DNA from: Acidobacteriota bacterium
GTDB lineage: Bacteria; Acidobacteriota; Blastocatellia; RBC074
Assembly (NCBI GenBank): GCA_016196035.1
Contig: JACPYM010000022.1
Span: forward strand, 1 to 64,000
Reading direction: 5' to 3'
Length of the DNA stretch: 64,000 nucleotides
In this document: piece by piece, positions 1 to 64,000 of the stretch
Numbering within the stretch: position 1 is the stretch's first letter
How the letters are laid out: every line of letters starts with the position of its first letter
The notes under the pieces: generated by a model
The model's database searches: none
The model's input: the letters and a program-made list of their open reading frames with translations, nothing else
What the model was told of the DNA's origin: nothing
Translations under genes and position numbers: made by a program

Positions 1-141
1 ATTCTGGGTACGGTAATCAACTTCAACGCCAGTGCGAATGCACAAGCGAACGCCTTCAACGGTGGCCGCAACATGCACAAGCTGACGTTGACGACGGGCA
101 CGACCACCGTGACCCTGCCGGTCTTCCCACCGAGCTGCTAG
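1..141 (+). CDS. C-terminal fragment of a giant secreted protein (shared C-terminal module)
   Basis: The window opens inside an ORF that reads in frame 1 for 46 codons to a TAG at 139-141. The fragment ends with ILGTVINFN, then a GGRNMHKL motif, then PVFPPSC before the stop. The same ending closes two other proteins in this window, the giant proteins at 27249-31901 and 32062-36525, which have ILGAVINRN or IFGATINRN, GHNLHKL or GHNLHKI, and PVFPVTCQ or PVFPPTC. It is therefore very likely the end of a third paralogue of those secreted proteins. The function of the module is unknown. A strong terminator follows 22 bases after the stop. Confidence 0.8.
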   Translation: MLGTVINFNASANAQANAFNGGRNMHKLTLTTGTTTVTLPVFPPSC

Positions 142-163
142 CGCAAAGGCGATGGCCAAATCT

Positions 164-191
164 AAAAGGGGCGAGCAATCGCCCCTTTTTT
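164..191 (+). terminator. Rho-independent terminator
   Basis: GGGGCGA (168-174) pairs perfectly with TCGCCCC (179-185) around a GCAA loop. An A-tract precedes the stem and six T follow it at 186-191. It ends the transcript of the giant secreted protein whose 3' end opens the window. Confidence 0.85.
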
Positions 192-243
192 CTTTCCCTA
201 TGCCTACAGCGCTAACTTAAATTATCTCCACAGGCATTCCTAT

Positions 244-1881
244 ATGAACCAACCGAAAAGTTCTTCGCTACAATCGGGGATAGCGCTCAAAGTGTTTGGC
301 GTTATTCTGCTTACAGCGTTTGTGGTCTATCCGCAAAACACGCCGGAGTCAGAAGTACAAAGCAGTATCCGTAAAGAGGGTTTGGAAAGATCGCAAATCA
401 TGCGCACGCTGCATTTTCTGACAGATGTGTATGGACCGCGCTTAACCGGTTCTCCCAATTTGAAAGCAGCCGGCGAGTGGGCGATTAAGCAAATGCAGAG
501 TTGGGAGCTGGAAAATGGACATCTAGAACCCTGGGACTTTGGCCACACAGGCTGGCTCAATGAACGGGCTGCCGGCCACGTGCTTTCCCCCTTCAAAGAG
601 CCGCTTGTTTTTGAGACGTTAGCCTGGACGCCCAGCACGAATGGCGCCATTACGGGCCAGGCTTATCATTTGGTTCCTCCTGATTCACCTACCGAAGACG
701 ACCTGAAGGCATTCCTGGAATCACAAAAGGAAAAAGTTAAGGGGAAAATGGTGCTGGTGGGAAAGCACATCCTTATCCCGGTCAGTTTTGATCCGCAAAA
801 TAAACGCACTGAGGATGCGCGTGCCAAAGAAATGTATAGCGGTAATGCGCCCGCCGGGCCGCCCGTCGGATTTAGACAACAGCAACAACAGGCCCCACAA
901 CCGGGACAAGCGCGCAAGCTCTCAGGGCGCGAGGTCAATCAACGCGTCGGTGAATGGCTGGCACAAAACGGCGCGTTGCTGATGTTGACCGATACGGCGG
1001 TGGAAGGGCGCATGGAACAGCGCCGCGTGCGCGCCTTCAACAATCGCAATTTTGACCCGGATAAATTCCCGCCTGCCGTTGTCTTGAGCAATGAGGATTA
1101 TGGGCGCATCACGCGCGTGATGGCGGATGGCGCGCCGGTCGAACTGGAATTCAACATCGTCAACCGGCTCTACCCGGAGGGCAAAACCGCCTATAACACG
1201 GTGGCGGAAATTCCCGGCTCGGACAAAAAAGATGAAGTGATCATGCTCGGCGGGCACCTGGATTCATGGCATTCAGCGACTGGCGCGACAGACAACGCCA
1301 TCGGCTGCACGATCATGATGGAAGCGGCGCGTATCCTCAAAGCCATTGGCGTCAAGCCACGCCGCACCATTCGTGTGGCTCTTTGGAGCGGCGAAGAGCA
1401 AGGCTTGCTTGGTTCGCAAGCTTACGTCAAAGAGCATTTCGGCTCAGTTGAAAATCCGAAACCGGACTTCGCCAAATTCGGGGGCTACTTCAACATTGAT
1501 TCCGGCACGGGCCGCCCGCGCGGTTTTGGCGTGTTTGGCCCGCCAGAGGCCGCCGAAGTGCTGCACAAGGCGCTCACGGGCTTTGAAGATTTGGGCTTTT
1601 ACGGCGCCCGCGCCTCTGGCAGCCGTTCGCTGGGCGGGTCTGACAATACTTCGTTTAGCAATGCCGGCCTGCCGGGCATTGGGGCGCAACAAGACCCCAT
1701 CGAATACTTCAACATCACCTGGCATACCAATCAGGACACCTACGAACGCATTGTCGAAGACGATGTCAAAAAGGCTGCCGTGGTGATTGCGGCGGCGGTG
1801 TACCACTTGGCGATGCGCGATGAATTGCTGCCGCGCTTTAGCAAAGAACAAATGCCGCCTGTGCCTGCTAGCCGCAACTAA
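244..1881 (+). CDS. M28 family zinc metallopeptidase, secreted
   Basis: The 545-residue product has an N-terminal hydrophobic segment at about residues 15-30 (signal peptide or anchor), so the enzyme probably acts outside the cytoplasm. The C-terminal half carries the M28 di-zinc set: H338 in GGHLDS, D350 in GATDNA, E384/E385 in SGEEQGL, D419 in NIDSG and H494 in WHTNQD. All five ligand positions are present, so it should be an active aminopeptidase or carboxypeptidase. A Gln/Pro-rich stretch near residues 213-222 sits in the insert before the catalytic domain, where a PA-like region would be expected. No clear Shine-Dalgarno precedes the ATG. It stands alone between two terminators. The substrate cannot be told from sequence. 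Confidence 0.9.
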
Positions 1882-1892
1882 CAAAACACCAT

Positions 1893-1942
1893 AAGCAAAG
1901 CGGCGCGCAGGTGAATGCACTTCCCTGCGCGCCGCTTTGCTT
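1893..1942. terminator. Bidirectional terminator between convergent genes
   Basis: A perfect 19-bp inverted repeat has arms at 1893-1911 and 1924-1942 with a 12-base loop. Its left flank is A-rich and its right flank T-rich. It lies between the convergent M28 peptidase and thiS genes and can serve both strands. Confidence 0.8.
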
Positions 1943-1982
1943 TTCGCTTCTCCTCGTAGTCGCCAATTCCCCGTAGCGCTCC

Positions 1983-2210
1983 TTAGCCGCCACCCACAAA
2001 ATGCACAATCTCCAGTTTGTCTCCCTGGCGTAATACAGTCTCGTGCCAACGCGGGCGCGGCACGATGTCCAGGTTCAATTCAATCGCCAGGCGCTCTTGC
2101 GCCAAGCCTAACTGGACGATGAATGCATTTAGCGTAGCCTCGGCGGCGATGCGTTGCGGTTCGCCGTTGACTTGAATTTCGATGCTGTTTTCAAGCGTTG
2201 CTGCTTCCAC
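1983..2210 (-). CDS. thiS: ThiS sulfur-carrier protein
   Basis: This 75-residue ubiquitin-fold protein ends in FVGGG, the glycine tail that ThiS-family carriers use as a thiocarboxylate in thiazole (thiamine) synthesis. It also shows the family features of an N-terminal 'IQVNGEPQ' strand, 'DIVPRPRW' and 'LRQGDKLEIVHFVGGG'. The likely start is a GTG at 2208-2210 that overlaps the TAG stop of the M20 gene by one base (TAGTG), which implies translational coupling. The usual partners thiG, thiF and thiO are not nearby. MoaD-like carriers share the fold, but the R-x-x-W block and tail favour ThiS. Confidence 0.85.
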   Translation of the reverse strand: MEAATLENSIEIQVNGEPQRIAAEATLNAFIVQLGLAQERLAIELNLDIVPRPRWHETVLRQGDKLEIVHFVGGG

Positions 2211-3529
2211 TACTGGCCGCCTCCTTTCACCGCTTCCCGATCCAGGTAATCGAGCAGGACGTTCGCCATCGCGCGCACGCCAATGACCAGGCTTTCCTCA
2301 TCCGCATCAAATTCCGGCGTATGAATCATTCCGGTAATCCCTTTGGCCTTGTTGCCGACGCCCAAAAAGTAAAAGAAGCCCGGAATGACTTTCTGATACA
2401 TCGAGAAATCCTCCGCGCCCATCTGCGGTTTCGGTTCAGAGAGGTTGGCTTCGCCCAGCACGCGGCGCAAGGTCGGCAAGGTGGCGGCCACCAGCTTCGG
2501 ATCGTTGTACGTCACCGGATTGCCCACACCCACAAATTCCAGTTCGTAGCTTGCGCCGTAAGCTGAGGTAATGCCCTGCAAGGTTTGTTTCATCTGCGCG
2601 ATGGCCTGCGCGCGCACGTCTTCGCTCAGTGTGCGCAGCGTGCCTTCCAGCTTCACTTCGTCAGCAATGATGTTGAAGCGATTGCCGCCGTGAATGCTGC
2701 CGAGCGTAAGCACGAGCGGTTCTTGTGTATTGATGCGGCGGCTGCGAATCGTTTGCAAGGCGGTGACGCATTCGGCAGCAACGACCACTGTGTCAATGCC
2801 GTCGTGCGGATAAGCGCCGTGCACTTTTTTGCCACGCACCGTGATGGTGAAACGATCTGATGACGCCATCGCCGAGCCAATGTTGTAACCGACTTGGCCG
2901 ACCTGGATATTCGGCATCACGTGCAAGCCAAAGATCGCCGAGGGGCGCGGATTTTCAAGCGCGCCTTCATCAATCATCAACCGCGCGCCGCCTTTCTCGC
3001 CTGCGGGCGGGCCTTCTTCGGCAGGCTGGAAGATGAACTTGATCGTGCCATGAATCTGATCACGCATCTTGCTCAGAACTTCAGCCACGCCGAGTTGCAC
3101 GGTCATGTGAACATCGTGGCCGCAAGCGTGTTTGACGCCGTCATTACGCGATTTATAGGGCACATCCAGCGTTTCCTGAATCGGCAGCGCGTCCATATCA
3201 GCGCGCACGGCGACGACATCGCCCGCCAATTTACCTTTGAGCAACGCGACTACGCCATAACGGCCCACGCCGGTTTTGACCTCGTCCAACCCCAGGGCGC
3301 GCAGCCTCTCGGCCACGACGCGCGCGGTGCGTTCTTCGCGGTTGGAAAGTTCGGGGTGGATATGAAAATCGCGGCGTTGCGCAATTAAGGCGGGGCGCAA
3401 TTGTTCGGCGGCCTGTGCTAGCGCATCAGCCCGTTTGTCGGCTGACACAGACTGTGCGCCCACGCGCTGCCAACGCCAGGCAACGACGGCCAAGACCAAC
3501 ACGAGCGCCATTGCAGCTTTGTTTTTCAT
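2210..3529 (-). CDS. M20 family amidohydrolase/peptidase, exported
   Basis: The 439-residue protein has a signal peptide (MKNKAAMALVLVLAVVAW..GAQS), which suggests a periplasmic location. The M20D signature is complete: C136 and H138 in HACGHDVH, E172 in PAEEGPP, H203 in GLHVMP and H403 in MIHTPEF. The dimerisation ('lid') domain lies at about residues 215-335. Members hydrolyse N-acyl amino acids, hippurate or auxin conjugates; the substrate here is not evident. The start is an ATG with GGAG 7 bases upstream. The gene is followed without a gap by thiS, so the two form a coupled pair, although no metabolic link between them is obvious. Confidence 0.9.
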   Translation of the reverse strand: MKNKAAMALVLVLAVVAWRWQRVGAQSVSADKRADALAQAAEQLRPALIAQRRDFHIHPELSNREERTARVVAERLRALGLDEVKTGVGRYGVVALLKGKLAGDVVAVRADMDALPIQETLDVPYKSRNDGVKHACGHDVHMTVQLGVAEVLSKMRDQIHGTIKFIFQPAEEGPPAGEKGGARLMIDEGALENPRPSAIFGLHVMPNIQVGQVGYNIGSAMASSDRFTITVRGKKVHGAYPHDGIDTVVVAAECVTALQTIRSRRINTQEPLVLTLGSIHGGNRFNIIADEVKLEGTLRTLSEDVRAQAIAQMKQTLQGITSAYGASYELEFVGVGNPVTYNDPKLVAATLPTLRRVLGEANLSEPKPQMGAEDFSMYQKVIPGFFYFLGVGNKAKGITGMIHTPEFDADEESLVIGVRAMANVLLDYLDREAVKGGGQ

Positions 3530-3580
3530 CAGAATCTCCGCTGGATCAGATTGGATATTTCAGGTGAACGGTGGCTGCAC

Positions 3581-3608
3581 AGTACAAAAGATTGCCGCAC
3601 ACGGTCAA
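3581..3608 (-). promoter_or_regulatory. Candidate promoter of the M20-thiS pair
   Basis: On the minus strand TTGACC (3603-3608) is followed, 16 bases later, by TGTACT (3581-3586). It lies about 50 bases before the M20 ATG and downstream of the intrinsic terminator at 3647-3686, so the M20 gene need not depend on transcription from further upstream. Pattern match only. Confidence 0.35.
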
Positions 3609-3639
3609 CACAGCTAGGCCGCCGAACGTTGTTGACGCA

Positions 3640-3860
3640 TTCAGGCAAAAAAAAGCGTGAACAGGACTCACGACCTGCTCACGCTTGTAACTGTCATCGC
3701 GTTAGAAATAACCCTGGGCGTCTTTCAATCAACGCCCCCGACAGGAGATGGTGAACACAATTGCTTGCGTTCACCAAACTGTTTACAAGTGCTATGCCGC
3801 GCTGCCGCTTTCAGCAGGCTTTAACCATGGGGCGCTTGGCTAACCAACCCAAGCGACAAG
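3640..3860 (-). ncRNA. Candidate structured RNA ending in an intrinsic terminator
   Basis: The minus strand contains a series of helices. Read in transcription order they are: GCTTGG/CCAAGC (3834-3854), an outer pairing of CTTGTAAAC with GTTACAAG (3781-3789 with 3684-3691), GGTGAAC/GTTCACC (3750-3775), and GGGCGT/ACGCCC (3716-3737) extended by a CCT/AGG clamp. Last comes a 13-bp terminator stem with one G-T mismatch (3653-3665/3674-3686) followed by eight T. The outer helix and the terminator arm compete for 3684-3686. This could be an independent small RNA or an attenuating leader of the M20-thiS operon. I recognised no known riboswitch, 6S, RNase P or SRP consensus. No convincing promoter was found for it. 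Confidence 0.35.
3647..3686 (-). terminator. Rho-independent terminator, minus strand
   Basis: The arms at 3653-3665 and 3674-3686 pair over 13 bp with one mismatch, and the eight A at 3647-3654 give a U-tract on the minus strand. No protein-coding gene lies directly upstream on this strand, which is why a non-coding transcript is suspected. Confidence 0.65.
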
Positions 3861-4190
3861 GCAAATCACAGCAGAATTGAGCTTGCGTCATTTTTGGCGG
3901 CATTGCACTGGCCTTGGCTGCCTGCCTAAATCAACCAAGTTCGCTTTGGCAGCCTCAATCACTCGACATAAGGGTTTCTTTGTGTTGTCGCATGCCGCCA
4001 CACCGCTGTCGTGGAATGTCTCACCTCGCCTCGCAGTGGTTGGGGCTAGGGCTAGGCTTTTCCGGGGGACGCCCGTCAAAGTTTTGCGCCCACGCCGCCA
4101 CAACCTGTTTGGCGATGGTCGCGCCGCCTGTTTTCCCTGGTATCGCAAACGCGCGCAAAACTTCTTTTGGTAAATAATTCGGAACCAAAC

Positions 4191-4256
4191 GTTCAGAGTT
4201 CACGCTTCAGCCTGTTTGCGGGCCGCCACGCACACGCTGAAGCGTGAACTCTGAAC
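4191..4256. repeat. Perfect 21-bp inverted repeat
   Basis: The arms 4191-4211 (GTTCAGAGTTCACGCTTCAG plus C) and 4236-4256 are exact reverse complements around a 24-base GC-rich loop. There is no T-tract, so it is not a typical terminator. It belongs to the large set of intergenic palindromes in this window. Confidence 0.8.
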
Positions 4257-4318
4257 TGCCGTCACCGAAAATTTACAGAAAGCAAAACTTTGACGCACAC
4301 CCTCTCCGGGGCACTCTA

Positions 4319-4347
4319 TTGACAGCCCGCGCGTGGCTGATTAATTA
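4319..4347 (+). promoter_or_regulatory. Candidate promoter of the giant secreted protein gene
   Basis: A perfect TTGACA (4319-4324) is followed after 17 bases by TAATTA (4342-4347). It lies about 175 bases before the ATG at 4521, so the mRNA would carry a long leader. Pattern match only. Confidence 0.45.
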
Positions 4348-4520
4348 TTGCGTCCGGCGCGAACCAGCAATCCCATTCAATCTTTAGTGCAAGCTCGTCG
4401 CAATGTGCAACGCAGGCGCGTTGGCAGGCGCAGCAGTGAAGCAAGCCCCATCCGCTGCGTTTCTTTTATTCTCTTCCAGCTTGTCGCGTTTTCCTGTTGG
4501 ACTTCTTTCGGAGTTAAGTG

Positions 4521-7500
4521 ATGCCCCTGTCCGGCCCCCAATTTCGTTCGCCAGGCTTCCACCGCCGCACGTTATGGTTAGGGTTCTTTGTTTTGAGCGT
4601 CTTGTGCATGCTGTTGGTGCTGGGGCCTGCCTTCTCTTCGCTGGCGCAACGCCGCGTGATGCGCCGGGCGGAAAGCGACCCAAAGCGCAAACCCGCGCCG
4701 CCTGCGCGTGCTGCCGGCAACCTGCGCAACCTGCTGCCCCAGCAGAAACTCGCTCCTGACGGTTCGCTCCTCGGCGAAACCTGGACGGGCGCGGAAGCTG
4801 TCAGCGAATCCACGGCGGAAATTATGGAGCGCGAACGGCAACGCGCCGCGCTGCCGCAACGCCAGGAACCCATAAACGAACTCGAACACGCGCGCCCCAA
4901 TCGCCAAAACCTGCCGCAAAATCCGAATGCTTTGCCCGGCGAACAATGGCCGCCGTTGAGCGCCGAGGAAACCAAGCAACTCGCGCCGGCGCGCCATCTC
5001 GTCGCCGCGCCGGCTGCGCCTCAACCCGTCACGCTCAACTTCACCGGCGCCACGCTGGCCGATTCCGGAGCCTTTCCGCCCGACTCAATGGGCGCCGTCG
5101 GGCCGACGCAATTTCTGCTGGTCATCAATGGGCGCATCCGCGTGTTTGACAAAAATACCGGCGCGGTGGGGCCGCTCGATGCCGACACCAATACGTTTTT
5201 CAACTCGGTCAGAGCGAATGCGACAGTCTCTGATCCGCGCGTGCGTTATGACCGGCTGTCGTCGCGCTGGTTTGTCGTGATGATCAACGTTCCGGCGTCG
5301 CTGGCCAACAACAGCATTCTGCTGGCTGTCAGCGATAGCGCGACGATTACGCCGAATACGGTGTGGCGCTTCTTCGGCTTCCAACAGCAACAACCCGCTA
5401 CGTCAGGCGACTCAGGTTGTTTTTCCGATTACCCGACGCTGGGCATTGACGCACAGGCGCTTTACATCGGGACGGATCAATTTTGCGGCGTTGATTTCGC
5501 TGGCACAGCCGCCTTTGTCATTCGCAAATCTTCGGTGCTCTTTACCGGCCCGCTGGTGGTCACGGCCTTTCGCAATTTGACGGGCACGCCCGATGGGCCG
5601 GGCCTTTATACGCCGCAGGGCGTGGACAATTACGACCCAGCCGCGACTGAAGGCTATTTCATCGGCGCGGATAACTCGACGCTGGGCCGTTTGGCCGTGC
5701 GGCGCGTTAGCAACCCGGGCGGCACACCGACGCTGTCGGCAAACATCTTCGTCAACGTGCTCTCGACCTCGGTGCCGCTTAAGATTCGCCACGCGGGCAA
5801 CAATAACGGCACGAATGGCTTTCTCGATTCGATTGACGACCGGTTGTATGCCGCGCACATGCGCAATGGCCGCTTGTGGACGGCGCACAACATCGCCGTC
5901 ACCAACACCGGCTCTACTGAAGGCAATCGCACGCGCACGGCAGCGCGTTGGTATGAACTCAGCGATTTGAACACCGACACGCCCAAGCCGGTGCAAGCCG
6001 GAACGCTCTTTGCCGAAAGCGCGACGAATAGTTTTAACGACCGCAACTATTTCATGCCTTCGATTGTGGTTTCAGGCCAGGGCCACGCGGCGCTGGGCGC
6101 ATCCAGCGCTGGCGCGAACGAAGCAGCCAATGCCGTGACCGCTGGACGGCTGGCGAGCGATCCGCGCGGTGCTCTGCGCGCGCCGGTGCTGCTGACCAAT
6201 TCCAGCGCGGCCTACAATCCCGCGCGGAATACGGGCAATGATGATGGCTTCCGGCGCTGGGGCGATTACTCCTACACCAGCGTAGACCCCTGCGATGACA
6301 TGACGCTGTGGACGATTCAGGAATTTTGCAACGCGACCGATTCCTGGGGCGTGCAGATCGCCCGCTTACAAGCGCCGCCGCCCGCCACACCCGCTGGCGT
6401 CAATCCGCCCAGTGTGCCCGCCGGTTTGGCTTCGACGACGATCACCGTCACCGGCATTGCGGCGAATGGCGCGGGCTTTTTCGATCCGGGCACGGGCTTC
6501 AATTGCCGTTTGCAAGCCCAGGTCAGCGGCGGCGTCACCGTCAGCGCGGTAAGTTATGTCAACCCGGCCACGGTGCGCCTGACGATCTCAACGACCAATG
6601 CCAGCACGGGTTTGAAGAACATCACCATCATCAACCCCGACGGTCAGAGCATCACCGCGAATAACCTGCTGACGGTCGGCAATTGCGCCTATACCGTCGC
6701 GCCAACGCAGCAAAGCTTCACCGCGGCGGGCGGTAATAGCTCGGTCACTGTGACGGCGGCGGCTGGTTGCGGCTGGACGGCGGTCAGCAACGATGCGTTT
6801 ATCACAGTCACTTCAACAAATCCTAGCAGCGGCAATGGCACGGTCACTTACACCGTCGCCCCGACGGTCGCGGGCGCGCGCAGCGGCACGCTGACGATTG
6901 CGGGACAGACCGTGACGATCACGCAAAACGCGGGCGCGGGTTGCAACTTCACGCTCGCGCCCGGCAATGCCCAATTCAAAGCCGGTGGCGGTTATGGCAC
7001 ATTCAACGTCAGCACGCCGGTGGATTGTGTCTGGACAGCGGGCACGGCGAGTTCGTTTGTGAACCTGCTGTTCAGCACCGCCGGGCAAGGCAATGGCGCG
7101 GTCAATTTTTATGTCGCGCCGAACGCCACGCCCATCGCGCGCACCGCGACCATTGCGGCGGGCGGCCAGAACTTCAACCTGACGCAGGAAGCCGCGCCGC
7201 TCGAAATCGCCGTGGATGATGGTTCGTTGGAAACCGCGACCGGTTTGGGCGCGGGCGGCACCTCGGTACGTGTCAATCGGCTGACGCCGCCGTTTTATCC
7301 GGCGACGGTGGGCGCGGTGGCGATTTATTTTCCCGACGCGCTCGGCGTCAACGTGGGCGATCCGTTCACCCTGCTGGCCGGGGCAAATTTGGATGGCGAT
7401 GAAAATCTGGACGGCACGCCGTTTCAGGAAACCGCCGTCACAGTCAAGGCGCTGGGTGATTTCAACGTTTATACCCTGAGCACGCCGTTGACGATCAACA

Positions 7501-9341
7501 GCGGCGATTTCGTGCTGGGCATGCGCTTGAACCACGCGGAAGGTGTGCGGCCCTTCGCGCGTGACACCACGCTGCCCTCGCGCCGCCGTTCGTATCGGCA
7601 AGTAGACGGTGCGACGGCGTTTCAATTGATTGACGACCCGCCCGTCAATACGCCCGGCAATTACGGCATCCGCGCGCAACTGATTCGCCCGGCCAAACTG
7701 CTGGTCAAAGGCGGTGCAGTACTGACGGCGGAAAGCTGTTTGCCCGCCAACGGCGTGATTGATCCCGGCGAAACCGTCACTGTCAACCTGACGGTGCAAA
7801 ACAACGGTTCGAGCAGCACCGATAACTTAAGCGCCGCGTTGCAACCGACCGGCGGCGTGACGACGGCGGGCGTGACGCAAAGTTTCGGCGCGATTGCACC
7901 AGGTTCGGCGGTCACGCGCCCCTTCACCTTTGTCGCGGCGGGCAATTGCGGCAACACGCTGACGCTGACGGTCAACCTCAGCGATGCGGGGCAATCTTTG
8001 GGCACGCAAAGTTACAACTTCAGGTTGGGCGCGCCAGCTGCCAACAGCTCGACCTTCAAATTTACCGGGCCGCCCGCCGCCATTCCCGACGGCGACGCGC
8101 GCGGGATTAACGTGACGATTCCAGTCAGCGGCTTCACCGGCCCGCTGGCGGATTTGAATGTGCGCTTTGACGGTTCGCAATGCACCACGGCGGCGGGCGC
8201 GACAACGGTCGGCCTCGCGCATGATTTCGTCGGCGATTTGGTCGTCAAATTGACTTCACCACAAGGCACCACCATCGTGCTGATGGATCGGCCCGGCAGT
8301 GCCGCCAATAGCGGGCGCAATTTCTGCCAAACAGTCTTGGATGACGACAGCGCCGGCGCCACTTCGATTCAGCAGATTTCGCCATTGCTCACCTCGCCGG
8401 TCGGGCCGCCCTATTCCAGCACCTTCAACCCCGCGAATCCGCTCGCCGCCTTTGACGGCGAAAACCCGAATGGCAACTGGACGCTCAATGTCGCCGATCT
8501 AAGCCCGGAAGACACCGGCACCGTGCGCGGCGTCTCGCTGGTCTTGAGCGGTTTTGCCTGTTGTCAGAGCGCGCAACCGCAATTCGCCTACGAAGGCGAT
8601 GTCGCCCCGCGACCCAACGGCAACGGCGCGGCGACCGCCGCCGATTGGACGATGCTGGGCCGCATGATTATGGGATTGGTCACGCCCACGCCCGGCAGTG
8701 AATTTCAACGTGCCGATTGCGCGCCGCGCGAAACGCTGGGCAATGGAGCATTGACAGCGGCGGATTTCACGCAAGCGGGCCGCTACGTCGCGGGCCTCGA
8801 TCCGCTGACGCCCGCAGGCGGGCCGCTCGCGCCCAATGTGCTGTTTGAAACACAGGCGCGTTATGTGGCGGAACCGGCGGCACCCGCGCTGACCATCCCC
8901 GCGCGCGGCCAAAGCACGCGCGGCTTCACACTCACGCTGGCGGCCACCGGCGCTGAAAATGCGCTGAGCACGACCTTGCGGTTTGATTCCACGCGCTGGC
9001 AATTCGTCGCAGCCACGACGCCGCAAGCCGCTACGTTACTCGTCAACGAAACTCGCACCGCAGATGGGTTGCTGGGATTGGTGCTCGCACTGCCCGCCAA
9101 TCAAACCTTCGCGGCGAGCCAGGTGGACGTGGTGCAACTGACGTTTCAAGCGCGCGCCGGACACAGCGCTGAACCGCTCACGTTGCAATTCTGCGATGAG
9201 GTCATCGGGCGTGAACTGGCGGATGTGCAGGCGCGTGTGTTGAAAGCTGGCAATGAATTTGGGCTTGGCGTAAGCTTCGCGCGCTTTACGCTGCCGGAAC
9301 GGCAATCTCGAAAACAACCGGCAGCGCGCTTACGACAGTAG
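4521..9341 (+). CDS. Giant secreted protein with BACON, P-domain, dockerin-like and cohesin-like modules
   Basis: The product has 1606 residues from the ATG at 4521, which has GGAG 7 bases upstream; a GTG at 4518 is the alternative. Order of modules: export signal with a hydrophobic segment at about 18-42; propeller-like region at about 173-616, related to the one in the protein at 32062-36525; IPT/TIG-like region at about 626-720; two BACON repeats at about 723-890; an undefined beta domain; an APHP/CARDB-like domain at about 1058-1170; a proprotein-convertase P-domain-like module at about 1173-1346; a dockerin-like pair of NGNGAATAADW / LGNGALTAADF loops at about 1356-1431; and a cohesin-like domain at about 1443-1583. 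No catalytic domain is recognised. It probably works in adhesion or surface assembly. It lacks the C-terminal module found in its neighbours. Confidence 0.8.
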   Translation: MPLSGPQFRSPGFHRRTLWLGFFVLSVLCMLLVLGPAFSSLAQRRVMRRAESDPKRKPAPPARAAGNLRNLLPQQKLAPDGSLLGETWTGAEAVSESTAEIMERERQRAALPQRQEPINELEHARPNRQNLPQNPNALPGEQWPPLSAEETKQLAPARHLVAAPAAPQPVTLNFTGATLADSGAFPPDSMGAVGPTQFLLVINGRIRVFDKNTGAVGPLDADTNTFFNSVRANATVSDPRVRYDRLSSRWFVVMINVPASLANNSILLAVSDSATITPNTVWRFFGFQQQQPATSGDSGCFSDYPTLGIDAQALYIGTDQFCGVDFAGTAAFVIRKSSVLFTGPLVVTAFRNLTGTPDGPGLYTPQGVDNYDPAATEGYFIGADNSTLGRLAVRRVSNPGGTPTLSANIFVNVLSTSVPLKIRHAGNNNGTNGFLDSIDDRLYAAHMRNGRLWTAHNIAVTNTGSTEGNRTRTAARWYELSDLNTDTPKPVQAGTLFAESATNSFNDRNYFMPSIVVSGQGHAALGASSAGANEAANAVTAGRLASDPRGALRAPVLLTNSSAAYNPARNTGNDDGFRRWGDYSYTSVDPCDDMTLWTIQEFCNATDSWGVQIARLQAPPPATPAGVNPPSVPAGLASTTITVTGIAANGAGFFDPGTGFNCRLQAQVSGGVTVSAVSYVNPATVRLTISTTNASTGLKNITIINPDGQSITANNLLTVGNCAYTVAPTQQSFTAAGGNSSVTVTAAAGCGWTAVSNDAFITVTSTNPSSGNGTVTYTVAPTVAGARSGTLTIAGQTVTITQNAGAGCNFTLAPGNAQFKAGGGYGTFNVSTPVDCVWTAGTASSFVNLLFSTAGQGNGAVNFYVAPNATPIARTATIAAGGQNFNLTQEAAPLEIAVDDGSLETATGLGAGGTSVRVNRLTPPFYPATVGAVAIYFPDALGVNVGDPFTLLAGANLDGDENLDGTPFQETAVTVKALGDFNVYTLSTPLTINSGDFVLGMRLNHAEGVRPFARDTTLPSRRRSYRQVDGATAFQLIDDPPVNTPGNYGIRAQLIRPAKLLVKGGAVLTAESCLPANGVIDPGETVTVNLTVQNNGSSSTDNLSAALQPTGGVTTAGVTQSFGAIAPGSAVTRPFTFVAAGNCGNTLTLTVNLSDAGQSLGTQSYNFRLGAPAANSSTFKFTGPPAAIPDGDARGINVTIPVSGFTGPLADLNVRFDGSQCTTAAGATTVGLAHDFVGDLVVKLTSPQGTTIVLMDRPGSAANSGRNFCQTVLDDDSAGATSIQQISPLLTSPVGPPYSSTFNPANPLAAFDGENPNGNWTLNVADLSPEDTGTVRGVSLVLSGFACCQSAQPQFAYEGDVAPRPNGNGAATAADWTMLGRMIMGLVTPTPGSEFQRADCAPRETLGNGALTAADFTQAGRYVAGLDPLTPAGGPLAPNVLFETQARYVAEPAAPALTIPARGQSTRGFTLTLAATGAENALSTTLRFDSTRWQFVAATTPQAATLLVNETRTADGLLGLVLALPANQTFAASQVDVVQLTFQARAGHSAEPLTLQFCDEVIGRELADVQARVLKAGNEFGLGVSFARFTLPERQSRKQPAARLRQ

Positions 9342-9355
9342 CGTGCAACACCCCG

Positions 9356-9542
9356 CCCTGAAAGGGCGAAATTTAATAGCCGGGGGCAAGCAACGCGCCG
9401 CCCCGGGTGACCTTGCGATGAATGGATAAGCCCTGAAAGGGCGAAATTTGAAAGCAGATTACGCCCTTTCAGGGCTTATCTATTCTTTCGGCTTGTCCGT
9501 GGGCGTTGCCCACGGCTATTGAATTTCGCCCTTGCAGGGCTT
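9356..9542. repeat. REP-like cluster of CCCTGAAAGGGCGAAATTT units
   Basis: A short element built on CCCTGAAAGGGCGAAATTT occurs at about 9356-9375 and 9431-9449. Inverted copies occur at 9462-9475 and, with variation, at 9521-9542. The middle pair forms a perfect 19-bp inverted repeat (9425-9443/9462-9480). The layout resembles REP/BIME elements found between genes in several phyla. No transposase lies nearby. Confidence 0.75.
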
Positions 9543-9573
9543 GCATTGGAACGATCTTTAATTCGGAGTATCT

Positions 9574-10134
9574 ATGAGCGAAGAACTCGATCAGGTCTTT
9601 GTCGGCCTCGTCAAAGAAAGCTGGAAGCATTACAACGAGACGGTCAACAACACGCGCATGGATGACCTGCTGGTCGGCGCGGTCGTCACCGCGATGGTCG
9701 AACAGGGTTATGCGCTGATTGATCTGAATTCGGATGGCACGAATCATTATCTGCGCTTCGAGTGGTTGCAGACGCGCCAGCGCGTGATCTTCCAACTGCA
9801 CAATCTGGCCGAAGACCTGGTCACAGCCAAAGTGCTGGGTCGCAAAGCCCGCGTCACGATTGGCTACGGCGAAAACGTGCAGAACAGCCAGGCCGTCTGG
9901 TCGGCCTTGCGCGCCGAGGTCAAAAGCCAATACTTGGACACCACCGAACCCGGCGTCATCACCTGCGACGCCGATCTGACCAGCGGCTACATCTACGTCC
10001 AAGTCCCGCTGATTCTCGACCTCGATCAGTATTTCACCGCCGACTGGACGGTCAATTATCAACTGCTGCAACGGCATCTGTATGCGACGGTGCAGGCCTT
10101 GGCGAAGTATTTGCGCGGAAGGTTGAACGCTTAA
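9574..10134 (+). CDS. Hypothetical protein, probable remote relative of the product at 10759-11289
   Basis: This 186-residue cytosolic protein has no signal or membrane segment and is preceded by GGAG about 7 bases before the ATG. I do not recognise the family. The central 'GRKARVTIGYG' strand, the following 'AVWSALRAEV' helix and the C-terminal helix 'LLQRHLYATVQALAKYLRG' match in order and spacing the 'GSKATVTVQAEV', 'LVHMYRTDI' and 'IAQLLNGLIAELRQKL' segments of the 176-residue protein two genes on. This suggests a duplicated alpha/beta fold around the intervening lipoprotein gene. Single-domain proteins of this shape can be chaperones or sensor modules, but no function can be assigned. 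Confidence 0.7.
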   Translation: MSEELDQVFVGLVKESWKHYNETVNNTRMDDLLVGAVVTAMVEQGYALIDLNSDGTNHYLRFEWLQTRQRVIFQLHNLAEDLVTAKVLGRKARVTIGYGENVQNSQAVWSALRAEVKSQYLDTTEPGVITCDADLTSGYIYVQVPLILDLDQYFTADWTVNYQLLQRHLYATVQALAKYLRGRLNA

Positions 10135-10197
10135 ACTTGAGCCAACGGAAGCACTGCTAAGGACTAACAAAAGCTTTGGAAAGGGGCAGGCAAGCAC

Positions 10198-10716
10198 ATG
10201 ACCCAGGTCTTCCTAGCACTATTGATTTCGTTACTTTTATTTGCGTGTGGGCAAACTCCGAACGATTTGCAGATCATTCAAGAACTCGCCCAAGAGTGCG
10301 TCACCTCAACTATTGACGGCAACTTCAACCGGCTTGTTGATCTGACATATCCGAAAGCAGTTGAACTGATGGGCGGTCGGGAGAAGATGATTGCGTTAAT
10401 GGAGAAAGAATCGAAGAGTGCTAAGGAAGATGGGTTTGCCCCCTTACCAACCACGGTAAGCGCCCCTACCGAGGTGATAAAAATTGGCGCGCAAAGGTTT
10501 GTAATAGTCACCTACCAACTGAAGATGAAGGTTCCTGGTGGAAGATTGAAACGAGACTCCTTTCTCATCGGCGTTATTGATAAGCCCGGAGTTACGTGGA
10601 CTTTCGTTGATGGGACAACTATGGACGAAGCGATACTTAAACGGCTCTTTCCAGCCGCTGCTAACAAACTCCCGTTGCCCCCGCGCTCAGAACCGGTGTT
10701 TGAGAAAACGCCTTAG
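10198..10716 (+). CDS. Small lipoprotein of unknown function
   Basis: This 172-residue protein has a short hydrophobic N-terminus ending in a lipobox (LFAC, lipidated C17), so it should be membrane-anchored on the outside of the inner membrane or at the outer membrane. The mature part, with 'CVTSTIDGNFNRLVDLTYPKAVELMGG' helices followed by strands such as 'FVIVTYQLKM' and a 'WTFVDG' strand, resembles the NTF2/SnoaL-like cone fold, though this is a weak impression. It lies between two similar cytosolic hypothetical genes. Base use is slightly less GC-rich than its neighbours, which might indicate separate acquisition. Confidence 0.75.
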   Translation: MTQVFLALLISLLLFACGQTPNDLQIIQELAQECVTSTIDGNFNRLVDLTYPKAVELMGGREKMIALMEKESKSAKEDGFAPLPTTVSAPTEVIKIGAQRFVIVTYQLKMKVPGGRLKRDSFLIGVIDKPGVTWTFVDGTTMDEAILKRLFPAAANKLPLPPRSEPVFEKTP

Positions 10717-10758
10717 GTGACAATCTCATAGTAAATAACTCATCAGAGGAGTAATCAC

Positions 10759-11289
10759 ATGTTGTCTTTTCTATCTCAATTCAAACACTCGCAGGAAATG
10801 CGCGAGAGCAAAGACGAGATCATGATCGGCGAAGTCGTGCGCGCGATGTCGCGGCTGCAAATGCCGGCCAATGGTTTTTTTGCCAGCACGGGCGAACAGA
10901 CGATTCGCTTCAAGCCGCTCAGCGATCCGCTGCTGCATTCGGTGCTGATCCGCCTTGACCGCAAGACGGGCGGCTCGGCCATCCAACAGGCCATCATCGG
11001 CAGCAAAGCCACGGTCACCGTGCAAGCCGAAGTCAAAAACTATCTGGCTGACCCGGATGATCTGGTGCATATGTATCGCACCGACATCGCGAACATTTTC
11101 AAAATCCCGATGCTCGGCGATGTGCGGCTCGATCATCAGTTGAATTCGATCCTCGCCACCAAAAAGGTGATGATTGATATTGACGATTACATCCTGAAAG
11201 GCGAAGAGAGTGCCCAACGCATCGCCCAACTCCTAAACGGCCTAATCGCCGAATTGCGCCAGAAACTCGCGCCGTATAAGAAGGCGTAA
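10759..11289 (+). CDS. Hypothetical protein, probable relative of the product at 9574-10134
   Basis: This 176-residue soluble protein is preceded by a strong GAGGAG ribosome-binding site. It contains a beta-rich middle with 'GFFASTGEQTIRFKPL' and 'LHSVLIRLDR', a 'SKATVTVQAEV' strand and a C-terminal charged helix ending in lysines. The family is not recognised. Topology and length parallel the protein at 9574-10134 but sequence identity is low, so the relationship is inferred from the order of motifs. No catalytic residues stand out. Confidence 0.7.
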   Translation: MLSFLSQFKHSQEMRESKDEIMIGEVVRAMSRLQMPANGFFASTGEQTIRFKPLSDPLLHSVLIRLDRKTGGSAIQQAIIGSKATVTVQAEVKNYLADPDDLVHMYRTDIANIFKIPMLGDVRLDHQLNSILATKKVMIDIDDYILKGEESAQRIAQLLNGLIAELRQKLAPYKKA

Positions 11290-11373
11290 GTGATGGCGAG
11301 GCGACAGCAACGCGCGCACCTCTTTCTTCGCGGCTCCAACCTCTGTTGTTTGGCGAAACATTGTGCTTGTTCC

Positions 11374-11469
11374 CTGATGCCTGATTCCCGCTTCCTGATT
11401 CCTGACAAGCTGAAAATCTTCAGTAATTTTCCTGCTATCAGGAGTCAGGAATCAGGCATCAGGCATCAG
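11374..11469. repeat. Imperfect 32-bp inverted repeat
   Basis: The arms at 11374-11405 and 11438-11469 are reverse complements with about five mismatches and consist of reiterated CTGATTCC/CTGATGCC units. A very similar element lies at 61093-61192, with matching 'TTCCTGATTCCTGA' followed by 'CTGAAAA' or 'CTAAAAA'. The 220-base gap 11290-11507 holds nothing else. Confidence 0.7.
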
Positions 11470-11507
11470 TTTGGAACTTGCGTGCTCTGCTCTTTAGGTT
11501 ATGCGCT

Positions 11508-11795
11508 ATGAACTTTGCTGAATTTCAGTCCACGTTCGACCACGATCAACTGCCCAACGGGTTATCGCCCTATCTGGCCGCGCTCTGGCATGAGGCCCAC
11601 GGCGATTGGGATGCCGCGCATAAAATCGTTCAGGAGATTGACACTGCTGAGGCCGCCTGGGTGCATGCCTATTTGCATCGCAAAGAAGGCGACGTGGGCA
11701 ATGCGCGCTATTGGTATCGCACAGCCAACCAACCGTTCCCTGCCGGGCAACCGCTAGGCGCTGAATGGGCCGCGCTCGTGCGTCAACTGCTTTGA
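11508..11795 (+). CDS. Small conserved hypothetical protein
   Basis: The start is placed at the ATG at 11508 (MNFAEFQST), giving 95 residues; ten upstream codons in the same frame lie in repeat-derived sequence. The protein is mostly helical, with 'LSPYLAALWHEAHGDWDAAH', 'AAWVHAYLHRKEGD' and 'NARYWYRTA' blocks that resemble one to two TPR/Sel1-like helical pairs. It recalls a small family of widespread uncharacterised proteins of this length with the same HRKEGD..YWY pattern. Soluble and probably cytoplasmic; no function can be given. Confidence 0.75.
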   Translation: MNFAEFQSTFDHDQLPNGLSPYLAALWHEAHGDWDAAHKIVQEIDTAEAAWVHAYLHRKEGDVGNARYWYRTANQPFPAGQPLGAEWAALVRQLL

Positions 11796-11867
11796 CTCCG
11801 CTGCGGAAGCCCTGTACCTTCTGCCCGTACCTTCCCCCCGCAAACAATCAAATCTATAGGAGACCTT

Positions 11868-12515
11868 ATGCCGTCGCACAGATGCCCCGTCGTGACGCTC
11901 ATGCTCGTCTTGTTCACTTTGCTTTGCGCGCCTGCCTTACAGGCGCAAGACACACCCAAAGTCGAAGTCGGAATCCAGGTAACGGCGCTTAAGCTTGGCG
12001 ATTTCAAACTCGCCGTGCCCGATTTGGGCGGCTCGCAACGCGGCGTCGGAGGCCGCGTTACCGTCAACCTCTCCGATCACATTTCCGTCGAAGGCGAATT
12101 CAATACCTTCCCCAACGACTTCCGCATCACCATTCCGCAAATCACCAATCTCGTCCGGCGCGACATCACGCGCGACCGCGTAGACCAGTTTCTGCTCGGC
12201 GTAAAACTCGGCGGACGCTCCGAACACTGGGGCATCTTCGGCAAGCTGCGCCCCGGTTATGTGCGCAGCGTGTTGCAGGATCAAACCACGGGCAATACCA
12301 ATACCTCTCTCAATACGCTGTTTCGCACTACTTCCGGTTTCGCGTTGGATGTGGGCGGCGTGCTGGAGTTTTATCCCTCGCACCACACGATGCTGCGTTT
12401 CGATCTGGGCGACACGATCATCCGTTACGAAACGAAGCTGCAAAGCGGCACAACCTCAACGAAATTCGTAAATCACAATTTGCAGGTGAGCGCCGGGTTT
12501 GGCCTGCGATTTTAA
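11868..12515 (+). CDS. Outer-membrane beta-barrel protein
   Basis: The 215-residue product has a cleavable signal peptide (hydrophobic stretch at about 10-25, cleavage near ALQAQ). The rest alternates polar and hydrophobic residues in amphipathic strands and ends in aromatic Phe ('VSAGFGLRF'), as small OmpA/OmpX-like barrels do. About eight strands can be drawn. The start has AGGAGA 7 bases upstream. It lies 24 bases before an exported hydrolase and may share its transcript. Such barrels may be structural or adhesive; no specific role is shown. Confidence 0.75.
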   Translation: MPSHRCPVVTLMLVLFTLLCAPALQAQDTPKVEVGIQVTALKLGDFKLAVPDLGGSQRGVGGRVTVNLSDHISVEGEFNTFPNDFRITIPQITNLVRRDITRDRVDQFLLGVKLGGRSEHWGIFGKLRPGYVRSVLQDQTTGNTNTSLNTLFRTTSGFALDVGGVLEFYPSHHTMLRFDLGDTIIRYETKLQSGTTSTKFVNHNLQVSAGFGLRF

Positions 12516-12539
12516 GCAGCAACGGCCAAGGGCAATTCA

Positions 12540-13256
12540 ATGAAGAACCTCTTTGTGATTCTCGCGCTCGCAATTATGGCGGCCGTGGTGGCTTTTGGGA
12601 ATGAAGACCAAAAGTCACAAGCTGCGGCAACACCGCCAGAACTGGTTTCCTTTCCGACGCAGGACGGCGGGATCGTTTATGCCAACCTGTATGGCAAAGG
12701 CGCGCGGGGCGTCGTGCTGGCTCATGGGGGCCGGTTTAATAAGGAGAGTTGGGAGAAGCAGGCGCAGGTATTGGTGCAAGCCGGATTTCGCGTTTTGGCG
12801 ATAGATTTCCGCGGGCGCGGCCAGTCGAAAGGCGGGCCGCAGACCAATCCCAATGACGACAGTGTGCGCTTCGACGTGCTGGCCGCCGTCCGCTACCTGC
12901 GAAAGACGGGCGCGAAGACCGTCTCGGTGGTCGGGGGAAGCTTTGGAGCCGATGCCGCCGCCGAAGCGTCGGTTGAGGCCAAGCCGGGCGAGATAGATCG
13001 CCTGGTGCTGCTGGCAGGCGGGGCAATAGACAAGCCCGAGCAGATGAAGGGGCGAAAGCTATTCATCGTAGCCCGCGACGACCTCGGCTCGCGCGACATC
13101 CCACGCTTACCCAAAATTCGCGAGCAGTACGAGAAAGCGTCGAAGCCTAAAGAGCTGGTGATCCTCGAAGGCTCTGCCCACGCGCAGTTTATTTTTGAGA
13201 CGGATCAGGGCGAGCGGTTGATGCGCGAGATTCTGCGCTTCCTTTCTAAGCCATAA
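12540..13256 (+). CDS. Exported alpha/beta hydrolase
   Basis: The product has 238 residues with a signal peptide at about 1-19. The fold is marked by 'VVLAHGGRFNKESW' (oxyanion region), 'VLAIDFRGRGQSKGG', the nucleophile elbow GGSFG with S134, the acid in 'VARDD' (about D180) and H214 in 'GSAHAQF'. A complete Ser-Asp-His triad suggests an active esterase or peptidase of the dienelactone-hydrolase/BAAT-like type in the periplasm. It follows the beta-barrel gene closely. The substrate is unknown. Confidence 0.85.
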   Translation: MKNLFVILALAIMAAVVAFGNEDQKSQAAATPPELVSFPTQDGGIVYANLYGKGARGVVLAHGGRFNKESWEKQAQVLVQAGFRVLAIDFRGRGQSKGGPQTNPNDDSVRFDVLAAVRYLRKTGAKTVSVVGGSFGADAAAEASVEAKPGEIDRLVLLAGGAIDKPEQMKGRKLFIVARDDLGSRDIPRLPKIREQYEKASKPKELVILEGSAHAQFIFETDQGERLMREILRFLSKP

Positions 13257-13425
13257 CCCTCCGTAAGCGTCCGTTGATTCGAGAGACTAGACCGATGCAG
13301 GTTGAGCGAACCGCGTGCTGAAATGTTGCGTAAAGTAGTAGCTGCTGAACGAAATTTGTTTCCAACTCAACGAAAGCAGCGCAGAACAGCGCAACCAGAC
13401 GACCCGCAAGCGGAGGAAATGAAAG

Positions 13426-13857
13426 ATGCCGGAGTCACATTCCATCTCCAATCAAGGCCCGAACAGCGTGCTAAAGGGCTCTCGCTCGACGGCACTAAAG
13501 CCGATCATCTGGATGACCGGCATTCTTGCCCCGACCACTGTGGTGGCTATTTTTCTCCAACTATTTTTGGGCGTGCCGAAGTGGACGAGTATCTTCTTTT
13601 GCACCGCAACCGGCCTTTCTGTGCTTCTTTACGTAGTCGCGTATCTGTACTTTATGATTAACGATCAGAACGCTTTGCGGTCTGAAGAGTATCTATTGGA
13701 AAAACTGCCAATAGAGAGAACCACGATTGGCGACATTCACATTCAACTCCAGCCAGAACAGCAACCGCCACAACTTAGAGAGACGACCGACCCTCTTCTT
13801 GAGCGCCGAGTGAAAACCCCTTTGAGCATTACAGAGAGGACAGTTCCACTCGAATAG
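13426..13857 (+). CDS. Small membrane protein of unknown function
   Basis: This 143-residue protein is preceded by a good GGAGG site. Two hydrophobic segments (about 29-49 and 55-77) form a helical hairpin, followed by a 65-residue polar Glu/Gln-rich tail ('QLQPEQQPPQL'). No family is recognised. It lies upstream of two further membrane protein genes, separated by 9 bases from the next, so the three probably form a transcript. Confidence 0.65.
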   Translation: MPESHSISNQGPNSVLKGSRSTALKPIIWMTGILAPTTVVAIFLQLFLGVPKWTSIFFCTATGLSVLLYVVAYLYFMINDQNALRSEEYLLEKLPIERTTIGDIHIQLQPEQQPPQLRETTDPLLERRVKTPLSITERTVPLE

Positions 13858-13866
13858 CGGGCACAG

Positions 13867-14607
13867 ATGATTCTGGGACTAAGCAGACGTTGTCTGCCCG
13901 TAGCGGCGATAGAACATGGAATCAGGAAGGAAGAAAACCTATTGACCAGCGAAGATTTATTGTCAGCTCAACGCCCCGAAACTAAGCGTGCAATTCAACT
14001 CGGAGCAAGCATCTGGCTGCTGGCCGTCCAGTTCTTTATTGCCCAGGCCGTCGTGCAATCAGCGTGGACGACGCCGTTCAGCCTGTCGCAGAATTTCATC
14101 AGCGATCTAGGGAACACGACCTGCGCGCCGTATCCGCTGGATTCCACCTCGTATGTCTGTTCGCCGTGGCACGCCTGGATGAATGCATCGTTTATCGTGC
14201 TGGGGCTGACGATTTTGGCGGGCGGCGCGCTGGTGCGTGCGGCCTTCCCGCGCGGCTGGGCCAAGGTAGCTGGTCTGGCGATTCTGGCGCTGGCGGGCTT
14301 GGGCATTATTGCCGTCGGCATCTACCCTGAGAACGAAACCATCGCGTTGCATCGCCTCGGCGCAGTGGGCCATTTCGTGTTGGGCAACTTGGGGCTAGCC
14401 GTGCTGGGGATCGCGCTGTGGCAGGCGCGTGACAAACGCAGGTTAGCGGTTTATTCCATCGTCTCCGGCGCAGTGGGTTTAGTAGCGACGGCGCTCTTCA
14501 TCACAGACCATTATCTGGGGTTGGGCATTGGCGGGATGGAACGTGTGGCCGCCTATCCGTTGCCGCTGTGGTTGATGTTCACGGGCTTTTCCATTTTCAG
14601 GTCATGA
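13867..14607 (+). CDS. DUF998-like integral membrane protein
   Basis: Up to 246 residues with six predicted membrane segments. The N-terminal region 'FSLSQNFISDLGNTTC' together with 'SPWHAWMNASFIVLG', 'RLGAVGHFVLGNLGL' and 'ITDHYLGLGIGGMERVAAYP' is typical of DUF998 proteins, whose function is unknown. The real start may be TTG at 13942, which has AGGAAGGAAG upstream and gives about 221 residues; the first ATG has no ribosome-binding site. It overlaps the next gene by 4 bases (ATGA), so the two are translationally coupled. Confidence 0.75.
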   Translation: MILGLSRRCLPVAAIEHGIRKEENLLTSEDLLSAQRPETKRAIQLGASIWLLAVQFFIAQAVVQSAWTTPFSLSQNFISDLGNTTCAPYPLDSTSYVCSPWHAWMNASFIVLGLTILAGGALVRAAFPRGWAKVAGLAILALAGLGIIAVGIYPENETIALHRLGAVGHFVLGNLGLAVLGIALWQARDKRRLAVYSIVSGAVGLVATALFITDHYLGLGIGGMERVAAYPLPLWLMFTGFSIFRS

Positions 14608-15014
14608 CGATTCAAACACTCACCAAATCGTTCTACGGATTCGTTGGCACACTCTTGCTGCTGGCTGGAGGCACGGTCTTGCTGTTGCGAACCGGCTTGT
14701 TGCCAGAAGCGCTTCAGAGTCTCATTTTCAACGTCGGGCGCGGTGATCTGAATGCCGTGCACATCCTGCAAGAGTTCAGCGCGTTGCTGGTGTTCGCGGG
14801 GTTGATGACATTCTGGGCAATCCGCCATTACGAACAAAGCCGACCTTTTCACTGGGCGCTGACGACGTTCTGGGGATTACTCGCGCTAGTGCATTGGGTG
14901 GACGCCAGGGGTGATTTCAAGTCAGTTGCTGGGCCGCTGATTAACACGATTCCTTTTGCGTTGTTCGTCTTGGTGGGGTTGCTGCGGCAGCGAGTTGAGA
15001 AGCAGGTAGCTTGA
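14604..15014 (+). CDS. Small integral membrane protein, coupled to the DUF998 gene
   Basis: The start is the ATG at 14604 inside the ATGA overlap with the upstream gene, giving 136 residues. Four hydrophobic segments are visible ('FYGFVGTLLLLAGGTVLLL', 'LQEFSALLVFAGLMTFWAI', 'ALTTFWGLLALVHW', 'TIPFALFVLVGLL'). No catalytic motif is seen. Coupling suggests it acts with the DUF998 protein in the membrane. Family not recognised. Confidence 0.7.
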   Translation: MTIQTLTKSFYGFVGTLLLLAGGTVLLLRTGLLPEALQSLIFNVGRGDLNAVHILQEFSALLVFAGLMTFWAIRHYEQSRPFHWALTTFWGLLALVHWVDARGDFKSVAGPLINTIPFALFVLVGLLRQRVEKQVA

Positions 15015-15036
15015 AATTTCCCTAAAGGAATGCCGC

Positions 15037-15163
15037 AGCCTGGGTACGCACCGCTTCTAGCGTGCAGGTGTGGGATTGGACGAATTGATGCCGAAGGAAA
15101 ACCCTCCGGAATTGTCACGTCCGATGCCACACCTGCACGCTAGAAGCGGTGCGTACCCAGGCT
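15037..15163. repeat. Perfect 37-bp inverted repeat
   Basis: The arms at 15037-15073 and 15127-15163 are exact reverse complements (CTGGGTACGCACCGCTTCTA... type). The 53-base interior contains AATTGATGCCG and CCCTCCGGAATTG. The element at 57293-57430 has related arms and interior, so both belong to one family. The right arm ends 3 bases before the stop of the permease at 15167. Confidence 0.9.
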
Positions 15164-15166
15164 TTC

Positions 15167-17602
15167 CTATTCGTACCGCAGCGCAATCATCGGATCAATC
15201 TTCGTCGCCCGGCGAGCCGGGATATAACAAGCCACGAGCGCCACCACAGCTAATAACAAAGCAATGGCGGCAAAGGTCAGCGGATCAGCCGCGCTGACAC
15301 CAAACAGCAGATTGCCCATCAAACGTGTGAGCGCACCCGCAGCCACCGCACCAAGCACGATACCAATTCCTGTTAATACCATACCGTGCCCGACGATCAG
15401 TTTCAGCACGTCGGCGGTTTGTGCGCCGAGCGCCATGCGAATGCCAATCTCTTGGGTGTGTTGCGCGACGGTGTAAGAAACGACGCCGTAAATGCCCGTC
15501 AAGGTCAGCAACAAACCAGTCACGCCGAACAAGGCGAACAGCAAAGTATAAAACCGCGTCTCTGCGACGGTGATGGCGATGGCTTCGGTCAAGGGTTGCA
15601 CGTTGGTGAGCGGCACGGCTTTGTCACCGTTGCGGATTTGCTCGGTAAAGCTGCGCGCGAGCAACGCTGGGTCATTGGTTGTGCGCACAAAGAAACTGCC
15701 CCACGTCCAACTGTTCTGTTGATAGGGCAAATAGATTTCGGGCCTTGCCGGGTTGGTCAGAGTGGCATGGTGCACGTCACCCGTGACGCCGACGATTTGC
15801 CAGCGCTCGGGGTCGCCTTCGTTTTGATTGGCGCCGATGTTGGTGATGTATTTGCCGAGCGGGTCTTCATTCGAGAAATAACGTTTGGCGAACGTTTCGT
15901 TGATGATGGCGACGCCGGGGCCGCCGCGCTGATCCTGTTCGGTGAAGTAACGGCCTTGGCGCAGTGGAATTTTCATCGCCTGAAAATACTGCGGGGTAAC
16001 GCTGCGGTTGCTGGCGGATGGTTCTTTTCCAGGTTCGGGTTTGGGGCGGCCTTCGATGCTGAAATCGCCGAACACATTGCCGCCGCTAAACGGCAGCGGC
16101 ACGGCGAAGGCGGCGCTCTCGACGCCGGGCAAAGCTTTGAGCCGTTCGAGTGTTTGGTTGATGTATTGCACGCGCGCTTCGTGCGTTGCGTAATTCGTGC
16201 GGGCCATGCCGATGCGCCCGGTCAAGACGTTCCTGGCATCGAAGCCCGGGTTTACATTCATCAATTGCCCAAAGCTGCGGATCATCAAACCCGCGCCGAT
16301 GAGCAAGACCAAACCCAGCGCAACTTCGGCCACGACCAGGGCATCGCGCCACCAACGCAACGAACCGGCGGCGGTCGCCGTTTTTGAACCGGCTTTGAGA
16401 ACTTCGTTGAGATCAGGGCGGGAAGCTTTGAGAATCGGAAGCAGGCTGAACAGCACCGCCGCCAGCACCGACACCGACAGCGTAAACAGCAACACCGGCG
16501 CATTGATCTGCACTTCATCCAGCCGTGGCAATTGGTCAGCGCCTATGAATTTGAGCGCGCCCAGGCCCCAAGCCGCCAGCAGCAAGCCCGCGCCGCCAGA
16601 CAGTACGGCGAGCAGCAAGCTTTCGGTCAATAGATGCCGCGCGATGCGCCAGGTATTCGCGCCCAAAGCCACGCGCAAAGCCAATTCTTTTTGGCGGCTG
16701 CTCGCCCGCACCAACAGCAGGTTGGTCAGATTGGTGCAAGCGATCAGCAAAATGAACCCGACCGCGCCCAGCAGCAACCACAACGCGCGCCGCATTTCAG
16801 GGCCAACGATTTGTTCGCCCACGCCCACAAAATAAGCAGCAGTGTCGCGGCTGTATTGCGGATATTGCCGCGCCAGATTTTCCATCACATTGTTCAACTG
16901 CGCCTGGGCTTGAGCGTAACTCACGCCCGGTTTCAAGCGGCCTAGCACCCGCAAAACTTGTGCGCCGCGCTGGTCTAGATTCCCGCCTTCGCCCGCGATG
17001 GTCGTCAGCAAGTCGGTGCTCTGTGCGGCCAGCGGAAACTCAAACGTAGGCGGCAAAATACCGATGATCGTGAACGCGGCGCCATTCAACGTCAGCGACT
17101 GACCTACCGCCGCGAGGTTCCCTCCCAAACGGTTTTGCCAATACTGGTGGCTGAGAATGACAACGGGTGGCGCGCCGCGCCGTTCTTCATCAGGTTGAAA
17201 ATCGCGGCCCTGTTGCACGCCGACTTTGAGCAACGAAAGGAAATTCGCCGTGACACGCATGCCCAGAATGCGCTCGGCCTGGCCTGCGTTGAGGATGGTA
17301 AAGCCATCCAGCTTGTAGCCCGCGATGGCCTCGAAGCCCGAATGCTGTGCGCGCCAATCCTGCAATTCCAAATAGGAGAGATAGCCTTCGACGCGCTTGT
17401 CTTTAGGTGTCCGCCAGAGTGCAACGACGCGTTCGGGTTCGGCAAATTTGGGCGGACTCAACACGAGCGCCTGGATGACGCTAAAAATCGCGGTGTTCGC
17501 GCCAATGCCCAGCGCCAACGTGAAGACAGCCAGCAAGGTGAAGCCGGGCTTCTTTAACAGCATGCGCGCGCCGAAGCGCAGGTCTGAGAGTAAGGATGAC
17601 AT
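15167..17602 (-). CDS. ADOP-family (MacB/FtsX-type) permease
   Basis: The start is ATG at 17602 (MSSLLSDLRFG) with GGAGGG upstream, giving 811 residues. It has the duplicated architecture of the acidobacterial orphan permeases: an N-terminal 'RFGARMLLKKPGFTLLAVFTLALGIGANTAIFS'-type segment, a MacB periplasmic core domain, and an FtsX domain with 'TNLTNLLLVRASSRQKELALRVALGA' at about 290. Then follows a second membrane segment, a second core domain and a second FtsX domain with 'QEIGIRMALGAQTADVLKL'. The C-terminus 'IPARRATKIDPMIALRYE' is typical. Such proteins work in the inner membrane in efflux or extracytoplasmic export with an ATPase. It lies after the phosphatase gene, separated by an inverted repeat. 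Confidence 0.9.
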   Translation of the reverse strand: MSSLLSDLRFGARMLLKKPGFTLLAVFTLALGIGANTAIFSVIQALVLSPPKFAEPERVVALWRTPKDKRVEGYLSYLELQDWRAQHSGFEAIAGYKLDGFTILNAGQAERILGMRVTANFLSLLKVGVQQGRDFQPDEERRGAPPVVILSHQYWQNRLGGNLAAVGQSLTLNGAAFTIIGILPPTFEFPLAAQSTDLLTTIAGEGGNLDQRGAQVLRVLGRLKPGVSYAQAQAQLNNVMENLARQYPQYSRDTAAYFVGVGEQIVGPEMRRALWLLLGAVGFILLIACTNLTNLLLVRASSRQKELALRVALGANTWRIARHLLTESLLLAVLSGGAGLLLAAWGLGALKFIGADQLPRLDEVQINAPVLLFTLSVSVLAAVLFSLLPILKASRPDLNEVLKAGSKTATAAGSLRWWRDALVVAEVALGLVLLIGAGLMIRSFGQLMNVNPGFDARNVLTGRIGMARTNYATHEARVQYINQTLERLKALPGVESAAFAVPLPFSGGNVFGDFSIEGRPKPEPGKEPSASNRSVTPQYFQAMKIPLRQGRYFTEQDQRGGPGVAIINETFAKRYFSNEDPLGKYITNIGANQNEGDPERWQIVGVTGDVHHATLTNPARPEIYLPYQQNSWTWGSFFVRTTNDPALLARSFTEQIRNGDKAVPLTNVQPLTEAIAITVAETRFYTLLFALFGVTGLLLTLTGIYGVVSYTVAQHTQEIGIRMALGAQTADVLKLIVGHGMVLTGIGIVLGAVAAGALTRLMGNLLFGVSAADPLTFAAIALLLAVVALVACYIPARRATKIDPMIALRYE

Positions 17603-17642
17603 TTCAGGCCCTCCTAGATCGGTTTTCATTTGCGTGTACGGT

Positions 17643-17760
17643 AGCCGCGCAGCGGGACAGTACCGCGCGCGTGAGCAAGCGGGGCTTACGTCGTTGCGCC
17701 AGTCTGCCGTACTTGACGCGCCGCTTGCTCACGCGCGCGGTACTGTCCCGCTGCGCGGCT
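17643..17760. repeat. Perfect 40-bp inverted repeat
   Basis: The arms at 17643-17682 and 17721-17760 are exact reverse complements over 40 bases, with a 38-base spacer. The arm has a GCGGGACAGTACCGCGCGCG core. It lies between the response-regulator phosphatase and the permease at 15167 and would form a very stable hairpin in their shared transcript. Confidence 0.9.
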
Positions 17761-17919
17761 TTTTGCCCTACACCGAAGTGAAAAGGATCGGAATTCAAGT
17801 ACGGATAAGGGGAAGTAAACACAGGGCCGGGGAAAGCCGCACGGCCTGTCAATGTTGGGGTTTCCCCGTGTCCCCTATGCTCCCCGTGGTTGGCGCCAGA
17901 CATTCATTTGCAAACTGCT

Positions 17920-19098
17920 CTAAGCGACCGCCAAGACCAACAACGTCGCATCGTCTTGAAAATCGCCGCCGCAAAACTCTGTCGCGGCGGCCAGCAGGCG
18001 TTCTTGCAAGGACATGGCGCTCAGCTTGCGGTGCGCCCGCACGAACGCCAGCAAGCGGTCTTCGCCAAACTCTTCGCCCGCCGCATTGACGACTTCGGTA
18101 ATGCCGTCGGTGTAAAGCAACACGCGGTCGCCCGCGCCGAGTTGCACTTCGCCCTGTTCAAACCGGCTCTCGCTGAAAAGGCCGAGCACGGTGCCGCCCT
18201 TTTGCAACGGCACACACGCGCCGTCGCGCCGCACCAACAAAGGCGCGTTGTGCCCCGCGTTGGTGTAACGCAGCTTGCGATTGGCGCTGTCATAACAGGC
18301 GTAAAAGAAGGTGACGAACTTGCCGCTGTTGAGCTGGACGCTGAGCGCACGATTGACCTGCGCGCACAAATCGCGCGGCTCGCATTGCGGCGAGGCGAAA
18401 GCTTTGATCAGCGCCTGTGCATTCGACATCACCAGCGCGGCGGGCATCCCCTTGCCCGACACGTCGCCGATGCAAAAGGCCAGCTTGCGTTCATCGAATT
18501 GCAGCACGTTGAAAAAATCGCCGCTCACCGAACGCACCGGCTGCCAAGCCGTCGCCAATTCGCAGCCACGTAACGTCGGGATGGTATGCGGTAAGAGGCT
18601 CTTTTGAATTTCGAGCGCGGCGGCGAGCTCCCTGGCCTGCGCTTCGTCGCGTTGCGTTTGTTGCTGACGTTCCAACCGGCGCTGGCGGCCCGCGTCGAGT
18701 TGCGCGCGCAAGGTCTGCAACAGGCGCGCATTGTCCCAGGGCTTCAAGATGAAATCGCCGACCCCGCGCCGCATGGCTTCAACGGCCAGTTCGATACTGC
18801 CCCAGGCGGTCATCGCCACGATGGGCAGCGTCTGATCAAACGCGCGAATCCGCGCCAGCAAATCCAGCCCCTCCGCACCCGACGTGGTATCGCGCGTGTA
18901 ATTCAAATCCATCAGCACCAGATCGAACGAACGCTGCGTCAAGGCGTCCAACAACCGCGCCGGCGAACTCACGGCTTCGGTCTGAAAGCCCGCGTTTTTC
19001 AGCAACAGGCGCAACGCCGCCAATACATCCGGATGGTCATCGGCGATTAAAGCAAGTGGGGCGAGCGGCGCGGTGGCGGTTACGGCATTGGCATTCAT
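17920..19098 (-). CDS. Response regulator with PP2C-type (RsbU/SpoIIE) phosphatase output
   Basis: The 392-residue cytoplasmic protein starts with a receiver domain at about 14-130: D20/D21 acidic pair, phosphoacceptor D64 in VLMDLN, T97 and K119. A coiled-coil-like linker at about 130-165 leads to a SpoIIE/RsbU phosphatase domain with the motifs 'SGDFFNVL', 'GDVSGKGMPAALVM', 'YTNAGHNAPLL' and 'LLYTDGITE..DAA'-like blocks, ending 'CGGDFQDDATLLVLAV'. The Asp residues for two metal ions are present. Such regulators dephosphorylate anti-sigma antagonists in partner-switching. It sits inside the export cluster, between two permease genes, in the same orientation. No cognate kinase or antagonist is nearby. 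Confidence 0.9.
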   Translation of the reverse strand: MNANAVTATAPLAPLALIADDHPDVLAALRLLLKNAGFQTEAVSSPARLLDALTQRSFDLVLMDLNYTRDTTSGAEGLDLLARIRAFDQTLPIVAMTAWGSIELAVEAMRRGVGDFILKPWDNARLLQTLRAQLDAGRQRRLERQQQTQRDEAQARELAAALEIQKSLLPHTIPTLRGCELATAWQPVRSVSGDFFNVLQFDERKLAFCIGDVSGKGMPAALVMSNAQALIKAFASPQCEPRDLCAQVNRALSVQLNSGKFVTFFYACYDSANRKLRYTNAGHNAPLLVRRDGACVPLQKGGTVLGLFSESRFEQGEVQLGAGDRVLLYTDGITEVVNAAGEEFGEDRLLAFVRAHRKLSAMSLQERLLAAATEFCGGDFQDDATLLVLAVA

Positions 19099-19329
19099 GA
19101 TTTACCTCTTTTACATACTGACAACGGGAGACGCAGACACAGAGCGATAACCAAGCGGCGTGCCAGTGCAAGGTGAAAGGCTAACTTTTGAATTGGGATG
19201 GGTTGAGAGAAGGCGTATGAAAATGAGCGGAACGCCAAGTGTCCGCTGGTGGGATAGCGCATTCCCAAAAGTAACCAACAACCAAGCACCACCAAGCCCG
19301 TTTTGTTTGTACCGAGCCGTGCAGTTCAT

Positions 19330-19437
19330 GTAGCGCAACCCGCCGAGGTGGTGCGGTTTCAGCAACTACGAAAACGGTTTCCGTTGTGCTTCCGGCTGTA
19401 GCTGCTGAAACTGCGCAACCTCGGCGGGTTGCGTTAC
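19330..19437. repeat. Imperfect 39-bp inverted repeat
   Basis: The arms at 19330-19368 and 19399-19437 are reverse complements with about five mismatches and contain GCAACCCGCCGAGG / CCTCGGCGGGTTGC. It lies in the 369-base gap (19099-19467) between the permease at 19468 and the phosphatase gene; the rest of the gap shows no gene. Confidence 0.75.
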
Positions 19438-19467
19438 TTCGTCAGAGAGCTTGCGTATTCGCGACAG

Positions 19468-21939
19468 CTACTCGCACCGCAGCGCAATCAGCGGATCAAC
19501 CTTGGTCGCCCGCCGCGCCGGAATCCAGCAGGCCAGCAAGGCCACCGACATCAGCAGCAGGGCGATCCCGGCGAACGTGAGCGGATCAGCCGTGCTCACG
19601 CCAAACAAGAGGCTTTTCAGCAAATGCGTTAAGGCGAAAGCGGCGGTCAGGCCAATGGCCAAACCGATCAGCACCAACGTCATTCCCTGCCGCACGACCA
19701 GGCGCAAGACCGCCCGCGCATCCGCGCCGAGCGCCATGCGAATGCCGATCTCGCGCGTGCGTTGGGCGACGGCATAGGCCATCACGCCATAAATGCCCGC
19801 AGCGGCCAGCAGCAAGGCGACCAAGCCGAAGATGCCCAGCACACTGCCCGCCAGCCGCGCCGGTAACAGGGCGATGCCCAGGTGCTGCCGCATCGTCTTC
19901 ACGTCAAAGAGCGGCAGGCTTTTGTCCAGCGCGGCGACTTCGTTGCGGACGGTCGCCAACAAATCGGTCGGATTGCTTTGCGTGCGAATGATCAGCGTCG
20001 GCGCTGCGACGTAGCGTTGCGCCAGATTCAGATAGAGAAACGGCGTGGCTTCTTCGCCCAGCGAAGTGTATTTGCCGTCTTTGACGACGCCGACGACGGT
20101 CAGATAGGGCGCGTCATTTGCGCCATTCGGGCCGCCTCCCATCTGAATGCGTTTGCCGAGCGGCGGCTGGCCGGGCCAGTAACGGCGCGCAAAGGCTTCG
20201 TTGATCAACACGACGCCGGGCGCTTCAGGGCGATCTTGGGCTGCAAAGGTGCGGCCTTGTAACAGCGGAATCCGCAGCGTTTCAACATAGCCGGGCGCGA
20301 CGGTGGAGGAATGGATTTCCATGTCTTCGCCCGCTTGCGCGGCATAGCCTTCGATGGTGACGCTGCGCCGCGAACCGCCCAGACCTAAAGGCAAGTCATC
20401 AGCCAAGCTGGCTGAAATGACGCCGGGCAAAGCACGCGTGCGGTCGAGCAATTGTTCGATAAAAATTTTCCCGCGCGTTTCGTCATAGCCCTGTTGCTGC
20501 AAGTCCATAGACATTGCCAGCAGGTTATCGGCGTCAAAGCCCGGATCAATCGAACTGGCGTTGCGCAGGCTGCGCAAAAAGAGGCCGGCGCAAATCAACA
20601 GCAACAAAGACAACGCCACTTGCACGACAACCAACGCCCCGCGCAAGCGTCCGCGCCCGCTACTTGCGCCGCTATCATCCTTGAGCGCATGGGTAACATC
20701 GGGCCGCGACGCCGCCAGCGCCGGCACCAGCCCGAACACAACGCCGGTCAGCAACGACAAGCCGAACATAAAACCGAAGACGCGCCAATCGCCGTGCAAA
20801 TTGAGTTCAAGCGGAAAAGGCACCGGCGGTTTGAAGGCCATCAGCAAATCTGCGCCCCAGGTCGCCAGCGCCAACCCCGCGACGCCGCCCAGCAAGGCCA
20901 GCAGCACGCTCTCGGTCAGCAATTGCTGAATCAAGCGTCCGCGTCCCGCGCCTAACGATAGCCGGATGGCAATCTCTTTGCGCCGCGCCGCCGCCCGCGC
21001 TAGCAGCAGATTGGCGACGTTGGCACAGGCGATCAGCAACACCAAGCCGACGACGGTCATCAGCAGCGCCGTAAAAATTACGAGCGGCGTGCGCACGCCC
21101 GGCATCACGCGCGCTTCGCTTTCGGGTATCAGGGAAACCTTGCGCCCCTGGCGGCGGATGTTGTCCCATTGCTGCGGCCATTCTTGGTAAAGCTGGGCGG
21201 CGAGGTTGTTGAACTCGGCCTGCGCCTGCGCGACGGTGACGCCGGGTTTCAAGCGCCCCATAACGAATATCCCGCGATTGCCGCGTTCGGTCAGATTCCG
21301 GCTGCCGGGCACGAGTTGATCGGCCATCATTGCGGGTACCCACCAATCCACCGCCAGGCCGCGCAACAATCCGCCATAGTTTGCGGGCGCGACGCCGACA
21401 ATGGTGAAGGGTTGCCCGTTGAGTTTGACGTTGCGCCCGACCGTGGCCGGATCGCTGTTGAAGCGCGTTTGCCAAAGCTTGTGACTGATGACGGCCACCG
21501 CTGCCGCGCCGGGCCGCAATTCTTCTTCCGGTAAAAAACCGCGCCCCAAGGCGAGCTTCAGGCCCAGCACCGTGAAGTAATTGCCGCTGACGATTTCGCC
21601 AAAGGCGCGCTCATTCGCCCCATCAACATTGAGGCTGAGCGGTTGCGGCTGATAGGACACCAACCCCGTGAAGCTCTGATTACGGGCGCGAAAATCCGCG
21701 TAATCGGGATAGGACGAACCGCCGAAATCGCCGCTGCTGAAATCGCTGGTGAAGACCGCCGCCAACTCTTGCGGCTGCTCGACCGGCAGCGGACGCAGCA
21801 GCAGCGCGTTGATGAGACTGAAAATGACGCCATTCGCGCCGATGCCTAAGGCCAGTGTCAGCACCGCAATCAAGGTGAAGCCAGGCTGTTTCAACAATAC
21901 GCGCACGCCGTAGCGCAGGTCTTGCCAGAGTGTTTGCAT
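19468..21939 (-). CDS. ADOP-family (MacB/FtsX-type) permease
   Basis: The start is ATG at 21939 (MQTLWQDLRYG) with GAGGAG 8 bases upstream, giving 823 residues; 40 further in-frame codons upstream run through an inverted repeat and are not credible. Two MacB core domains alternate with two FtsX membrane regions. Both FtsX copies show the hallmark ('CANVANLLLARAAARRKEIAIRLSLGAGR' and 'REIGIRMALGADARAVLRL'), and the end is 'IPARRATKVDPLIALRCE'. It is closest in this window to the permease just upstream (22071-24515), so the two probably arose by duplication. Expected to be an inner-membrane exporter subunit partnered by the ATPase at 24767. Confidence 0.9.
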   Translation of the reverse strand: MQTLWQDLRYGVRVLLKQPGFTLIAVLTLALGIGANGVIFSLINALLLRPLPVEQPQELAAVFTSDFSSGDFGGSSYPDYADFRARNQSFTGLVSYQPQPLSLNVDGANERAFGEIVSGNYFTVLGLKLALGRGFLPEEELRPGAAAVAVISHKLWQTRFNSDPATVGRNVKLNGQPFTIVGVAPANYGGLLRGLAVDWWVPAMMADQLVPGSRNLTERGNRGIFVMGRLKPGVTVAQAQAEFNNLAAQLYQEWPQQWDNIRRQGRKVSLIPESEARVMPGVRTPLVIFTALLMTVVGLVLLIACANVANLLLARAAARRKEIAIRLSLGAGRGRLIQQLLTESVLLALLGGVAGLALATWGADLLMAFKPPVPFPLELNLHGDWRVFGFMFGLSLLTGVVFGLVPALAASRPDVTHALKDDSGASSGRGRLRGALVVVQVALSLLLLICAGLFLRSLRNASSIDPGFDADNLLAMSMDLQQQGYDETRGKIFIEQLLDRTRALPGVISASLADDLPLGLGGSRRSVTIEGYAAQAGEDMEIHSSTVAPGYVETLRIPLLQGRTFAAQDRPEAPGVVLINEAFARRYWPGQPPLGKRIQMGGGPNGANDAPYLTVVGVVKDGKYTSLGEEATPFLYLNLAQRYVAAPTLIIRTQSNPTDLLATVRNEVAALDKSLPLFDVKTMRQHLGIALLPARLAGSVLGIFGLVALLLAAAGIYGVMAYAVAQRTREIGIRMALGADARAVLRLVVRQGMTLVLIGLAIGLTAAFALTHLLKSLLFGVSTADPLTFAGIALLLMSVALLACWIPARRATKVDPLIALRCE

Positions 21940-21956
21940 CACTATCTCCTCAAAAG

Positions 21957-22071
21957 TTGGCGGTTGGCGGTTGGCGGTTGGCGGCACAAGACTGGTGGGG
22001 TGCCCTCTGCGCCATCGCTTTGTGGCCGAATACCCAGGTCGCTGCACTTCAACCGCCAACCGCCAACCGCC
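21957..22071. repeat. Inverted repeat of TTGGCGG heptads
   Basis: The left arm at 21957-21984 is four tandem TTGGCGG units. The right arm at 22051-22071 is the exact complement of three of them (21 bp). The right arm touches the stop codon of the permease at 22071. The heptad structure suggests growth of the arms by slippage. Confidence 0.8.
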
Positions 22072-24515
22072 TATTCACAACGCAACGCGATCATCGGATC
22101 AACCCGCATCGCCCGCCGCGCCGGGAAATAACATGCCAGCAAGGCGACCAAGGCCAGCAAGAACGAAACGCCGGCGAAGGTCGTCAAGTCGAGCGTGTTG
22201 ACGCCATAAAGCAGGCCGCTCATCAGCCGCGTGCCGGCAATCGCCACAGCCAAGCCAATTCCTAGCCCGCTGGCTGTCAGCGTCAGACCGTGCCCGACCA
22301 CCAGCCGGAAGATGCCGGTGGCATTTGCGCCGAGCGCCATGCGAATGCCGATCTCGCGCGTGCGTTGGGTGACGGCGTAAGACATCACGCCGAAAATCCC
22401 AATGGCCGCCAGCAGCAGGGCCAACAGGCCGAACGCGCCCAGCAAGGTCGCCGCCACCCGCGCCGGGAAGAGCGGCACCGCCATGTGTTCGGTCAGCGTT
22501 TTCATGTTGTAGACGGGCAGGTTGCCATCCAATTGCTGAAACTCATGATGCAACGCGGTCAGCAACGCCGGCGAATCGCCTGCCCCACGCGCGACCAGCG
22601 TCAGGTAACTGCCGCTCTCGGCGCGCAAGTTGACGTAAACGAAAGCCTCCGGCGCTTCGCTCAAACTGAAATACTTGCCGTCTTGAATCAGGCCGATGAC
22701 TTCTACCCAAGGCCCTGCCGCGCCCTCAAAACTGAAGCGTTTTCCCAGCGGCGCTTGGCCCGGCCAGAAGCGGCGCGCGAACGTTTCGTTGATGATGGCG
22801 ACGCGCTGCTTGTTTTCAGTCTCCTGTTCGGTGAAATCGCGGCCTTGCAACAAGGGCGTACCCAACGCCTGCAAGAAACCGGGCGTGGCGCGCGAAGTCA
22901 TCGCCATCGGCACGTTCCCGCCCTTTTGCTCAGGCCGGCCTTCGACGTGAATCCCGTTGTTGTTCATGTTCATGCTCAGCGGAATGAAGTCGGTCAGCCC
23001 CACCGACTGCACGCCCGGCAAGGCGCGCGTCCGCGCCAGGATTTGCTCTTTGAACTGCTGTATGCGCGGCCCGTCGTAGCCTTGTAACCCCAGATCAAAC
23101 GACAGCTCGACAGCGTTTTGCGTAACCATGCCGGGGCTGAGCCGTTGCGCGTTTTGCAAGCCGCGCAAGACCAAGCCCGCGCAAATCAACAGCACCAGCG
23201 ACAGCGCGACTTGCATCACGACCAAGCCGCCGCGCAGCCACGAACGGCGATAGCCGCCAATATTGGTCTCGTCTTTCAATGCGGGCACCAGCTCTGGCTT
23301 GGTGGCCTGCAACGCGGGCAGCAGGCCGAAAACGAAGCCGGTCAGCGCCGACACCGCGAGGGTGAAGAGCAGTACGCGATAATCAATGTGCATTTCCGTC
23401 GTCAGCGGAATATCCATCGGCGGTTGAAACGCCATCACCGCATCCACCAGCCAATAGGCCAGCGCCAACCCCAGCGCGCCGCCCAGTGTCGCCAGCGCTA
23501 CGTTTTCGGTCAGCAGTTGCCGCACCAGCCGTGCGCGGCCCGCGCCGATGGCCAACCGAATGGCGATTTCCTTGCGCCGTTCGGTCGCGCGCGCCAACAA
23601 CAAGTTCGCTAGATTGGTGCAGGCCAGCAGCAAAACCAACCCGACCACCGCCATCAGCACGCCCGCAAAACCCATGACCGGCCCGCGCAGGAACGCGCCG
23701 AAGAGGCCCGGCGGCGAAAGCGTAATCGTCAGACCGTCGTTTTCTTTGGGAAACTCGCGCGCCAATTGTGCAGCGATGTTTTTGAGCGCGGCTTCGGCCT
23801 GTGCCACGCTGACGCCGGGTTTGAGACGGCCCTGCACGAAGTAGTTAAAAGTGTCACGGTCATCTAGTGAACTGCCGCCCGTCTCGATTTGTGGCTGCAT
23901 CATCAGCGGGAACCACATCTCGGTTTTATAACCGACCTCGGTGCCGTAAAAGCCCGGCGCGGCCACGCCGATGATCGTGTAGCTGTGTCCGTTGATCAGC
24001 ACATTCTTGCCGACCACATTCGCGTCACCCGCAAAACGCCGCTGCCAGCAATCGTGCGTGATGACCACCAGCGGATGCGCGCCCGGCGTCTTGTCATCCT
24101 CCGGCGTAAAGAAACGACCCAGCACCGGTTTCACACCCAACATCTGGAAATAATTGCCTGACGCCAGATACCCCCAGAGCCGCGAGTTGATCCCATTGTT
24201 ACTCAAACTGATGGGCGCGATGCGGTAGGTCGCCAAACCCGACAGCACGTCGTTGCGGTCGCGAATGTCGCGGTAATTGGGCACCGAGAAGGTTGGGAAA
24301 TTGCGTTTACCGTCGAACGAAACGCTGTTGAGGGCGACCAGTCGCTCCGGCTTCTCAACCGGCAAAGGCCGCAGGAACATCGTATTGACGAGGCTGAAAA
24401 TGGCCGTATTCGCGCCGATGCCCAGCGCCAGTGAGAGCACGGCGATCAGTGTGAAGCCGGGCGTTTTGCGCAAGCGCCGCAGGCTCACGCGCAAATCTTG
24501 CAATAGGGTTTCCAT
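22071..24515 (-). CDS. ADOP-family (MacB/FtsX-type) permease
   Basis: The 814-residue inner-membrane protein has the same duplicated layout as the next gene. N-terminal 'SLRRLRKTPGFTLIAVLSLALGIGANTAIFSLVN', first FtsX hallmark 'CTNLANLLLARATERRKEIAIRLAIGAGRARLVRQLL', second 'TQRTREIGIRMALGANATGIFRL', end 'FPARRAMRVDPMIALRCE'. It begins with ATG and GGAGCGG upstream. As the first permease after the membrane-fusion protein and ATPase genes it is the likely core of the export machine. Substrate is not evident; relatives move peptides, lipids or macrolides. Confidence 0.9.
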   Translation of the reverse strand: METLLQDLRVSLRRLRKTPGFTLIAVLSLALGIGANTAIFSLVNTMFLRPLPVEKPERLVALNSVSFDGKRNFPTFSVPNYRDIRDRNDVLSGLATYRIAPISLSNNGINSRLWGYLASGNYFQMLGVKPVLGRFFTPEDDKTPGAHPLVVITHDCWQRRFAGDANVVGKNVLINGHSYTIIGVAAPGFYGTEVGYKTEMWFPLMMQPQIETGGSSLDDRDTFNYFVQGRLKPGVSVAQAEAALKNIAAQLAREFPKENDGLTITLSPPGLFGAFLRGPVMGFAGVLMAVVGLVLLLACTNLANLLLARATERRKEIAIRLAIGAGRARLVRQLLTENVALATLGGALGLALAYWLVDAVMAFQPPMDIPLTTEMHIDYRVLLFTLAVSALTGFVFGLLPALQATKPELVPALKDETNIGGYRRSWLRGGLVVMQVALSLVLLICAGLVLRGLQNAQRLSPGMVTQNAVELSFDLGLQGYDGPRIQQFKEQILARTRALPGVQSVGLTDFIPLSMNMNNNGIHVEGRPEQKGGNVPMAMTSRATPGFLQALGTPLLQGRDFTEQETENKQRVAIINETFARRFWPGQAPLGKRFSFEGAAGPWVEVIGLIQDGKYFSLSEAPEAFVYVNLRAESGSYLTLVARGAGDSPALLTALHHEFQQLDGNLPVYNMKTLTEHMAVPLFPARVAATLLGAFGLLALLLAAIGIFGVMSYAVTQRTREIGIRMALGANATGIFRLVVGHGLTLTASGLGIGLAVAIAGTRLMSGLLYGVNTLDLTTFAGVSFLLALVALLACYFPARRAMRVDPMIALRCE

Positions 24516-24552
24516 GTCCGCTCCTTCAAAGAAAGTAAAGTGGGACGAACGC

Positions 24553-24657
24553 TACAGTACGGGGAGCGTGAGCGACCTAAACCCCGGCGCTAAAACGCTT
24601 GGCATTTCGCGTGTGTTTAATGCCGAGGCTCAGGTCGCTTACGCTCCCCGTACTGTA
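24553..24657. repeat. 26-bp inverted repeat with one mismatch
   Basis: The arms at 24553-24578 and 24632-24657 pair over 26 bases with one mismatch (core ACGGGGAGCGTGAGCGACCT). The 53-base spacer contains a further short inverted repeat. It lies between the ATPase and the first permease. Confidence 0.85.
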
Positions 24658-24766
24658 CTAACGCGCTACCACGCGCCTGCTTACACCAAGCCATCACAGG
24701 AAACAGCACGCCAGGCAAGTGCGCGCTCAACCTTACTCATTGTGACCTTGACTTGATGCGCTTGGA

Positions 24767-25447
<681 letters not shown>

Positions 25448-25463
25448 AAGCTGTCTCTCCTGA

Positions 25464-25564
25464 GTAGTCAGTAGTCAGTAGTCAGTAGTCAGCCGTCAGT
25501 GTGACAGCACCCACGCCAAGCATCGGCTTTGGCGGCCGGCTACTGACTACCGACTACTGACTAC
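25464..25564. repeat. 25-bp inverted repeat of GTAGTCA heptads
   Basis: The arms at 25464-25488 and 25540-25564 pair over 25 bases with one mismatch and consist of tandem GTAGTCA units. It fills the 124-base gap between membrane-fusion protein and ATPase genes and ends 8 bases before the former's stop. Confidence 0.85.
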
Positions 25565-25571
25565 CCGAATT

Positions 25572-26831
25572 TCAATTCAATTTGATGCGGTCGCCCTTGT
25601 CGCTCCATTGCGAGGTATCGGAAACGATGACCTTGTCACCCACGCGCAAACCATCGCGCACCTCAATCGAAGTCACCGAATCGCGCCCTAATGTCACCTT
25701 GGTGGCCGACGCGTGAATACCATCGGCTTCAAGCTTGAACAGCGTCACCGTGCTGTTGGGCTGTCCGAACGCGGGGCGTTGGATTTGCACGAGATTGGCC
25801 AGCCGTTCGAGTTCGATGGTGCCATCCACGCTCATATCGGGACGCGCGCCTTTGGGCAAAGCGCCCTCGAGCGCGACATCCACCGTGACCGTGCCGTTTT
25901 GAGCTTGCGGATCAAGCCGCGTGACGCGGCCCGTAATGATGCCGTTGCGCGTGTCAATTTCGGCGCGCAAACCGGGGACGATGTCCTTGGCCTGCGTTTC
26001 AGCGACGCGCACTTGCGCTTTCAAGCGCGAAGGGTCGGACACGCGGGCCAGATTGGTGCCCGGCGTGACCTGCTGGCCGACTTCGACCGCCCAGAGTTGC
26101 AGGATGCCGTGCATGCCGGCGCGCACGCGCAAATCAGCCACCTGACGGCGGCGTAAATCCACCAACGCGCGGCGCTGTTCCAAGGTCGCTTGCTGCACGG
26201 CCAGTTGCGTCTTGAGCGCTTCGGTATTCATCGCGATGCGCTTTTGTTCAATGTCGTAGCGGGTCGCCAATTCTTCGGCGCGGGTCCTGGACTGTTTGAG
26301 AATGATCTCTGAGACCAAGCCGTCTTTGGACAATTGTTCATTGGCTTCAGCCGTAAGCCTGGCTTGCGACCAATCGGATTGCACCGTCGCCGCCTGCGCG
26401 CGTTGATTGAGCAATTGCGCGTTGAGGTCAACCTCGCGGTTCTTGTATTCGGCTTCGGCGGAATGCAGCAACTGTTCGGCATCCAGCAATTGCTGCTGCA
26501 ATTCGGGATCGCTCATTTCAAACAAGATCGTATCCGGCCGCACCTCGCTGCCGGGCTGGATCAGCCGTTTGTCAATGCGGCCCTTGGTCGTCGAGGTAAT
26601 CCAGACGATGTCTTCGGGCACCAGCGTGCCCAGCCCGCGCACGTTGCGCAAAAACTCTGCCTGTTTGACCGTGTCAATAATCACTGTCGCGCGTTCGACG
26701 GTGGGCGCAGCGGGTTTGAGCCGCGAGACGCCCAGCGTCACACCGACGATAGCCGCCAAGGCCAGCACGATATAAACCGCTTGTTTGATTTTGCGATTGC
26801 GCGCGACCGATTTTGCGCGGGGGACATCCAT
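25572..26831 (-). CDS. HlyD/MacA-family membrane-fusion (periplasmic adaptor) protein
   Basis: The product has 419 residues. A membrane anchor at about 17-37 is followed by a split lipoyl domain ('GRIDKRLIQPGSEVRPDTILFEMSDP' and 'GILQLWAVEVGQQVTPGTNLARVSDPS'), a helical hairpin at about 105-225 with heptad pattern, a beta-barrel region and a C-terminal membrane-proximal domain. The start has GGAGG upstream. It is the adaptor that links inner-membrane permeases to an outer-membrane channel, and it is the first gene of the export cluster (adaptor, ATPase, permease, permease). No TolC-like channel is in the window. Confidence 0.92.
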   Translation of the reverse strand: MDVPRAKSVARNRKIKQAVYIVLALAAIVGVTLGVSRLKPAAPTVERATVIIDTVKQAEFLRNVRGLGTLVPEDIVWITSTTKGRIDKRLIQPGSEVRPDTILFEMSDPELQQQLLDAEQLLHSAEAEYKNREVDLNAQLLNQRAQAATVQSDWSQARLTAEANEQLSKDGLVSEIILKQSRTRAEELATRYDIEQKRIAMNTEALKTQLAVQQATLEQRRALVDLRRRQVADLRVRAGMHGILQLWAVEVGQQVTPGTNLARVSDPSRLKAQVRVAETQAKDIVPGLRAEIDTRNGIITGRVTRLDPQAQNGTVTVDVALEGALPKGARPDMSVDGTIELERLANLVQIQRPAFGQPNSTVTLFKLEADGIHASATKVTLGRDSVTSIEVRDGLRVGDKVIVSDTSQWSDKGDRIKLN

Positions 26832-27248
26832 ACAACCTCCAAAAATAACGAACAGCCAAAAATAACGAATAGCAACTACTGGCTCTCGAAGCCTGCGTTT
26901 GAAGCGGTAGTGCCTCAGACAGAATTACAGCGTTCAGCTAATCCAATTCCCGTGCCAAGCGTGAAAGCGCGCTAAGTTGCTGCATTTGATAGCCAGCCGC
27001 AGCGCAGCGGCGAGGCCGCTCAATAACCGTTGTTCGCTTTTGGGATAGCAACTTCCCGAAAGCGAAATCAGCAGTCGAACCAGTTTTTGGATGGCATTTG
27101 GGCGGCGAGAAATTGCCTGTTGGTGGTGTGCCTGTGCTGGTTTGTCTGTGGCGAGCCATTACGCAAGCGCCGCCTGAAAAACAAAACAGGCCAGAGCGTA
27201 TGCCCTGGCCTGTTTCCAGATTACTTCACCTTTTTCCGCTGTCCTGGG
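26832..27248. other. Gene-free stretch upstream of the export cluster
   Basis: This 417-base gap should hold the promoter of the export cluster, but none is clear. A 16-base direct repeat (AGCCAAAAATAACGAA) occurs twice at about 26835-26872, and the terminator at 27184-27215 serves the gene to the right. No credible gene is present. Confidence 0.5.
27184..27215 (-). terminator. Rho-independent terminator of the giant gene at 27249
   Basis: AAACAGGCCAG (27184-27194) pairs with CTGGCCTGTTT (27205-27215) over 11 bp. Read on the minus strand it is followed by GTTTTT. It lies 34 bases past the stop of the gene at 27249. Confidence 0.8.
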
Positions 27249-30200
27249 TTAGCAGGTCGGCGGGAACACCGGGATGGTGTAAGTCATCGTGCTGGTGAAG
27301 GTGATTTTGTGCAGGTTGTGCCCGCCGTTGAACGCTCCGCTCGAAGCACCGGAGTTCGGGTTGCGATTGATGGTCGCGCCGAAAATACCGATCTCTGAGG
27401 TGCCGGAGAGTTTGAACCAACCACTGCGACCAGCCGGGATGATCGAGGACAGACGCGGCGTGGTGCGCGGCGTCGAGTCGCTCAAACTGCTCACGAACTG
27501 GCAGAGGTTATTGGTCGGCAGGTTGAAGCTGTACGAGATTTCAGCGTCGTCGTACAAGGTGCCGAAGATCGGTACCAAGCGCCCCGGGCCGGTTTGCAGA
27601 TCGCCGCCGATGCGATTGATGACGAGCAACGTATTGTTGCCGTCCGCAGTGCTTGGCAGGTTATCCGCCGCCAGCGTGTAAGGCACGTTGCCGTATGCCG
27701 TGCCGTTGAAGGGTAGCGTCGCCGTCGGTTGGCTGCCATCGCAGGACACCCAGAAGGTGCTGCCCGCAATCGCCGCAATCGCTTCGGCGCCCAGGTTCGC
27801 TGAATGGCCCGTCGAGAACTTCACGAACTCATCCCCGATCAGGTAGTTGAAATGCCGCGGGCAGCCCAGGGCATCAACCGCCACGGCCACGATGTAACCG
27901 CGCGTCCCCGGATCAAGATCCGAAGTCAGGAAGGTCGAGGTCTGGTTCGCCGTCAAGCAGACAAAGGCGTCAGACACCGAACAGGTCGAGCCGTCCACAA
28001 AGAACAAGTGGACAAAGGTGTTCAGCTTGTCGCTGATGTTGGTCAGGCTGATGCGCGCGTTTTGCGTGCTGCCGCCCGCCGCTTCCGAAGTGTAAATCGG
28101 ATAGAGCAAGACGGAACCTGCACGTTGATCGCTCATCACGGTTCGTTCAGCAGCCGTGATGAACGGCGCACCTGCTCCGGCCAGGGGACAATTTTCGATA
28201 GTCGAAGCCCCCGCCGTCACCGCCGGCCCGCCGTTAAAGCTGGCCGAGACGCTAGAGGTCAAGACCGTGCCCGGCGCTACGCCGTCATTCACTTGCAGGA
28301 TGTAAGAGACGGTTGCCGAAGCGCCCGCCGCCAACGTGGCAGTGTAACTGAGCGAGGCCTGGTTGGCGGCAATCGTGCAAGTGCCACTGCTGGCCGTACA
28401 CGTCAATGCCAACAACCCCTGCGGCGGCCCGGTTGGCCCTAAGGTCACCGTCGCGCTCACCGATTGCTGGACATTGGAATTGTTGGTCACGGTGAACGAG
28501 CCGCTCAGCTTGCTGCCCGGCCCGGTGCAGGCCAGCGGATCGCTCAGCGAGCCAACCGTCAGCTTGTTGACGTTCACACGGAAGGCGCATGTCGTCGTGT
28601 TGTTCGCCGCGTCCGTCACCGTGCAAGTCACGGTCGTCGTGCCTAAGGGGAAGGCAAAACCGCTGGGCGGATTGCAGGTCGAAGCCAGCGTCGTGGGCGG
28701 GCAATTGTCAGTGCCGGTCGGGTTGGTGAAGGTCACGACGCTCGTCGTTCCCGCTGTGCCCACGTTGATGTCCGCCGGACAAGTCAGCACGGGCGGGATG
28801 TTGTCCACCACCGTGACGGTAAACGAACAACTCGCCGAATTCGCTGACGCATCCTGCACGGTGCAGTTCACCGTCGTCGTGCCTTTCTGGAAGGTCGAAC
28901 CTGAAGCCGGAACGCAAGTCGGAGCACCCACGCCAGGACAGTTATCCGTGACGGTCGGCGCCGAATAGTTGACCGTCGCTGCGCACGTGCCTGCCGCGAC
29001 GTTCGTGGTGATATTGGCCGGGCAAGTGATGACCGGCGCGATATTGTCGTTGACCGTCACCGTGAAACTCGTCGTGCCGCCGCCCGTGCTGCTCGTGCAA
29101 GTCACGGTCGTCACGCCCTTCGCAAAGGACGAGCCGGAGGCCGGCGTACAAGTCACCGTGCCGCAAGTGCCGCTAGTGCCCGGCGCGGCGTAATTCACCG
29201 TTGCCGCGCAGGTACCCGCCGCCACGTTGGTCGTGATGTTGGTCGGTGGCGTCAAGGTGCAAAGCGCACATGCTGCGCAGGTGGTCGGGAAGTTGACCGT
29301 CGTGAAGGAAATTGTCCAGCCGCCGGAAAGATTGCCGGTGTCGCCACCCAAATCGTCCACGGCGTATAAGCTCCACGTTCCGTTCGGACTCAACCCGCCG
29401 AACGTGCCCAGGATCGAAGCCGTCCCGGCGGAAGGCGCATTCTGGAACGTCGCGGGGGCAGGCGCGGGGAAGATGTCGCCCGTGCCGCTATTGCTTGGCC
29501 CGAAGGTTTGCGAGGCGGCCAGCGTAGTGGGCAGTAACACTGCGCCATCCTGGATCGTGAAGGTGGCATTGACGGCATCCGTACTGCCACCGACGTCTGA
29601 CAGCAGCGTGTACCCAACCCCGGTCGGCCCAACCAGCAGGAAGTCCATATCCGAGGGGAAGGTGTGATTGACGCCGTTCAGGCTCACCACGATATTGCGG
29701 ATCGAACCGCTCAAGCCGCTGACATTGATCGTTGAGGGATAGGGTGTCGCATTGCCCGAACCTGGCGGGTCCGCCGGGAAGGCAATGTTCGCCGCGTTCG
29801 TAAACGGCGTGGTGGCCACGGTCGGCACCACTGAAGTCGTCGTAAATTCGATGCTCCAGCTTGTGATGCTGCCGCCGTCGCCGCTGGCGTCATCCATCAC
29901 GAACAAATTCCACGTCCCATTCGGATTCAAGCCGCCAAAGGTCGCATTGAGCGGCCCGCCTACCGGCACTGCAGGTGCGGGAGCCGAAAAGGTATCGCCC
30001 GTGCCGTAATTCGTCGGCGAATAGTTCCCAGAGGGGATCGGGTTGGGTGTGCTCGTATTCGTCAAGTAAGGCGCGCCGTCCACAAAGGAGAGATTCGTAT
30101 TAACCAAATCCGCCGAACTGCCCGCATCCGACATCAGAATGACTGACGCGCCGGTCGGGCCCACCAGCATAATGTCCAGATCGCTGGTGAATGTATGGTT

Positions 30201-31901
30201 CGTGCCATTCAGGTTTACTTTGATCCCCGTCACCGTGTCAGTGACACCAGCGACAGTCAGGGCCGACGGATAGACCGACCCCGGATTGGGCGGCGCGGCG
30301 GTTGAAATCACGATCGGCGTATTTTGGGAGAAGGTCGTCGTCGTCATCGGCGCATTGGTCGTGCCGATGGGGAAGACATAATTAAAGGTGCCCGCGCTAT
30401 TGCCGCCATCGGTCAACGCCAGTGGCACCGTCACGTTGCCGCCGCACACGGCGTTGGAGGGCACGGTAAAGGTGAAATTGCGGCACACCGGCGCGCCGCC
30501 GGTCGGCACAACACCATAGGTTTGCGCGCCACTCGGATTGAGAAATTGTCCGTTGGGCACCAGCGTGCCCACCACGCTGCCCGAAGCGCCCGTGCCCGAA
30601 TTCGAGATGCACAAGCTGACGGTCACGGTCTCACCCGGATCCAACACGGTATTGGCCGGTACGCAGCTTTCGACTGTGATCGTGCCCGTCCCTTTCACCA
30701 GCACGGCCGGCGGCGGCGCCAGCGTATAAGAGAAGGTGTCAATGCCGATGAAGTCCGAGTTGGCACCCGACGGGCCGCCGTTGGTCACAAAGTAACGGAA
30801 GCCGACGCGCCCCGGCGTCTGGCCGGCAGGCAATCCGCTGATCGTCACCGTGAATTCCGTGAACACCGTCGGGTAGCTGGTGGTGTCGAGGCTCGGATTG
30901 ACCGACAGCAAGAGGGTCGTGAAGTCGCCCACCGACGTTTCGGTCGTGCCGACATTGGTGCTCGCTCCGTTTTTGCTCAAGCGAACCTCGATCCGGTCGG
31001 GGAACGTCCCGGTCGTCGTGCGCGTCCAGAACTTGACCACGTCGCCGTTTTGGAAATTTATCTGCGGCGTAAGCAGCCAGTTGCTGATCGTTCCCGCTCC
31101 CGACGTGTTGTTGAAGTTGGCGCCGATATAGGAGTTCGTCGCGCCGCCCTGAGAGGGGAAAACCGCCGGGTTGCCCTGGAACCAGTTGGTTGTGCCGAGC
31201 GGGTTGCTGTTGTTCTGCAAAAACCATCCGGCGGGTGATAGCGTGGTGATGTCGTCGAAGCCTTCGTTAAAGGAGGCCGTCAACGGCGCATTGGGGACAG
31301 TGGGAGCCGTCACGGCTTTGACGCCCGCGCCCGCCACGCCACGCGCCGCGCCGCCTTTTTCGCCGCCCCCGGCCTCATCCAGAATCGTCCGGTTGGCCGC
31401 CGCCACTGCCGCCCGATACTGGGCCAAGAGCCGCGTCATACCTTTCGAATATGGACGCCTGGCCACGTACTCTTCATAAAGGACGCGGGACAAAAGCGTA
31501 TCCACTTCAAGCTGCGTCAGTGCCTGACTGGCTTTGACTTTGCCGAGCAGATATTTTTCTTCCAACGAAAACTCGCCGGTATTGTTTTCCAGTTGTTCAA
31601 GCAATTCGCGGACAAGTTTGAGTTGTTCAGCCGAGATGCCGCCCTGCGCCATTGCCGCCAGACCGGGGGCCGCCAGACTGGGCAGCGGCTGGGCGTTGGT
31701 TTTCGCGGTCACGGTGAGTGCCTGGCCCAGGCTGGCGCGCGCCGCCTGATAAGCTTGCTTGGAGTAAGCGAGCGTGGCCGCGCCGATGGTCGGCAGGTGC
31801 CAGCCCAAGACACTCAACCCAAGAAAGAAGACCAACGTCAAGAAGTGACGCGCCAGCGGTCGGTGTGTGAGCCGGTGTGTGAGTTTGTGTAAGGTTCGCA
31901 T
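27249..31901 (-). CDS. Giant secreted protein with choice-of-anchor J, P-domain-like and HYR modules and a shared C-terminal module
   Basis: The start is ATG at 31901 with AGGAGGAA upstream (1550 residues); 20 in-frame codons before it are non-coding. Order: signal (MRTLHKLTH then hydrophobic about 21-36); helical region to about 170; choice-of-anchor J domain at about 210-390; APHP-like domain at about 400-520; two P-domain-like modules (527-690 and 700-872, with 'MLVGPTGASVILMSD' and 'LLVGPTGVGYTLLSD'); three HYR domains (880-1110); a DUF11-like domain; and the shared module (about 1254-1550) beginning MSDQRAGSVL and ending PVFPPTC. No catalytic residues are seen. A surface or matrix role is inferred. 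Confidence 0.85.
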   Translation of the reverse strand: MRTLHKLTHRLTHRPLARHFLTLVFFLGLSVLGWHLPTIGAATLAYSKQAYQAARASLGQALTVTAKTNAQPLPSLAAPGLAAMAQGGISAEQLKLVRELLEQLENNTGEFSLEEKYLLGKVKASQALTQLEVDTLLSRVLYEEYVARRPYSKGMTRLLAQYRAAVAAANRTILDEAGGGEKGGAARGVAGAGVKAVTAPTVPNAPLTASFNEGFDDITTLSPAGWFLQNNSNPLGTTNWFQGNPAVFPSQGGATNSYIGANFNNTSGAGTISNWLLTPQINFQNGDVVKFWTRTTTGTFPDRIEVRLSKNGASTNVGTTETSVGDFTTLLLSVNPSLDTTSYPTVFTEFTVTISGLPAGQTPGRVGFRYFVTNGGPSGANSDFIGIDTFSYTLAPPPAVLVKGTGTITVESCVPANTVLDPGETVTVSLCISNSGTGASGSVVGTLVPNGQFLNPSGAQTYGVVPTGGAPVCRNFTFTVPSNAVCGGNVTVPLALTDGGNSAGTFNYVFPIGTTNAPMTTTTFSQNTPIVISTAAPPNPGSVYPSALTVAGVTDTVTGIKVNLNGTNHTFTSDLDIMLVGPTGASVILMSDAGSSADLVNTNLSFVDGAPYLTNTSTPNPIPSGNYSPTNYGTGDTFSAPAPAVPVGGPLNATFGGLNPNGTWNLFVMDDASGDGGSITSWSIEFTTTSVVPTVATTPFTNAANIAFPADPPGSGNATPYPSTINVSGLSGSIRNIVVSLNGVNHTFPSDMDFLLVGPTGVGYTLLSDVGGSTDAVNATFTIQDGAVLLPTTLAASQTFGPSNSGTGDIFPAPAPATFQNAPSAGTASILGTFGGLSPNGTWSLYAVDDLGGDTGNLSGGWTISFTTVNFPTTCAACALCTLTPPTNITTNVAAGTCAATVNYAAPGTSGTCGTVTCTPASGSSFAKGVTTVTCTSSTGGGTTSFTVTVNDNIAPVITCPANITTNVAAGTCAATVNYSAPTVTDNCPGVGAPTCVPASGSTFQKGTTTVNCTVQDASANSASCSFTVTVVDNIPPVLTCPADINVGTAGTTSVVTFTNPTGTDNCPPTTLASTCNPPSGFAFPLGTTTVTCTVTDAANNTTTCAFRVNVNKLTVGSLSDPLACTGPGSKLSGSFTVTNNSNVQQSVSATVTLGPTGPPQGLLALTCTASSGTCTIAANQASLSYTATLAAGASATVSYILQVNDGVAPGTVLTSSVSASFNGGPAVTAGASTIENCPLAGAGAPFITAAERTVMSDQRAGSVLLYPIYTSEAAGGSTQNARISLTNISDKLNTFVHLFFVDGSTCSVSDAFVCLTANQTSTFLTSDLDPGTRGYIVAVAVDALGCPRHFNYLIGDEFVKFSTGHSANLGAEAIAAIAGSTFWVSCDGSQPTATLPFNGTAYGNVPYTLAADNLPSTADGNNTLLVINRIGGDLQTGPGRLVPIFGTLYDDAEISYSFNLPTNNLCQFVSSLSDSTPRTTPRLSSIIPAGRSGWFKLSGTSEIGIFGATINRNPNSGASSGAFNGGHNLHKITFTSTMTYTIPVFPPTC

Positions 31902-32007
31902 TTTTAATTCCTCCTGAACGGATGAAATCCTGTTTTCAAGATTGCACTTCAGCCGAAACAATTGGTTATGAAGCCGGGAAGCGCTGGAAAACTTTGCATC
32001 CTGGTTA

Positions 32008-32048
32008 GCAGGCGCGCTTGAGGTTTTCCCAAACTCAAGCGCGCCTGC
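32008..32048 (-). terminator. Hairpin downstream of the gene at 32062
   Basis: A perfect 15-bp stem with arms 32008-32022 and 32034-32048 and an 11-base loop lies 13 bases past the stop codon. No U-tract follows on the minus strand, so it may act as a weak terminator or an mRNA-stabilising hairpin. Confidence 0.55.
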
Positions 32049-32061
32049 AACTCTGTTCCGA

Positions 32062-35000
32062 CTACTGGCAGGTAACCGGGAAGACAGGGATGGTGAGCGT
32101 GCCGCCCGCCGACGAGTTCAACTTGTGCAGGTTATGCCCCTGGTTGAATGCGCCGGAATTCGAAGTGGCGTTCGGGTTGCGGTTGATCACCGCACCCAGA
32201 ATCGGTTCCTGCGCGGCCGTGGTGGTGTTCACATAGAACCTGAACCAGGCGGAGCGGCCCGATGGCAGCCACGACTCAAAGCGCGGCGTGGTCTTCGGGA
32301 AGCTGTTATTGATCGTGCTCCGGAACTGGCAGGTCCCCGGCGCAAAGGTGAAGCTCAAGCCGATTTCGGCATCGTCATAAATGATGCCGAACAACGGCCT
32401 GAGCGTTTGCGCGAAGGCCCGTAAATCGCCACCCACCGAATTGACAATGAGGACAGTGTCATTCGCATCGCTGCGACTGCCCACGTTATCCACCGCCAAC
32501 ACGCGCGGCAGCACCCCATAGCTTGTGCCATTGAAGGCCAAGGTCGCTGTCGGGCTGCCGGGCGTACACGCCGTGAGACCGCCCGCCACCGCCTGGATGG
32601 CTTCCGCCGCCAGATTGGCCTGGTGCCCGGTCGTGAGCTTCACGAACTCATCCCCGATGAGATAGTTGAAGTTGATGGGGCAACCACTGCGGTCAACCGC
32701 CACGGCAATCAAATATCCCGTCGTGCCCGGATCGAGATCCGAGGCCTGGAAGCTCGCCGTTTGATTCGGCGTCAGACAGATATACCCATCCGCCACCGAG
32801 CAGGTCGCACCATCCACAAAGAACAGGTGGACATAGGCCGTGCGATTCGGCTCGATGTTGGTAATATTGATGCTGGTATTCTGCGAAGGCGAACCGACCG
32901 TCGAGGTATAGAGGTTGTAGAACAGCACCGAACCGGCGCGCTGATCGCTGACCGGACTGTTGTTGCTCGGCGGCGTGCCCGGCCCAAGCGGCTGACAGTT
33001 CACCGTGGTACAGGCGCGCACCGTGGCAATGCTGGTCGGGCCGAAATTCGCCGTGGTATCCACACACAATTGCGTACCCGCCGCCACCGAATCAACCTGT
33101 GCGTTGTAGGTGAGCGTCAGCGCCTGCCCCGCAGGTATCGCCCCTGTCCAGGCAATCGTTGATGGCAAGGTAATCGTGCAGGTACCGACAGCGATCCCGC
33201 CCGCCGTGGCCACGCAGGTGCCTGGCAAAGCCACCAACCCCGGCAAGAGCGTCGCCGTCACCGTGCCGTTAATCGCGTTTGCCGCCGGATTGGTGACAGT
33301 GGCAGTCACGCCGACCACGCCGCCAGGGCCGGTGCAAATCGCCGGATCGGCAATCTTCACGACCGGCGGAATCGGCGCCAGACAAGCACCGCCGCCCGTC
33401 GCGCAAGGCGCAACCGGTGCGGTAAAGCTCAGCCGTTGCCCATTCGTCAGCCCCGCAGTGTTGCACGAAGCTGAGGTGAAGAAGGTCGTCGGCGCATCGG
33501 CGGATTGCACACCCACCGAAGCACTCGCGCCGCCATCATCCAGAGTTCCGTAGATCACATCGAAGCGCTGTTGCCCTTCAAAGAGCCTGACCTCGTAGTT
33601 GATGGGCGTCGTCGCGCCGAAACGAACCCCACGCCATTCAATGTTGAAGATGCGATTCGGCGCGCTGCCACTGGTCGAGGTGTAGACGCCGTTATTCGCA
33701 CCGCCCGGCGCGGTCGTGCGCAAATCCATGTCGTCCCAGTACGGCATGAGCGCCCGGCCCAAGGCATCAGTCGTCGTGCCTGGCAACGGACAGGTATTGC
33801 TGAAATCAGCGCTACCAGCCGCACCAAACTGGACATTGCCATTGGTACTGACAAAGGCCGTGGTGAAACTCGTACCATAAACCGAATAGGTAAATGGCAA
33901 CGTTATCGCCAGCGCCGCGTCGTCGTCCTGGCTGCCCGGCACTAGCGTCGTGCCCGGCACCATGGCGTTACCGGCGCTGCTGGTAAAGGTGTATTGCGTC
34001 AACGGCGCAGGCGTGGTCGCGACCGTGAAGTTGAGCACGGTTGAGCCGCCGGTGTAGTTGACCGTCAAGGTGAAATTGATCGTCGTGCCGCAAATGAAGG
34101 TCGGCGCAGTGCTGACCTGGAAACCAGCCGTGCCATTCGCGCCGGCATTGATCGTCCCGTAGCTTTGCGTCGCGGGAGCAATAATCGTCACCCCCGGCGT
34201 GCTGGTGGTCAGCGTGCCGGTGACGTTGTTCGCCGCTGCGCCGCCATTGTTGGTGACACGCACGTTGAGCGTGTTGCACTCATCGGTTTCGATTGTGCCG
34301 TTGCCGTTGCCACCCGCGACAGTCGCCAACGGGGCTTCGATCATCGGCACGCCCGCCAGCGCGCAGTTGAAGGTCGCTGTCGCATTCGCCACCACCGTCA
34401 CCGAACCGGAGGCAGTGGAGAACCCGGCCTTGCTGCAGGTTGCCGTGTAGGTGCCCGGCGCCAAGCCCAGCGTGGAGGCCGGAGCCGCGGCGGTGAAGGT
34501 GTAGTTGCCCGACGCATTGGTCGTGCGCGCGCCGCCGCCCGTGACGCTCACGAGCACGCCCGAGAGCGCCCCGCCGCCATTGGCGTTGGTGGCCTGACCC
34601 GCGAGCGAGCCTTTGGCCGCCGTGACGCAAGCCGGATTGACTTTGAAACTGAAGACGCGCGTGTTCCAGTCAAAACTCGCCGTCGGGGCATCCACATATT
34701 CAAATGCGCCCCAGAAAGTGCATTCATCCGCCGGGTCAACACTCAAGCTGCTGTAATCGCCCCAGCGATTGCCGGTGCCGGTTTGCACGCCGCGCGTGAC
34801 GGCCGCCATCGCGTCCACTTCGCCTTGCGTCAGCGTGCTGGCGGCATCACCCGCCAAGCGGCCCGTATAGATTGCGGTTGGAATCAAGGTCGTGCTGGAG
34901 GCGCTGGCCGCCAGACCGATGTTGCCTTCGCCGTCTTGCGCGACGCTCGCCATCCAGAGGTTGCGGCCTGTCGCGCCATCAATCGCGCCAGGCGCGTAGG

Positions 35001-36525
35001 TCGCCTGCTGGTTGATCGTGACCACACCGGCGCCATCACGGCGCAACTCCATCCAGCGCACGCCCGCCTGATAGGTGGCGGCTGTGGTGCCAGCCCCGTC
35101 AACGTTGACGGTAAAGTTGAGCACGTAAGATTGCGTGCCGCCGGGCAGCGTGCGATAGGCCAGCCGATGCATCAGCCGGTCGGCAATCGCATCGAGATTG
35201 TCGGCGGCGGCGGACGGCGCGGGCTGTTCGATCACAGCCCGGCTGGCGGGTTGGTTGGCATCGAACGCCAACGTCGGAATGTCCGGACGCACTGTCACCG
35301 TCGAAGCGCCAGGATTGGCGAAGTTCGGGCGGAACTCAAAAACGCGGATCAGGTCCGTCGCCGCGCCAAATTCGGTCGCGTCGAATTCAACAAAGAGGTT
35401 CGGCGCGCCCACCGGGGGCGGCACCACACCATCAATATCGGTCGGCAGCATGCCACCATCCGCCGTGCCGGTGCTGAACCCGATCAGCAGCGCCGGCGCG
35501 CCGGCCAGCATTTTGTTGCGTTCGAACGCATACAAGCCCGCACCCAGGAAAGCGGTGAAGGCCGTATTAAAGTCGTTCGTGGACATGTAGTAGGCATCCG
35601 GCCAAACGCCTAAATGCGGATAGTCGCCCGCCCGGCCCGGCGCCAGCAGGAAGTCATAGGCGAAATACGCGCCCGTCGGGTCGCCAGTCTGCGAGATGGC
35701 GATAATCTCGTGCGTGCTGTTGTTGGTCACCGTCAAGCCAAACTGCGTGAGAATCCAGCGGTCAGCCAGCGGATCGTAGAGCACTACCGGGTCGCCATCA
35801 TCACCCAAGGAAGCAGCAATACCCGGCGTCAATTGGCTCATCCTAAATTGCGGCACCAGCACCACACCAGTTTTGTTGTATATGGTGACGCCGCCATTCG
35901 TCGTGACTACGACGTGATTGGGGCCGACATCGGCATTGGTGTCGGGCGGCGCAAAGCGGCCACCGAACAATACCGAACCGATGTCCATGTCGGGGCCGTC
36001 GAAGTTCTGAATGGGATTGGTCACTGCATTCTGACCAGGAGAAATCGTGCTTTGCAGAGCCGCATCAGGGCTGCCCGGCGCGCTGGCCAGGGTGCGAATG
36101 GGCAGTTCGTTCTGCTCATTTTTGTTTTGCTTGAGGGGTTTTTCCCGCACAACAGGCGCGTTCTGTGTGATGGCGCTCACGGCTTGGGTTGTCACTGGGA
36201 CAACCGCGTTGCTTACATAGGGGCTACTAAGGCCGCCACCCTGAGCGGGCACCGCCGGATCCCCTGGATGGGCCTTAAGGGCCGACTTGTAAGCAGCCAG
36301 CGCCTGATCAAATTTGGCGTTGTTTTCCTTGGAAGGGCGGGCCAGGTACTGCGCTTTGGCTTCCTGGAGCCGGGTGCGGGCGGCTTCAAAGCCATCCGCC
36401 TGCGCGGTCCAACCACCGCTGCGGACGGCGGCGAGGCCGAGCGCGCCGACCAGCAGCGTCAAAGCCAGCAATCGAAGCCAGAATTGCTTCGACCGTGTGT
36501 GTGTAAGTTTGTGCGAGGTTCGCAT
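32062..36525 (-). CDS. Giant secreted protein with propeller-like region and a shared C-terminal module
   Basis: 1487 residues, ATG with AGGAGGAAT upstream. Order: signal peptide (MRTSHKLTH, hydrophobic about 15-35); helical region; propeller-like region at about 190-628, related to that in the protein at 4521-9341 ('APPDTNADVGPNHVV', 'RWGDYSSLSVDPADECTFW'); a carboxypeptidase-regulatory-like domain at about 633-722; an APHP-like domain; a nidogen-like domain at about 842-1035 ('FVSTNGNVQFG', 'LMPYWDDMDL'); a DUF11-like domain at about 1055-1175; and the shared C-terminal module at about 1188-1487 beginning PVSDQRAGSVLFY and ending PVFPVTCQ. It has the same leader and C-terminal module as the downstream gene but a different middle. 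Confidence 0.85.
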   Translation of the reverse strand: MRTSHKLTHTRSKQFWLRLLALTLLVGALGLAAVRSGGWTAQADGFEAARTRLQEAKAQYLARPSKENNAKFDQALAAYKSALKAHPGDPAVPAQGGGLSSPYVSNAVVPVTTQAVSAITQNAPVVREKPLKQNKNEQNELPIRTLASAPGSPDAALQSTISPGQNAVTNPIQNFDGPDMDIGSVLFGGRFAPPDTNADVGPNHVVVTTNGGVTIYNKTGVVLVPQFRMSQLTPGIAASLGDDGDPVVLYDPLADRWILTQFGLTVTNNSTHEIIAISQTGDPTGAYFAYDFLLAPGRAGDYPHLGVWPDAYYMSTNDFNTAFTAFLGAGLYAFERNKMLAGAPALLIGFSTGTADGGMLPTDIDGVVPPPVGAPNLFVEFDATEFGAATDLIRVFEFRPNFANPGASTVTVRPDIPTLAFDANQPASRAVIEQPAPSAAADNLDAIADRLMHRLAYRTLPGGTQSYVLNFTVNVDGAGTTAATYQAGVRWMELRRDGAGVVTINQQATYAPGAIDGATGRNLWMASVAQDGEGNIGLAASASSTTLIPTAIYTGRLAGDAASTLTQGEVDAMAAVTRGVQTGTGNRWGDYSSLSVDPADECTFWGAFEYVDAPTASFDWNTRVFSFKVNPACVTAAKGSLAGQATNANGGGALSGVLVSVTGGGARTTNASGNYTFTAAAPASTLGLAPGTYTATCSKAGFSTASGSVTVVANATATFNCALAGVPMIEAPLATVAGGNGNGTIETDECNTLNVRVTNNGGAAANNVTGTLTTSTPGVTIIAPATQSYGTINAGANGTAGFQVSTAPTFICGTTINFTLTVNYTGGSTVLNFTVATTPAPLTQYTFTSSAGNAMVPGTTLVPGSQDDDAALAITLPFTYSVYGTSFTTAFVSTNGNVQFGAAGSADFSNTCPLPGTTTDALGRALMPYWDDMDLRTTAPGGANNGVYTSTSGSAPNRIFNIEWRGVRFGATTPINYEVRLFEGQQRFDVIYGTLDDGGASASVGVQSADAPTTFFTSASCNTAGLTNGQRLSFTAPVAPCATGGGACLAPIPPVVKIADPAICTGPGGVVGVTATVTNPAANAINGTVTATLLPGLVALPGTCVATAGGIAVGTCTITLPSTIAWTGAIPAGQALTLTYNAQVDSVAAGTQLCVDTTANFGPTSIATVRACTTVNCQPLGPGTPPSNNSPVSDQRAGSVLFYNLYTSTVGSPSQNTSINITNIEPNRTAYVHLFFVDGATCSVADGYICLTPNQTASFQASDLDPGTTGYLIAVAVDRSGCPINFNYLIGDEFVKLTTGHQANLAAEAIQAVAGGLTACTPGSPTATLAFNGTSYGVLPRVLAVDNVGSRSDANDTVLIVNSVGGDLRAFAQTLRPLFGIIYDDAEIGLSFTFAPGTCQFRSTINNSFPKTTPRFESWLPSGRSAWFRFYVNTTTAAQEPILGAVINRNPNATSNSGAFNQGHNLHKLNSSAGGTLTIPVFPVTCQ

Positions 36526-36922
36526 GTGTATTCCTCCTGAATCAGGATAGGGTTACGATCTTCAGCTAGCTACAAAGCCGATACTTCGCTCGACTATGTG
36601 CCAATGTTGATTGTCGAATCAAAGAGCGAATCGGCCAGTAGTCCCAAACTGCGGCCCTGTCAGGTTGATCTGAGCAGTAACCCGCCTTCACAGCTTGTGC
36701 AGAATGGTAGCTTCAGTGAAATAGTGAATTGATGATTATCTGATTGCTTAACAGTTGTACCGTTGAACTCGTATTAGGCGATAACTACCTACAATAGTAC
36801 CTAATGGTTTGTGGAGGCTCGCGTAGTCTAGCCAATTGAATTGACCACCAGAAGCGCGCGCTTGCAGACATCTAAATTACACAGCGGATTGTGGGGGCTA
36901 CGAACCGCTTGCCGAGAGGTCA

Positions 36923-37048
36923 TCACCACCGATGGCGTGAAGACCAGTTCGCCCATTCAGCAAGCTGATCGAAATTGATGTTTGCATTCCCGTCGAGATC
37001 GCAACGGGTTTGAGTGCTAGTAGCGCTGGCAGTACAGCGTTTCAGCGC
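36923..37048 (-). pseudogene. Possible remnant of a dockerin-like C-terminus
   Basis: A minus-strand frame of 41 codons, opened after a stop and without a start, reads ...TRCDLDGNANINFDQLAEW, then ANWSSRHRW and TGA. The DLDGNANINFDQLAEWANW block matches the usual 'D-DGN-x-x-NF-D-F-LA-NW' loop-helix pattern of dockerin-type and EF-hand-like C-terminal repeats on secreted proteins. It has no ribosome-binding site, so it is read as a leftover of a larger gene. Short matches of this kind can arise by chance. Confidence 0.3.
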
Positions 37049-37105
37049 CTAGTCAATCCTGAATTCACTTTGCCGGTTAATGAGGAGTGCTTACTAGCGG
37101 GGTGG

Positions 37106-37134
37106 AGTCTAGTCTATAGACTTTGGCTGGTCAA
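37106..37134 (-). promoter_or_regulatory. Candidate promoter with palindromic spacer
   Basis: On the minus strand TTGACC (37129-37134) is followed after exactly 17 bases by TAGACT (37106-37111). The perfect 12-bp palindrome AGTCTATAGACT (37111-37122) lies in the spacer and could be an operator. It would drive leftward transcription towards the giant gene at 36525, about 580 bases away. Confidence 0.35.
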
Positions 37135-37295
37135 TAAGTAGGCGTACATGATTTGAGGAAAAGTTTCAAAATATTTCGCCAGCGCATTAATTGCCCGCCC
37201 TACTGTGCGCGCAACTTCACCAAACGGCCTTTGCCCGGCGAGATGCCGCGTCGCGCAGTGACGCGCAGAAAAACCCTGCGCGTCAGACAATCAGC

Positions 37296-37325
37296 TTGCC
37301 CCAGTCGGTATGCCGAAGCTATGCT
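37296..37325 (+). promoter_or_regulatory. Candidate promoter of the TlpA-like gene
   Basis: TTGCCC (37296-37301) and TATGCT (37320-37325) are 18 bases apart, about 78 bases before the ATG at 37403. Pattern match only. Confidence 0.35.
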
Positions 37326-37402
37326 AAGCTTCGTTCAAACACTACGATTCAAGTCAGGGCCTGGCGACAGTCGCTAAGCCGCTTTACCGAAGGAAGCAAT
37401 TC

Positions 37403-38071
37403 ATGAGCAATTCCGCCAATTCATCGAACAACTCATCCACGTGGAGCCTGACCAAGATTGGGCTGATGGGATCGGCCATTCTGCTGGCGACGGCTGTCGC
37501 ATCAGCTTTTTACAAATCCAAAGATAGTGTGGTCGGCGAGGCGCCCGTGGCGAGCAATGGGACAATGTCGAACGCGGCGGGCGGGAATCGTTCGATGCCA
37601 GCCAGCCCGGCGAATCCGGTCACGTTGCCCGCTACCGTCAGTGAGGCCTCGATCAACCTACTCGACGGCGGCGCCAAAAAATTCTCCGATTACAAAGGCA
37701 AAGTGCTGGTGGTGGATTTGTGGGCGACCTGGTGCGGCCCCTGCCGGCAGGAAATTCCACACCTCATTGAATTGGCGAATAAGTATAAAGGCGAAGGCGT
37801 CGAAGTGATTGGCCTCACCAACGAAGACCCGACTGCCGATGTCGAGAAGGTTCGCGAGTTTTCCAAACAATTCAAAATCAATTATCCGATTGGCTGGGCC
37901 GATCAGGAACTGGCCATGAGCATTATGCGCTTGGGCGGACGCCCCGGCATTCCGCAAACGCTCATCATTGGACGCGATGGCCGGGTGCGCAATCATTTCG
38001 TCGGGTTTGCCGCGCAAATCAGCGTGCCTCAAATGACGGCGGCACTGGAAGAAGCGATGAAAGCCGGCTAA
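37403..38071 (+). CDS. TlpA-family membrane-anchored thioredoxin
   Basis: The 222-residue protein has a membrane anchor at about 19-37, a low-complexity Ser/Ala/Pro linker and a thioredoxin domain from about 75. The redox motif is WCGPC (C111/C114) in '[17 protein letters not shown]', and the cis-proline is in GIPQT (P184). The layout fits an extracytoplasmic thiol-disulfide reductase (TlpA/ResA type) involved in cytochrome c or disulfide handling. The start has AAGGAAG upstream. A strong terminator follows, so it is monocistronic. Confidence 0.92.
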
Positions 38072-38102
38072 ATGTCGCCAGCAACTATTTTGAAGCAGCC
38101 GC

Positions 38103-38150
38103 CAGCAAGAGCGCGCGGGAAGCCAGTTTCCCGCGCGCTCTTGCTGTTTT
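38103..38150. terminator. Terminator between convergent genes
   Basis: A perfect 19-bp stem (38103-38121/38128-38146) with a 6-base loop is followed by TTTT on the plus strand. It separates the TlpA-like gene from the convergent Nudix gene, whose stop abuts it. Confidence 0.85.
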
Positions 38151-38689
38151 CAGCTCTGCCGCAGCGCGTAAGCCAAAATGGCAATCACACTCAGGGCATC
38201 GGTGATTCCCCCTGCCCTGACCATCCGCAACGCTTCGGTAAACGGCACGCGGCGCACCTGCAATTTTTCTGTCCCCTCCGGCTGCGCTTCCCCTTGGGTC
38301 AAACCGGTCGCCAGATAATACAGCGCCGCTTCATCACTGACGGAGTTCGATAAATGCGCCTGTCCGAGCAGTTCCCAATGCGCCGCCGTCAAGCCGGTTT
38401 CCTCCAGCAATTCACGCCGCGCCGCCGCTAACGGTTCTTCCTCCATCGGACAACCGCCTTCGGGAATTTCCCATGAGTACTCATTGAGCGTGTATCGGTA
38501 TTGCCCCACCAGCCACGTATAACCGTCCGCATCTAACGGCAGCACACCAATCGCTTTGTTTTTGAAATGCACCACCCCGTAAATTCCCGGCTGCCCATCG
38601 GGCCGCGTGACTTCGTCGTGCCGCACGGCAATCCAGGGGTTGTCGTAAACGAGCTGGCGTGTTTGTGTCTGCCAGGGATTCTCTTCCAA
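38150..38689 (-). CDS. Nudix hydrolase (ADP-ribose pyrophosphatase-like)
   Basis: The Nudix box is complete: 'GGCPMEEEPLAAARRELLEETGL' fits G-x5-E-x7-RE-x2-EE-x-G. The upstream 'PDGQPGIYGVVHFKNKAIGVLPLD' and 'QYRYTLNEYSWEIPEGG' are typical of NUDT5/ADP-ribose pyrophosphatase relatives that remove damaged or signalling nucleotides. The open frame runs on to 39079, but that part is antisense to the Smr gene. The likely start is TTG at 38689 (179 residues), just before 'EENPWQTQTRQLVYDNPWI', where family members begin. No good ribosome-binding site supports it, so the start is uncertain. Confidence 0.85.
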   Translation of the reverse strand: MEENPWQTQTRQLVYDNPWIAVRHDEVTRPDGQPGIYGVVHFKNKAIGVLPLDADGYTWLVGQYRYTLNEYSWEIPEGGCPMEEEPLAAARRELLEETGLTAAHWELLGQAHLSNSVSDEAALYYLATGLTQGEAQPEGTEKLQVRRVPFTEALRMVRAGGITDALSVIAILAYALRQS

Positions 38690-38780
38690 TTTTGATGGCT
38701 CGCTTTCTGTGCAAATGATTCGGTGTTGCTGGCGTTGCCGCTGGCGCAGTCTAGCCGATAAGATCACTAGCGGGAAAAGC

Positions 38781-39200
38781 ATGCGTATGAATTTGCAATG
38801 GCTAAAACGGCTGCTTGACTGGCGCGGCGGGCGCACCGCCGCCCCTGACGCCAGCGAAGTTGACGCGGCTAACGAACCGGCTGATCCGTATGCGGAACCT
38901 GTCGAACTCGAAATCACCGCTGTCTTCGACCTGCATACCATTCCACCCAAACAAGTCAAAGCCGTCGTGACAGAGTATTTGTTCCAAGCCCACGCGCGCG
39001 GTTTCATCAGCGTGCGCATCATCCACGGCAAAGGCCGCGGCGTGCAGCGTGAACTGGTGCGCGCGCTCTTACAGCGCACGCCGTTTGTGCGTTGCTATGA
39101 CGATGCGCCGCCCACGGCGGGCGGCTGGGGAGCGACCAGCGCCGAATTGCTGCCTGCACCGGACGAATCCACCGACGGCAGTGGCGTGCGCCACTTGTGA
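38781..39200 (+). CDS. Smr-domain protein
   Basis: From ATG at 38781 the product has 139 residues; a second ATG at 38787 is also possible. A charged N-terminal stretch precedes an Smr (MutS2 C-terminal) domain at about 45-135, with 'VFDLHTIPPKQV' for the LDLHG motif (the Gly is replaced by Thr) and 'VRIIHGKGRGVQREL' for the HGKGTG motif. Stand-alone Smr proteins are nucleases or DNA/RNA-binding proteins. It is divergent from the Nudix gene with about 90 bases between the starts. Confidence 0.88.
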   Translation: MRMNLQWLKRLLDWRGGRTAAPDASEVDAANEPADPYAEPVELEITAVFDLHTIPPKQVKAVVTEYLFQAHARGFISVRIIHGKGRGVQRELVRALLQRTPFVRCYDDAPPTAGGWGATSAELLPAPDESTDGSGVRHL

Positions 39201-39317
39201 GAGTCTGCGCGCGCAGTTAAGATTCGGGCGCTTTACCGACAGGCCGTTGCGTTTCGCTCCGACATAGACTGGGGCACGGCGCGCCAATGACTAACCCAAA
39301 CCAAAGGATCGAGATTC

Positions 39318-40388
39318 GTGAATCGTTTCCGTCAGCTTATGCAAATGGCGACTTACGCCTGCCTCTTGGGCCTCTGTCTCGCCCCGCTGCTGGCTTGCAA
39401 AGAAGCCGCCCCAGCGCCGAACAACGCCGCGCTGGATTCCCTGCTGGCCGACGCCAGTTACGTCACCATCGCGCCCGGTAGTTTTTTGATGGGTTCGCCC
39501 GAAACCGAAAAAACCACTGACGACCTGGAACTGCGCGAACGCCCGCAACACCGCGTGACCCTCAGCAAAGGTTTCGAACTCGGCAAATACGAAGTCACGC
39601 AAGCCCAATGGGAAGCCGTGATGGGCACGAACCCCAGCCAGTTCAAAGGCGCCACGCTGCCCGTCGAAAACGTTTCCTGGAACGACGTGCAACTCTTTCT
39701 CGAACGTCTGGCGCCGCTCGATGATAAACACAGTTACGCGCTGCCCAGCGAGGCGCAGTGGGAATACGCCTGCCGCGCTGGCAGCAGCGGCGATTTCACC
39801 GGTCAGGATTTCGAAGAAGAAGAGTTTGAGGCGGAAAACGAAGCCCATGAAAAAGCTGGCGGCAAACCCGCAGAGCCGACTCGCGAAAAGAAGGAAGAAC
39901 GCGAGCGCGAAGAACGTGAACGTGAAAAAGAAAAACGCGCGATCAAGCCGAAAGTAAAATTCCCTGCGCCGCAACGCCAGAATCCGAACGACACCATTCT
40001 GCAATCGCCCAAGTCTCCGGCTGAACTGGCGCGCGAAAAATACTTTGAAACGCCCGCCTATTATGAGCCGTTGCTCAAGCTCGGCTGGTTCGTCGTCAAC
40101 GCGCAACGGCGCACGCATCCCGGCGGCGAAAAGCAGTCCAACGCCTGGGGTCTTTACGATATGCACGGCAATGTGTGGGAGTGGTGCGCCGATTGGTATG
40201 ACGTAAATTATTACCGCACCGGCACGGCCACCGATCCGCCGGGTGCGCCCAAAGGCGAATACCGGGTCAACCGGGGGGGCAGTTGGCAAATCCCGGCGCG
40301 CATGTGCCGCGCGACGATCCGCGGCTTTGATTTGCCCACCTTACGCACGGCGGTGATTGGCTTCCGGCTCTTGCGCCGGACGAAATGA
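39318..40388 (+). CDS. FGE/SUMF1-like lipoprotein with a charged insertion
   Basis: The GTG start at 39318 gives 356 residues. A lipobox LLAC sets lipidated C27. The FGE-sulfatase fold is clear at both ends: 'FLMGSPETEK', 'EVTQAQWEAVMG', 'PVENVSWNDVQLFL', 'LPSEAQWEYACRAG', then 'NAWGLYDMHGNVWEWCADWY', 'RVNRGGSW' and 'IGFRLLRR'. In between, residues about 165-225 form a Lys/Glu-rich insert (runs such as EEREREEREREKEKR) unlike the family. True FGE enzymes have Cys just after RGGSW and again five residues later; here only the second position (RMCRAT) keeps a Cys. It is therefore probably a non-FGE member (binding or other modification). Confidence 0.88.
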   Translation: MNRFRQLMQMATYACLLGLCLAPLLACKEAAPAPNNAALDSLLADASYVTIAPGSFLMGSPETEKTTDDLELRERPQHRVTLSKGFELGKYEVTQAQWEAVMGTNPSQFKGATLPVENVSWNDVQLFLERLAPLDDKHSYALPSEAQWEYACRAGSSGDFTGQDFEEEEFEAENEAHEKAGGKPAEPTREKKEEREREEREREKEKRAIKPKVKFPAPQRQNPNDTILQSPKSPAELAREKYFETPAYYEPLLKLGWFVVNAQRRTHPGGEKQSNAWGLYDMHGNVWEWCADWYDVNYYRTGTATDPPGAPKGEYRVNRGGSWQIPARMCRATIRGFDLPTLRTAVIGFRLLRRTK

Positions 40389-40422
40389 CGCTCTTCATCT
40401 TTTTTCAATAGGATTCCTATTT

Positions 40423-41988
40423 ATGCTGAACTTACCAACCTTCAAAAACGAGACGTACCGCGATTTTTCTGACGAACAGAACGCCCAGGCCATGCTCAAC
40501 GGGCTGGCCCTGGTCGAAGCGCAACTGGGCCGCAGCTACCCGCTCGTCATCGGCGGTCACCACATTGAAACCGGCGACCTGCTCGCGTCGGTCAATCCGT
40601 CGCAATTCGAGCAAGTCGTTGGCCGCGTCCATCACGCTACGCAAGCGCACGCCGATCAGGCCATCGCCGCCGCTTGGGCTGCGTTCAAAAGCTGGCAACA
40701 CGTCAGCGCCGAACACCGCGCGAACTTCCTGTTTCAAGCGGCAGCCAAGCTGCGCCAGCGCAAAGATGAATTCAACGCGTGGATGGTGCTGGAAGCCGGC
40801 AAATCATGGCTCGAAGCCGAAGCCGACACAGGCGAAGCAATAGACTTCCTCGATTTCTACGCGCGCCAAGCGTTGAAATACGATGCGCCGCAACCGTTGA
40901 CGCCTTCGCCACTGCCGCACGAAGTCAACGAGGTGAAATACCTGCCGCTCGGCGTCGGCATCATCATTCCACCGTGGAATTTCCCGCTGGCGATCATGGC
41001 CGGGATGACCGGCGCGGCCATCGTCACAGGCAACACAGTCGTGCTCAAGCCTTCGGATGACACGCCGATCATCGCGGCCAAGTTTGTCGAGTTGCTGGAA
41101 TCCATTGGCCTGCCGCCCGGCGTCGTCAACTTCCTCCCCGCCGATGGCCCGACCGTGGGCGAGTATCTGGTCAAGCATCCGCAAACGCGCTTTATCTCCT
41201 TCACCGGTTCGATGGCGGTCGGCTTGCGCATCAATGAACTCGCCGCCCAAACACAACCCGGCCAGCGCTGGATCAAGCGCGTCGTCGCCGAGATGGGCGG
41301 CAAAGACACCATCGTCGTGGATGAAACCGCCAATCTGGATGAAGCCGCGCAAGGTATCGTCGCTGCGGCTTTCGGTTTTTCCGGTCAGAAATGTTCGGCC
41401 TGTTCGCGCGCCGTGATCGTGGATTCGGTTTACGATCAAGTCGTCAACAAAGTCGCCGCGCTCGCCAGCCAACTCAAAGTCGGCCCGGTCAAAGACGTCG
41501 GCAATTACACCGGCCCCGTGTCGAGCAAGAAGGCGTTTGAGAAAGTGTCCGGCTACATCGAAGTCGGCAAGAACGAGGGCCGCCTGCTCGCGGGTGGCGG
41601 GCAACACGAACGCGCAGGCGAAGGCTACTTCATCCCGCCGACCGTCTTTGGCGAAGTTGATCCGCAGGCGCGCCTCTCACAGGAAGAAATCTTTGGCCCC
41701 GTGCTGGCCTGCCTCAAAGCGGGCGACTGGCAGGAGGGAATAAACATCGCGAATAACACGATCTATGGCTTGACGGGCGCGTTCTATTCGTCGAACCGCG
41801 CACGCATCGAACAAGCCAAGCGCGACTTCCACGTCGGCAACCTGTACATCAACCGTAAATGCACGGGCGCGCTGGTGGATGTGCATCCGTTTGGCGGCTT
41901 CAATCTATCGGGCACGGATAGCAAGGCGGGCGGGCGCGATTACCTAGGCTTGTTTTTGCAGGCGAAGTCGGTGGCCGAGAAACTGTAA
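40423..41988 (+). CDS. pruA: L-glutamate gamma-semialdehyde dehydrogenase (delta-1-pyrroline-5-carboxylate dehydrogenase)
   Basis: From ATG at 40423, with AGGA 9 bases upstream, the product has 521 residues, the usual length for the stand-alone RocA/PruA type. Aldehyde dehydrogenase motifs: 'IPPWNFPLAIMAGM' and 'GNTVVLKPSDDTP' (cofactor), catalytic E290 in 'EMGGKDTIVVDE' and nucleophile C324 in 'FGFSGQKCSACS'. 'CTGALVDVHPFGGFNLSGTDSKAGG' is the family-specific end that recognises glutamate semialdehyde. It oxidises glutamate semialdehyde to glutamate with NAD+ in proline and arginine catabolism. No proline dehydrogenase gene is nearby. Uma2 and thioredoxin genes follow in the same direction. 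Confidence 0.93.
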   Translation: MLNLPTFKNETYRDFSDEQNAQAMLNGLALVEAQLGRSYPLVIGGHHIETGDLLASVNPSQFEQVVGRVHHATQAHADQAIAAAWAAFKSWQHVSAEHRANFLFQAAAKLRQRKDEFNAWMVLEAGKSWLEAEADTGEAIDFLDFYARQALKYDAPQPLTPSPLPHEVNEVKYLPLGVGIIIPPWNFPLAIMAGMTGAAIVTGNTVVLKPSDDTPIIAAKFVELLESIGLPPGVVNFLPADGPTVGEYLVKHPQTRFISFTGSMAVGLRINELAAQTQPGQRWIKRVVAEMGGKDTIVVDETANLDEAAQGIVAAAFGFSGQKCSACSRAVIVDSVYDQVVNKVAALASQLKVGPVKDVGNYTGPVSSKKAFEKVSGYIEVGKNEGRLLAGGGQHERAGEGYFIPPTVFGEVDPQARLSQEEIFGPVLACLKAGDWQEGINIANNTIYGLTGAFYSSNRARIEQAKRDFHVGNLYINRKCTGALVDVHPFGGFNLSGTDSKAGGRDYLGLFLQAKSVAEKL

Positions 41989-42009
41989 GCTAAGCAAGTG
42001 AGATGAACG

Positions 42010-42720
42010 ATGTCTCTAGCATTTGCACCAACGGTTTACTCTATCGAAGAGTATCTGGACTTTGAACGCGCTGCCGAGGAGCGCCACGAGTACCTCGACG
42101 GCTACATCTACAAGATGGCGGGTGAGGGCGAAGAACACGCTGACATTTGCGCAAGTCTGAGTGGTTTACTTTATACGCAACTCCGCGGCACGCCTTGCCG
42201 TGGCCGCATCGCTAACACCAAAGTGCGCAGCGGGCCGTTGCCACTCTCGCCGCGCAGCAGCAAAGGTTTGTTCTCATACTCCGATGTTTTCGTGGTCTGC
42301 GATCCCATTCAATATCACGATGAATTTCGCGACATCGTGATCAACCCAGTCGTGATCTTCGAGGTGCTTTCGCCTTCGACCGAAGAGTTTGACCGGGACA
42401 TCAAATTCGAGCGTTACGACCGCTGGAATCCATCTTTGCAGGATTACCTGCTGGTCGCGCAGAACGCGCCGAAGATCGAGCATTACACGCGCCAGGCTGA
42501 CGGCAGTTGGCGCTATCGTGTTTATCGCGGGTTGGAAGCGGGTTGCGTCATCGAATCCATCAAGTGCAGTTTGAGCTTGGCCGATGTTTACGAGCGCGTA
42601 ACATTTCCACCGCCACCCACGCCCAAGTTACAAGTCGTACCAAAAAAACAGCCGCGCACCAGGAAGCAAAAACCAGCGGCAAAAACCAGCAGGAGCCAGA
42701 AAAGGAGCAAAAAGAAATGA
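42010..42720 (+). CDS. Uma2-family (DUF820) PD-(D/E)XK nuclease
   Basis: The 236-residue protein begins with the family's 'YSIEEYLDFERAAEERHEYLDGYIY' and contains the nuclease core: D in 'YSDVFVVCD', E in 'VVIFEVLSPSTEEFDRDIKFERY' and the Lys of that helix. It ends in a Lys/Arg-rich tail of about 25 residues (KKQPRTRKQKPAAKTSRSQ). Uma2 proteins are abundant in cyanobacteria and some other phyla, but their biological role is unknown. The tail encodes an AGGAG site for the next gene, whose ATG overlaps this stop (ATGA), so the two are coupled. Confidence 0.85.
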   Translation: MSLAFAPTVYSIEEYLDFERAAEERHEYLDGYIYKMAGEGEEHADICASLSGLLYTQLRGTPCRGRIANTKVRSGPLPLSPRSSKGLFSYSDVFVVCDPIQYHDEFRDIVINPVVIFEVLSPSTEEFDRDIKFERYDRWNPSLQDYLLVAQNAPKIEHYTRQADGSWRYRVYRGLEAGCVIESIKCSLSLADVYERVTFPPPPTPKLQVVPKKQPRTRKQKPAAKTSRSQKRSKKK

Positions 42721-43895
42721 AAGCAATTTCCACCGTGTTTTTGATGGCCATACTTTGGCTGATGACAGGCACAGCTCACGCGACGACGACGCTGACCATC
42801 GGCCAACCTGCGCCTGACTTCACGCTCAAAGACCTGATCGGCGCCAAGCACGTGCTCAAAGACCAGCGCGGCAAGATCACGGTCATCGCCTTTCTCAGCG
42901 TACAATGCCCAATTTCCAACGCCTATAACGACCGTATCCGCGCGTTGGCGGCTGATTATGCGCAACAGAACGTGAGCTTCCTGGCGATCAACTCCAGCGC
43001 GAATGAGGACGTCGCCGAGATCAAGGCGCACGCTGAAAAGCAGGGCTTCCAGTTCCCTATCTTAAAAGACAAAGGCAACAAAATTGCTGATGCTTATGGC
43101 GCGGAACGCACGCCCGAAATCTTTGTCGTGGATGCGCAAGGCATACTGCGGTATCACGGACGCATTGATAACCATCACCTGTTGGTTCACGTCAAAACGC
43201 ACGACCTGCGCAATGCGTTAAATGAATTGCTGGCGGGTAAGCCGGTCAGCGTCCCCGAAGCTAAGGCGCTTGGCTGCATTATCAAACGCGAGCAACAAGC
43301 CGTGCGATACGGTACCGGGAGCGGTAGCGACCGGGTCAGTCTGAGCCCCTCCAACAGTCTGGCATCCTTCGTTCCCGCATATGCCAATACATTCGCGCTA
43401 CAACGCCGCACCAGCCCGACGGCGAAAAAGCCCATGCCCAAAGCCAAAAGCGCCAGCACAGGCGCGGCTTCAAACATCGCCCTGCTCAAACCCGCGGCGT
43501 TCCCCAAGCTGCGCGACTCGTACAAAGGCAAAGTCATCGTGCTGAATTTCTGGGCGACGTGGTGCGCGCCCTGTGTGGCCGAGATGCCCGAATTCATCAA
43601 GCTGGATGCGGACTATCGCGGCAAAGGCGTGCAAGTCCTCGCCATCAGCGCCGACGATACGACCGACCTGAAAACACTGGTGACGCGCTTCGTCAAAGAG
43701 AAAGGCATGACCTTTCCCGTCTATGTGCAAGACACCGACGATCCGCAACAGATGATTGACCTGATCAACAAAGACTGGCCCGGCGTCTTGCCCGCGACGT
43801 TCATTTACGACAAACAGGGCAAGCTGATTCTGTCGCGCTTCGGCATCATTGATCGCGACCTACTCGTCAACACGGTTGAACAAGCTTTGAAGTAA
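42717..43895 (+). CDS. Exported double-thioredoxin protein (peroxiredoxin-like plus TlpA-like)
   Basis: From the ATG in the ATGA overlap at 42717, preceded by AGGAG, the product has 392 residues. A signal peptide (about 1-22) leads to a redoxin domain at about 25-190 with 'FLSVQCPISNAYNDRI' (C64) and the 'ERTPEIFVVD' proline, ending in 'ALGCIIKRE' as single-domain relatives do. A linker of about 65 residues, partly encoded by repeat-like DNA (43310-43345, YGTGSGSDRV), joins a TlpA-like domain with WCAPC (C283/C286) and cis-Pro P359. The layout suggests fusion of two formerly separate exported thioredoxins. Expected periplasmic, in peroxide or disulfide handling. Confidence 0.85.
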   Translation: MKAISTVFLMAILWLMTGTAHATTTLTIGQPAPDFTLKDLIGAKHVLKDQRGKITVIAFLSVQCPISNAYNDRIRALAADYAQQNVSFLAINSSANEDVAEIKAHAEKQGFQFPILKDKGNKIADAYGAERTPEIFVVDAQGILRYHGRIDNHHLLVHVKTHDLRNALNELLAGKPVSVPEAKALGCIIKREQQAVRYGTGSGSDRVSLSPSNSLASFVPAYANTFALQRRTSPTAKKPMPKAKSASTGAASNIALLKPAAFPKLRDSYKGKVIVLNFWATWCAPCVAEMPEFIKLDADYRGKGVQVLAISADDTTDLKTLVTRFVKEKGMTFPVYVQDTDDPQQMIDLINKDWPGVLPATFIYDKQGKLILSRFGIIDRDLLVNTVEQALK

Positions 43896-43933
43896 GCCAG
43901 CACAACGCCACGCCGCCGCGCGTTTGTAAACGA

Positions 43934-43970
43934 AGAAGCCGTCCGGAGTTCTTTACTCCGGACGGCTTCT
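43934..43970. terminator. Bidirectional terminator
   Basis: A perfect 16-bp stem (43934-43949/43955-43970) with a 5-base loop is followed by T-rich sequence on the plus strand. It lies between the double-thioredoxin gene and the convergent giant gene at 43998. Confidence 0.8.
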
Positions 43971-43997
43971 TGTTTCAGCGGGCGGTGCCCAGGATGT

Positions 43998-46900
43998 TTA
44001 CAACTTGGGCGAAACAGGCGTGTCCCCGCTACGCCCTTGCCCAAGCTGGCGCAGGCTGCTGTCGCGGCTACAGGCGATATACCAATTGGCTTCGCCGCCG
44101 CGCCACACTGCGATGTCCGCCTTGCCATCACCGTCATAATCACCTGCGGCCGTTTGATCGCCCGCCATCCCCCAAAGCGTGACGCGGTAATCATTCGTCG
44201 CGCTTTGCCAGATATACCAAGTGCCATTGGTGCCGCGCCAGACCGCCAAGTCCGTTTTACCATCACCATCGTAGTCATTCGCCACTGGCACATCCGTGCC
44301 CAAGCCCCACTGCTTGACGAGGTATTGGCCGTCACTGCTGCGCTTCACCAACCACGTCCCGGTGCCACGGCGGAAGACGGCCACGTCCGACTTACCATCG
44401 CCGTCGTAATCGCCCGGCACCGGCACATCGTTGTATGGCGCGGCGCTCGCGCCCCAGGTCACCGCATCAACCATCCCATCCGAACTGCGCCCTGAATAGA
44501 GGATGTACCAGACGCCGGTTGAACCCCGCCAAACCGCGATGTCCGTCTTGCCGTCGCCATCGTAATCGCCCGGCACCGGCACGTCCGTCGCCAAACCCCA
44601 TTGCTTGATGAGGAAGCCGCCGTCGCTGCTGCGTTTGACATAGAACGTGGCGTCCGCCGGACGGAAAACCGCCAGATCGGTTTTGCCATCGCCGTCGTAA
44701 TCACCGAGCAACGTCACGTCGCCTGCGGTCCCCCAAGTCTGATTCACGGCCTGTTGCGTGGTGCTCTTGAGAATGCGCCAGACGCCCTCATTGGCGGACC
44801 AGAGCGTCGGATCGGCCTTGCCATCGCCGTCATAGTCCGCCTGCAACGCCAGCGCCGCCGCCGCGCTACCGATGTTCAGCGTGTAAGCGCGCTGGCCCGA
44901 GCAGTTGTTCGCATCCGTTGCTTTAATGGTGAAGTTGAACGCGCCCGCCGCCGCCGGATAGCCATACAGCAAGCCCGCCGCCGCGATAAACGTCAGCCCT
45001 GCGGGCAACGCGCCCGCCGTCATGGCGTAGCTGTAACTCCCGCTCGGCGTAGCCGCGACCGCTTGGCTGTAGAGCTGCCCCGGTTGACCGTTCGGCAGCG
45101 ACGCGGGCAAGGTGATCATCGGACACGTGCTGCCCACGATCGTGCCGCTATAAAGACGGCTGCCCGTGCACGCGCCAAAACTCGCCGCCGTGAGCGTGAA
45201 GTTGTACGCCCCCCCACCGCTGGAGATCGTCGGCATGCCGCTGATGACGCCGGTCGCCGCATTCAACGCCAAGCCTGCGGGCAACGCGCCCGCCGTCACA
45301 GCGAAGCTGTAGCCACCACCGGACGGCAACACGCTGACGGTTTGATCGTAAGCCGTGTTCAACACCGGCGGCGGCAACGCGGCCAGCGTGATGGAAGGAC
45401 AGCCCACCACCAGCGTGTAGCTTTGCGTCGCCGCGCAGCCATTGGCGGTTTGCGCTTTGAGCGTGAAGTTGTAACTGCCAGTCACACTCGGCAAGCCGCC
45501 CAGCACGCCCGTCACCGCGTTGAGCGTCAGGCCGCTCGGCAAGCTGCCGGTCAACAGTGCAAAGCTATAACTGTCCGCAGGCGACACGCCGATGGTTTGT
45601 GCATACGCCGTGCCCGCCGTGCCCGCTGGCAAAGTCGCCGTGGTGATGGTCAGCCCGGCACAGGCCATCACAACCGTGTAATCGCGCGCGCCGCTGCAAC
45701 TCCCCGCCGCCGCCGCCACGCGGAAGCTGAACGTGCCGCCTGTACTGGGCACGCCGCTGATGACGCCCGTCGCCGCATTGAGCGTCAACCCCGTTGGCAA
45801 GGCTCCGCTGCTCACGCTGTAGCTAGAACTCCCCGCCGGACTCGCGCTGACGGTTTGACTGTAGGCCGTGCCCACCACCCCACCCGGCAAACTCGCCGGA
45901 TTGATCGTGATAGTTGGACAACTGATAGACACCGCATAGGCCTGTGTCGCCAGACAACCGTTGGCGGACTGAGCCTTGACCGTGAAGTTGAAACTGCCCG
46001 CCGCTGAGGGTGTGCCGGTCAACGAGCCGTCGTTGCCCAAGCTCAATCCTGACGGCAGCGTGCCGCCCGCCAGTGCGTAGCTGTAAGTGCCGCTGGGTGT
46101 CACGGTCAGCGTTTGGTTGTAGGGCACACCTGCCACTCCGTTGGGCAGAGAAGAGAGCGTGAAGCTCGGGCAGTTGACGGCCACGGTATAAGCCCGCGTG
46201 CCTTGGCAACCATTGGTATTGAGCGCTTTGATGGTGAAATTAAACGTGCCTGCTTGTTGGAGCGTGCCAGTCAAAGCCCCCGTTTGCGCGTTGATCGTCA
46301 CCCCGGACGGCAAGCCGCCGCCCGCCAGACTGAAAGTGTAGCTGCCGCTCGGTGTCACGTTGATCGTTTGGTTGTAGGCTGCGCCGGGTTGCGCATTCGT
46401 CAACACATCGCTCAACGTAATGACCGGGCACCCGACCGTTAATTGGTAATCGCGGAAGCCACTGCATTGTCCGCCGAAGCTCGTGACGGTGAAGCGGAAG
46501 TTAAAGGTGCCGGTTTGTGTCGTCGTGCCCGTGAGCGCGCCTGCCGCCGACAAACTCAAACCTTGTGGCAAGGTGCCGCTGCTGATGGTGAAGCTGTACG
46601 AGCCGCCTGCCGGCTGCACCGAGAGGGTCTGGTTGTAAGCGACGCCGGGTTGCGGATTGGGCAGCGTCGCCGGACTAAGCGTGAGCGTCGGGCAAGTGAT
46701 CGTCAGCGAGTACGCTTGCGTGCCCGCACAGCCGTTGCTGCCGTCGGTGGCTTTGACCGTAAAGTTGAACGCACCGGTTGTCGTCAACGTGCCCGCCAAC
46801 AATCCATCCGCGGTCAGCGTCAGGCCCTGTGGCAGCGTCCCACTGAGCAGGCTGAACGTGAAACCCGTGGTGCTGGCGAACCTCGCCGGCCTGGCGGGCA

Positions 46901-49900
46901 ATTCGTCGTAAGCCGCCGTGAGTTGCTGACTGTACGCCGCGCCGATTAAGCCGCCCGGCAAAGAGGCGGGACTGACAATGACGTTCAGGCAATTGATCGT
47001 CAGCGCATAACTTTGCATGCCTGTGCAGTGATTGGCGTCGGTGGCCGTGAGCGTGAAATTGAACGTGCCCGCAGTGCTCGGCGTCCCCTGCAACGTGCCA
47101 TTCGTGAGCGTCAGTCCTGGCGGCAATGTGCCACTGACAGTAAAGCTGTACGGGCCGCTGCCGCCGCTGGCCGTGAAGGTCTGCGTATACGGCACGCCCG
47201 GCAACCCCGCCGACAATGCGCCGGGGCTGAGCGTGAGAGTTGGGCAAGGTGCGGGCAGCGCTTGCATTTCCACCGCGCCGATGTCGCTGCCGTCACCACT
47301 GTTAGCATTGGCAGTTCCCGGTTGATCGAAGGGCCGCGTTTGTCCGCGTTGGTCAGTCGTCACATTGAAGCTCTTGCCTTGATCCAGCGCCGGGCTGCCT
47401 GTCAGCAATGCGTGCGTTGGCGTGAATCCGCCGTTGTTTTGCAATGGGCCGAGTTGCGGATTGAGTGGCGCAGCAGCGGTGCCGGTCTGATCGCCCGGTT
47501 GATTGAAGGCGGTCACGGAACCGCGATTGCCAATGAGGTTGTAGCCCTGCGAGCTGATTCCTCCATTCCCATCGGCGATGTCCGGGATGACGGTGTTGTT
47601 CTGGTTGCCGGCAATAATCGAATTGCGCACCGTCGCGCTCTCCAAGTAAAACAGCACGCCACCCGCACTGCCTGCTCCGACCGCCACGTTGTTGGTAATC
47701 GTGCTATGGGTGATCGTGAGGTCAATTTGGGCGAGGATCCCGCCAGCATTGGTGTCGCCGCTGCCAGTCACACGATTGCCGCTGACAGTTGAGTTAATCA
47801 GGCTCAACGAATAACCGTCAATCCCGCCGCCCGCAACGCTGCCCGCCGCCGTATTGTTCGAGATCGTGCTGCGCTGCACGGTGAGCGTGCCGTTACTGTG
47901 AATCCCGCCCCCGGTCGCCTGCGCTGTGTTGTTGGTGATCACGCTGTTCGTGAGATTCACTGTGCCCGCCGACTCTATTCCGCCACCGGCTGAACCGGCA
48001 GTGTTATTGGCGATCACACAATCGTCGAGACTGAGCGTGCCAAATTCCTGGAAGATCGCGCCGCCGCTGTCGGCGTTGCCATCGGTTAGCGTCACGCCGC
48101 TGATGCTTACCGTGTAAGCTGCCGGATAGTTATAAGGAATGTTCAAAACGCGACTGGCGTGATTGCCGGAGATCGTCAGCTTGTCTGCGCCTGGACCAAT
48201 GATCGTCAGGTCCTTGGCAATCACCAGCTCAGCCCCGCCGAGCGCGATGATGCGTGGCTGATTGAAATATGCCGGGTCGAAGTTGATCGTGCCGCCCGGA
48301 CAGACATCGGCAATCGCCTGCCGCAAGCTTCCCGCGCCGCTGCCATTGGTATTCGTCACCGTGCGACTTGGACATGCGCTCACTTGGAAGGTCGCATCGG
48401 TCGTGGCACCGCAGTTGTCGGTAGCGCGAATCGTGATCGTGTGAGTGCCACTGTTGGCGTTGCCAAGCGTCACGATGCCGGTGGTGTTATTAACGGCAGC
48501 CGTGCCGGTGAAAGTGCCGCTGCTTTGCACGACGATGGAAACGACAGAGCCATTATCGCCGGGGCCGGTCGCCGGATTGAGCGTCGTGCCGGTGCCGGTG
48601 AGCAACAGCGGAGGATTGTTATAGCTCAAGGTGGGCGCGGTGTTGGCCGTCACGCCGACGCTTAAGATCGCCGTAGCGGCGTGCCCGGCGTTGTCCTGCG
48701 CGGTCAACGTAAAGCTGGCGTTCGCTGCCCCGCAGGCTGCCACAAGGTCAGCCGTGACGGTGTCGCCTGTTCTGACGATATTCGAGACGGTCACTCCGTT
48801 GGAGGGATTAGCGCTCGTCACGGTGACTGTCACGCCTTGCGCGCCGCTTTCGAAGGCGTTCACCAGGGCGATGACCGAATTGGAGGCCGAGCTTTGCTGT
48901 CGTGTCAGACCGGGCTGCGCGTTGACGAGCAGTGGGAGGTGGCTGGCGCCGTTGAGTTCAAACGCGCCGATGTCCGCGTTATCTCCGCCTGTCGCTGGCG
49001 CGCTGCCGGAAAGATCAAACGGGCGCGCCACGCCGCGTTGATCCGTGGTTGAGCCGAAGCTGTTGCCTTTATCGAGCGCAGGGCTGCCAGTCAGTAAAGC
49101 GTGTGTCGGCGTTGTGCCGCCATTCAGCGCCAAGGGCGCGAGTTGTGGATTGAGCGGCGCAGCGCTATTGCCGGTCTGATCGTTGACCTGGTTGAAAGCC
49201 GTCACGTTGCCGCGATTGCCAATCAGATTGTAACCGCCGGAGCTGAAGCCCGTGCCGTTACTGTCGGCCACATCCGGCAGCGCGGCATTGTTCCGATTGG
49301 CGGCGATGATCGTGTTGCGCACGGCCATCGTTCCGCCCGTCACATAGATGCCGCTCGCGCAGCAATTCCCGCTGGCATTCAAATTGTCGGTGATCGTGCT
49401 GTTTGTGATGGTCGCTGTGCCATTCGACCGGATGCCGTCACCGTTGTTGCCGTTCAATAAAACCTGGTTGCCGCTGATCGTCGAGTTGGTGAGGCTCAAC
49501 GTGCCCTCGTTTTGAATCCCGCCAGCCGTGTGGTTGCCATAAGCGGTGTTATTCGAGACCGTGCTGCCATCCAGGGTCACCACGGCACTGTTGTAGATGC
49601 CTCCGCCCAGAGCCGCTCGATTCCCGGTGATGTGGCAGTTGGTCACCGTCAAATTGCTCTGGTTCCAAATGCCTCCACCCTGAAAACCGGTGCTGCCGCC
49701 GCTGATCGTCATCCCGCTCAAACTTGTCACGCCAGCTCTGATCCAAAAGACAATGCTTGCCCGATTGCCTGAGACGGTCAGCTTGTCGGCGCCCGGCCCC
49801 ATCACCATCAGCGTTGTCTGGATGGATAGCTCTGACCCGCCAAGCGTGATCGTCTGCGGTGTGTTAAAGAGCGCGGAGAACTGAATCGCATCGCCCGCGG

Positions 49901-52208
49901 CAGCAGCAGCAATCGCTTCGCGTAGCGAGCAATCGCCGTCACACGCGCCATCATTGGTGTCAGCGGTTTTGGTGACGGTCAACAACCTCGTCTCAACCGC
50001 TCCGATGTCGGAGCCGTCACCGCCTGAAGCATTGGGGACAGTCGGATTATCGTAAGCCCGCTGGCGTCCGCGTTGATCCGTGATTGAGCCGAAGCTATAG
50101 CCACGGTCAAGCGCGGGGCTACCAGGCAGCGGCGTCTTGTTCAGCGTAATGCCGCCGTTGGATTGCAATGGGCCGAGTTTAGGGTCGAGCGGAGCCGTGC
50201 TATTCCCAGTCTGATCGCCCGTGTAATTGAACGCCGTCACGTTGCCGGGATTGCCAATCAGGTTGAACCCACCTGATGGAGCCGGAGCGCCACCGGGATC
50301 GCGCAGATCCGGAATGGTGGAATTATTTTGGTTCGCGGCGATGATCGTATTGCGCACCAACATCAGCCCGCCGGCATTCAGCAGCCCGCTGGCACTGCTT
50401 GCCCCGGCAGCCGCGTTGTCCGTAATCGTGCAGTGGGTGAGGTTCACCGAGAAATTTGATCGGATGCCCCCTCCGTTGGCGCCGCTGTTGCTGGTTGCGC
50501 GATTGCCGCTGATGGTCGAATTGGTGACAGTCATTAACGTATCGTTTTCAATCCCGCCGCCTGCATCACTGCCATTGGCCGCGTTATTCGCAATCGTGCT
50601 ATTGAGAATCGTCAGCGAGCCTCGATTGGCAATGCCGCCACCAGTGCTGGCGGTGTTGCCCGTGAGATAACAATTGGTCAGCGTCAAAGTGCTGCGGTTC
50701 AGAATGCCGCCGCCCTGACCGCTGTTGGCGCTGCCCACGCCGTTTCCGCCGCTGACGGTCAGTCCGTTCAGGCTGGCCGTCACACTTGGGTTGATGCTGA
50801 AGACGCGGCTTGTATTGTTGCCGGAGATGTTGGGATTGCCCAGACCAGCCAGCGTCAGATTCTTGCTCAAGACGATTTCGCCGCTTGTTAACGCGATTGT
50901 GCGCGGCGCAGCAGCGAAGAAATCCGGATCAAAGAAGACATATCCATCAACCGCTGAATCTGCCACGGCTTGCCGCAGACTGCCCGGGCCGCTGTCGTTG
51001 GCGTTGGACACCATCGGCAGAAATTCGAAAGCGCCGATGTCCGCCCCCGCTCCGAATGGGCGGGTGAAACCACGCTGGTCGGTCGCGGGAGCGCCATTGC
51101 CATTGGCACTCAAACGCAACCAGTCAAGCGCCAACGAATTGGGTCTGAGCGCGTGCGTTGGCGTGGTTCCGCCGTAATCGCCAAGCGGATAAATGCGCGG
51201 GTCGAGCACCGACGATCCATCGTTACTACCCGTCAGATCATTCTTGGCGGCAGTGAAACTCGCTGCGAAATTCGGATTGCCGATCAGGTTGTAGCCATCT
51301 GAAACAATACTATGCGTGAGGTCCCAAAGGTCTTCGCTGCCTGTGGCATTGGCCGCGATGATCGTATTGCGCACCCGGACTGTCCCGCCAGAGCAAACGA
51401 GGTTGCCGGCATTCGTCACGATGGTGCTGTTGGTCAGCGTGACCGTGCCGGACGTCGTCGCGATGCCGCCACCGGCCAGGCTGTTATCCGCTTGATTGCC
51501 GCTGATGGTTGAGTTGGTGACGCTCAGCGCGCCAGCATTGTAAATGCCGCCGCCGCCAGTGGAGCCATTCCCTCTGTTATTCGAGAGCGTGCTGCCGAGC
51601 AGCGCCACTGTGCCTTGATTATTGATCCCACCGCCGGGAGCGCCGGTGTTGGCGGTGAGGTGACAACCGGTCACGGTCAGCACGCCTTCATTGTAAATGC
51701 CGCCGCCCGCGCCATTGGCGAGACTGCCTGCGCCGTTTCCGCCGCTGATCGTCATTCCGCTCAAGGCGACCGTCGCCCCCGAACTAATGGTGAAAACGCG
51801 GCTCGCCTGATTACCGGTAAGCGTCAACTTGTTCGCACCCGTCCCCGTGATCGTCAGGTTTTTGTTGATGAGAAGTTCCGCCCCGCTGAGAGTGATGGTG
51901 CGCGGCTGGGCGAAGAACGTCGCATCAAAAGCAATCGTGTCGCCCGATTGCGCGCTAAAAATGGCTTGCCGCAACGTGCAATTTCCGCCGGGGCAACTGC
52001 CACCGCCGTCCGTGTTGGTCGTTACCGTGATGGTATTGGCAAGCAGCGCCACTGTGGCTAGCTCGGAGTGCGCGGCTGGCAGATTTATCTTGTCTATCCA
52101 ATTAAACCTTGAAGCTTGCCCCGTCCGCACTTGGGCAGAGCTGCTCCAGAGCGCCAAGCCAAACACTCCCGTGAGCGTCAACAATAGGGTCGTCATTCGT
52201 CGTTGCAT
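43998..52208 (-). CDS. Giant beta-helix / Ig-like / FG-GAP surface protein
   Basis: The start is ATG at 52208 with AGAGGA 7 bases upstream (2736 residues); a GTG ten codons earlier is less likely. Order: signal peptide (about 5-27); four choice-of-anchor Q/parallel beta-helix units at about 78-395, 403-736, 757-1081 and 1286-1644, each opening with an LRQAI/LREAI-type motif and closing with DIGAFE or DIGAVE; an Ig-like region at about 1086-1279; nine putative-Ig repeats of 85-95 residues starting C-P-x-[IL]-T-L (about 1654-2440); and six DYDGDGK calcium-loop FG-GAP repeats (about 2453-2736). No enzyme motif. An adhesin or surface fibre is inferred. It lacks the shared C-terminal module of the other giants. 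Confidence 0.88.
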   Translation of the reverse strand: MQRRMTTLLLTLTGVFGLALWSSSAQVRTGQASRFNWIDKINLPAAHSELATVALLANTITVTTNTDGGGSCPGGNCTLRQAIFSAQSGDTIAFDATFFAQPRTITLSGAELLINKNLTITGTGANKLTLTGNQASRVFTISSGATVALSGMTISGGNGAGSLANGAGGGIYNEGVLTVTGCHLTANTGAPGGGINNQGTVALLGSTLSNNRGNGSTGGGGIYNAGALSVTNSTISGNQADNSLAGGGIATTSGTVTLTNSTIVTNAGNLVCSGGTVRVRNTIIAANATGSEDLWDLTHSIVSDGYNLIGNPNFAASFTAAKNDLTGSNDGSSVLDPRIYPLGDYGGTTPTHALRPNSLALDWLRLSANGNGAPATDQRGFTRPFGAGADIGAFEFLPMVSNANDSGPGSLRQAVADSAVDGYVFFDPDFFAAAPRTIALTSGEIVLSKNLTLAGLGNPNISGNNTSRVFSINPSVTASLNGLTVSGGNGVGSANSGQGGGILNRSTLTLTNCYLTGNTASTGGGIANRGSLTILNSTIANNAANGSDAGGGIENDTLMTVTNSTISGNRATSNSGANGGGIRSNFSVNLTHCTITDNAAAGASSASGLLNAGGLMLVRNTIIAANQNNSTIPDLRDPGGAPAPSGGFNLIGNPGNVTAFNYTGDQTGNSTAPLDPKLGPLQSNGGITLNKTPLPGSPALDRGYSFGSITDQRGRQRAYDNPTVPNASGGDGSDIGAVETRLLTVTKTADTNDGACDGDCSLREAIAAAAAGDAIQFSALFNTPQTITLGGSELSIQTTLMVMGPGADKLTVSGNRASIVFWIRAGVTSLSGMTISGGSTGFQGGGIWNQSNLTVTNCHITGNRAALGGGIYNSAVVTLDGSTVSNNTAYGNHTAGGIQNEGTLSLTNSTISGNQVLLNGNNGDGIRSNGTATITNSTITDNLNASGNCCASGIYVTGGTMAVRNTIIAANRNNAALPDVADSNGTGFSSGGYNLIGNRGNVTAFNQVNDQTGNSAAPLNPQLAPLALNGGTTPTHALLTGSPALDKGNSFGSTTDQRGVARPFDLSGSAPATGGDNADIGAFELNGASHLPLLVNAQPGLTRQQSSASNSVIALVNAFESGAQGVTVTVTSANPSNGVTVSNIVRTGDTVTADLVAACGAANASFTLTAQDNAGHAATAILSVGVTANTAPTLSYNNPPLLLTGTGTTLNPATGPGDNGSVVSIVVQSSGTFTGTAAVNNTTGIVTLGNANSGTHTITIRATDNCGATTDATFQVSACPSRTVTNTNGSGAGSLRQAIADVCPGGTINFDPAYFNQPRIIALGGAELVIAKDLTIIGPGADKLTISGNHASRVLNIPYNYPAAYTVSISGVTLTDGNADSGGAIFQEFGTLSLDDCVIANNTAGSAGGGIESAGTVNLTNSVITNNTAQATGGGIHSNGTLTVQRSTISNNTAAGSVAGGGIDGYSLSLINSTVSGNRVTGSGDTNAGGILAQIDLTITHSTITNNVAVGAGSAGGVLFYLESATVRNSIIAGNQNNTVIPDIADGNGGISSQGYNLIGNRGSVTAFNQPGDQTGTAAAPLNPQLGPLQNNGGFTPTHALLTGSPALDQGKSFNVTTDQRGQTRPFDQPGTANANSGDGSDIGAVEMQALPAPCPTLTLSPGALSAGLPGVPYTQTFTASGGSGPYSFTVSGTLPPGLTLTNGTLQGTPSTAGTFNFTLTATDANHCTGMQSYALTINCLNVIVSPASLPGGLIGAAYSQQLTAAYDELPARPARFASTTGFTFSLLSGTLPQGLTLTADGLLAGTLTTTGAFNFTVKATDGSNGCAGTQAYSLTITCPTLTLSPATLPNPQPGVAYNQTLSVQPAGGSYSFTISSGTLPQGLSLSAAGALTGTTTQTGTFNFRFTVTSFGGQCSGFRDYQLTVGCPVITLSDVLTNAQPGAAYNQTINVTPSGSYTFSLAGGGLPSGVTINAQTGALTGTLQQAGTFNFTIKALNTNGCQGTRAYTVAVNCPSFTLSSLPNGVAGVPYNQTLTVTPSGTYSYALAGGTLPSGLSLGNDGSLTGTPSAAGSFNFTVKAQSANGCLATQAYAVSISCPTITINPASLPGGVVGTAYSQTVSASPAGSSSYSVSSGALPTGLTLNAATGVISGVPSTGGTFSFRVAAAAGSCSGARDYTVVMACAGLTITTATLPAGTAGTAYAQTIGVSPADSYSFALLTGSLPSGLTLNAVTGVLGGLPSVTGSYNFTLKAQTANGCAATQSYTLVVGCPSITLAALPPPVLNTAYDQTVSVLPSGGGYSFAVTAGALPAGLALNAATGVISGMPTISSGGGAYNFTLTAASFGACTGSRLYSGTIVGSTCPMITLPASLPNGQPGQLYSQAVAATPSGSYSYAMTAGALPAGLTFIAAAGLLYGYPAAAGAFNFTIKATDANNCSGQRAYTLNIGSAAAALALQADYDGDGKADPTLWSANEGVWRILKSTTQQAVNQTWGTAGDVTLLGDYDGDGKTDLAVFRPADATFYVKRSSDGGFLIKQWGLATDVPVPGDYDGDGKTDIAVWRGSTGVWYILYSGRSSDGMVDAVTWGASAAPYNDVPVPGDYDGDGKSDVAVFRRGTGTWLVKRSSDGQYLVKQWGLGTDVPVANDYDGDGKTDLAVWRGTNGTWYIWQSATNDYRVTLWGMAGDQTAAGDYDGDGKADIAVWRGGEANWYIACSRDSSLRQLGQGRSGDTPVSPKL

Positions 52209-52274
52209 ACACGTATCCTCTGCTTGATGGTTGCCCACCTGCGTTATTCGTTGTTTGAGTTTTGCCGTTGGTTA

Positions 52275-52634
52275 TTACGTTTGAGCTTCAGTTGATTGAA
52301 GCAGCCGTCTGATTTCGGCCAGATTCTCTTTCAGCACGTAGCCGCAAGCGCCCGCCGCGCGGGCCGATTCGTGCAGAATCGGCTGATCGTAATTGGTTAC
52401 GATAATGACGCGTGCTTGCGGAAAGGCAGCCAGCAATTGCCGGGTCGCACTAATCCCATCCAGCACTTTCATCTCGATGTCCATCAGCACGAAATCGGGT
52501 TGATGCGTTTGATAGGCCGCGAGCGCCTGTGCGCCATCGCTGCATTCATAGACGACCTCGCCCAGCTTGCCCACCATTGCACGAATCAAGCGGCGCATTT
52601 CCGGGTTGTCATCTACGATCAAGACCTTTGCCAT
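52275..52634 (-). CDS. Single-domain response regulator (receiver)
   Basis: Started at ATG 52634 (MAKVLIVDD), the product has 119 residues and is a receiver only: D8/D9 acidic pair, phosphoacceptor D52 in VLMDIEM, T80 and K102. No output domain, so it probably acts as a phosphate shuttle or by protein contact. Twenty-two in-frame codons upstream are unlikely to be translated. It lies between the NarL-type regulator and the giant surface protein, all minus strand. Confidence 0.9.
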   Translation of the reverse strand: MAKVLIVDDNPEMRRLIRAMVGKLGEVVYECSDGAQALAAYQTHQPDFVLMDIEMKVLDGISATRQLLAAFPQARVIIVTNYDQPILHESARAAGACGYVLKENLAEIRRLLQSTEAQT

Positions 52635-52780
52635 TGCTGTTTTCCTCGGCGGTGATTGTGCGAAAAACGGGCGGGGTTTTGAATAGCGAGAACTGCTCAA
52701 TTTGGCTGAGTAGCTGTACTCAATTTTCTAGGTAGTTCTACTCAGACGCGGCGGCTGAGAGCGGCACCGAAAGCGCTGGC

Positions 52781-53426
52781 TTAGCTGAGTTCGGCTTTAT
52801 GTTGCAAGGCGAATTTGACCAGCGCGTGCGCGCCGTGCAATTCGAGTTTGACGCAGATGTTGGCGCGATGATTTTCGATGGTGCGGGTGCTGACGCCCAG
52901 GTCGTTGGCGATTTCTTTGCTGGTTTTGTATTCAGCCAGCAGCGCCAGCACGCAGCGTTCGGTGGCGGTCAACGTCTGCAAGCCCGGCTGTTCTTGCGTC
53001 AGCGCAGCGTTGCGGCGACTGCGTTCGAGCAACAGGCCACTCAGTGCAGGACTGATGTAAGGCTGCCCGCTGGCTACCGAACGAATGCAATTGACCACAT
53101 CGGCGGCGACGGAATCTTTGATCAGATAACCCAGCGCGCCGACTTCCAACGCTTCGTTAAAATGCAGCGCGTCTTTGTGCATGGTCAGGAAAATGACTTT
53201 GACGGGCGAGCGTGTTTCGCGCAAGCGGCGCGCGACGCCGAAGCCATCCAGACGCGGCATGTCCAGATCGAGAATCGCGATTTCCGCCTGGCAATCGCGC
53301 AGCAACACCAGCGCCGCTTCGCCATCGTCGGCTTCCGCAACGACTTTTAATTGCGCGTCGCGCTCGATGACCTGCTTTAGTCCCTGGCGAAAGATCGGGT
53401 GGTCATCGGCTACCAACAAACGAATT

Positions 53427-53437
<11 letters not shown>
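52781..53437 (-). CDS. NarL/LuxR-family response regulator
   Basis: The 218-residue protein has a receiver (D11/D12, D57 in AILDLDM, T85, K107) followed by a LuxR-type helix-turn-helix at about 150-215 ('LTATERCVLALLAEYKTSKEIANDLGVSTRTIENHRANI'). Its start overlaps the end of the sensor kinase gene by 11 bases, a strong sign of a cognate pair. It is a DNA-binding regulator; targets are unknown, but the neighbouring surface protein is a candidate. Confidence 0.93.
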
Positions 53438-56489
<3,052 letters not shown>

Positions 56490-56554
56490 CAAATAACACC
56501 TTGCGCTTGAGAGAAAACAAACGGATAGAGGGGGTGGGAAAACCGGCGGCACTC

Positions 56555-56589
56555 TAAAACAAAACGGGCAGGCCGACAATGACCTGCCC
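56555..56589 (-). terminator. Terminator, minus strand
   Basis: GGGCAGG (56566-56572) pairs with CCTGCCC (56583-56589), and the A-rich AAAACAAAA upstream becomes a U-tract on the minus strand. It lies between the decayed fragments at 56655 and the kinase start and still looks functional. Confidence 0.6.
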
Positions 56590-56654
56590 TTAGCAAACGT
56601 GATTTGGCTCCGTGCTTTCAGTGTGGCCCCGCAGGCCGGCCACCCGACTGTTCG

Positions 56655-56787
56655 CTAGGGTCGGCTCAATCGCAGGCCGTCGCTTGAGCACTGAATGAAC
56701 CATGTGCTGGTGGCGGCCCACCACACCGTCACATCGGCCAGCCCGTCCTCGTCATAATCCCCCAGCGCCGCTTGATCAAGGAACCGC
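56655..56787 (-). pseudogene. Fragment of an FG-GAP (DYD-D-DG) repeat protein
   Basis: The reading frame 'AALGDYDEDGLADVTVWW' and 'STWFIQCSSDGLRL' before TAG at 56655 matches the FG-GAP repeats at the end of the giant protein at 43998, which have GDYDGDGKADIAVWRG..NWYI. One repeat only remains and it has no start of its own. It begins exactly where the thioredoxin-like fragment ends, and the two share an open frame only because of the frameshift upstream. Confidence 0.6.
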
Positions 56788-57254
56788 CAAGGCGGCTTCG
56801 ATGATTTCGCCCGTGAATTTCTCTCCGTCAAGCGGCAGCGTTGGCGAGGCGCCGAGGCCCAAGTCCGCGCCTGTTTGATATTCGCCCGAAACAGTTCCTG
56901 GCTTGCCTGCTGCGCGGTCGCACGGCTGAACGCCTGTGCGTCAATACCCGCTTGGGCCGCGGCGGCTTGCCAGTTGTCATCACGATAATTTTCAGCCCGC
57001 GCCGCCAGATAAGCGCGATGCTGGTCGGGATAGTCGCGCGCCACGACGAGTTGCCGAATGTCTTCGTCAATTTCCGGCTGGCCGTGCAAGCTGTTGAAAA
57101 CGACGCGCCCGGCGCGGCGCTCTTCGCCCGCGATGTAATTCGGCCAAAACTCAACCTGCTCGCCCAATTCCCGCACCAACGGCGCGACGGATTGTTCCGC
57201 CAGCACGCGAACGGGCCCTGGCTCGTGCGGCACGCGGCGGCAAAACCGGTAGAA
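56776..57254 (-). pseudogene. Frameshifted thioredoxin-like (DsbA/GILT-type) gene remnant
   Basis: The segment 'VVFNSLHGQPEIDEDIRQLVVARDYPD', 'AENYRDDNWQAAAAQAGIDA' and 'ELFRANIKQA' is typical of the middle of exported thioredoxin-like proteins with an SLHGQPE motif. The matching end 'DLGLGASPTLPLDGEKFTGEIIEAALAVP' is present but in another frame, after a one-base shift near 56868, and stops with TGA at 56776. The redox CxxC expected at the N-terminus is absent or scrambled near 57240. A sequencing error could explain the shift but not the missing start and motif, so it is called a pseudogene. Confidence 0.6.
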
Positions 57255-57292
57255 AAAATTTCGTGGGGAAAGAAAATTTAGTTTGGCTGCTT

Positions 57293-57430
57293 CCTGGGTA
57301 CGCCCGCGTCTTCACAGCAGTGGGCGTGCAGACTTGGCGCAAGACCGCTAGAGGCTGAAAGGAATCCCTCCGGCATCAATTGCTCTCACGCCAAGACCGC
57401 ACGCTGGCAGCGGTGCGTACCCGGGTTGGC
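57293..57430. repeat. Long imperfect inverted repeat, same family as the one at 15037
   Basis: The left part from CCTGGGTACGC (57293) and the right part ending GCGGTGCGTACCCGGG (57430) are imperfect complements. The interior CCCTCCGGCATCAATT corresponds to the inverse of AATTGATGCCG and to CCCTCCGGAATTG in the element at 15037-15163. It is a more diverged copy of that element. Confidence 0.7.
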
Positions 57431-57432
57431 TC

Positions 57433-57441
57433 TGCTATACT
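57433..57441 (+). promoter_or_regulatory. Candidate extended -10 promoter of the sigma factor gene
   Basis: TGCTATACT fits an extended -10 (TGN followed by TATACT). No good -35 is present; that position falls in the right arm of the inverted repeat. It lies 35 bases before the ATG at 57476. Confidence 0.35.
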
Positions 57442-57475
57442 CCGCCACGCAATCCCCACAATCCCGAAACAAGCG

Positions 57476-58057
57476 ATGGCTTTCACTTCTCCACAAGAGA
57501 TCACGCAACTGTTGCGCGCCTGGAATGGCGGCGACGCGGCAGCCTTGGAAAAGTTGACGCCACTCGTCTATCAGGAATTGCACCGGCTGGCGCACCGGCA
57601 TCTGGCGCGTGAACAGCACGACTACAGCCTGCAAACATCAGCGTTGGTCAACGAAGCGTACTTGCGGCTGGTAGATGCGCAACAGGTAGATTGGCAGAAT
57701 CGCGCGCATTTCTTTGGCGTCTCGGCGCGGCTGATGCGCCAGATTCTGGTGGATTTCGCCCGCCAACGCGACAGCCAGAAACGCGGCGGCGGGGTTTCAG
57801 TCATTGGTTTGGAAGATACACCGAATCAAGGCCTGGACATTGCCCAAGTCCCTAGCGCCGATCTGGTCGCGCTGGATGACGCGCTGAATTTGCTGGCCAC
57901 GCTCAATCCGCGGCACAGTCAGATCGTCGAATTGCGCTTCTTCGGCGGCTTGGGTGAAGTGGAAATCGCCGAGGTGTTACAAGTCTCGGAACGCACCGTG
58001 CGCAGCGATTGGCGCATGGCGCGGGCCTGGTTGCAGCGCGAATTGTCGCGTGCCTGA
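57476..58057 (+). CDS. ECF-like RNA polymerase sigma factor (Sig-70_X6 type)
   Basis: From ATG at 57476 the product has 193 residues. Region 2 ('SALVNEAYLRLV', 'AHFFGVSARLMRQILVDFARQR') and region 4 ('LNPRHSQIVELRFFGGLGEVEIAEVLQVSERTVRSDWRMARAWL') are clear, and the opening 'SPQEITQLLRAWNGGDAAALEKL' marks the ECF-like subfamily common in Acidobacteria and Planctomycetes. No anti-sigma gene follows. Instead the Ser/Thr kinase starts 9 bases on, as is usual for this subfamily, so phosphorylation probably controls the sigma factor. Confidence 0.93.
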   Translation: MAFTSPQEITQLLRAWNGGDAAALEKLTPLVYQELHRLAHRHLAREQHDYSLQTSALVNEAYLRLVDAQQVDWQNRAHFFGVSARLMRQILVDFARQRDSQKRGGGVSVIGLEDTPNQGLDIAQVPSADLVALDDALNLLATLNPRHSQIVELRFFGGLGEVEIAEVLQVSERTVRSDWRMARAWLQRELSRA

Positions 58058-58066
58058 TGCGAGATA

Positions 58067-60928
58067 ATGACTCCCGAACGGTATTTGGAAATCACCCGCC
58101 TCTGTCAGGCCGCGCTGGAATTGAACGCCAGCCAGCGCGCCGCTTTCCTGTCACAAGCCTGCGCCGGCGATGACGACTTACGCGGCGAAATCGAAGCGCT
58201 GCTGGCGGCGGACGCGCAAGCAAACAGTTTGATTGACAAGCCTGCGCTGGAAGTCGCCGCCAAGCTATTTGCGCGCGAACAGCGTTCACTCGCGGGCGAG
58301 CGGCTGGGCAATTATCAAGTGCTGTCGCGTTTGGGCGCGGGTGGTATGGGCGAAGTTTATTTGGCCGAAGACACGCGCCTCAAACGCAAGGTCGCGCTCA
58401 AACTGTTGCCCGCCGCGTTCACGCAGGACAGCGAGCGGGTCAGCCGCTTTGAACAGGAAGCACAAGCCGCCTCGGCGCTCAATCATCCAAACATCCTGAC
58501 GATTTATGATTTCGGCCAGACGGCCACGGGGCAAGGCAGCTTGCATTACCTCGCCACCGAGTTTGTCGAAGGCCAAACGCTGCGCCAGCTTTTGCAAAGC
58601 GGGCCGCTGCCCGTCTCACCAGTCATCGAAATCGGCGTGCAATTGGCCGATGCACTGGCGGCGGCGCATCAAGCCGGGATTATTCACCGCGACATCAAAC
58701 CCGAAAACATCATGCGCCGCCCCGACGGGTACGTGAAACTGCTTGATTTCGGCCTGGCCAAATTGACCGAGAAAGCGCACTCGCCAGCCCTGACTGACCC
58801 CGGCAAGGTGATGGGGACGGTGAGTTATATGTCGCCGGAGCAGGCGCTGGGCCAACCGTTGGACGCGCGCACAGATTTATTCAGCCTGGGCGTGGTGTTG
58901 TATGAATTGCTGACCGGGGCGCATCCTTTCACCGGCGCCAGCGAGGCAGCGGTTTATGACGCGCTCTTGCGCCAGCCGCCTGCGTCTTTGCGGCAATCGC
59001 AGCCTCATTTGTCCGCCGAACTGGAATGGATTCTCAAGCGTGCGTTAGAGAAAGAGCGCGAGTTGCGGTATCAGACGGCGGCGGATTTGAAAGCGGCCTT
59101 ACTCGCGCTCAAACGCAATTCCGATGCAAACACCATCGCCGTCAACACCTCGAGCGCACAGCCTCGCGCGCCGCGCACAACCAAAAAGTTCGGACTGCTG
59201 AAAATTGCGGCGGCGCTCGTGGTGCTCATGGGCTTGGGTGTGGCTGGGCGGTGGTGGCAACGCGGCAAGCTTGAGGTGCGCAGCACTGCTACGCGCCCGC
59301 CAATTTCCTTTACCCGCCTGACTGCGCAAGCCGGGCAGGAGCTTTATCCCAGCCTTTCCCCGGATGGCAAACAACTCCTGTTTGTCGGTGACGAGTCTGG
59401 CAACCGCGACATCTGGTTGCAACGTGTGGGCGGCGCGACGGCACTCAACCTGACGCGCGATTGCATCGCGGAAGACACGCAACCCGCATTTTCGCCCGAT
59501 GGTGAACAAATCGCGTTTCGCTCGGAACGCGACGGCGGCGGCATCTTTTTGATGGGTGCGACCGGTGAGAACCTGCGACGGCTGACCCATCAGGGATTCA
59601 ATCCTGCCTGGTCGCCCGCAGGCAACGAGATTGTGTATGCCACCGGCTATTTCACCGATGTGCCTAATAATCGCAGTGCGCCGCCCAGTGCGTTGCACGT
59701 CCTCAATGTGCAGACAGGCACGACCCGCCAGTTGATTGAGGGTGACGCCGTGCAGCCCAACTGGTCGCCACACGGTCAGCGCATCGCGTACTGGGGGATT
59801 CATCGCGGCGGCCAGCGCGACATTTGGACGGTTCCCGCAGCGGGTGGCGTGCCTGTGCAAGTGACCAATGATGGTTCGGTCAATTGGAATCCGGTCTGGT
59901 CGCCCGATGGCCGTTATCTTTACTTTGCCAGTGACCGTGGCGGCAGCATGAATCTGTGGCGCGTGCCACTAGACGAACCGACCGGCCAAGTGCAGGACGC
60001 GCCCGAACCGGTGACGACGCCTGCCACCTATAGCGGCTTCATCAGCTTTGCGCGCGATGGCCGGCATCTGGTTTATGTGGAATCGAACTATCAAGTCAAT
60101 TTGCAGGAAGTGGCTTTTGACCCCGTGAAGCTGCGCGTCGGCGGGACGCCGCAATGGATCACGCGCGGCGCGCGCATCGCCACGCAACAGCATGTTTCGC
60201 CGGATCAGCAATGGCTCGTCTTTGATTCACTGGGCAATCGGCAGGAAGACCTCTTCATCGTCCGCCGTGATGGCAGCGGTTTGCGCCAATTGACGAACGA
60301 CCCGTTCAAGGAGCGTGCGCCGCGCTGGTCGCCGGATGGCAGGCACATCCTCTTTTTCACGGATCGCACGGGCCGCTATGAGCTGTGGCAGATTAACGCG
60401 GACGGCAGCGATGCCAAGCAATTGACCTTTACAACCGGGTCACAGATTCAAATGCCGCAATGGTCACCCGACGGACGCACCATTCTGTGCAGCTTGCAAA
60501 ATCAACCACCGTTTCTGATGGACCCGGCGATTCCCTGGGCACAGCAAACACCGCAAGCGCTCCCGGCCAAAGGCTTCCCGGAAAATTTTTTGGTTTCATC
60601 CTGGTCAGCCGACGGACGGAAGTTGATCGGCTATCGCAACGGCATTTTTACTTACACGTTCGCCACGCAGCAATATGAACGGCTGGCCGATGCCGGCTAC
60701 CTCCCCATCTGGCTCAATGACAATCGTCATGCGCTCTTTATCGCCACAGACAAACTCAACCTGCTCGACACCCAGACCCGGCAAATCATCGAAGTCCTCT
60801 CCGTTGCGCCGCGGCTGCTGAAATTTATCTCTGTCTCCAAAGATAACCGATTCATCAGCCTGAGCGTGGATACCAGCGAAGCCGACATCTGGCTGGCGGC
60901 GCTCACAGAAACACCTGCTCCCAAATAA
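58067..60928 (+). CDS. Ser/Thr protein kinase with C-terminal PD40/WD40-like propeller
   Basis: The 953-residue protein has a short N-terminal helical region followed by a kinase domain at about 82-350: glycine loop GAGGMGEV (90-97), K112, HRDIKPEN with D209, DFG at 227-229 and MSPEQA activation segment. A membrane helix at about 375-394 leads to an outer domain with at least seven PD40 (TolB-like) repeats of the form 'P.WSPDG..I.F.S.R.G...LW'. All catalytic residues are present. It is thus a transmembrane receptor kinase with an extracytoplasmic propeller sensor. It is 9 bases from the sigma factor gene and probably regulates it. Confidence 0.93.
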   Translation: MTPERYLEITRLCQAALELNASQRAAFLSQACAGDDDLRGEIEALLAADAQANSLIDKPALEVAAKLFAREQRSLAGERLGNYQVLSRLGAGGMGEVYLAEDTRLKRKVALKLLPAAFTQDSERVSRFEQEAQAASALNHPNILTIYDFGQTATGQGSLHYLATEFVEGQTLRQLLQSGPLPVSPVIEIGVQLADALAAAHQAGIIHRDIKPENIMRRPDGYVKLLDFGLAKLTEKAHSPALTDPGKVMGTVSYMSPEQALGQPLDARTDLFSLGVVLYELLTGAHPFTGASEAAVYDALLRQPPASLRQSQPHLSAELEWILKRALEKERELRYQTAADLKAALLALKRNSDANTIAVNTSSAQPRAPRTTKKFGLLKIAAALVVLMGLGVAGRWWQRGKLEVRSTATRPPISFTRLTAQAGQELYPSLSPDGKQLLFVGDESGNRDIWLQRVGGATALNLTRDCIAEDTQPAFSPDGEQIAFRSERDGGGIFLMGATGENLRRLTHQGFNPAWSPAGNEIVYATGYFTDVPNNRSAPPSALHVLNVQTGTTRQLIEGDAVQPNWSPHGQRIAYWGIHRGGQRDIWTVPAAGGVPVQVTNDGSVNWNPVWSPDGRYLYFASDRGGSMNLWRVPLDEPTGQVQDAPEPVTTPATYSGFISFARDGRHLVYVESNYQVNLQEVAFDPVKLRVGGTPQWITRGARIATQQHVSPDQQWLVFDSLGNRQEDLFIVRRDGSGLRQLTNDPFKERAPRWSPDGRHILFFTDRTGRYELWQINADGSDAKQLTFTTGSQIQMPQWSPDGRTILCSLQNQPPFLMDPAIPWAQQTPQALPAKGFPENFLVSSWSADGRKLIGYRNGIFTYTFATQQYERLADAGYLPIWLNDNRHALFIATDKLNLLDTQTRQIIEVLSVAPRLLKFISVSKDNRFISLSVDTSEADIWLAALTETPAPK

Positions 60929-61342
60929 CGATGCGCCACCAACCAGAGCCTCCGGACAGCGCGCCAGTTGCGCCGCAATCGTGATTGGATTGTCAGCGCG
61001 CGCCAGCTTGTCACGAACACAAAAGCCGCTGGCCCGCACTTGCGCTTCAAACCAGGGTTGCAAAGCCCTCAAAACATCCGCCAAAGACCTCTGGCTGAGT
61101 CCCGATTCCCGGTTCCTGATTCCTGATAAACTAAAAATACCGGCTGATTGTCAATTTGTCAGGAATCGGGCGTCAGGATTCGGGAGTCAGCCAAACCGTT
61201 CGAGCGCTCTCGCTGGCGACTTTGCAAAAGCCCTGCGCTTCAAACCAACCAATGTGGCGCTGCTTTTCCACTCCCGCCTTCCGTGTTGTATCATCCGGCT
61301 TCCTACGCATCCGCTTTTATCCTCTAAAGGAGTTCGTCACCC
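60929..61342. other. Intergenic stretch with repeat-derived sequence
   Basis: About 410 bases without a gene. Two short minus-strand frames contain similar 'WFEAQ' and 'GFC' words flanking the inverted repeat, at about 61020-61060 and 61210-61260, which may be low-copy repeat arms. No functional gene is seen. Confidence 0.45.
61093..61192. repeat. Imperfect inverted repeat, same family as the one at 11374
   Basis: The arms at 61093-61128 and 61157-61192 pair with about seven mismatches over 36 bases. The left arm contains TTCCTGATTCCTGATAAACT, close to TTCCTGATTCCTGACAAGCT of the element at 11374-11469. Confidence 0.65.
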
Positions 61343-62584
61343 GTGGCAATCGTCAAACCCTTTCGCGCGTTACGCCCGCATCCGGCCCAGGCGGCGCAGG
61401 TTTCCGCCGTCCCTTACGATGTCGTCAACATTGAAGAGGCGCTCCATCTGGCGAGCGACAATCCGCTCAGCTTCCTGCGGGTCTCGCGTCCTGAAATCGA
61501 ATTGTCGGCAGGCCCCAATGGTATGGATGTATACGCCGACGCGGTTTACGCCCGCGCTGCCAGCAACTTTCAACGGTTGATCGAACAAGCGCCGCTCATC
61601 ACCGAAGCCGAGCCGAGCTTTTACATTTACCGCTTGAAGATGGGCGAGCGCACACAAACGGGTCTGGTCGCCTGCTGCGCGGTGGATGAATACGACAGCG
61701 ACATCATTCTGAAACACGAACGCACCCGCAAAGACAAAGAGGATGACCGCACGCGCCACATCCTCACCTTGCGCGCGCAAACTGGCCCCGTCTTCACCAC
61801 TTATCGCGCCGATGCGACAGTGAACACGTTGACCGAAGCCAGCACGGCCAGTGCGCCACTCTTTGATTTCGTCGCGGCGGATGGCGTCGCCCATACGATC
61901 TGGCTGGTGCCGGTCGAACAGAATGCGGCCTTCGTCAACGCCTTTGCCGAAGTCCCCAAGCTTTACATCGCCGACGGTCATCACCGCGCCAAAAGTGCCA
62001 GCCGCGCGCGCGAAGAATTGAAACAACAGAATCCGCAACACAACGGACAAGAGGAATACAACTTTTTCCAATGCGTGCTCTTCCCTGCCGACCAGTTGCA
62101 GATTCTGGCGTATAACCGCGCGGTCAAAGATTTGAATAGCTATTCGGTGCAAGAGTTTTTGAATGAAGTCGCCGGGAGCTTTGAGATCACGCCGGACGCC
62201 ACGCCCGTGCCCGCCAAACAGGCGCGCTTTGCGATGTACTTAAACGGGCGCTGGTATGGGTTGAAGTTGCGTAATGACATCACACGTTCGTTCGACATTA
62301 CTGACCAACTGGATGTGAGCGTGCTGCAAAATCATTTGCTGGCGCCGGTGCTGGCCGTGCAAGACCCGCGCACCGACAAACGTATAGACTTCATCGGCGG
62401 CATTCGCGGCGCCGCCGAGCTGGAACGCCTCGTCAACGAAGGCCAAGCTGCCGTCGCCTTCTCGCTTTTCCCGACCACGCTGGACGACCTGATGAACGTC
62501 TCGGACGCGGGCGAAATCATGCCGCCCAAATCCACCTGGTTTGAACCGAAGCTGCGCGATGGTTTGTTGAGTCACTTGATATAG
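61343..62584 (+). CDS. DUF1015 family protein
   Basis: The start is GTG at 61343 (MAIVKPFRALRP) with AAGGAG about 10 bases upstream, giving 413 residues, the normal length. Family landmarks are 'KPFRALRPHPAQAAQVSAVPYDVVN', 'ILKHERTRKDKEDDRTRHI', 'LYIADGHHRAKSASRARE' and 'IDFIGGIRGAAELERLV'. The HERT and DGHHR motifs look catalytic, but the reaction is not established. The gene is followed after 74 bases by a phosphoglycerate-dehydrogenase-like gene. This pairing with serine biosynthesis genes is seen in other bacteria and suggests a role in that pathway. Confidence 0.9.
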   Translation: MAIVKPFRALRPHPAQAAQVSAVPYDVVNIEEALHLASDNPLSFLRVSRPEIELSAGPNGMDVYADAVYARAASNFQRLIEQAPLITEAEPSFYIYRLKMGERTQTGLVACCAVDEYDSDIILKHERTRKDKEDDRTRHILTLRAQTGPVFTTYRADATVNTLTEASTASAPLFDFVAADGVAHTIWLVPVEQNAAFVNAFAEVPKLYIADGHHRAKSASRAREELKQQNPQHNGQEEYNFFQCVLFPADQLQILAYNRAVKDLNSYSVQEFLNEVAGSFEITPDATPVPAKQARFAMYLNGRWYGLKLRNDITRSFDITDQLDVSVLQNHLLAPVLAVQDPRTDKRIDFIGGIRGAAELERLVNEGQAAVAFSLFPTTLDDLMNVSDAGEIMPPKSTWFEPKLRDGLLSHLI

Positions 62585-62651
62585 GGACTAGGGGCTTGGG
62601 GTTAGGGGCTGCTGTTTGAGTTCCACCCCTAGCCTCTGCCCCCTCTTCCCT
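62583..62651. repeat. Imperfect inverted repeat of AGGGGCT units
   Basis: The left arm 62583-62610 (reiterated TAGGGGCT/TTGGGG) is partly complementary to 62625-62651 (CCCCTAG, CCCCCT). It fills the gap between the DUF1015 and serA genes. Pairing is weaker than in the other elements. Confidence 0.5.
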
Positions 62652-62658
62652 GACCTCT

Positions 62659-63861
62659 ATGAAAGTTTTGATTGCAGATAGATTCGAGCAAAGCGGCCTG
62701 GATGGCTTGGAAGCTCTCGGCTGTACGGTGATTTATAACCCCGGACTGAAAGAGGAGGGGTTGGCCAATGCGCTTTCTGAATCGCAAGCCGAAGTGCTGG
62801 TCGTGCGTTCGACCAAAGTCACCGAAGCCATGCTCGACGCCGGGCGTTTGAGCCTGGTCGTGCGCGCGGGCGCGGGCTTCAACACGATTGACGTGAAGGC
62901 AGCCTCGGCGCGCGGCATTTACGTCTCGAACTGTCCGGGCAAAAATTCGATTGCGGTGGCCGAACTGGCAATGGGTCTGCTGCTGGCGCTGGATCGGCGC
63001 ATCGCCGACAACGTCGCCGATTTGCGCGCGGGCCAGTGGAACAAGGGCGAATACGGCAAGGCGCGCGGCCTATATGGCAAAACCATCGGCCTGATCGGAC
63101 TGGGCCAAATCGGACGCGAGATGATCATGCGGGCACGCGGCTTCGGCTTGCGCGTCATCGGCTGGAGTCGCAGCCTGACGCCCGCAGCCGCCGAATTGCT
63201 GGGCATCACCTTTCGCCAAACCATCGCAGAGGTCGCCGATGACAGCGACATCCTGAGCGTGCACCTGGCGCTGACGCCCGACACGCGCGGCATCATCAAT
63301 GCCGAGGTGTTCGACGTGCTGAAACAAGGCGCCTATTTCATCAACACCTCGCGCGCCGAGGTCGTAGACCAAACCGCGCTCGCCAACGCCATCAAACACA
63401 AGGGCCTGCGGGTTGGATTGGACGTGTTTGCCACAGAACCCGCCGGGGCAACCGGCGCATTCACCGACCCCATCGTGCAATTACCGAATGTTTACGGCAC
63501 GCACCACATCGGCGCTTCGACCGAACAGGCGCAAGAGGCCATCGCCGCCGAAACCGTGCGCATCATCGGCGCGTTCAAAGAAACGGGCCGCGTGCCCAAC
63601 GTCGTCAACCTGGCTGACAGCACCCCCGCGACCAACTTGCTGGTCGTGCGCCACCGCGACCGCCCCGGCGTGCTGGCTCACGTGTTGAACGAAATTCGCG
63701 CCGCGCACATCAACGTCCAGCGCATGGAAAACATCGTCTTCGCGGGCGCGGAAGCCGCAATTGCCCGCATCGAATTGGATGGCCCCTTGCACGACGCCAC
63801 GCTGGAACGGGTGCGCGACGGCAATGAGGATATTATTGAAACAGCATTGCTTGTTCTTTGA
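62659..63861 (+). CDS. serA: D-3-phosphoglycerate dehydrogenase-like enzyme with ACT domain
   Basis: The 400-residue protein is a D-isomer 2-hydroxyacid dehydrogenase: Rossmann motif GLIGLGQIGRE, substrate 'VVRAGAGFNTIDV', catalytic Arg in 'FINTSRAEVVD', Glu in 'DVFATEP' and His in 'THHIGASTEQAQ'. The 'GTHHIGASTEQAQEAIA' end and a C-terminal ACT domain at about 325-398 ('VVRHRDRPGVLAHVLNEI') point to SerA, the first enzyme of serine synthesis, with serine feedback through ACT. The large intervening domain of long SerA is absent, as in the shorter class. Pairing with DUF1015 supports this. Other 2-hydroxyacid dehydrogenases cannot be excluded. Confidence 0.88.
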   Translation: MKVLIADRFEQSGLDGLEALGCTVIYNPGLKEEGLANALSESQAEVLVVRSTKVTEAMLDAGRLSLVVRAGAGFNTIDVKAASARGIYVSNCPGKNSIAVAELAMGLLLALDRRIADNVADLRAGQWNKGEYGKARGLYGKTIGLIGLGQIGREMIMRARGFGLRVIGWSRSLTPAAAELLGITFRQTIAEVADDSDILSVHLALTPDTRGIINAEVFDVLKQGAYFINTSRAEVVDQTALANAIKHKGLRVGLDVFATEPAGATGAFTDPIVQLPNVYGTHHIGASTEQAQEAIAAETVRIIGAFKETGRVPNVVNLADSTPATNLLVVRHRDRPGVLAHVLNEIRAAHINVQRMENIVFAGAEAAIARIELDGPLHDATLERVRDGNEDIIETALLVL

Positions 63862-63935
63862 ACCACATGCTGAAGAAGAAGAACGCTTGCAATTCAGCAA
63901 CGTGAGTAAATTCGGAGTGTTTCAACGCGAAAATC

Positions 63936-64000
63936 ATGGCTAAGCATAGGAACCGGACTATACCTAAAAGTTTTTCTCAACGGTTAGTAACTTTGATCTC
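63936..64000 (+). CDS. Possible start of a further gene, cut by the window end
   Basis: An ATG at 63936 opens a frame that stays open for 21 codons (MAKHRNRTIPKSFSQRLVTLI) to the edge. It is more AT-rich than its neighbours and has no clear ribosome-binding site. Too short to assign. Confidence 0.25.
   Translation, partial: MAKHRNRTIPKSFSQRLVTLI

Follow-up and report, generated by a model that had tools for sequence, protein, structure and literature searches.

A divergent dockerin and a cohesin on one acidobacterial chain: candidate end of a self-recognition cassette

The role of cohesins and dockerins outside cellulosomes is an open question in the passages of PMC9012536 cited here. The window analyzed in this study, a stretch of 64,000 nucleotides from an Acidobacteriota contig, raises it in a peculiar form, since a preliminary description, made from the letters alone, had read the end of a giant protein as two dockerin-like loops directly followed by a cohesin-like beta domain. 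What are plug and socket doing on one and the same chain?

The giant protein and its tail

The features on which the following sections rely are:

4518..9341, + strand: ORF encoding the 1607-aa giant protein, start GTG at 4518 or ATG at 4521
8205..8540, + strand: proprotein-convertase P-domain, residues 1230-1341 (Pfam P_proprotein, 8.4e-13)
8574..8849, + strand: putative divergent dockerin with two F-hands, residues 1353-1444 (local profile, AF2 helices, profile-profile match)
8598..8645, + strand: dockerin loop 1, D1361-D1376, with APRP inserted behind the first Asp-x pair (alignment)
8637..8669, + strand: predicted dockerin helix 1 (repeat 1), degenerate in the window copy (AF2 model, conservation)
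8715..8765, + strand: dockerin loop 2, D1400-D1416, with the insertion APRET (alignment)
8754..8762, + strand: T1413-A1414-A1415, loop positions 9-11 of repeat 2 (alignments, couplings)
8757..8789, + strand: predicted dockerin helix 3 (repeat 2; AF2 model)
8850..8888, + strand: linker between dockerin and cohesin (model residues 96-105 with pLDDT <50)
8889..9284, + strand: cohesin, residues 1458-1589, approximately (AF2 model, fold matches, local HMM)
9213..9221, + strand: E1566-L1567-A1568, at cohesin columns 117-119; columns 117 and 119 show covariation with repeat 2 of the dockerin

By eye, the 1607-aa protein starts with a hydrophobic, signal-peptide-like stretch, and its Pfam matches to BACON and CARDB stay below their own cut-offs. 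Its last 256 aa match nothing in Pfam or NCBIfam, and neither a dockerin nor a cohesin was reported there at E≤10. The tail was identified through its paralogues, through profiles and through its predicted fold. The two loops are where the preliminary description had put them, as ORF and DNA carry DVAPRPNGNGAATAADW and DCAPRETLGNGALTAADF, and their closing aspartates, D1376 and D1416, lie 40 residues apart, with a beta domain behind them. That loops and beta domain occur together by more than chance is borne out by eight other places in the same genome, which encode the same dockerin, each followed by a cohesin.

Identity of the two modules

The domain behind the loops, residues 1458-1589 or thereabouts, is a cohesin. 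While phmmer with the window cohesin alone found nothing in the PDB at E≤10, a profile of the nine tails of the genome retrieved solved cohesins first (NagJ 3.8e-4; the scaffolding-protein cohesins 2vn5, 8e-4, and 1g1k, 1.8e-3), and a 46-sequence profile of the relatives' cohesins matched solved cohesins at 4.7e-7. The best solved match of the nine-copy profile, NagJ of C. perfringens (2jh2, 2ozn), was compared in its cohesin part alone. Pfam Cohesin (PF00963) occurs at 22 places of the genome at E≤1, tail paralogues included, and at 17 of them over the cut-off; the window cohesin is not among these 22 and is linked to them through its paralogues, the local HMM matching its residues 1467-1577 at E 4e-29. 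Among the 48 cohesin-dockerin-cohesin triples of relatives, PF00963 matches 45 at E≤0.1.

The predicted structures agree with this assignment. For the window tail, modelled by AF2 over 242 residues with 73 sequences, the mean pLDDT was 88.1 and the pTM 0.86, and the 50 PDB rows listed were all, by title, cohesins or cohesin-bearing scaffoldin entries (Z 8.0-11.8). The modelled cohesin comprises nine strands of at least three residues, with a weak first canonical strand and low confidence for the last 12 residues or so. For the triple of one relative (L035), AF2 gave a pLDDT of 94 and a pTM of 0.79; among the matches listed Z ranged from 12.4 to 19.7, the two cohesins reached Z 19.5-19.7, and the Archaeoglobus fulgidus cohesin 2xdh was superimposed on the L035 cohesin with Z 17.8 and an rmsd of 1.7 over 125 aligned residues. 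Since the window model has a pTM of 0.86 despite its low-confidence linker, we infer that AF2 is sure of the mutual placement of the modules, which suggests a dockerin confidently placed against its cohesin in this model.

On profile and alignment evidence, residues 1353-1444 are a divergent relative of dockerins. The evidence is weaker than for the cohesin and comes from five sides: the predicted fold, PDB profile matches, a profile-profile alignment, intermediate sequences and the cohesins on the chain. The local profile, built with the window copy included, matches the window dockerin at E 1e-41. A genome search with the window tail itself found the other eight copies with a best E of 7e-47 and 39-65% identity over the matched part. 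The nine copies have in common the stretches E-[AG]-D-V-x-P-R and EFQRADCAP and, among other invariant residues, E10, D12, V13, P15, R16, G19, D27, R33, G59, G61 and D67 (window-fragment numbering). The single-chain AF2 model predicts the order loop-helix-helix-loop-helix, with helices at model residues 25-35, 45-50 and 65-75, and thus contains the duplicated F-hand helix pattern on which the preliminary description had made its reading depend. The profile comparison it had proposed as well gave a clear match for the cohesin part and weak but consistent matches to solved dockerins for the dockerin part: three of four PDB matches of the latter were dockerins (E 0.18-0.37), and a 33-sequence dockerin profile obtained 14 matches (E 0.06-1.6), the four best being the dockerin chains of the cohesin-dockerin complexes 4uyp, 4uyq, 2ccl and 1ohz. 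Most of the others we take to be dockerins or dockerin-bearing enzymes. Aligned by hhalign with 13 canonical dockerins, the family profile gave E 2e-4 and a probability of 47%, compared with 0.2% for a cohesin profile as negative control. Pfam Dockerin_1 (PF00404) matched none of the 48 triples at E≤0.1 and 4/33 family dockerins at E≤1. Four intermediate sequences match both the family profile and, over its cut-off, Dockerin_1: G389:C16 (5.9e-20; 29.1 bits), G389:C119 (5.2e-27; 23.4 bits), G157:C18 (6.9e-12; 33.7 bits) and G416:C899 (1.4e-28; 23.3 bits). The cohesins on the same chain provide the fifth side of the evidence. Foldseek and VIA-align searches with both AF2 models yielded, among the matches listed, cohesins only and are therefore silent on the dockerin.

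The calcium loop of type I dockerins reads D-x-N/D-x-D-G-x-[VIL]-x-x-x-D without insertion. In our alignment loop 1 of the family follows the pattern D-V-x-P-R-P-x-G..[DN]-G-x-[VLI]-x-x-x-D and loop 2 the pattern D-C-A-P-x-x-T-x-G-[DN]-G-x-[LI]-x-x-x-D, so that the deviation from the classical ligand set noted in the preliminary description is real and consists of an insertion of 4-5 residues after the first Asp-x in both loops. The canonical uninterrupted motif is absent; positions 5, 6, 8 and 12 are largely retained, and the ligand positions 1 and 3 are changed in both loops. Because both loops carry the insertion, we speak of a divergent dockerin relative and not of a type I dockerin. At loop 2 positions 10-11, the window's A1414-A1415 stand opposite a Ser-Thr pair when aligned with the dockerin 1ohz_B; this pair reads Ala-Ala in 2ccl_B (S45A, T46A according to the 2ccl title).

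Such altered ligands might indicate a vestige, i.e., a structural spacer that has lost calcium and cohesin binding, and it would fit that the conservation of repeat 1 in the window copy lies at the 6th percentile (its difference to repeat 2 at the 3rd). However, D7 (98%), D24 (100%), D48 (99%), G56 (100%), D64 (100%) and R70 (97%) are near-invariant across several phyla, and the recognition sites show the couplings described below. We thus consider loss of function quite improbable.

A cassette and its distribution

Searched with the 256-aa tail, the own genome (9.59 Mb, 139 contigs) gave 20 places at E≤1. Nine of them, the window included, carry the dockerin, and by local HMM a cohesin stands behind each. 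The relatives comprise 78 loci labelled Acidobacteria, Verrucomicrobia, KSB1, Hydrogenedentota, 'bacterium' (two), Proteobacteria (three) and Klebsiella (one); the last four are probably mislabelled MAGs. Within the own family all 11 genomes contain dockerin matches (2-15 per genome). Dockerins were found in at least 21 of 396 genomes sampled from the phylum and, for a verrucomicrobial class, in at least 25 of the 384 sampled, both being lower bounds as at most 12-13 candidates were scored per genome.

After merging of truncated views, 193 distinct dockerin modules from about 90 genome labels were available. Their order is (cohesin 1)-dockerin-cohesin 2: cohesin 2 is present in 184, cohesin 1 in 114 and both in 111. 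The nine modules lacking cohesin 2 include two at contig ends (L226, L278), two in which a visibly divergent cohesin follows (L123, L140) and five in which the chain ends or is interrupted at the dockerin (L064, L068, L086, L220, L221). Cohesin 1 and the dockerin are separated by 1-12 residues (n=114; 1-5 in 103), the dockerin and cohesin 2 by 11-50 (median 24). Behind cohesin 2 follows TIGR03437 Soli_cterm, a C-terminal domain of about 225 aa, in the three own-genome proteins scanned (L022, L026, L028) and a T9SS tail in a KSB1 protein, while other relatives show, by eye, other domains or a tail of 70-95 residues. The window copy lacks both cohesin 1, whose place in 114/193 relatives is taken here by the P-domain, and a tail domain: the protein stops 30 residues past its cohesin match, and TIGR03437 is absent from it at E≤10. 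A cassette shared throughout the family, and in most cases opened by a second cohesin, goes beyond what the preliminary description saw. TIGR03437 found no mention in the open-licence papers searched.

A tree of 92 dockerin-cohesin 2 pairs follows the labelled phylum: it needs 7 changes, and none of 200 shuffles needed fewer than 28 (rows labelled Proteobacteria were pooled with Verrucomicrobia). Frequent recent transfer between phyla is therefore not supported.

Does the cassette belong to a cellulosome? The genome also contains three places with a canonical Pfam Dockerin_1, two over the cut-off and one identified with its neighbours, each between two cohesins. Thus all 12 dockerins found in it (9/9 divergent, 3/3 canonical) share a chain with a cohesin, which is the outcome of the genome search that had been suggested. 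At the thresholds used the genome revealed no cohesin-less dockerin chain, i.e., no dockerin enzymes beside a separate multi-cohesin scaffoldin as seen in cellulosomes, and a classical cellulosome is therefore unsupported.

Nevertheless, the dockerin could act in trans, scaffold-like or as an anchor, by binding cohesin-only surface proteins or a cohesin-bearing secretin. Candidates are encoded in the own genome: cohesin-only proteins of 550, 1580 and 1795 aa (the 1580-aa one by local HMM only) and a secretin of 1114 aa that carries a cohesin at its C-terminus (Secretin 3e-28, Cohesin 5.5e-8). In addition, three verrucomicrobial modules without cohesin 1 (L044, L056, L058) each lie beside a tri-cohesin protein, while a cohesin-only neighbour is found beside 2/34 of those that have both cohesins (Fisher p 0.0013, with L044 and L058 from one genome and flanks of differing length); thus cohesin 1 may be replaceable in trans. 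However, the presence of a cohesin on the chain of every dockerin found in the own genome, the lack of a glycoside hydrolase domain in all eight of the nine divergent-dockerin proteins that were scanned and a covariation that weakens when paralogues supply the cohesin speak against assembly in trans, which we consider unlikely.

In four verrucomicrobial tri-cohesin proteins, gaps of 86-89 residues were considered as sites of divergent dockerins. No dockerin was detected in them by a permissive profile search, and by eye the gaps look Ig-like.

Matching of the dockerin to its own chain

Covariation was analyzed by mean-field DCA on deduplicated sets of dockerin-cohesin 2 (183 modules, effective 170, 10,988 pairs) and dockerin-cohesin 1 (114 modules, effective 106, 11,070 pairs). 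The strongest couplings to cohesin 2 were d63-119 (1.99), d61-117 (1.43) and d29-75 (1.26), the first two exceeding the largest value of 20 shuffles (1.32). Here d63 is position 11 of loop 2, a canonical recognition residue of repeat 2, d61 is position 9 of the same loop and d29 position 17 of repeat 1. For cohesin 1, d31-135 near the junction led (1.76), followed by d23-119 (1.38), where d23 is the repeat 1 equivalent of d63; d63-119 ranked 2252nd. The window itself carries the commonest pair at d61-117 (T1413-E1566) and the second commonest at d63-119 (A1415-A1568). In the L035 model, column 75 ends strand 69-75, the sixth in our count, and column 117 lies in a short strand (116-118) behind the eighth. 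Strands 8-3-6-5 we take to be the dockerin face of the cohesin.

The signal dropped when cohesins were shuffled among paralogues of the same genome (nine pairs, duplicate-free set): within-genome p values were 0.0028 for d63-119, 0.0002 for d61-117 and 0.0002 for d29-75 with cohesin 2, and 0.0012 for d23-119 with cohesin 1, while the crossed pairs d63-cohesin 1 (p 0.10) and d61-cohesin 1 (p 0.20) were not significant. Thus the dockerin seems to fit the cohesins on its own chain, with repeat 2 matched mainly to cohesin 2 and repeat 1 mainly to cohesin 1. The assignment of repeats is not clean, since d23-119 also ranks 21st of 10,988 for cohesin 2 (within-genome p 0.02) and, for cohesin 1, does not reach the highest value of its 20 shuffles (1.41). 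Furthermore, modules inherited together on one chain can look chain-specific for this reason alone, the mean z of all pairs being 0.55.

The residues involved point in the same direction. Column 119 of cohesin 2 is V, I or T in 77/125 modules with A, S or G at d63 but in 10/53 with a larger d63, and column 119 of cohesin 1 is larger than A, S or G in 9/53 compared with 41/61; a pairing of larger against smaller residues is thus seen at both sites, with size classes picked after the tables had been seen. Family f1 shows weaker conservation of repeat 1 where cohesin 1 is missing (p 0.028), and repeat 2 is unaffected (p 0.89; 33 modules with cohesin 1, 42 without, one of these a truncated duplicate); outside f1 both repeats decay together. 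A global test for swap symmetry failed (Spearman 0.03 swapped, 0.07 unswapped). The enrichment of strands, calculated like the all-pairs shuffle on a set that held a few duplicates, was modest: strands 8-3-6-5 account for 29 of the top 50 chain-specific pairs with cohesin 2 compared with 20.4 expected, an excess gone after double centring at the top 100 (41 vs. 40.9 expected), while for cohesin 1 the other sheet leads (31/50, 21.6 expected).

As best explanation, with belief and doubt in about equal balance, we propose that the region is the end of a non-cellulosomal self-recognition cassette, the dockerin of which binds the cohesin of its own chain or of an identical one. In the cassette of (cohesin 1)-dockerin-cohesin 2, extended in many relatives by a lineage-specific tail domain, repeat 2 would dock onto the canonical dockerin-binding face of a cohesin 2 borne by a chain of its own kind, and repeat 1 would be tuned to cohesin 1 where present, offering two alternative partners in a dual binding mode. 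The window protein would have kept the dockerin-cohesin 2 pair alone, with a decayed repeat 1. By closing on itself or swapping with a neighbour of the same kind, the tail may form a compact, probably calcium-stabilised knob, whose most likely effect would be to rigidify surface proteins or to couple them next to their anchor. The analysis shows the identity, order, spread and covariation of the modules, while binding, geometry in cis, calcium, surface location and role are inferred.

The preliminary description had offered clasping inside the chain or head-to-tail polymerisation, and these are still the right pair of options, as the covariation favours a chain of the own kind and separates neither. 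In a homopolymer, each dockerin would bind the cohesin of the next identical chain and give rise to fibres or a surface lattice. Covariation within chains fits this as well as it fits intrachain recognition, and with a gap of 1-5 residues (103/114) the dockerin would have little freedom to bind cohesin 1 in cis, so that cohesin 1 may point outward. In contrast, the linker towards cohesin 2 looks sufficient for a clasp in cis, which local concentration should favour, and the single-chain AF2 model has a high pTM. For just these two reasons, linker length and pTM, the cis clasp is preferred, and the homopolymer appears to us possible, if doubtful. A calcium-switched tail was considered as well, an intramolecular dual-binding switch combined with varying tail domains in several phyla, in which one dockerin would toggle, via its two repeats, between the two cohesins of its own chain and thereby set surface proteins to closed or neighbour-linked; we think this rather unlikely.

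Known systems share parts of the proposed self-recognition tail. The cellulosomal type I pairs of C. thermocellum (1ohz/2ccl) and C. cellulolyticum (2vn5/2vn6) have the cohesin fold and the duplicated F-hand pattern in common with it, likewise the recognition positions 10-11 of each repeat and possibly a dual binding mode, yet differ in that here plug and socket are found on one chain and the dockerin loops carry an insertion. The dual binding mode of type I dockerins is reviewed in PMC12484212, in the part cited here, and named in the 2vn5 title. Adaptor scaffoldins, which according to the cited part of PMC11557425 carry cohesin and dockerin on one protein and attach other proteins, resemble our case in this combination, whereas the cassette has a fixed order and spacing and covaries with its own chain. 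Archaeal noncellulosomal cohesin and dockerin proteins (Archaeoglobus fulgidus, ANME) stand outside cellulose degradation, like the cassette, and no cohesin-dockerin-cohesin cassette is described for them in the cited passages of PMC9012536. Similarly, the titles and abstract beginnings of open-licence papers on noncellulosomal, acidobacterial, verrucomicrobial and archaeal cohesins and dockerins contained no description of such a cassette among the matches listed.

A defined, repeated cassette becomes available with a testable pairing rule, which assigns repeat 2 to cohesin 2 and repeat 1 to cohesin 1, and it could yield a self-clasping protein tag.

Dockerins and cohesins elsewhere in the genome

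A second kind of dockerin, of Pfam type, occurs in the genome containing the window, where three giant proteins (loci L031, L032 and L025) each carry it flanked by cohesins on both sides. FG-GAP repeats are present in those of L031 and L032; the L025 protein ends in a stretch that by eye resembles Soli_cterm. A secretin of the same genome has a cohesin at its C-terminus, scoring 33.5 bits against the Pfam Cohesin profile, and is possibly an outer-membrane socket.

L025 10348-15708, minus strand: giant protein with cohesin-dockerin-cohesin
L033 6354-9695 (contig C107), minus strand: secretin with C-terminal cohesin

Cassettes in other genome records

One protein comprises two complete cassettes in tandem:

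L057 4104-9443, plus strand: two cohesin-dockerin-cohesin cassettes

The verrucomicrobial loci L042, L044, L056 and L058 encode scaffoldin-like tri-cohesin proteins, which contain Ig-like spacers, next to dockerin-cohesin genes. Cassettes also occur in MAGs whose records bear the label Proteobacteria or Klebsiella pneumoniae (L098, L101, L106 and L065), probably through mislabelling or contamination. In the first three, the C-terminal tails are very similar to the tails in L094, L099 and L108, which are labelled Verrucomicrobia; the likeness is less close for L065.

Repeat downstream of the gene

The palindrome-like CCCTGAAAGGGC occurs 3' of the giant-protein gene in four copies (window 9356-9539; 0.39 expected in the window), in both orientations and once with a mismatch.
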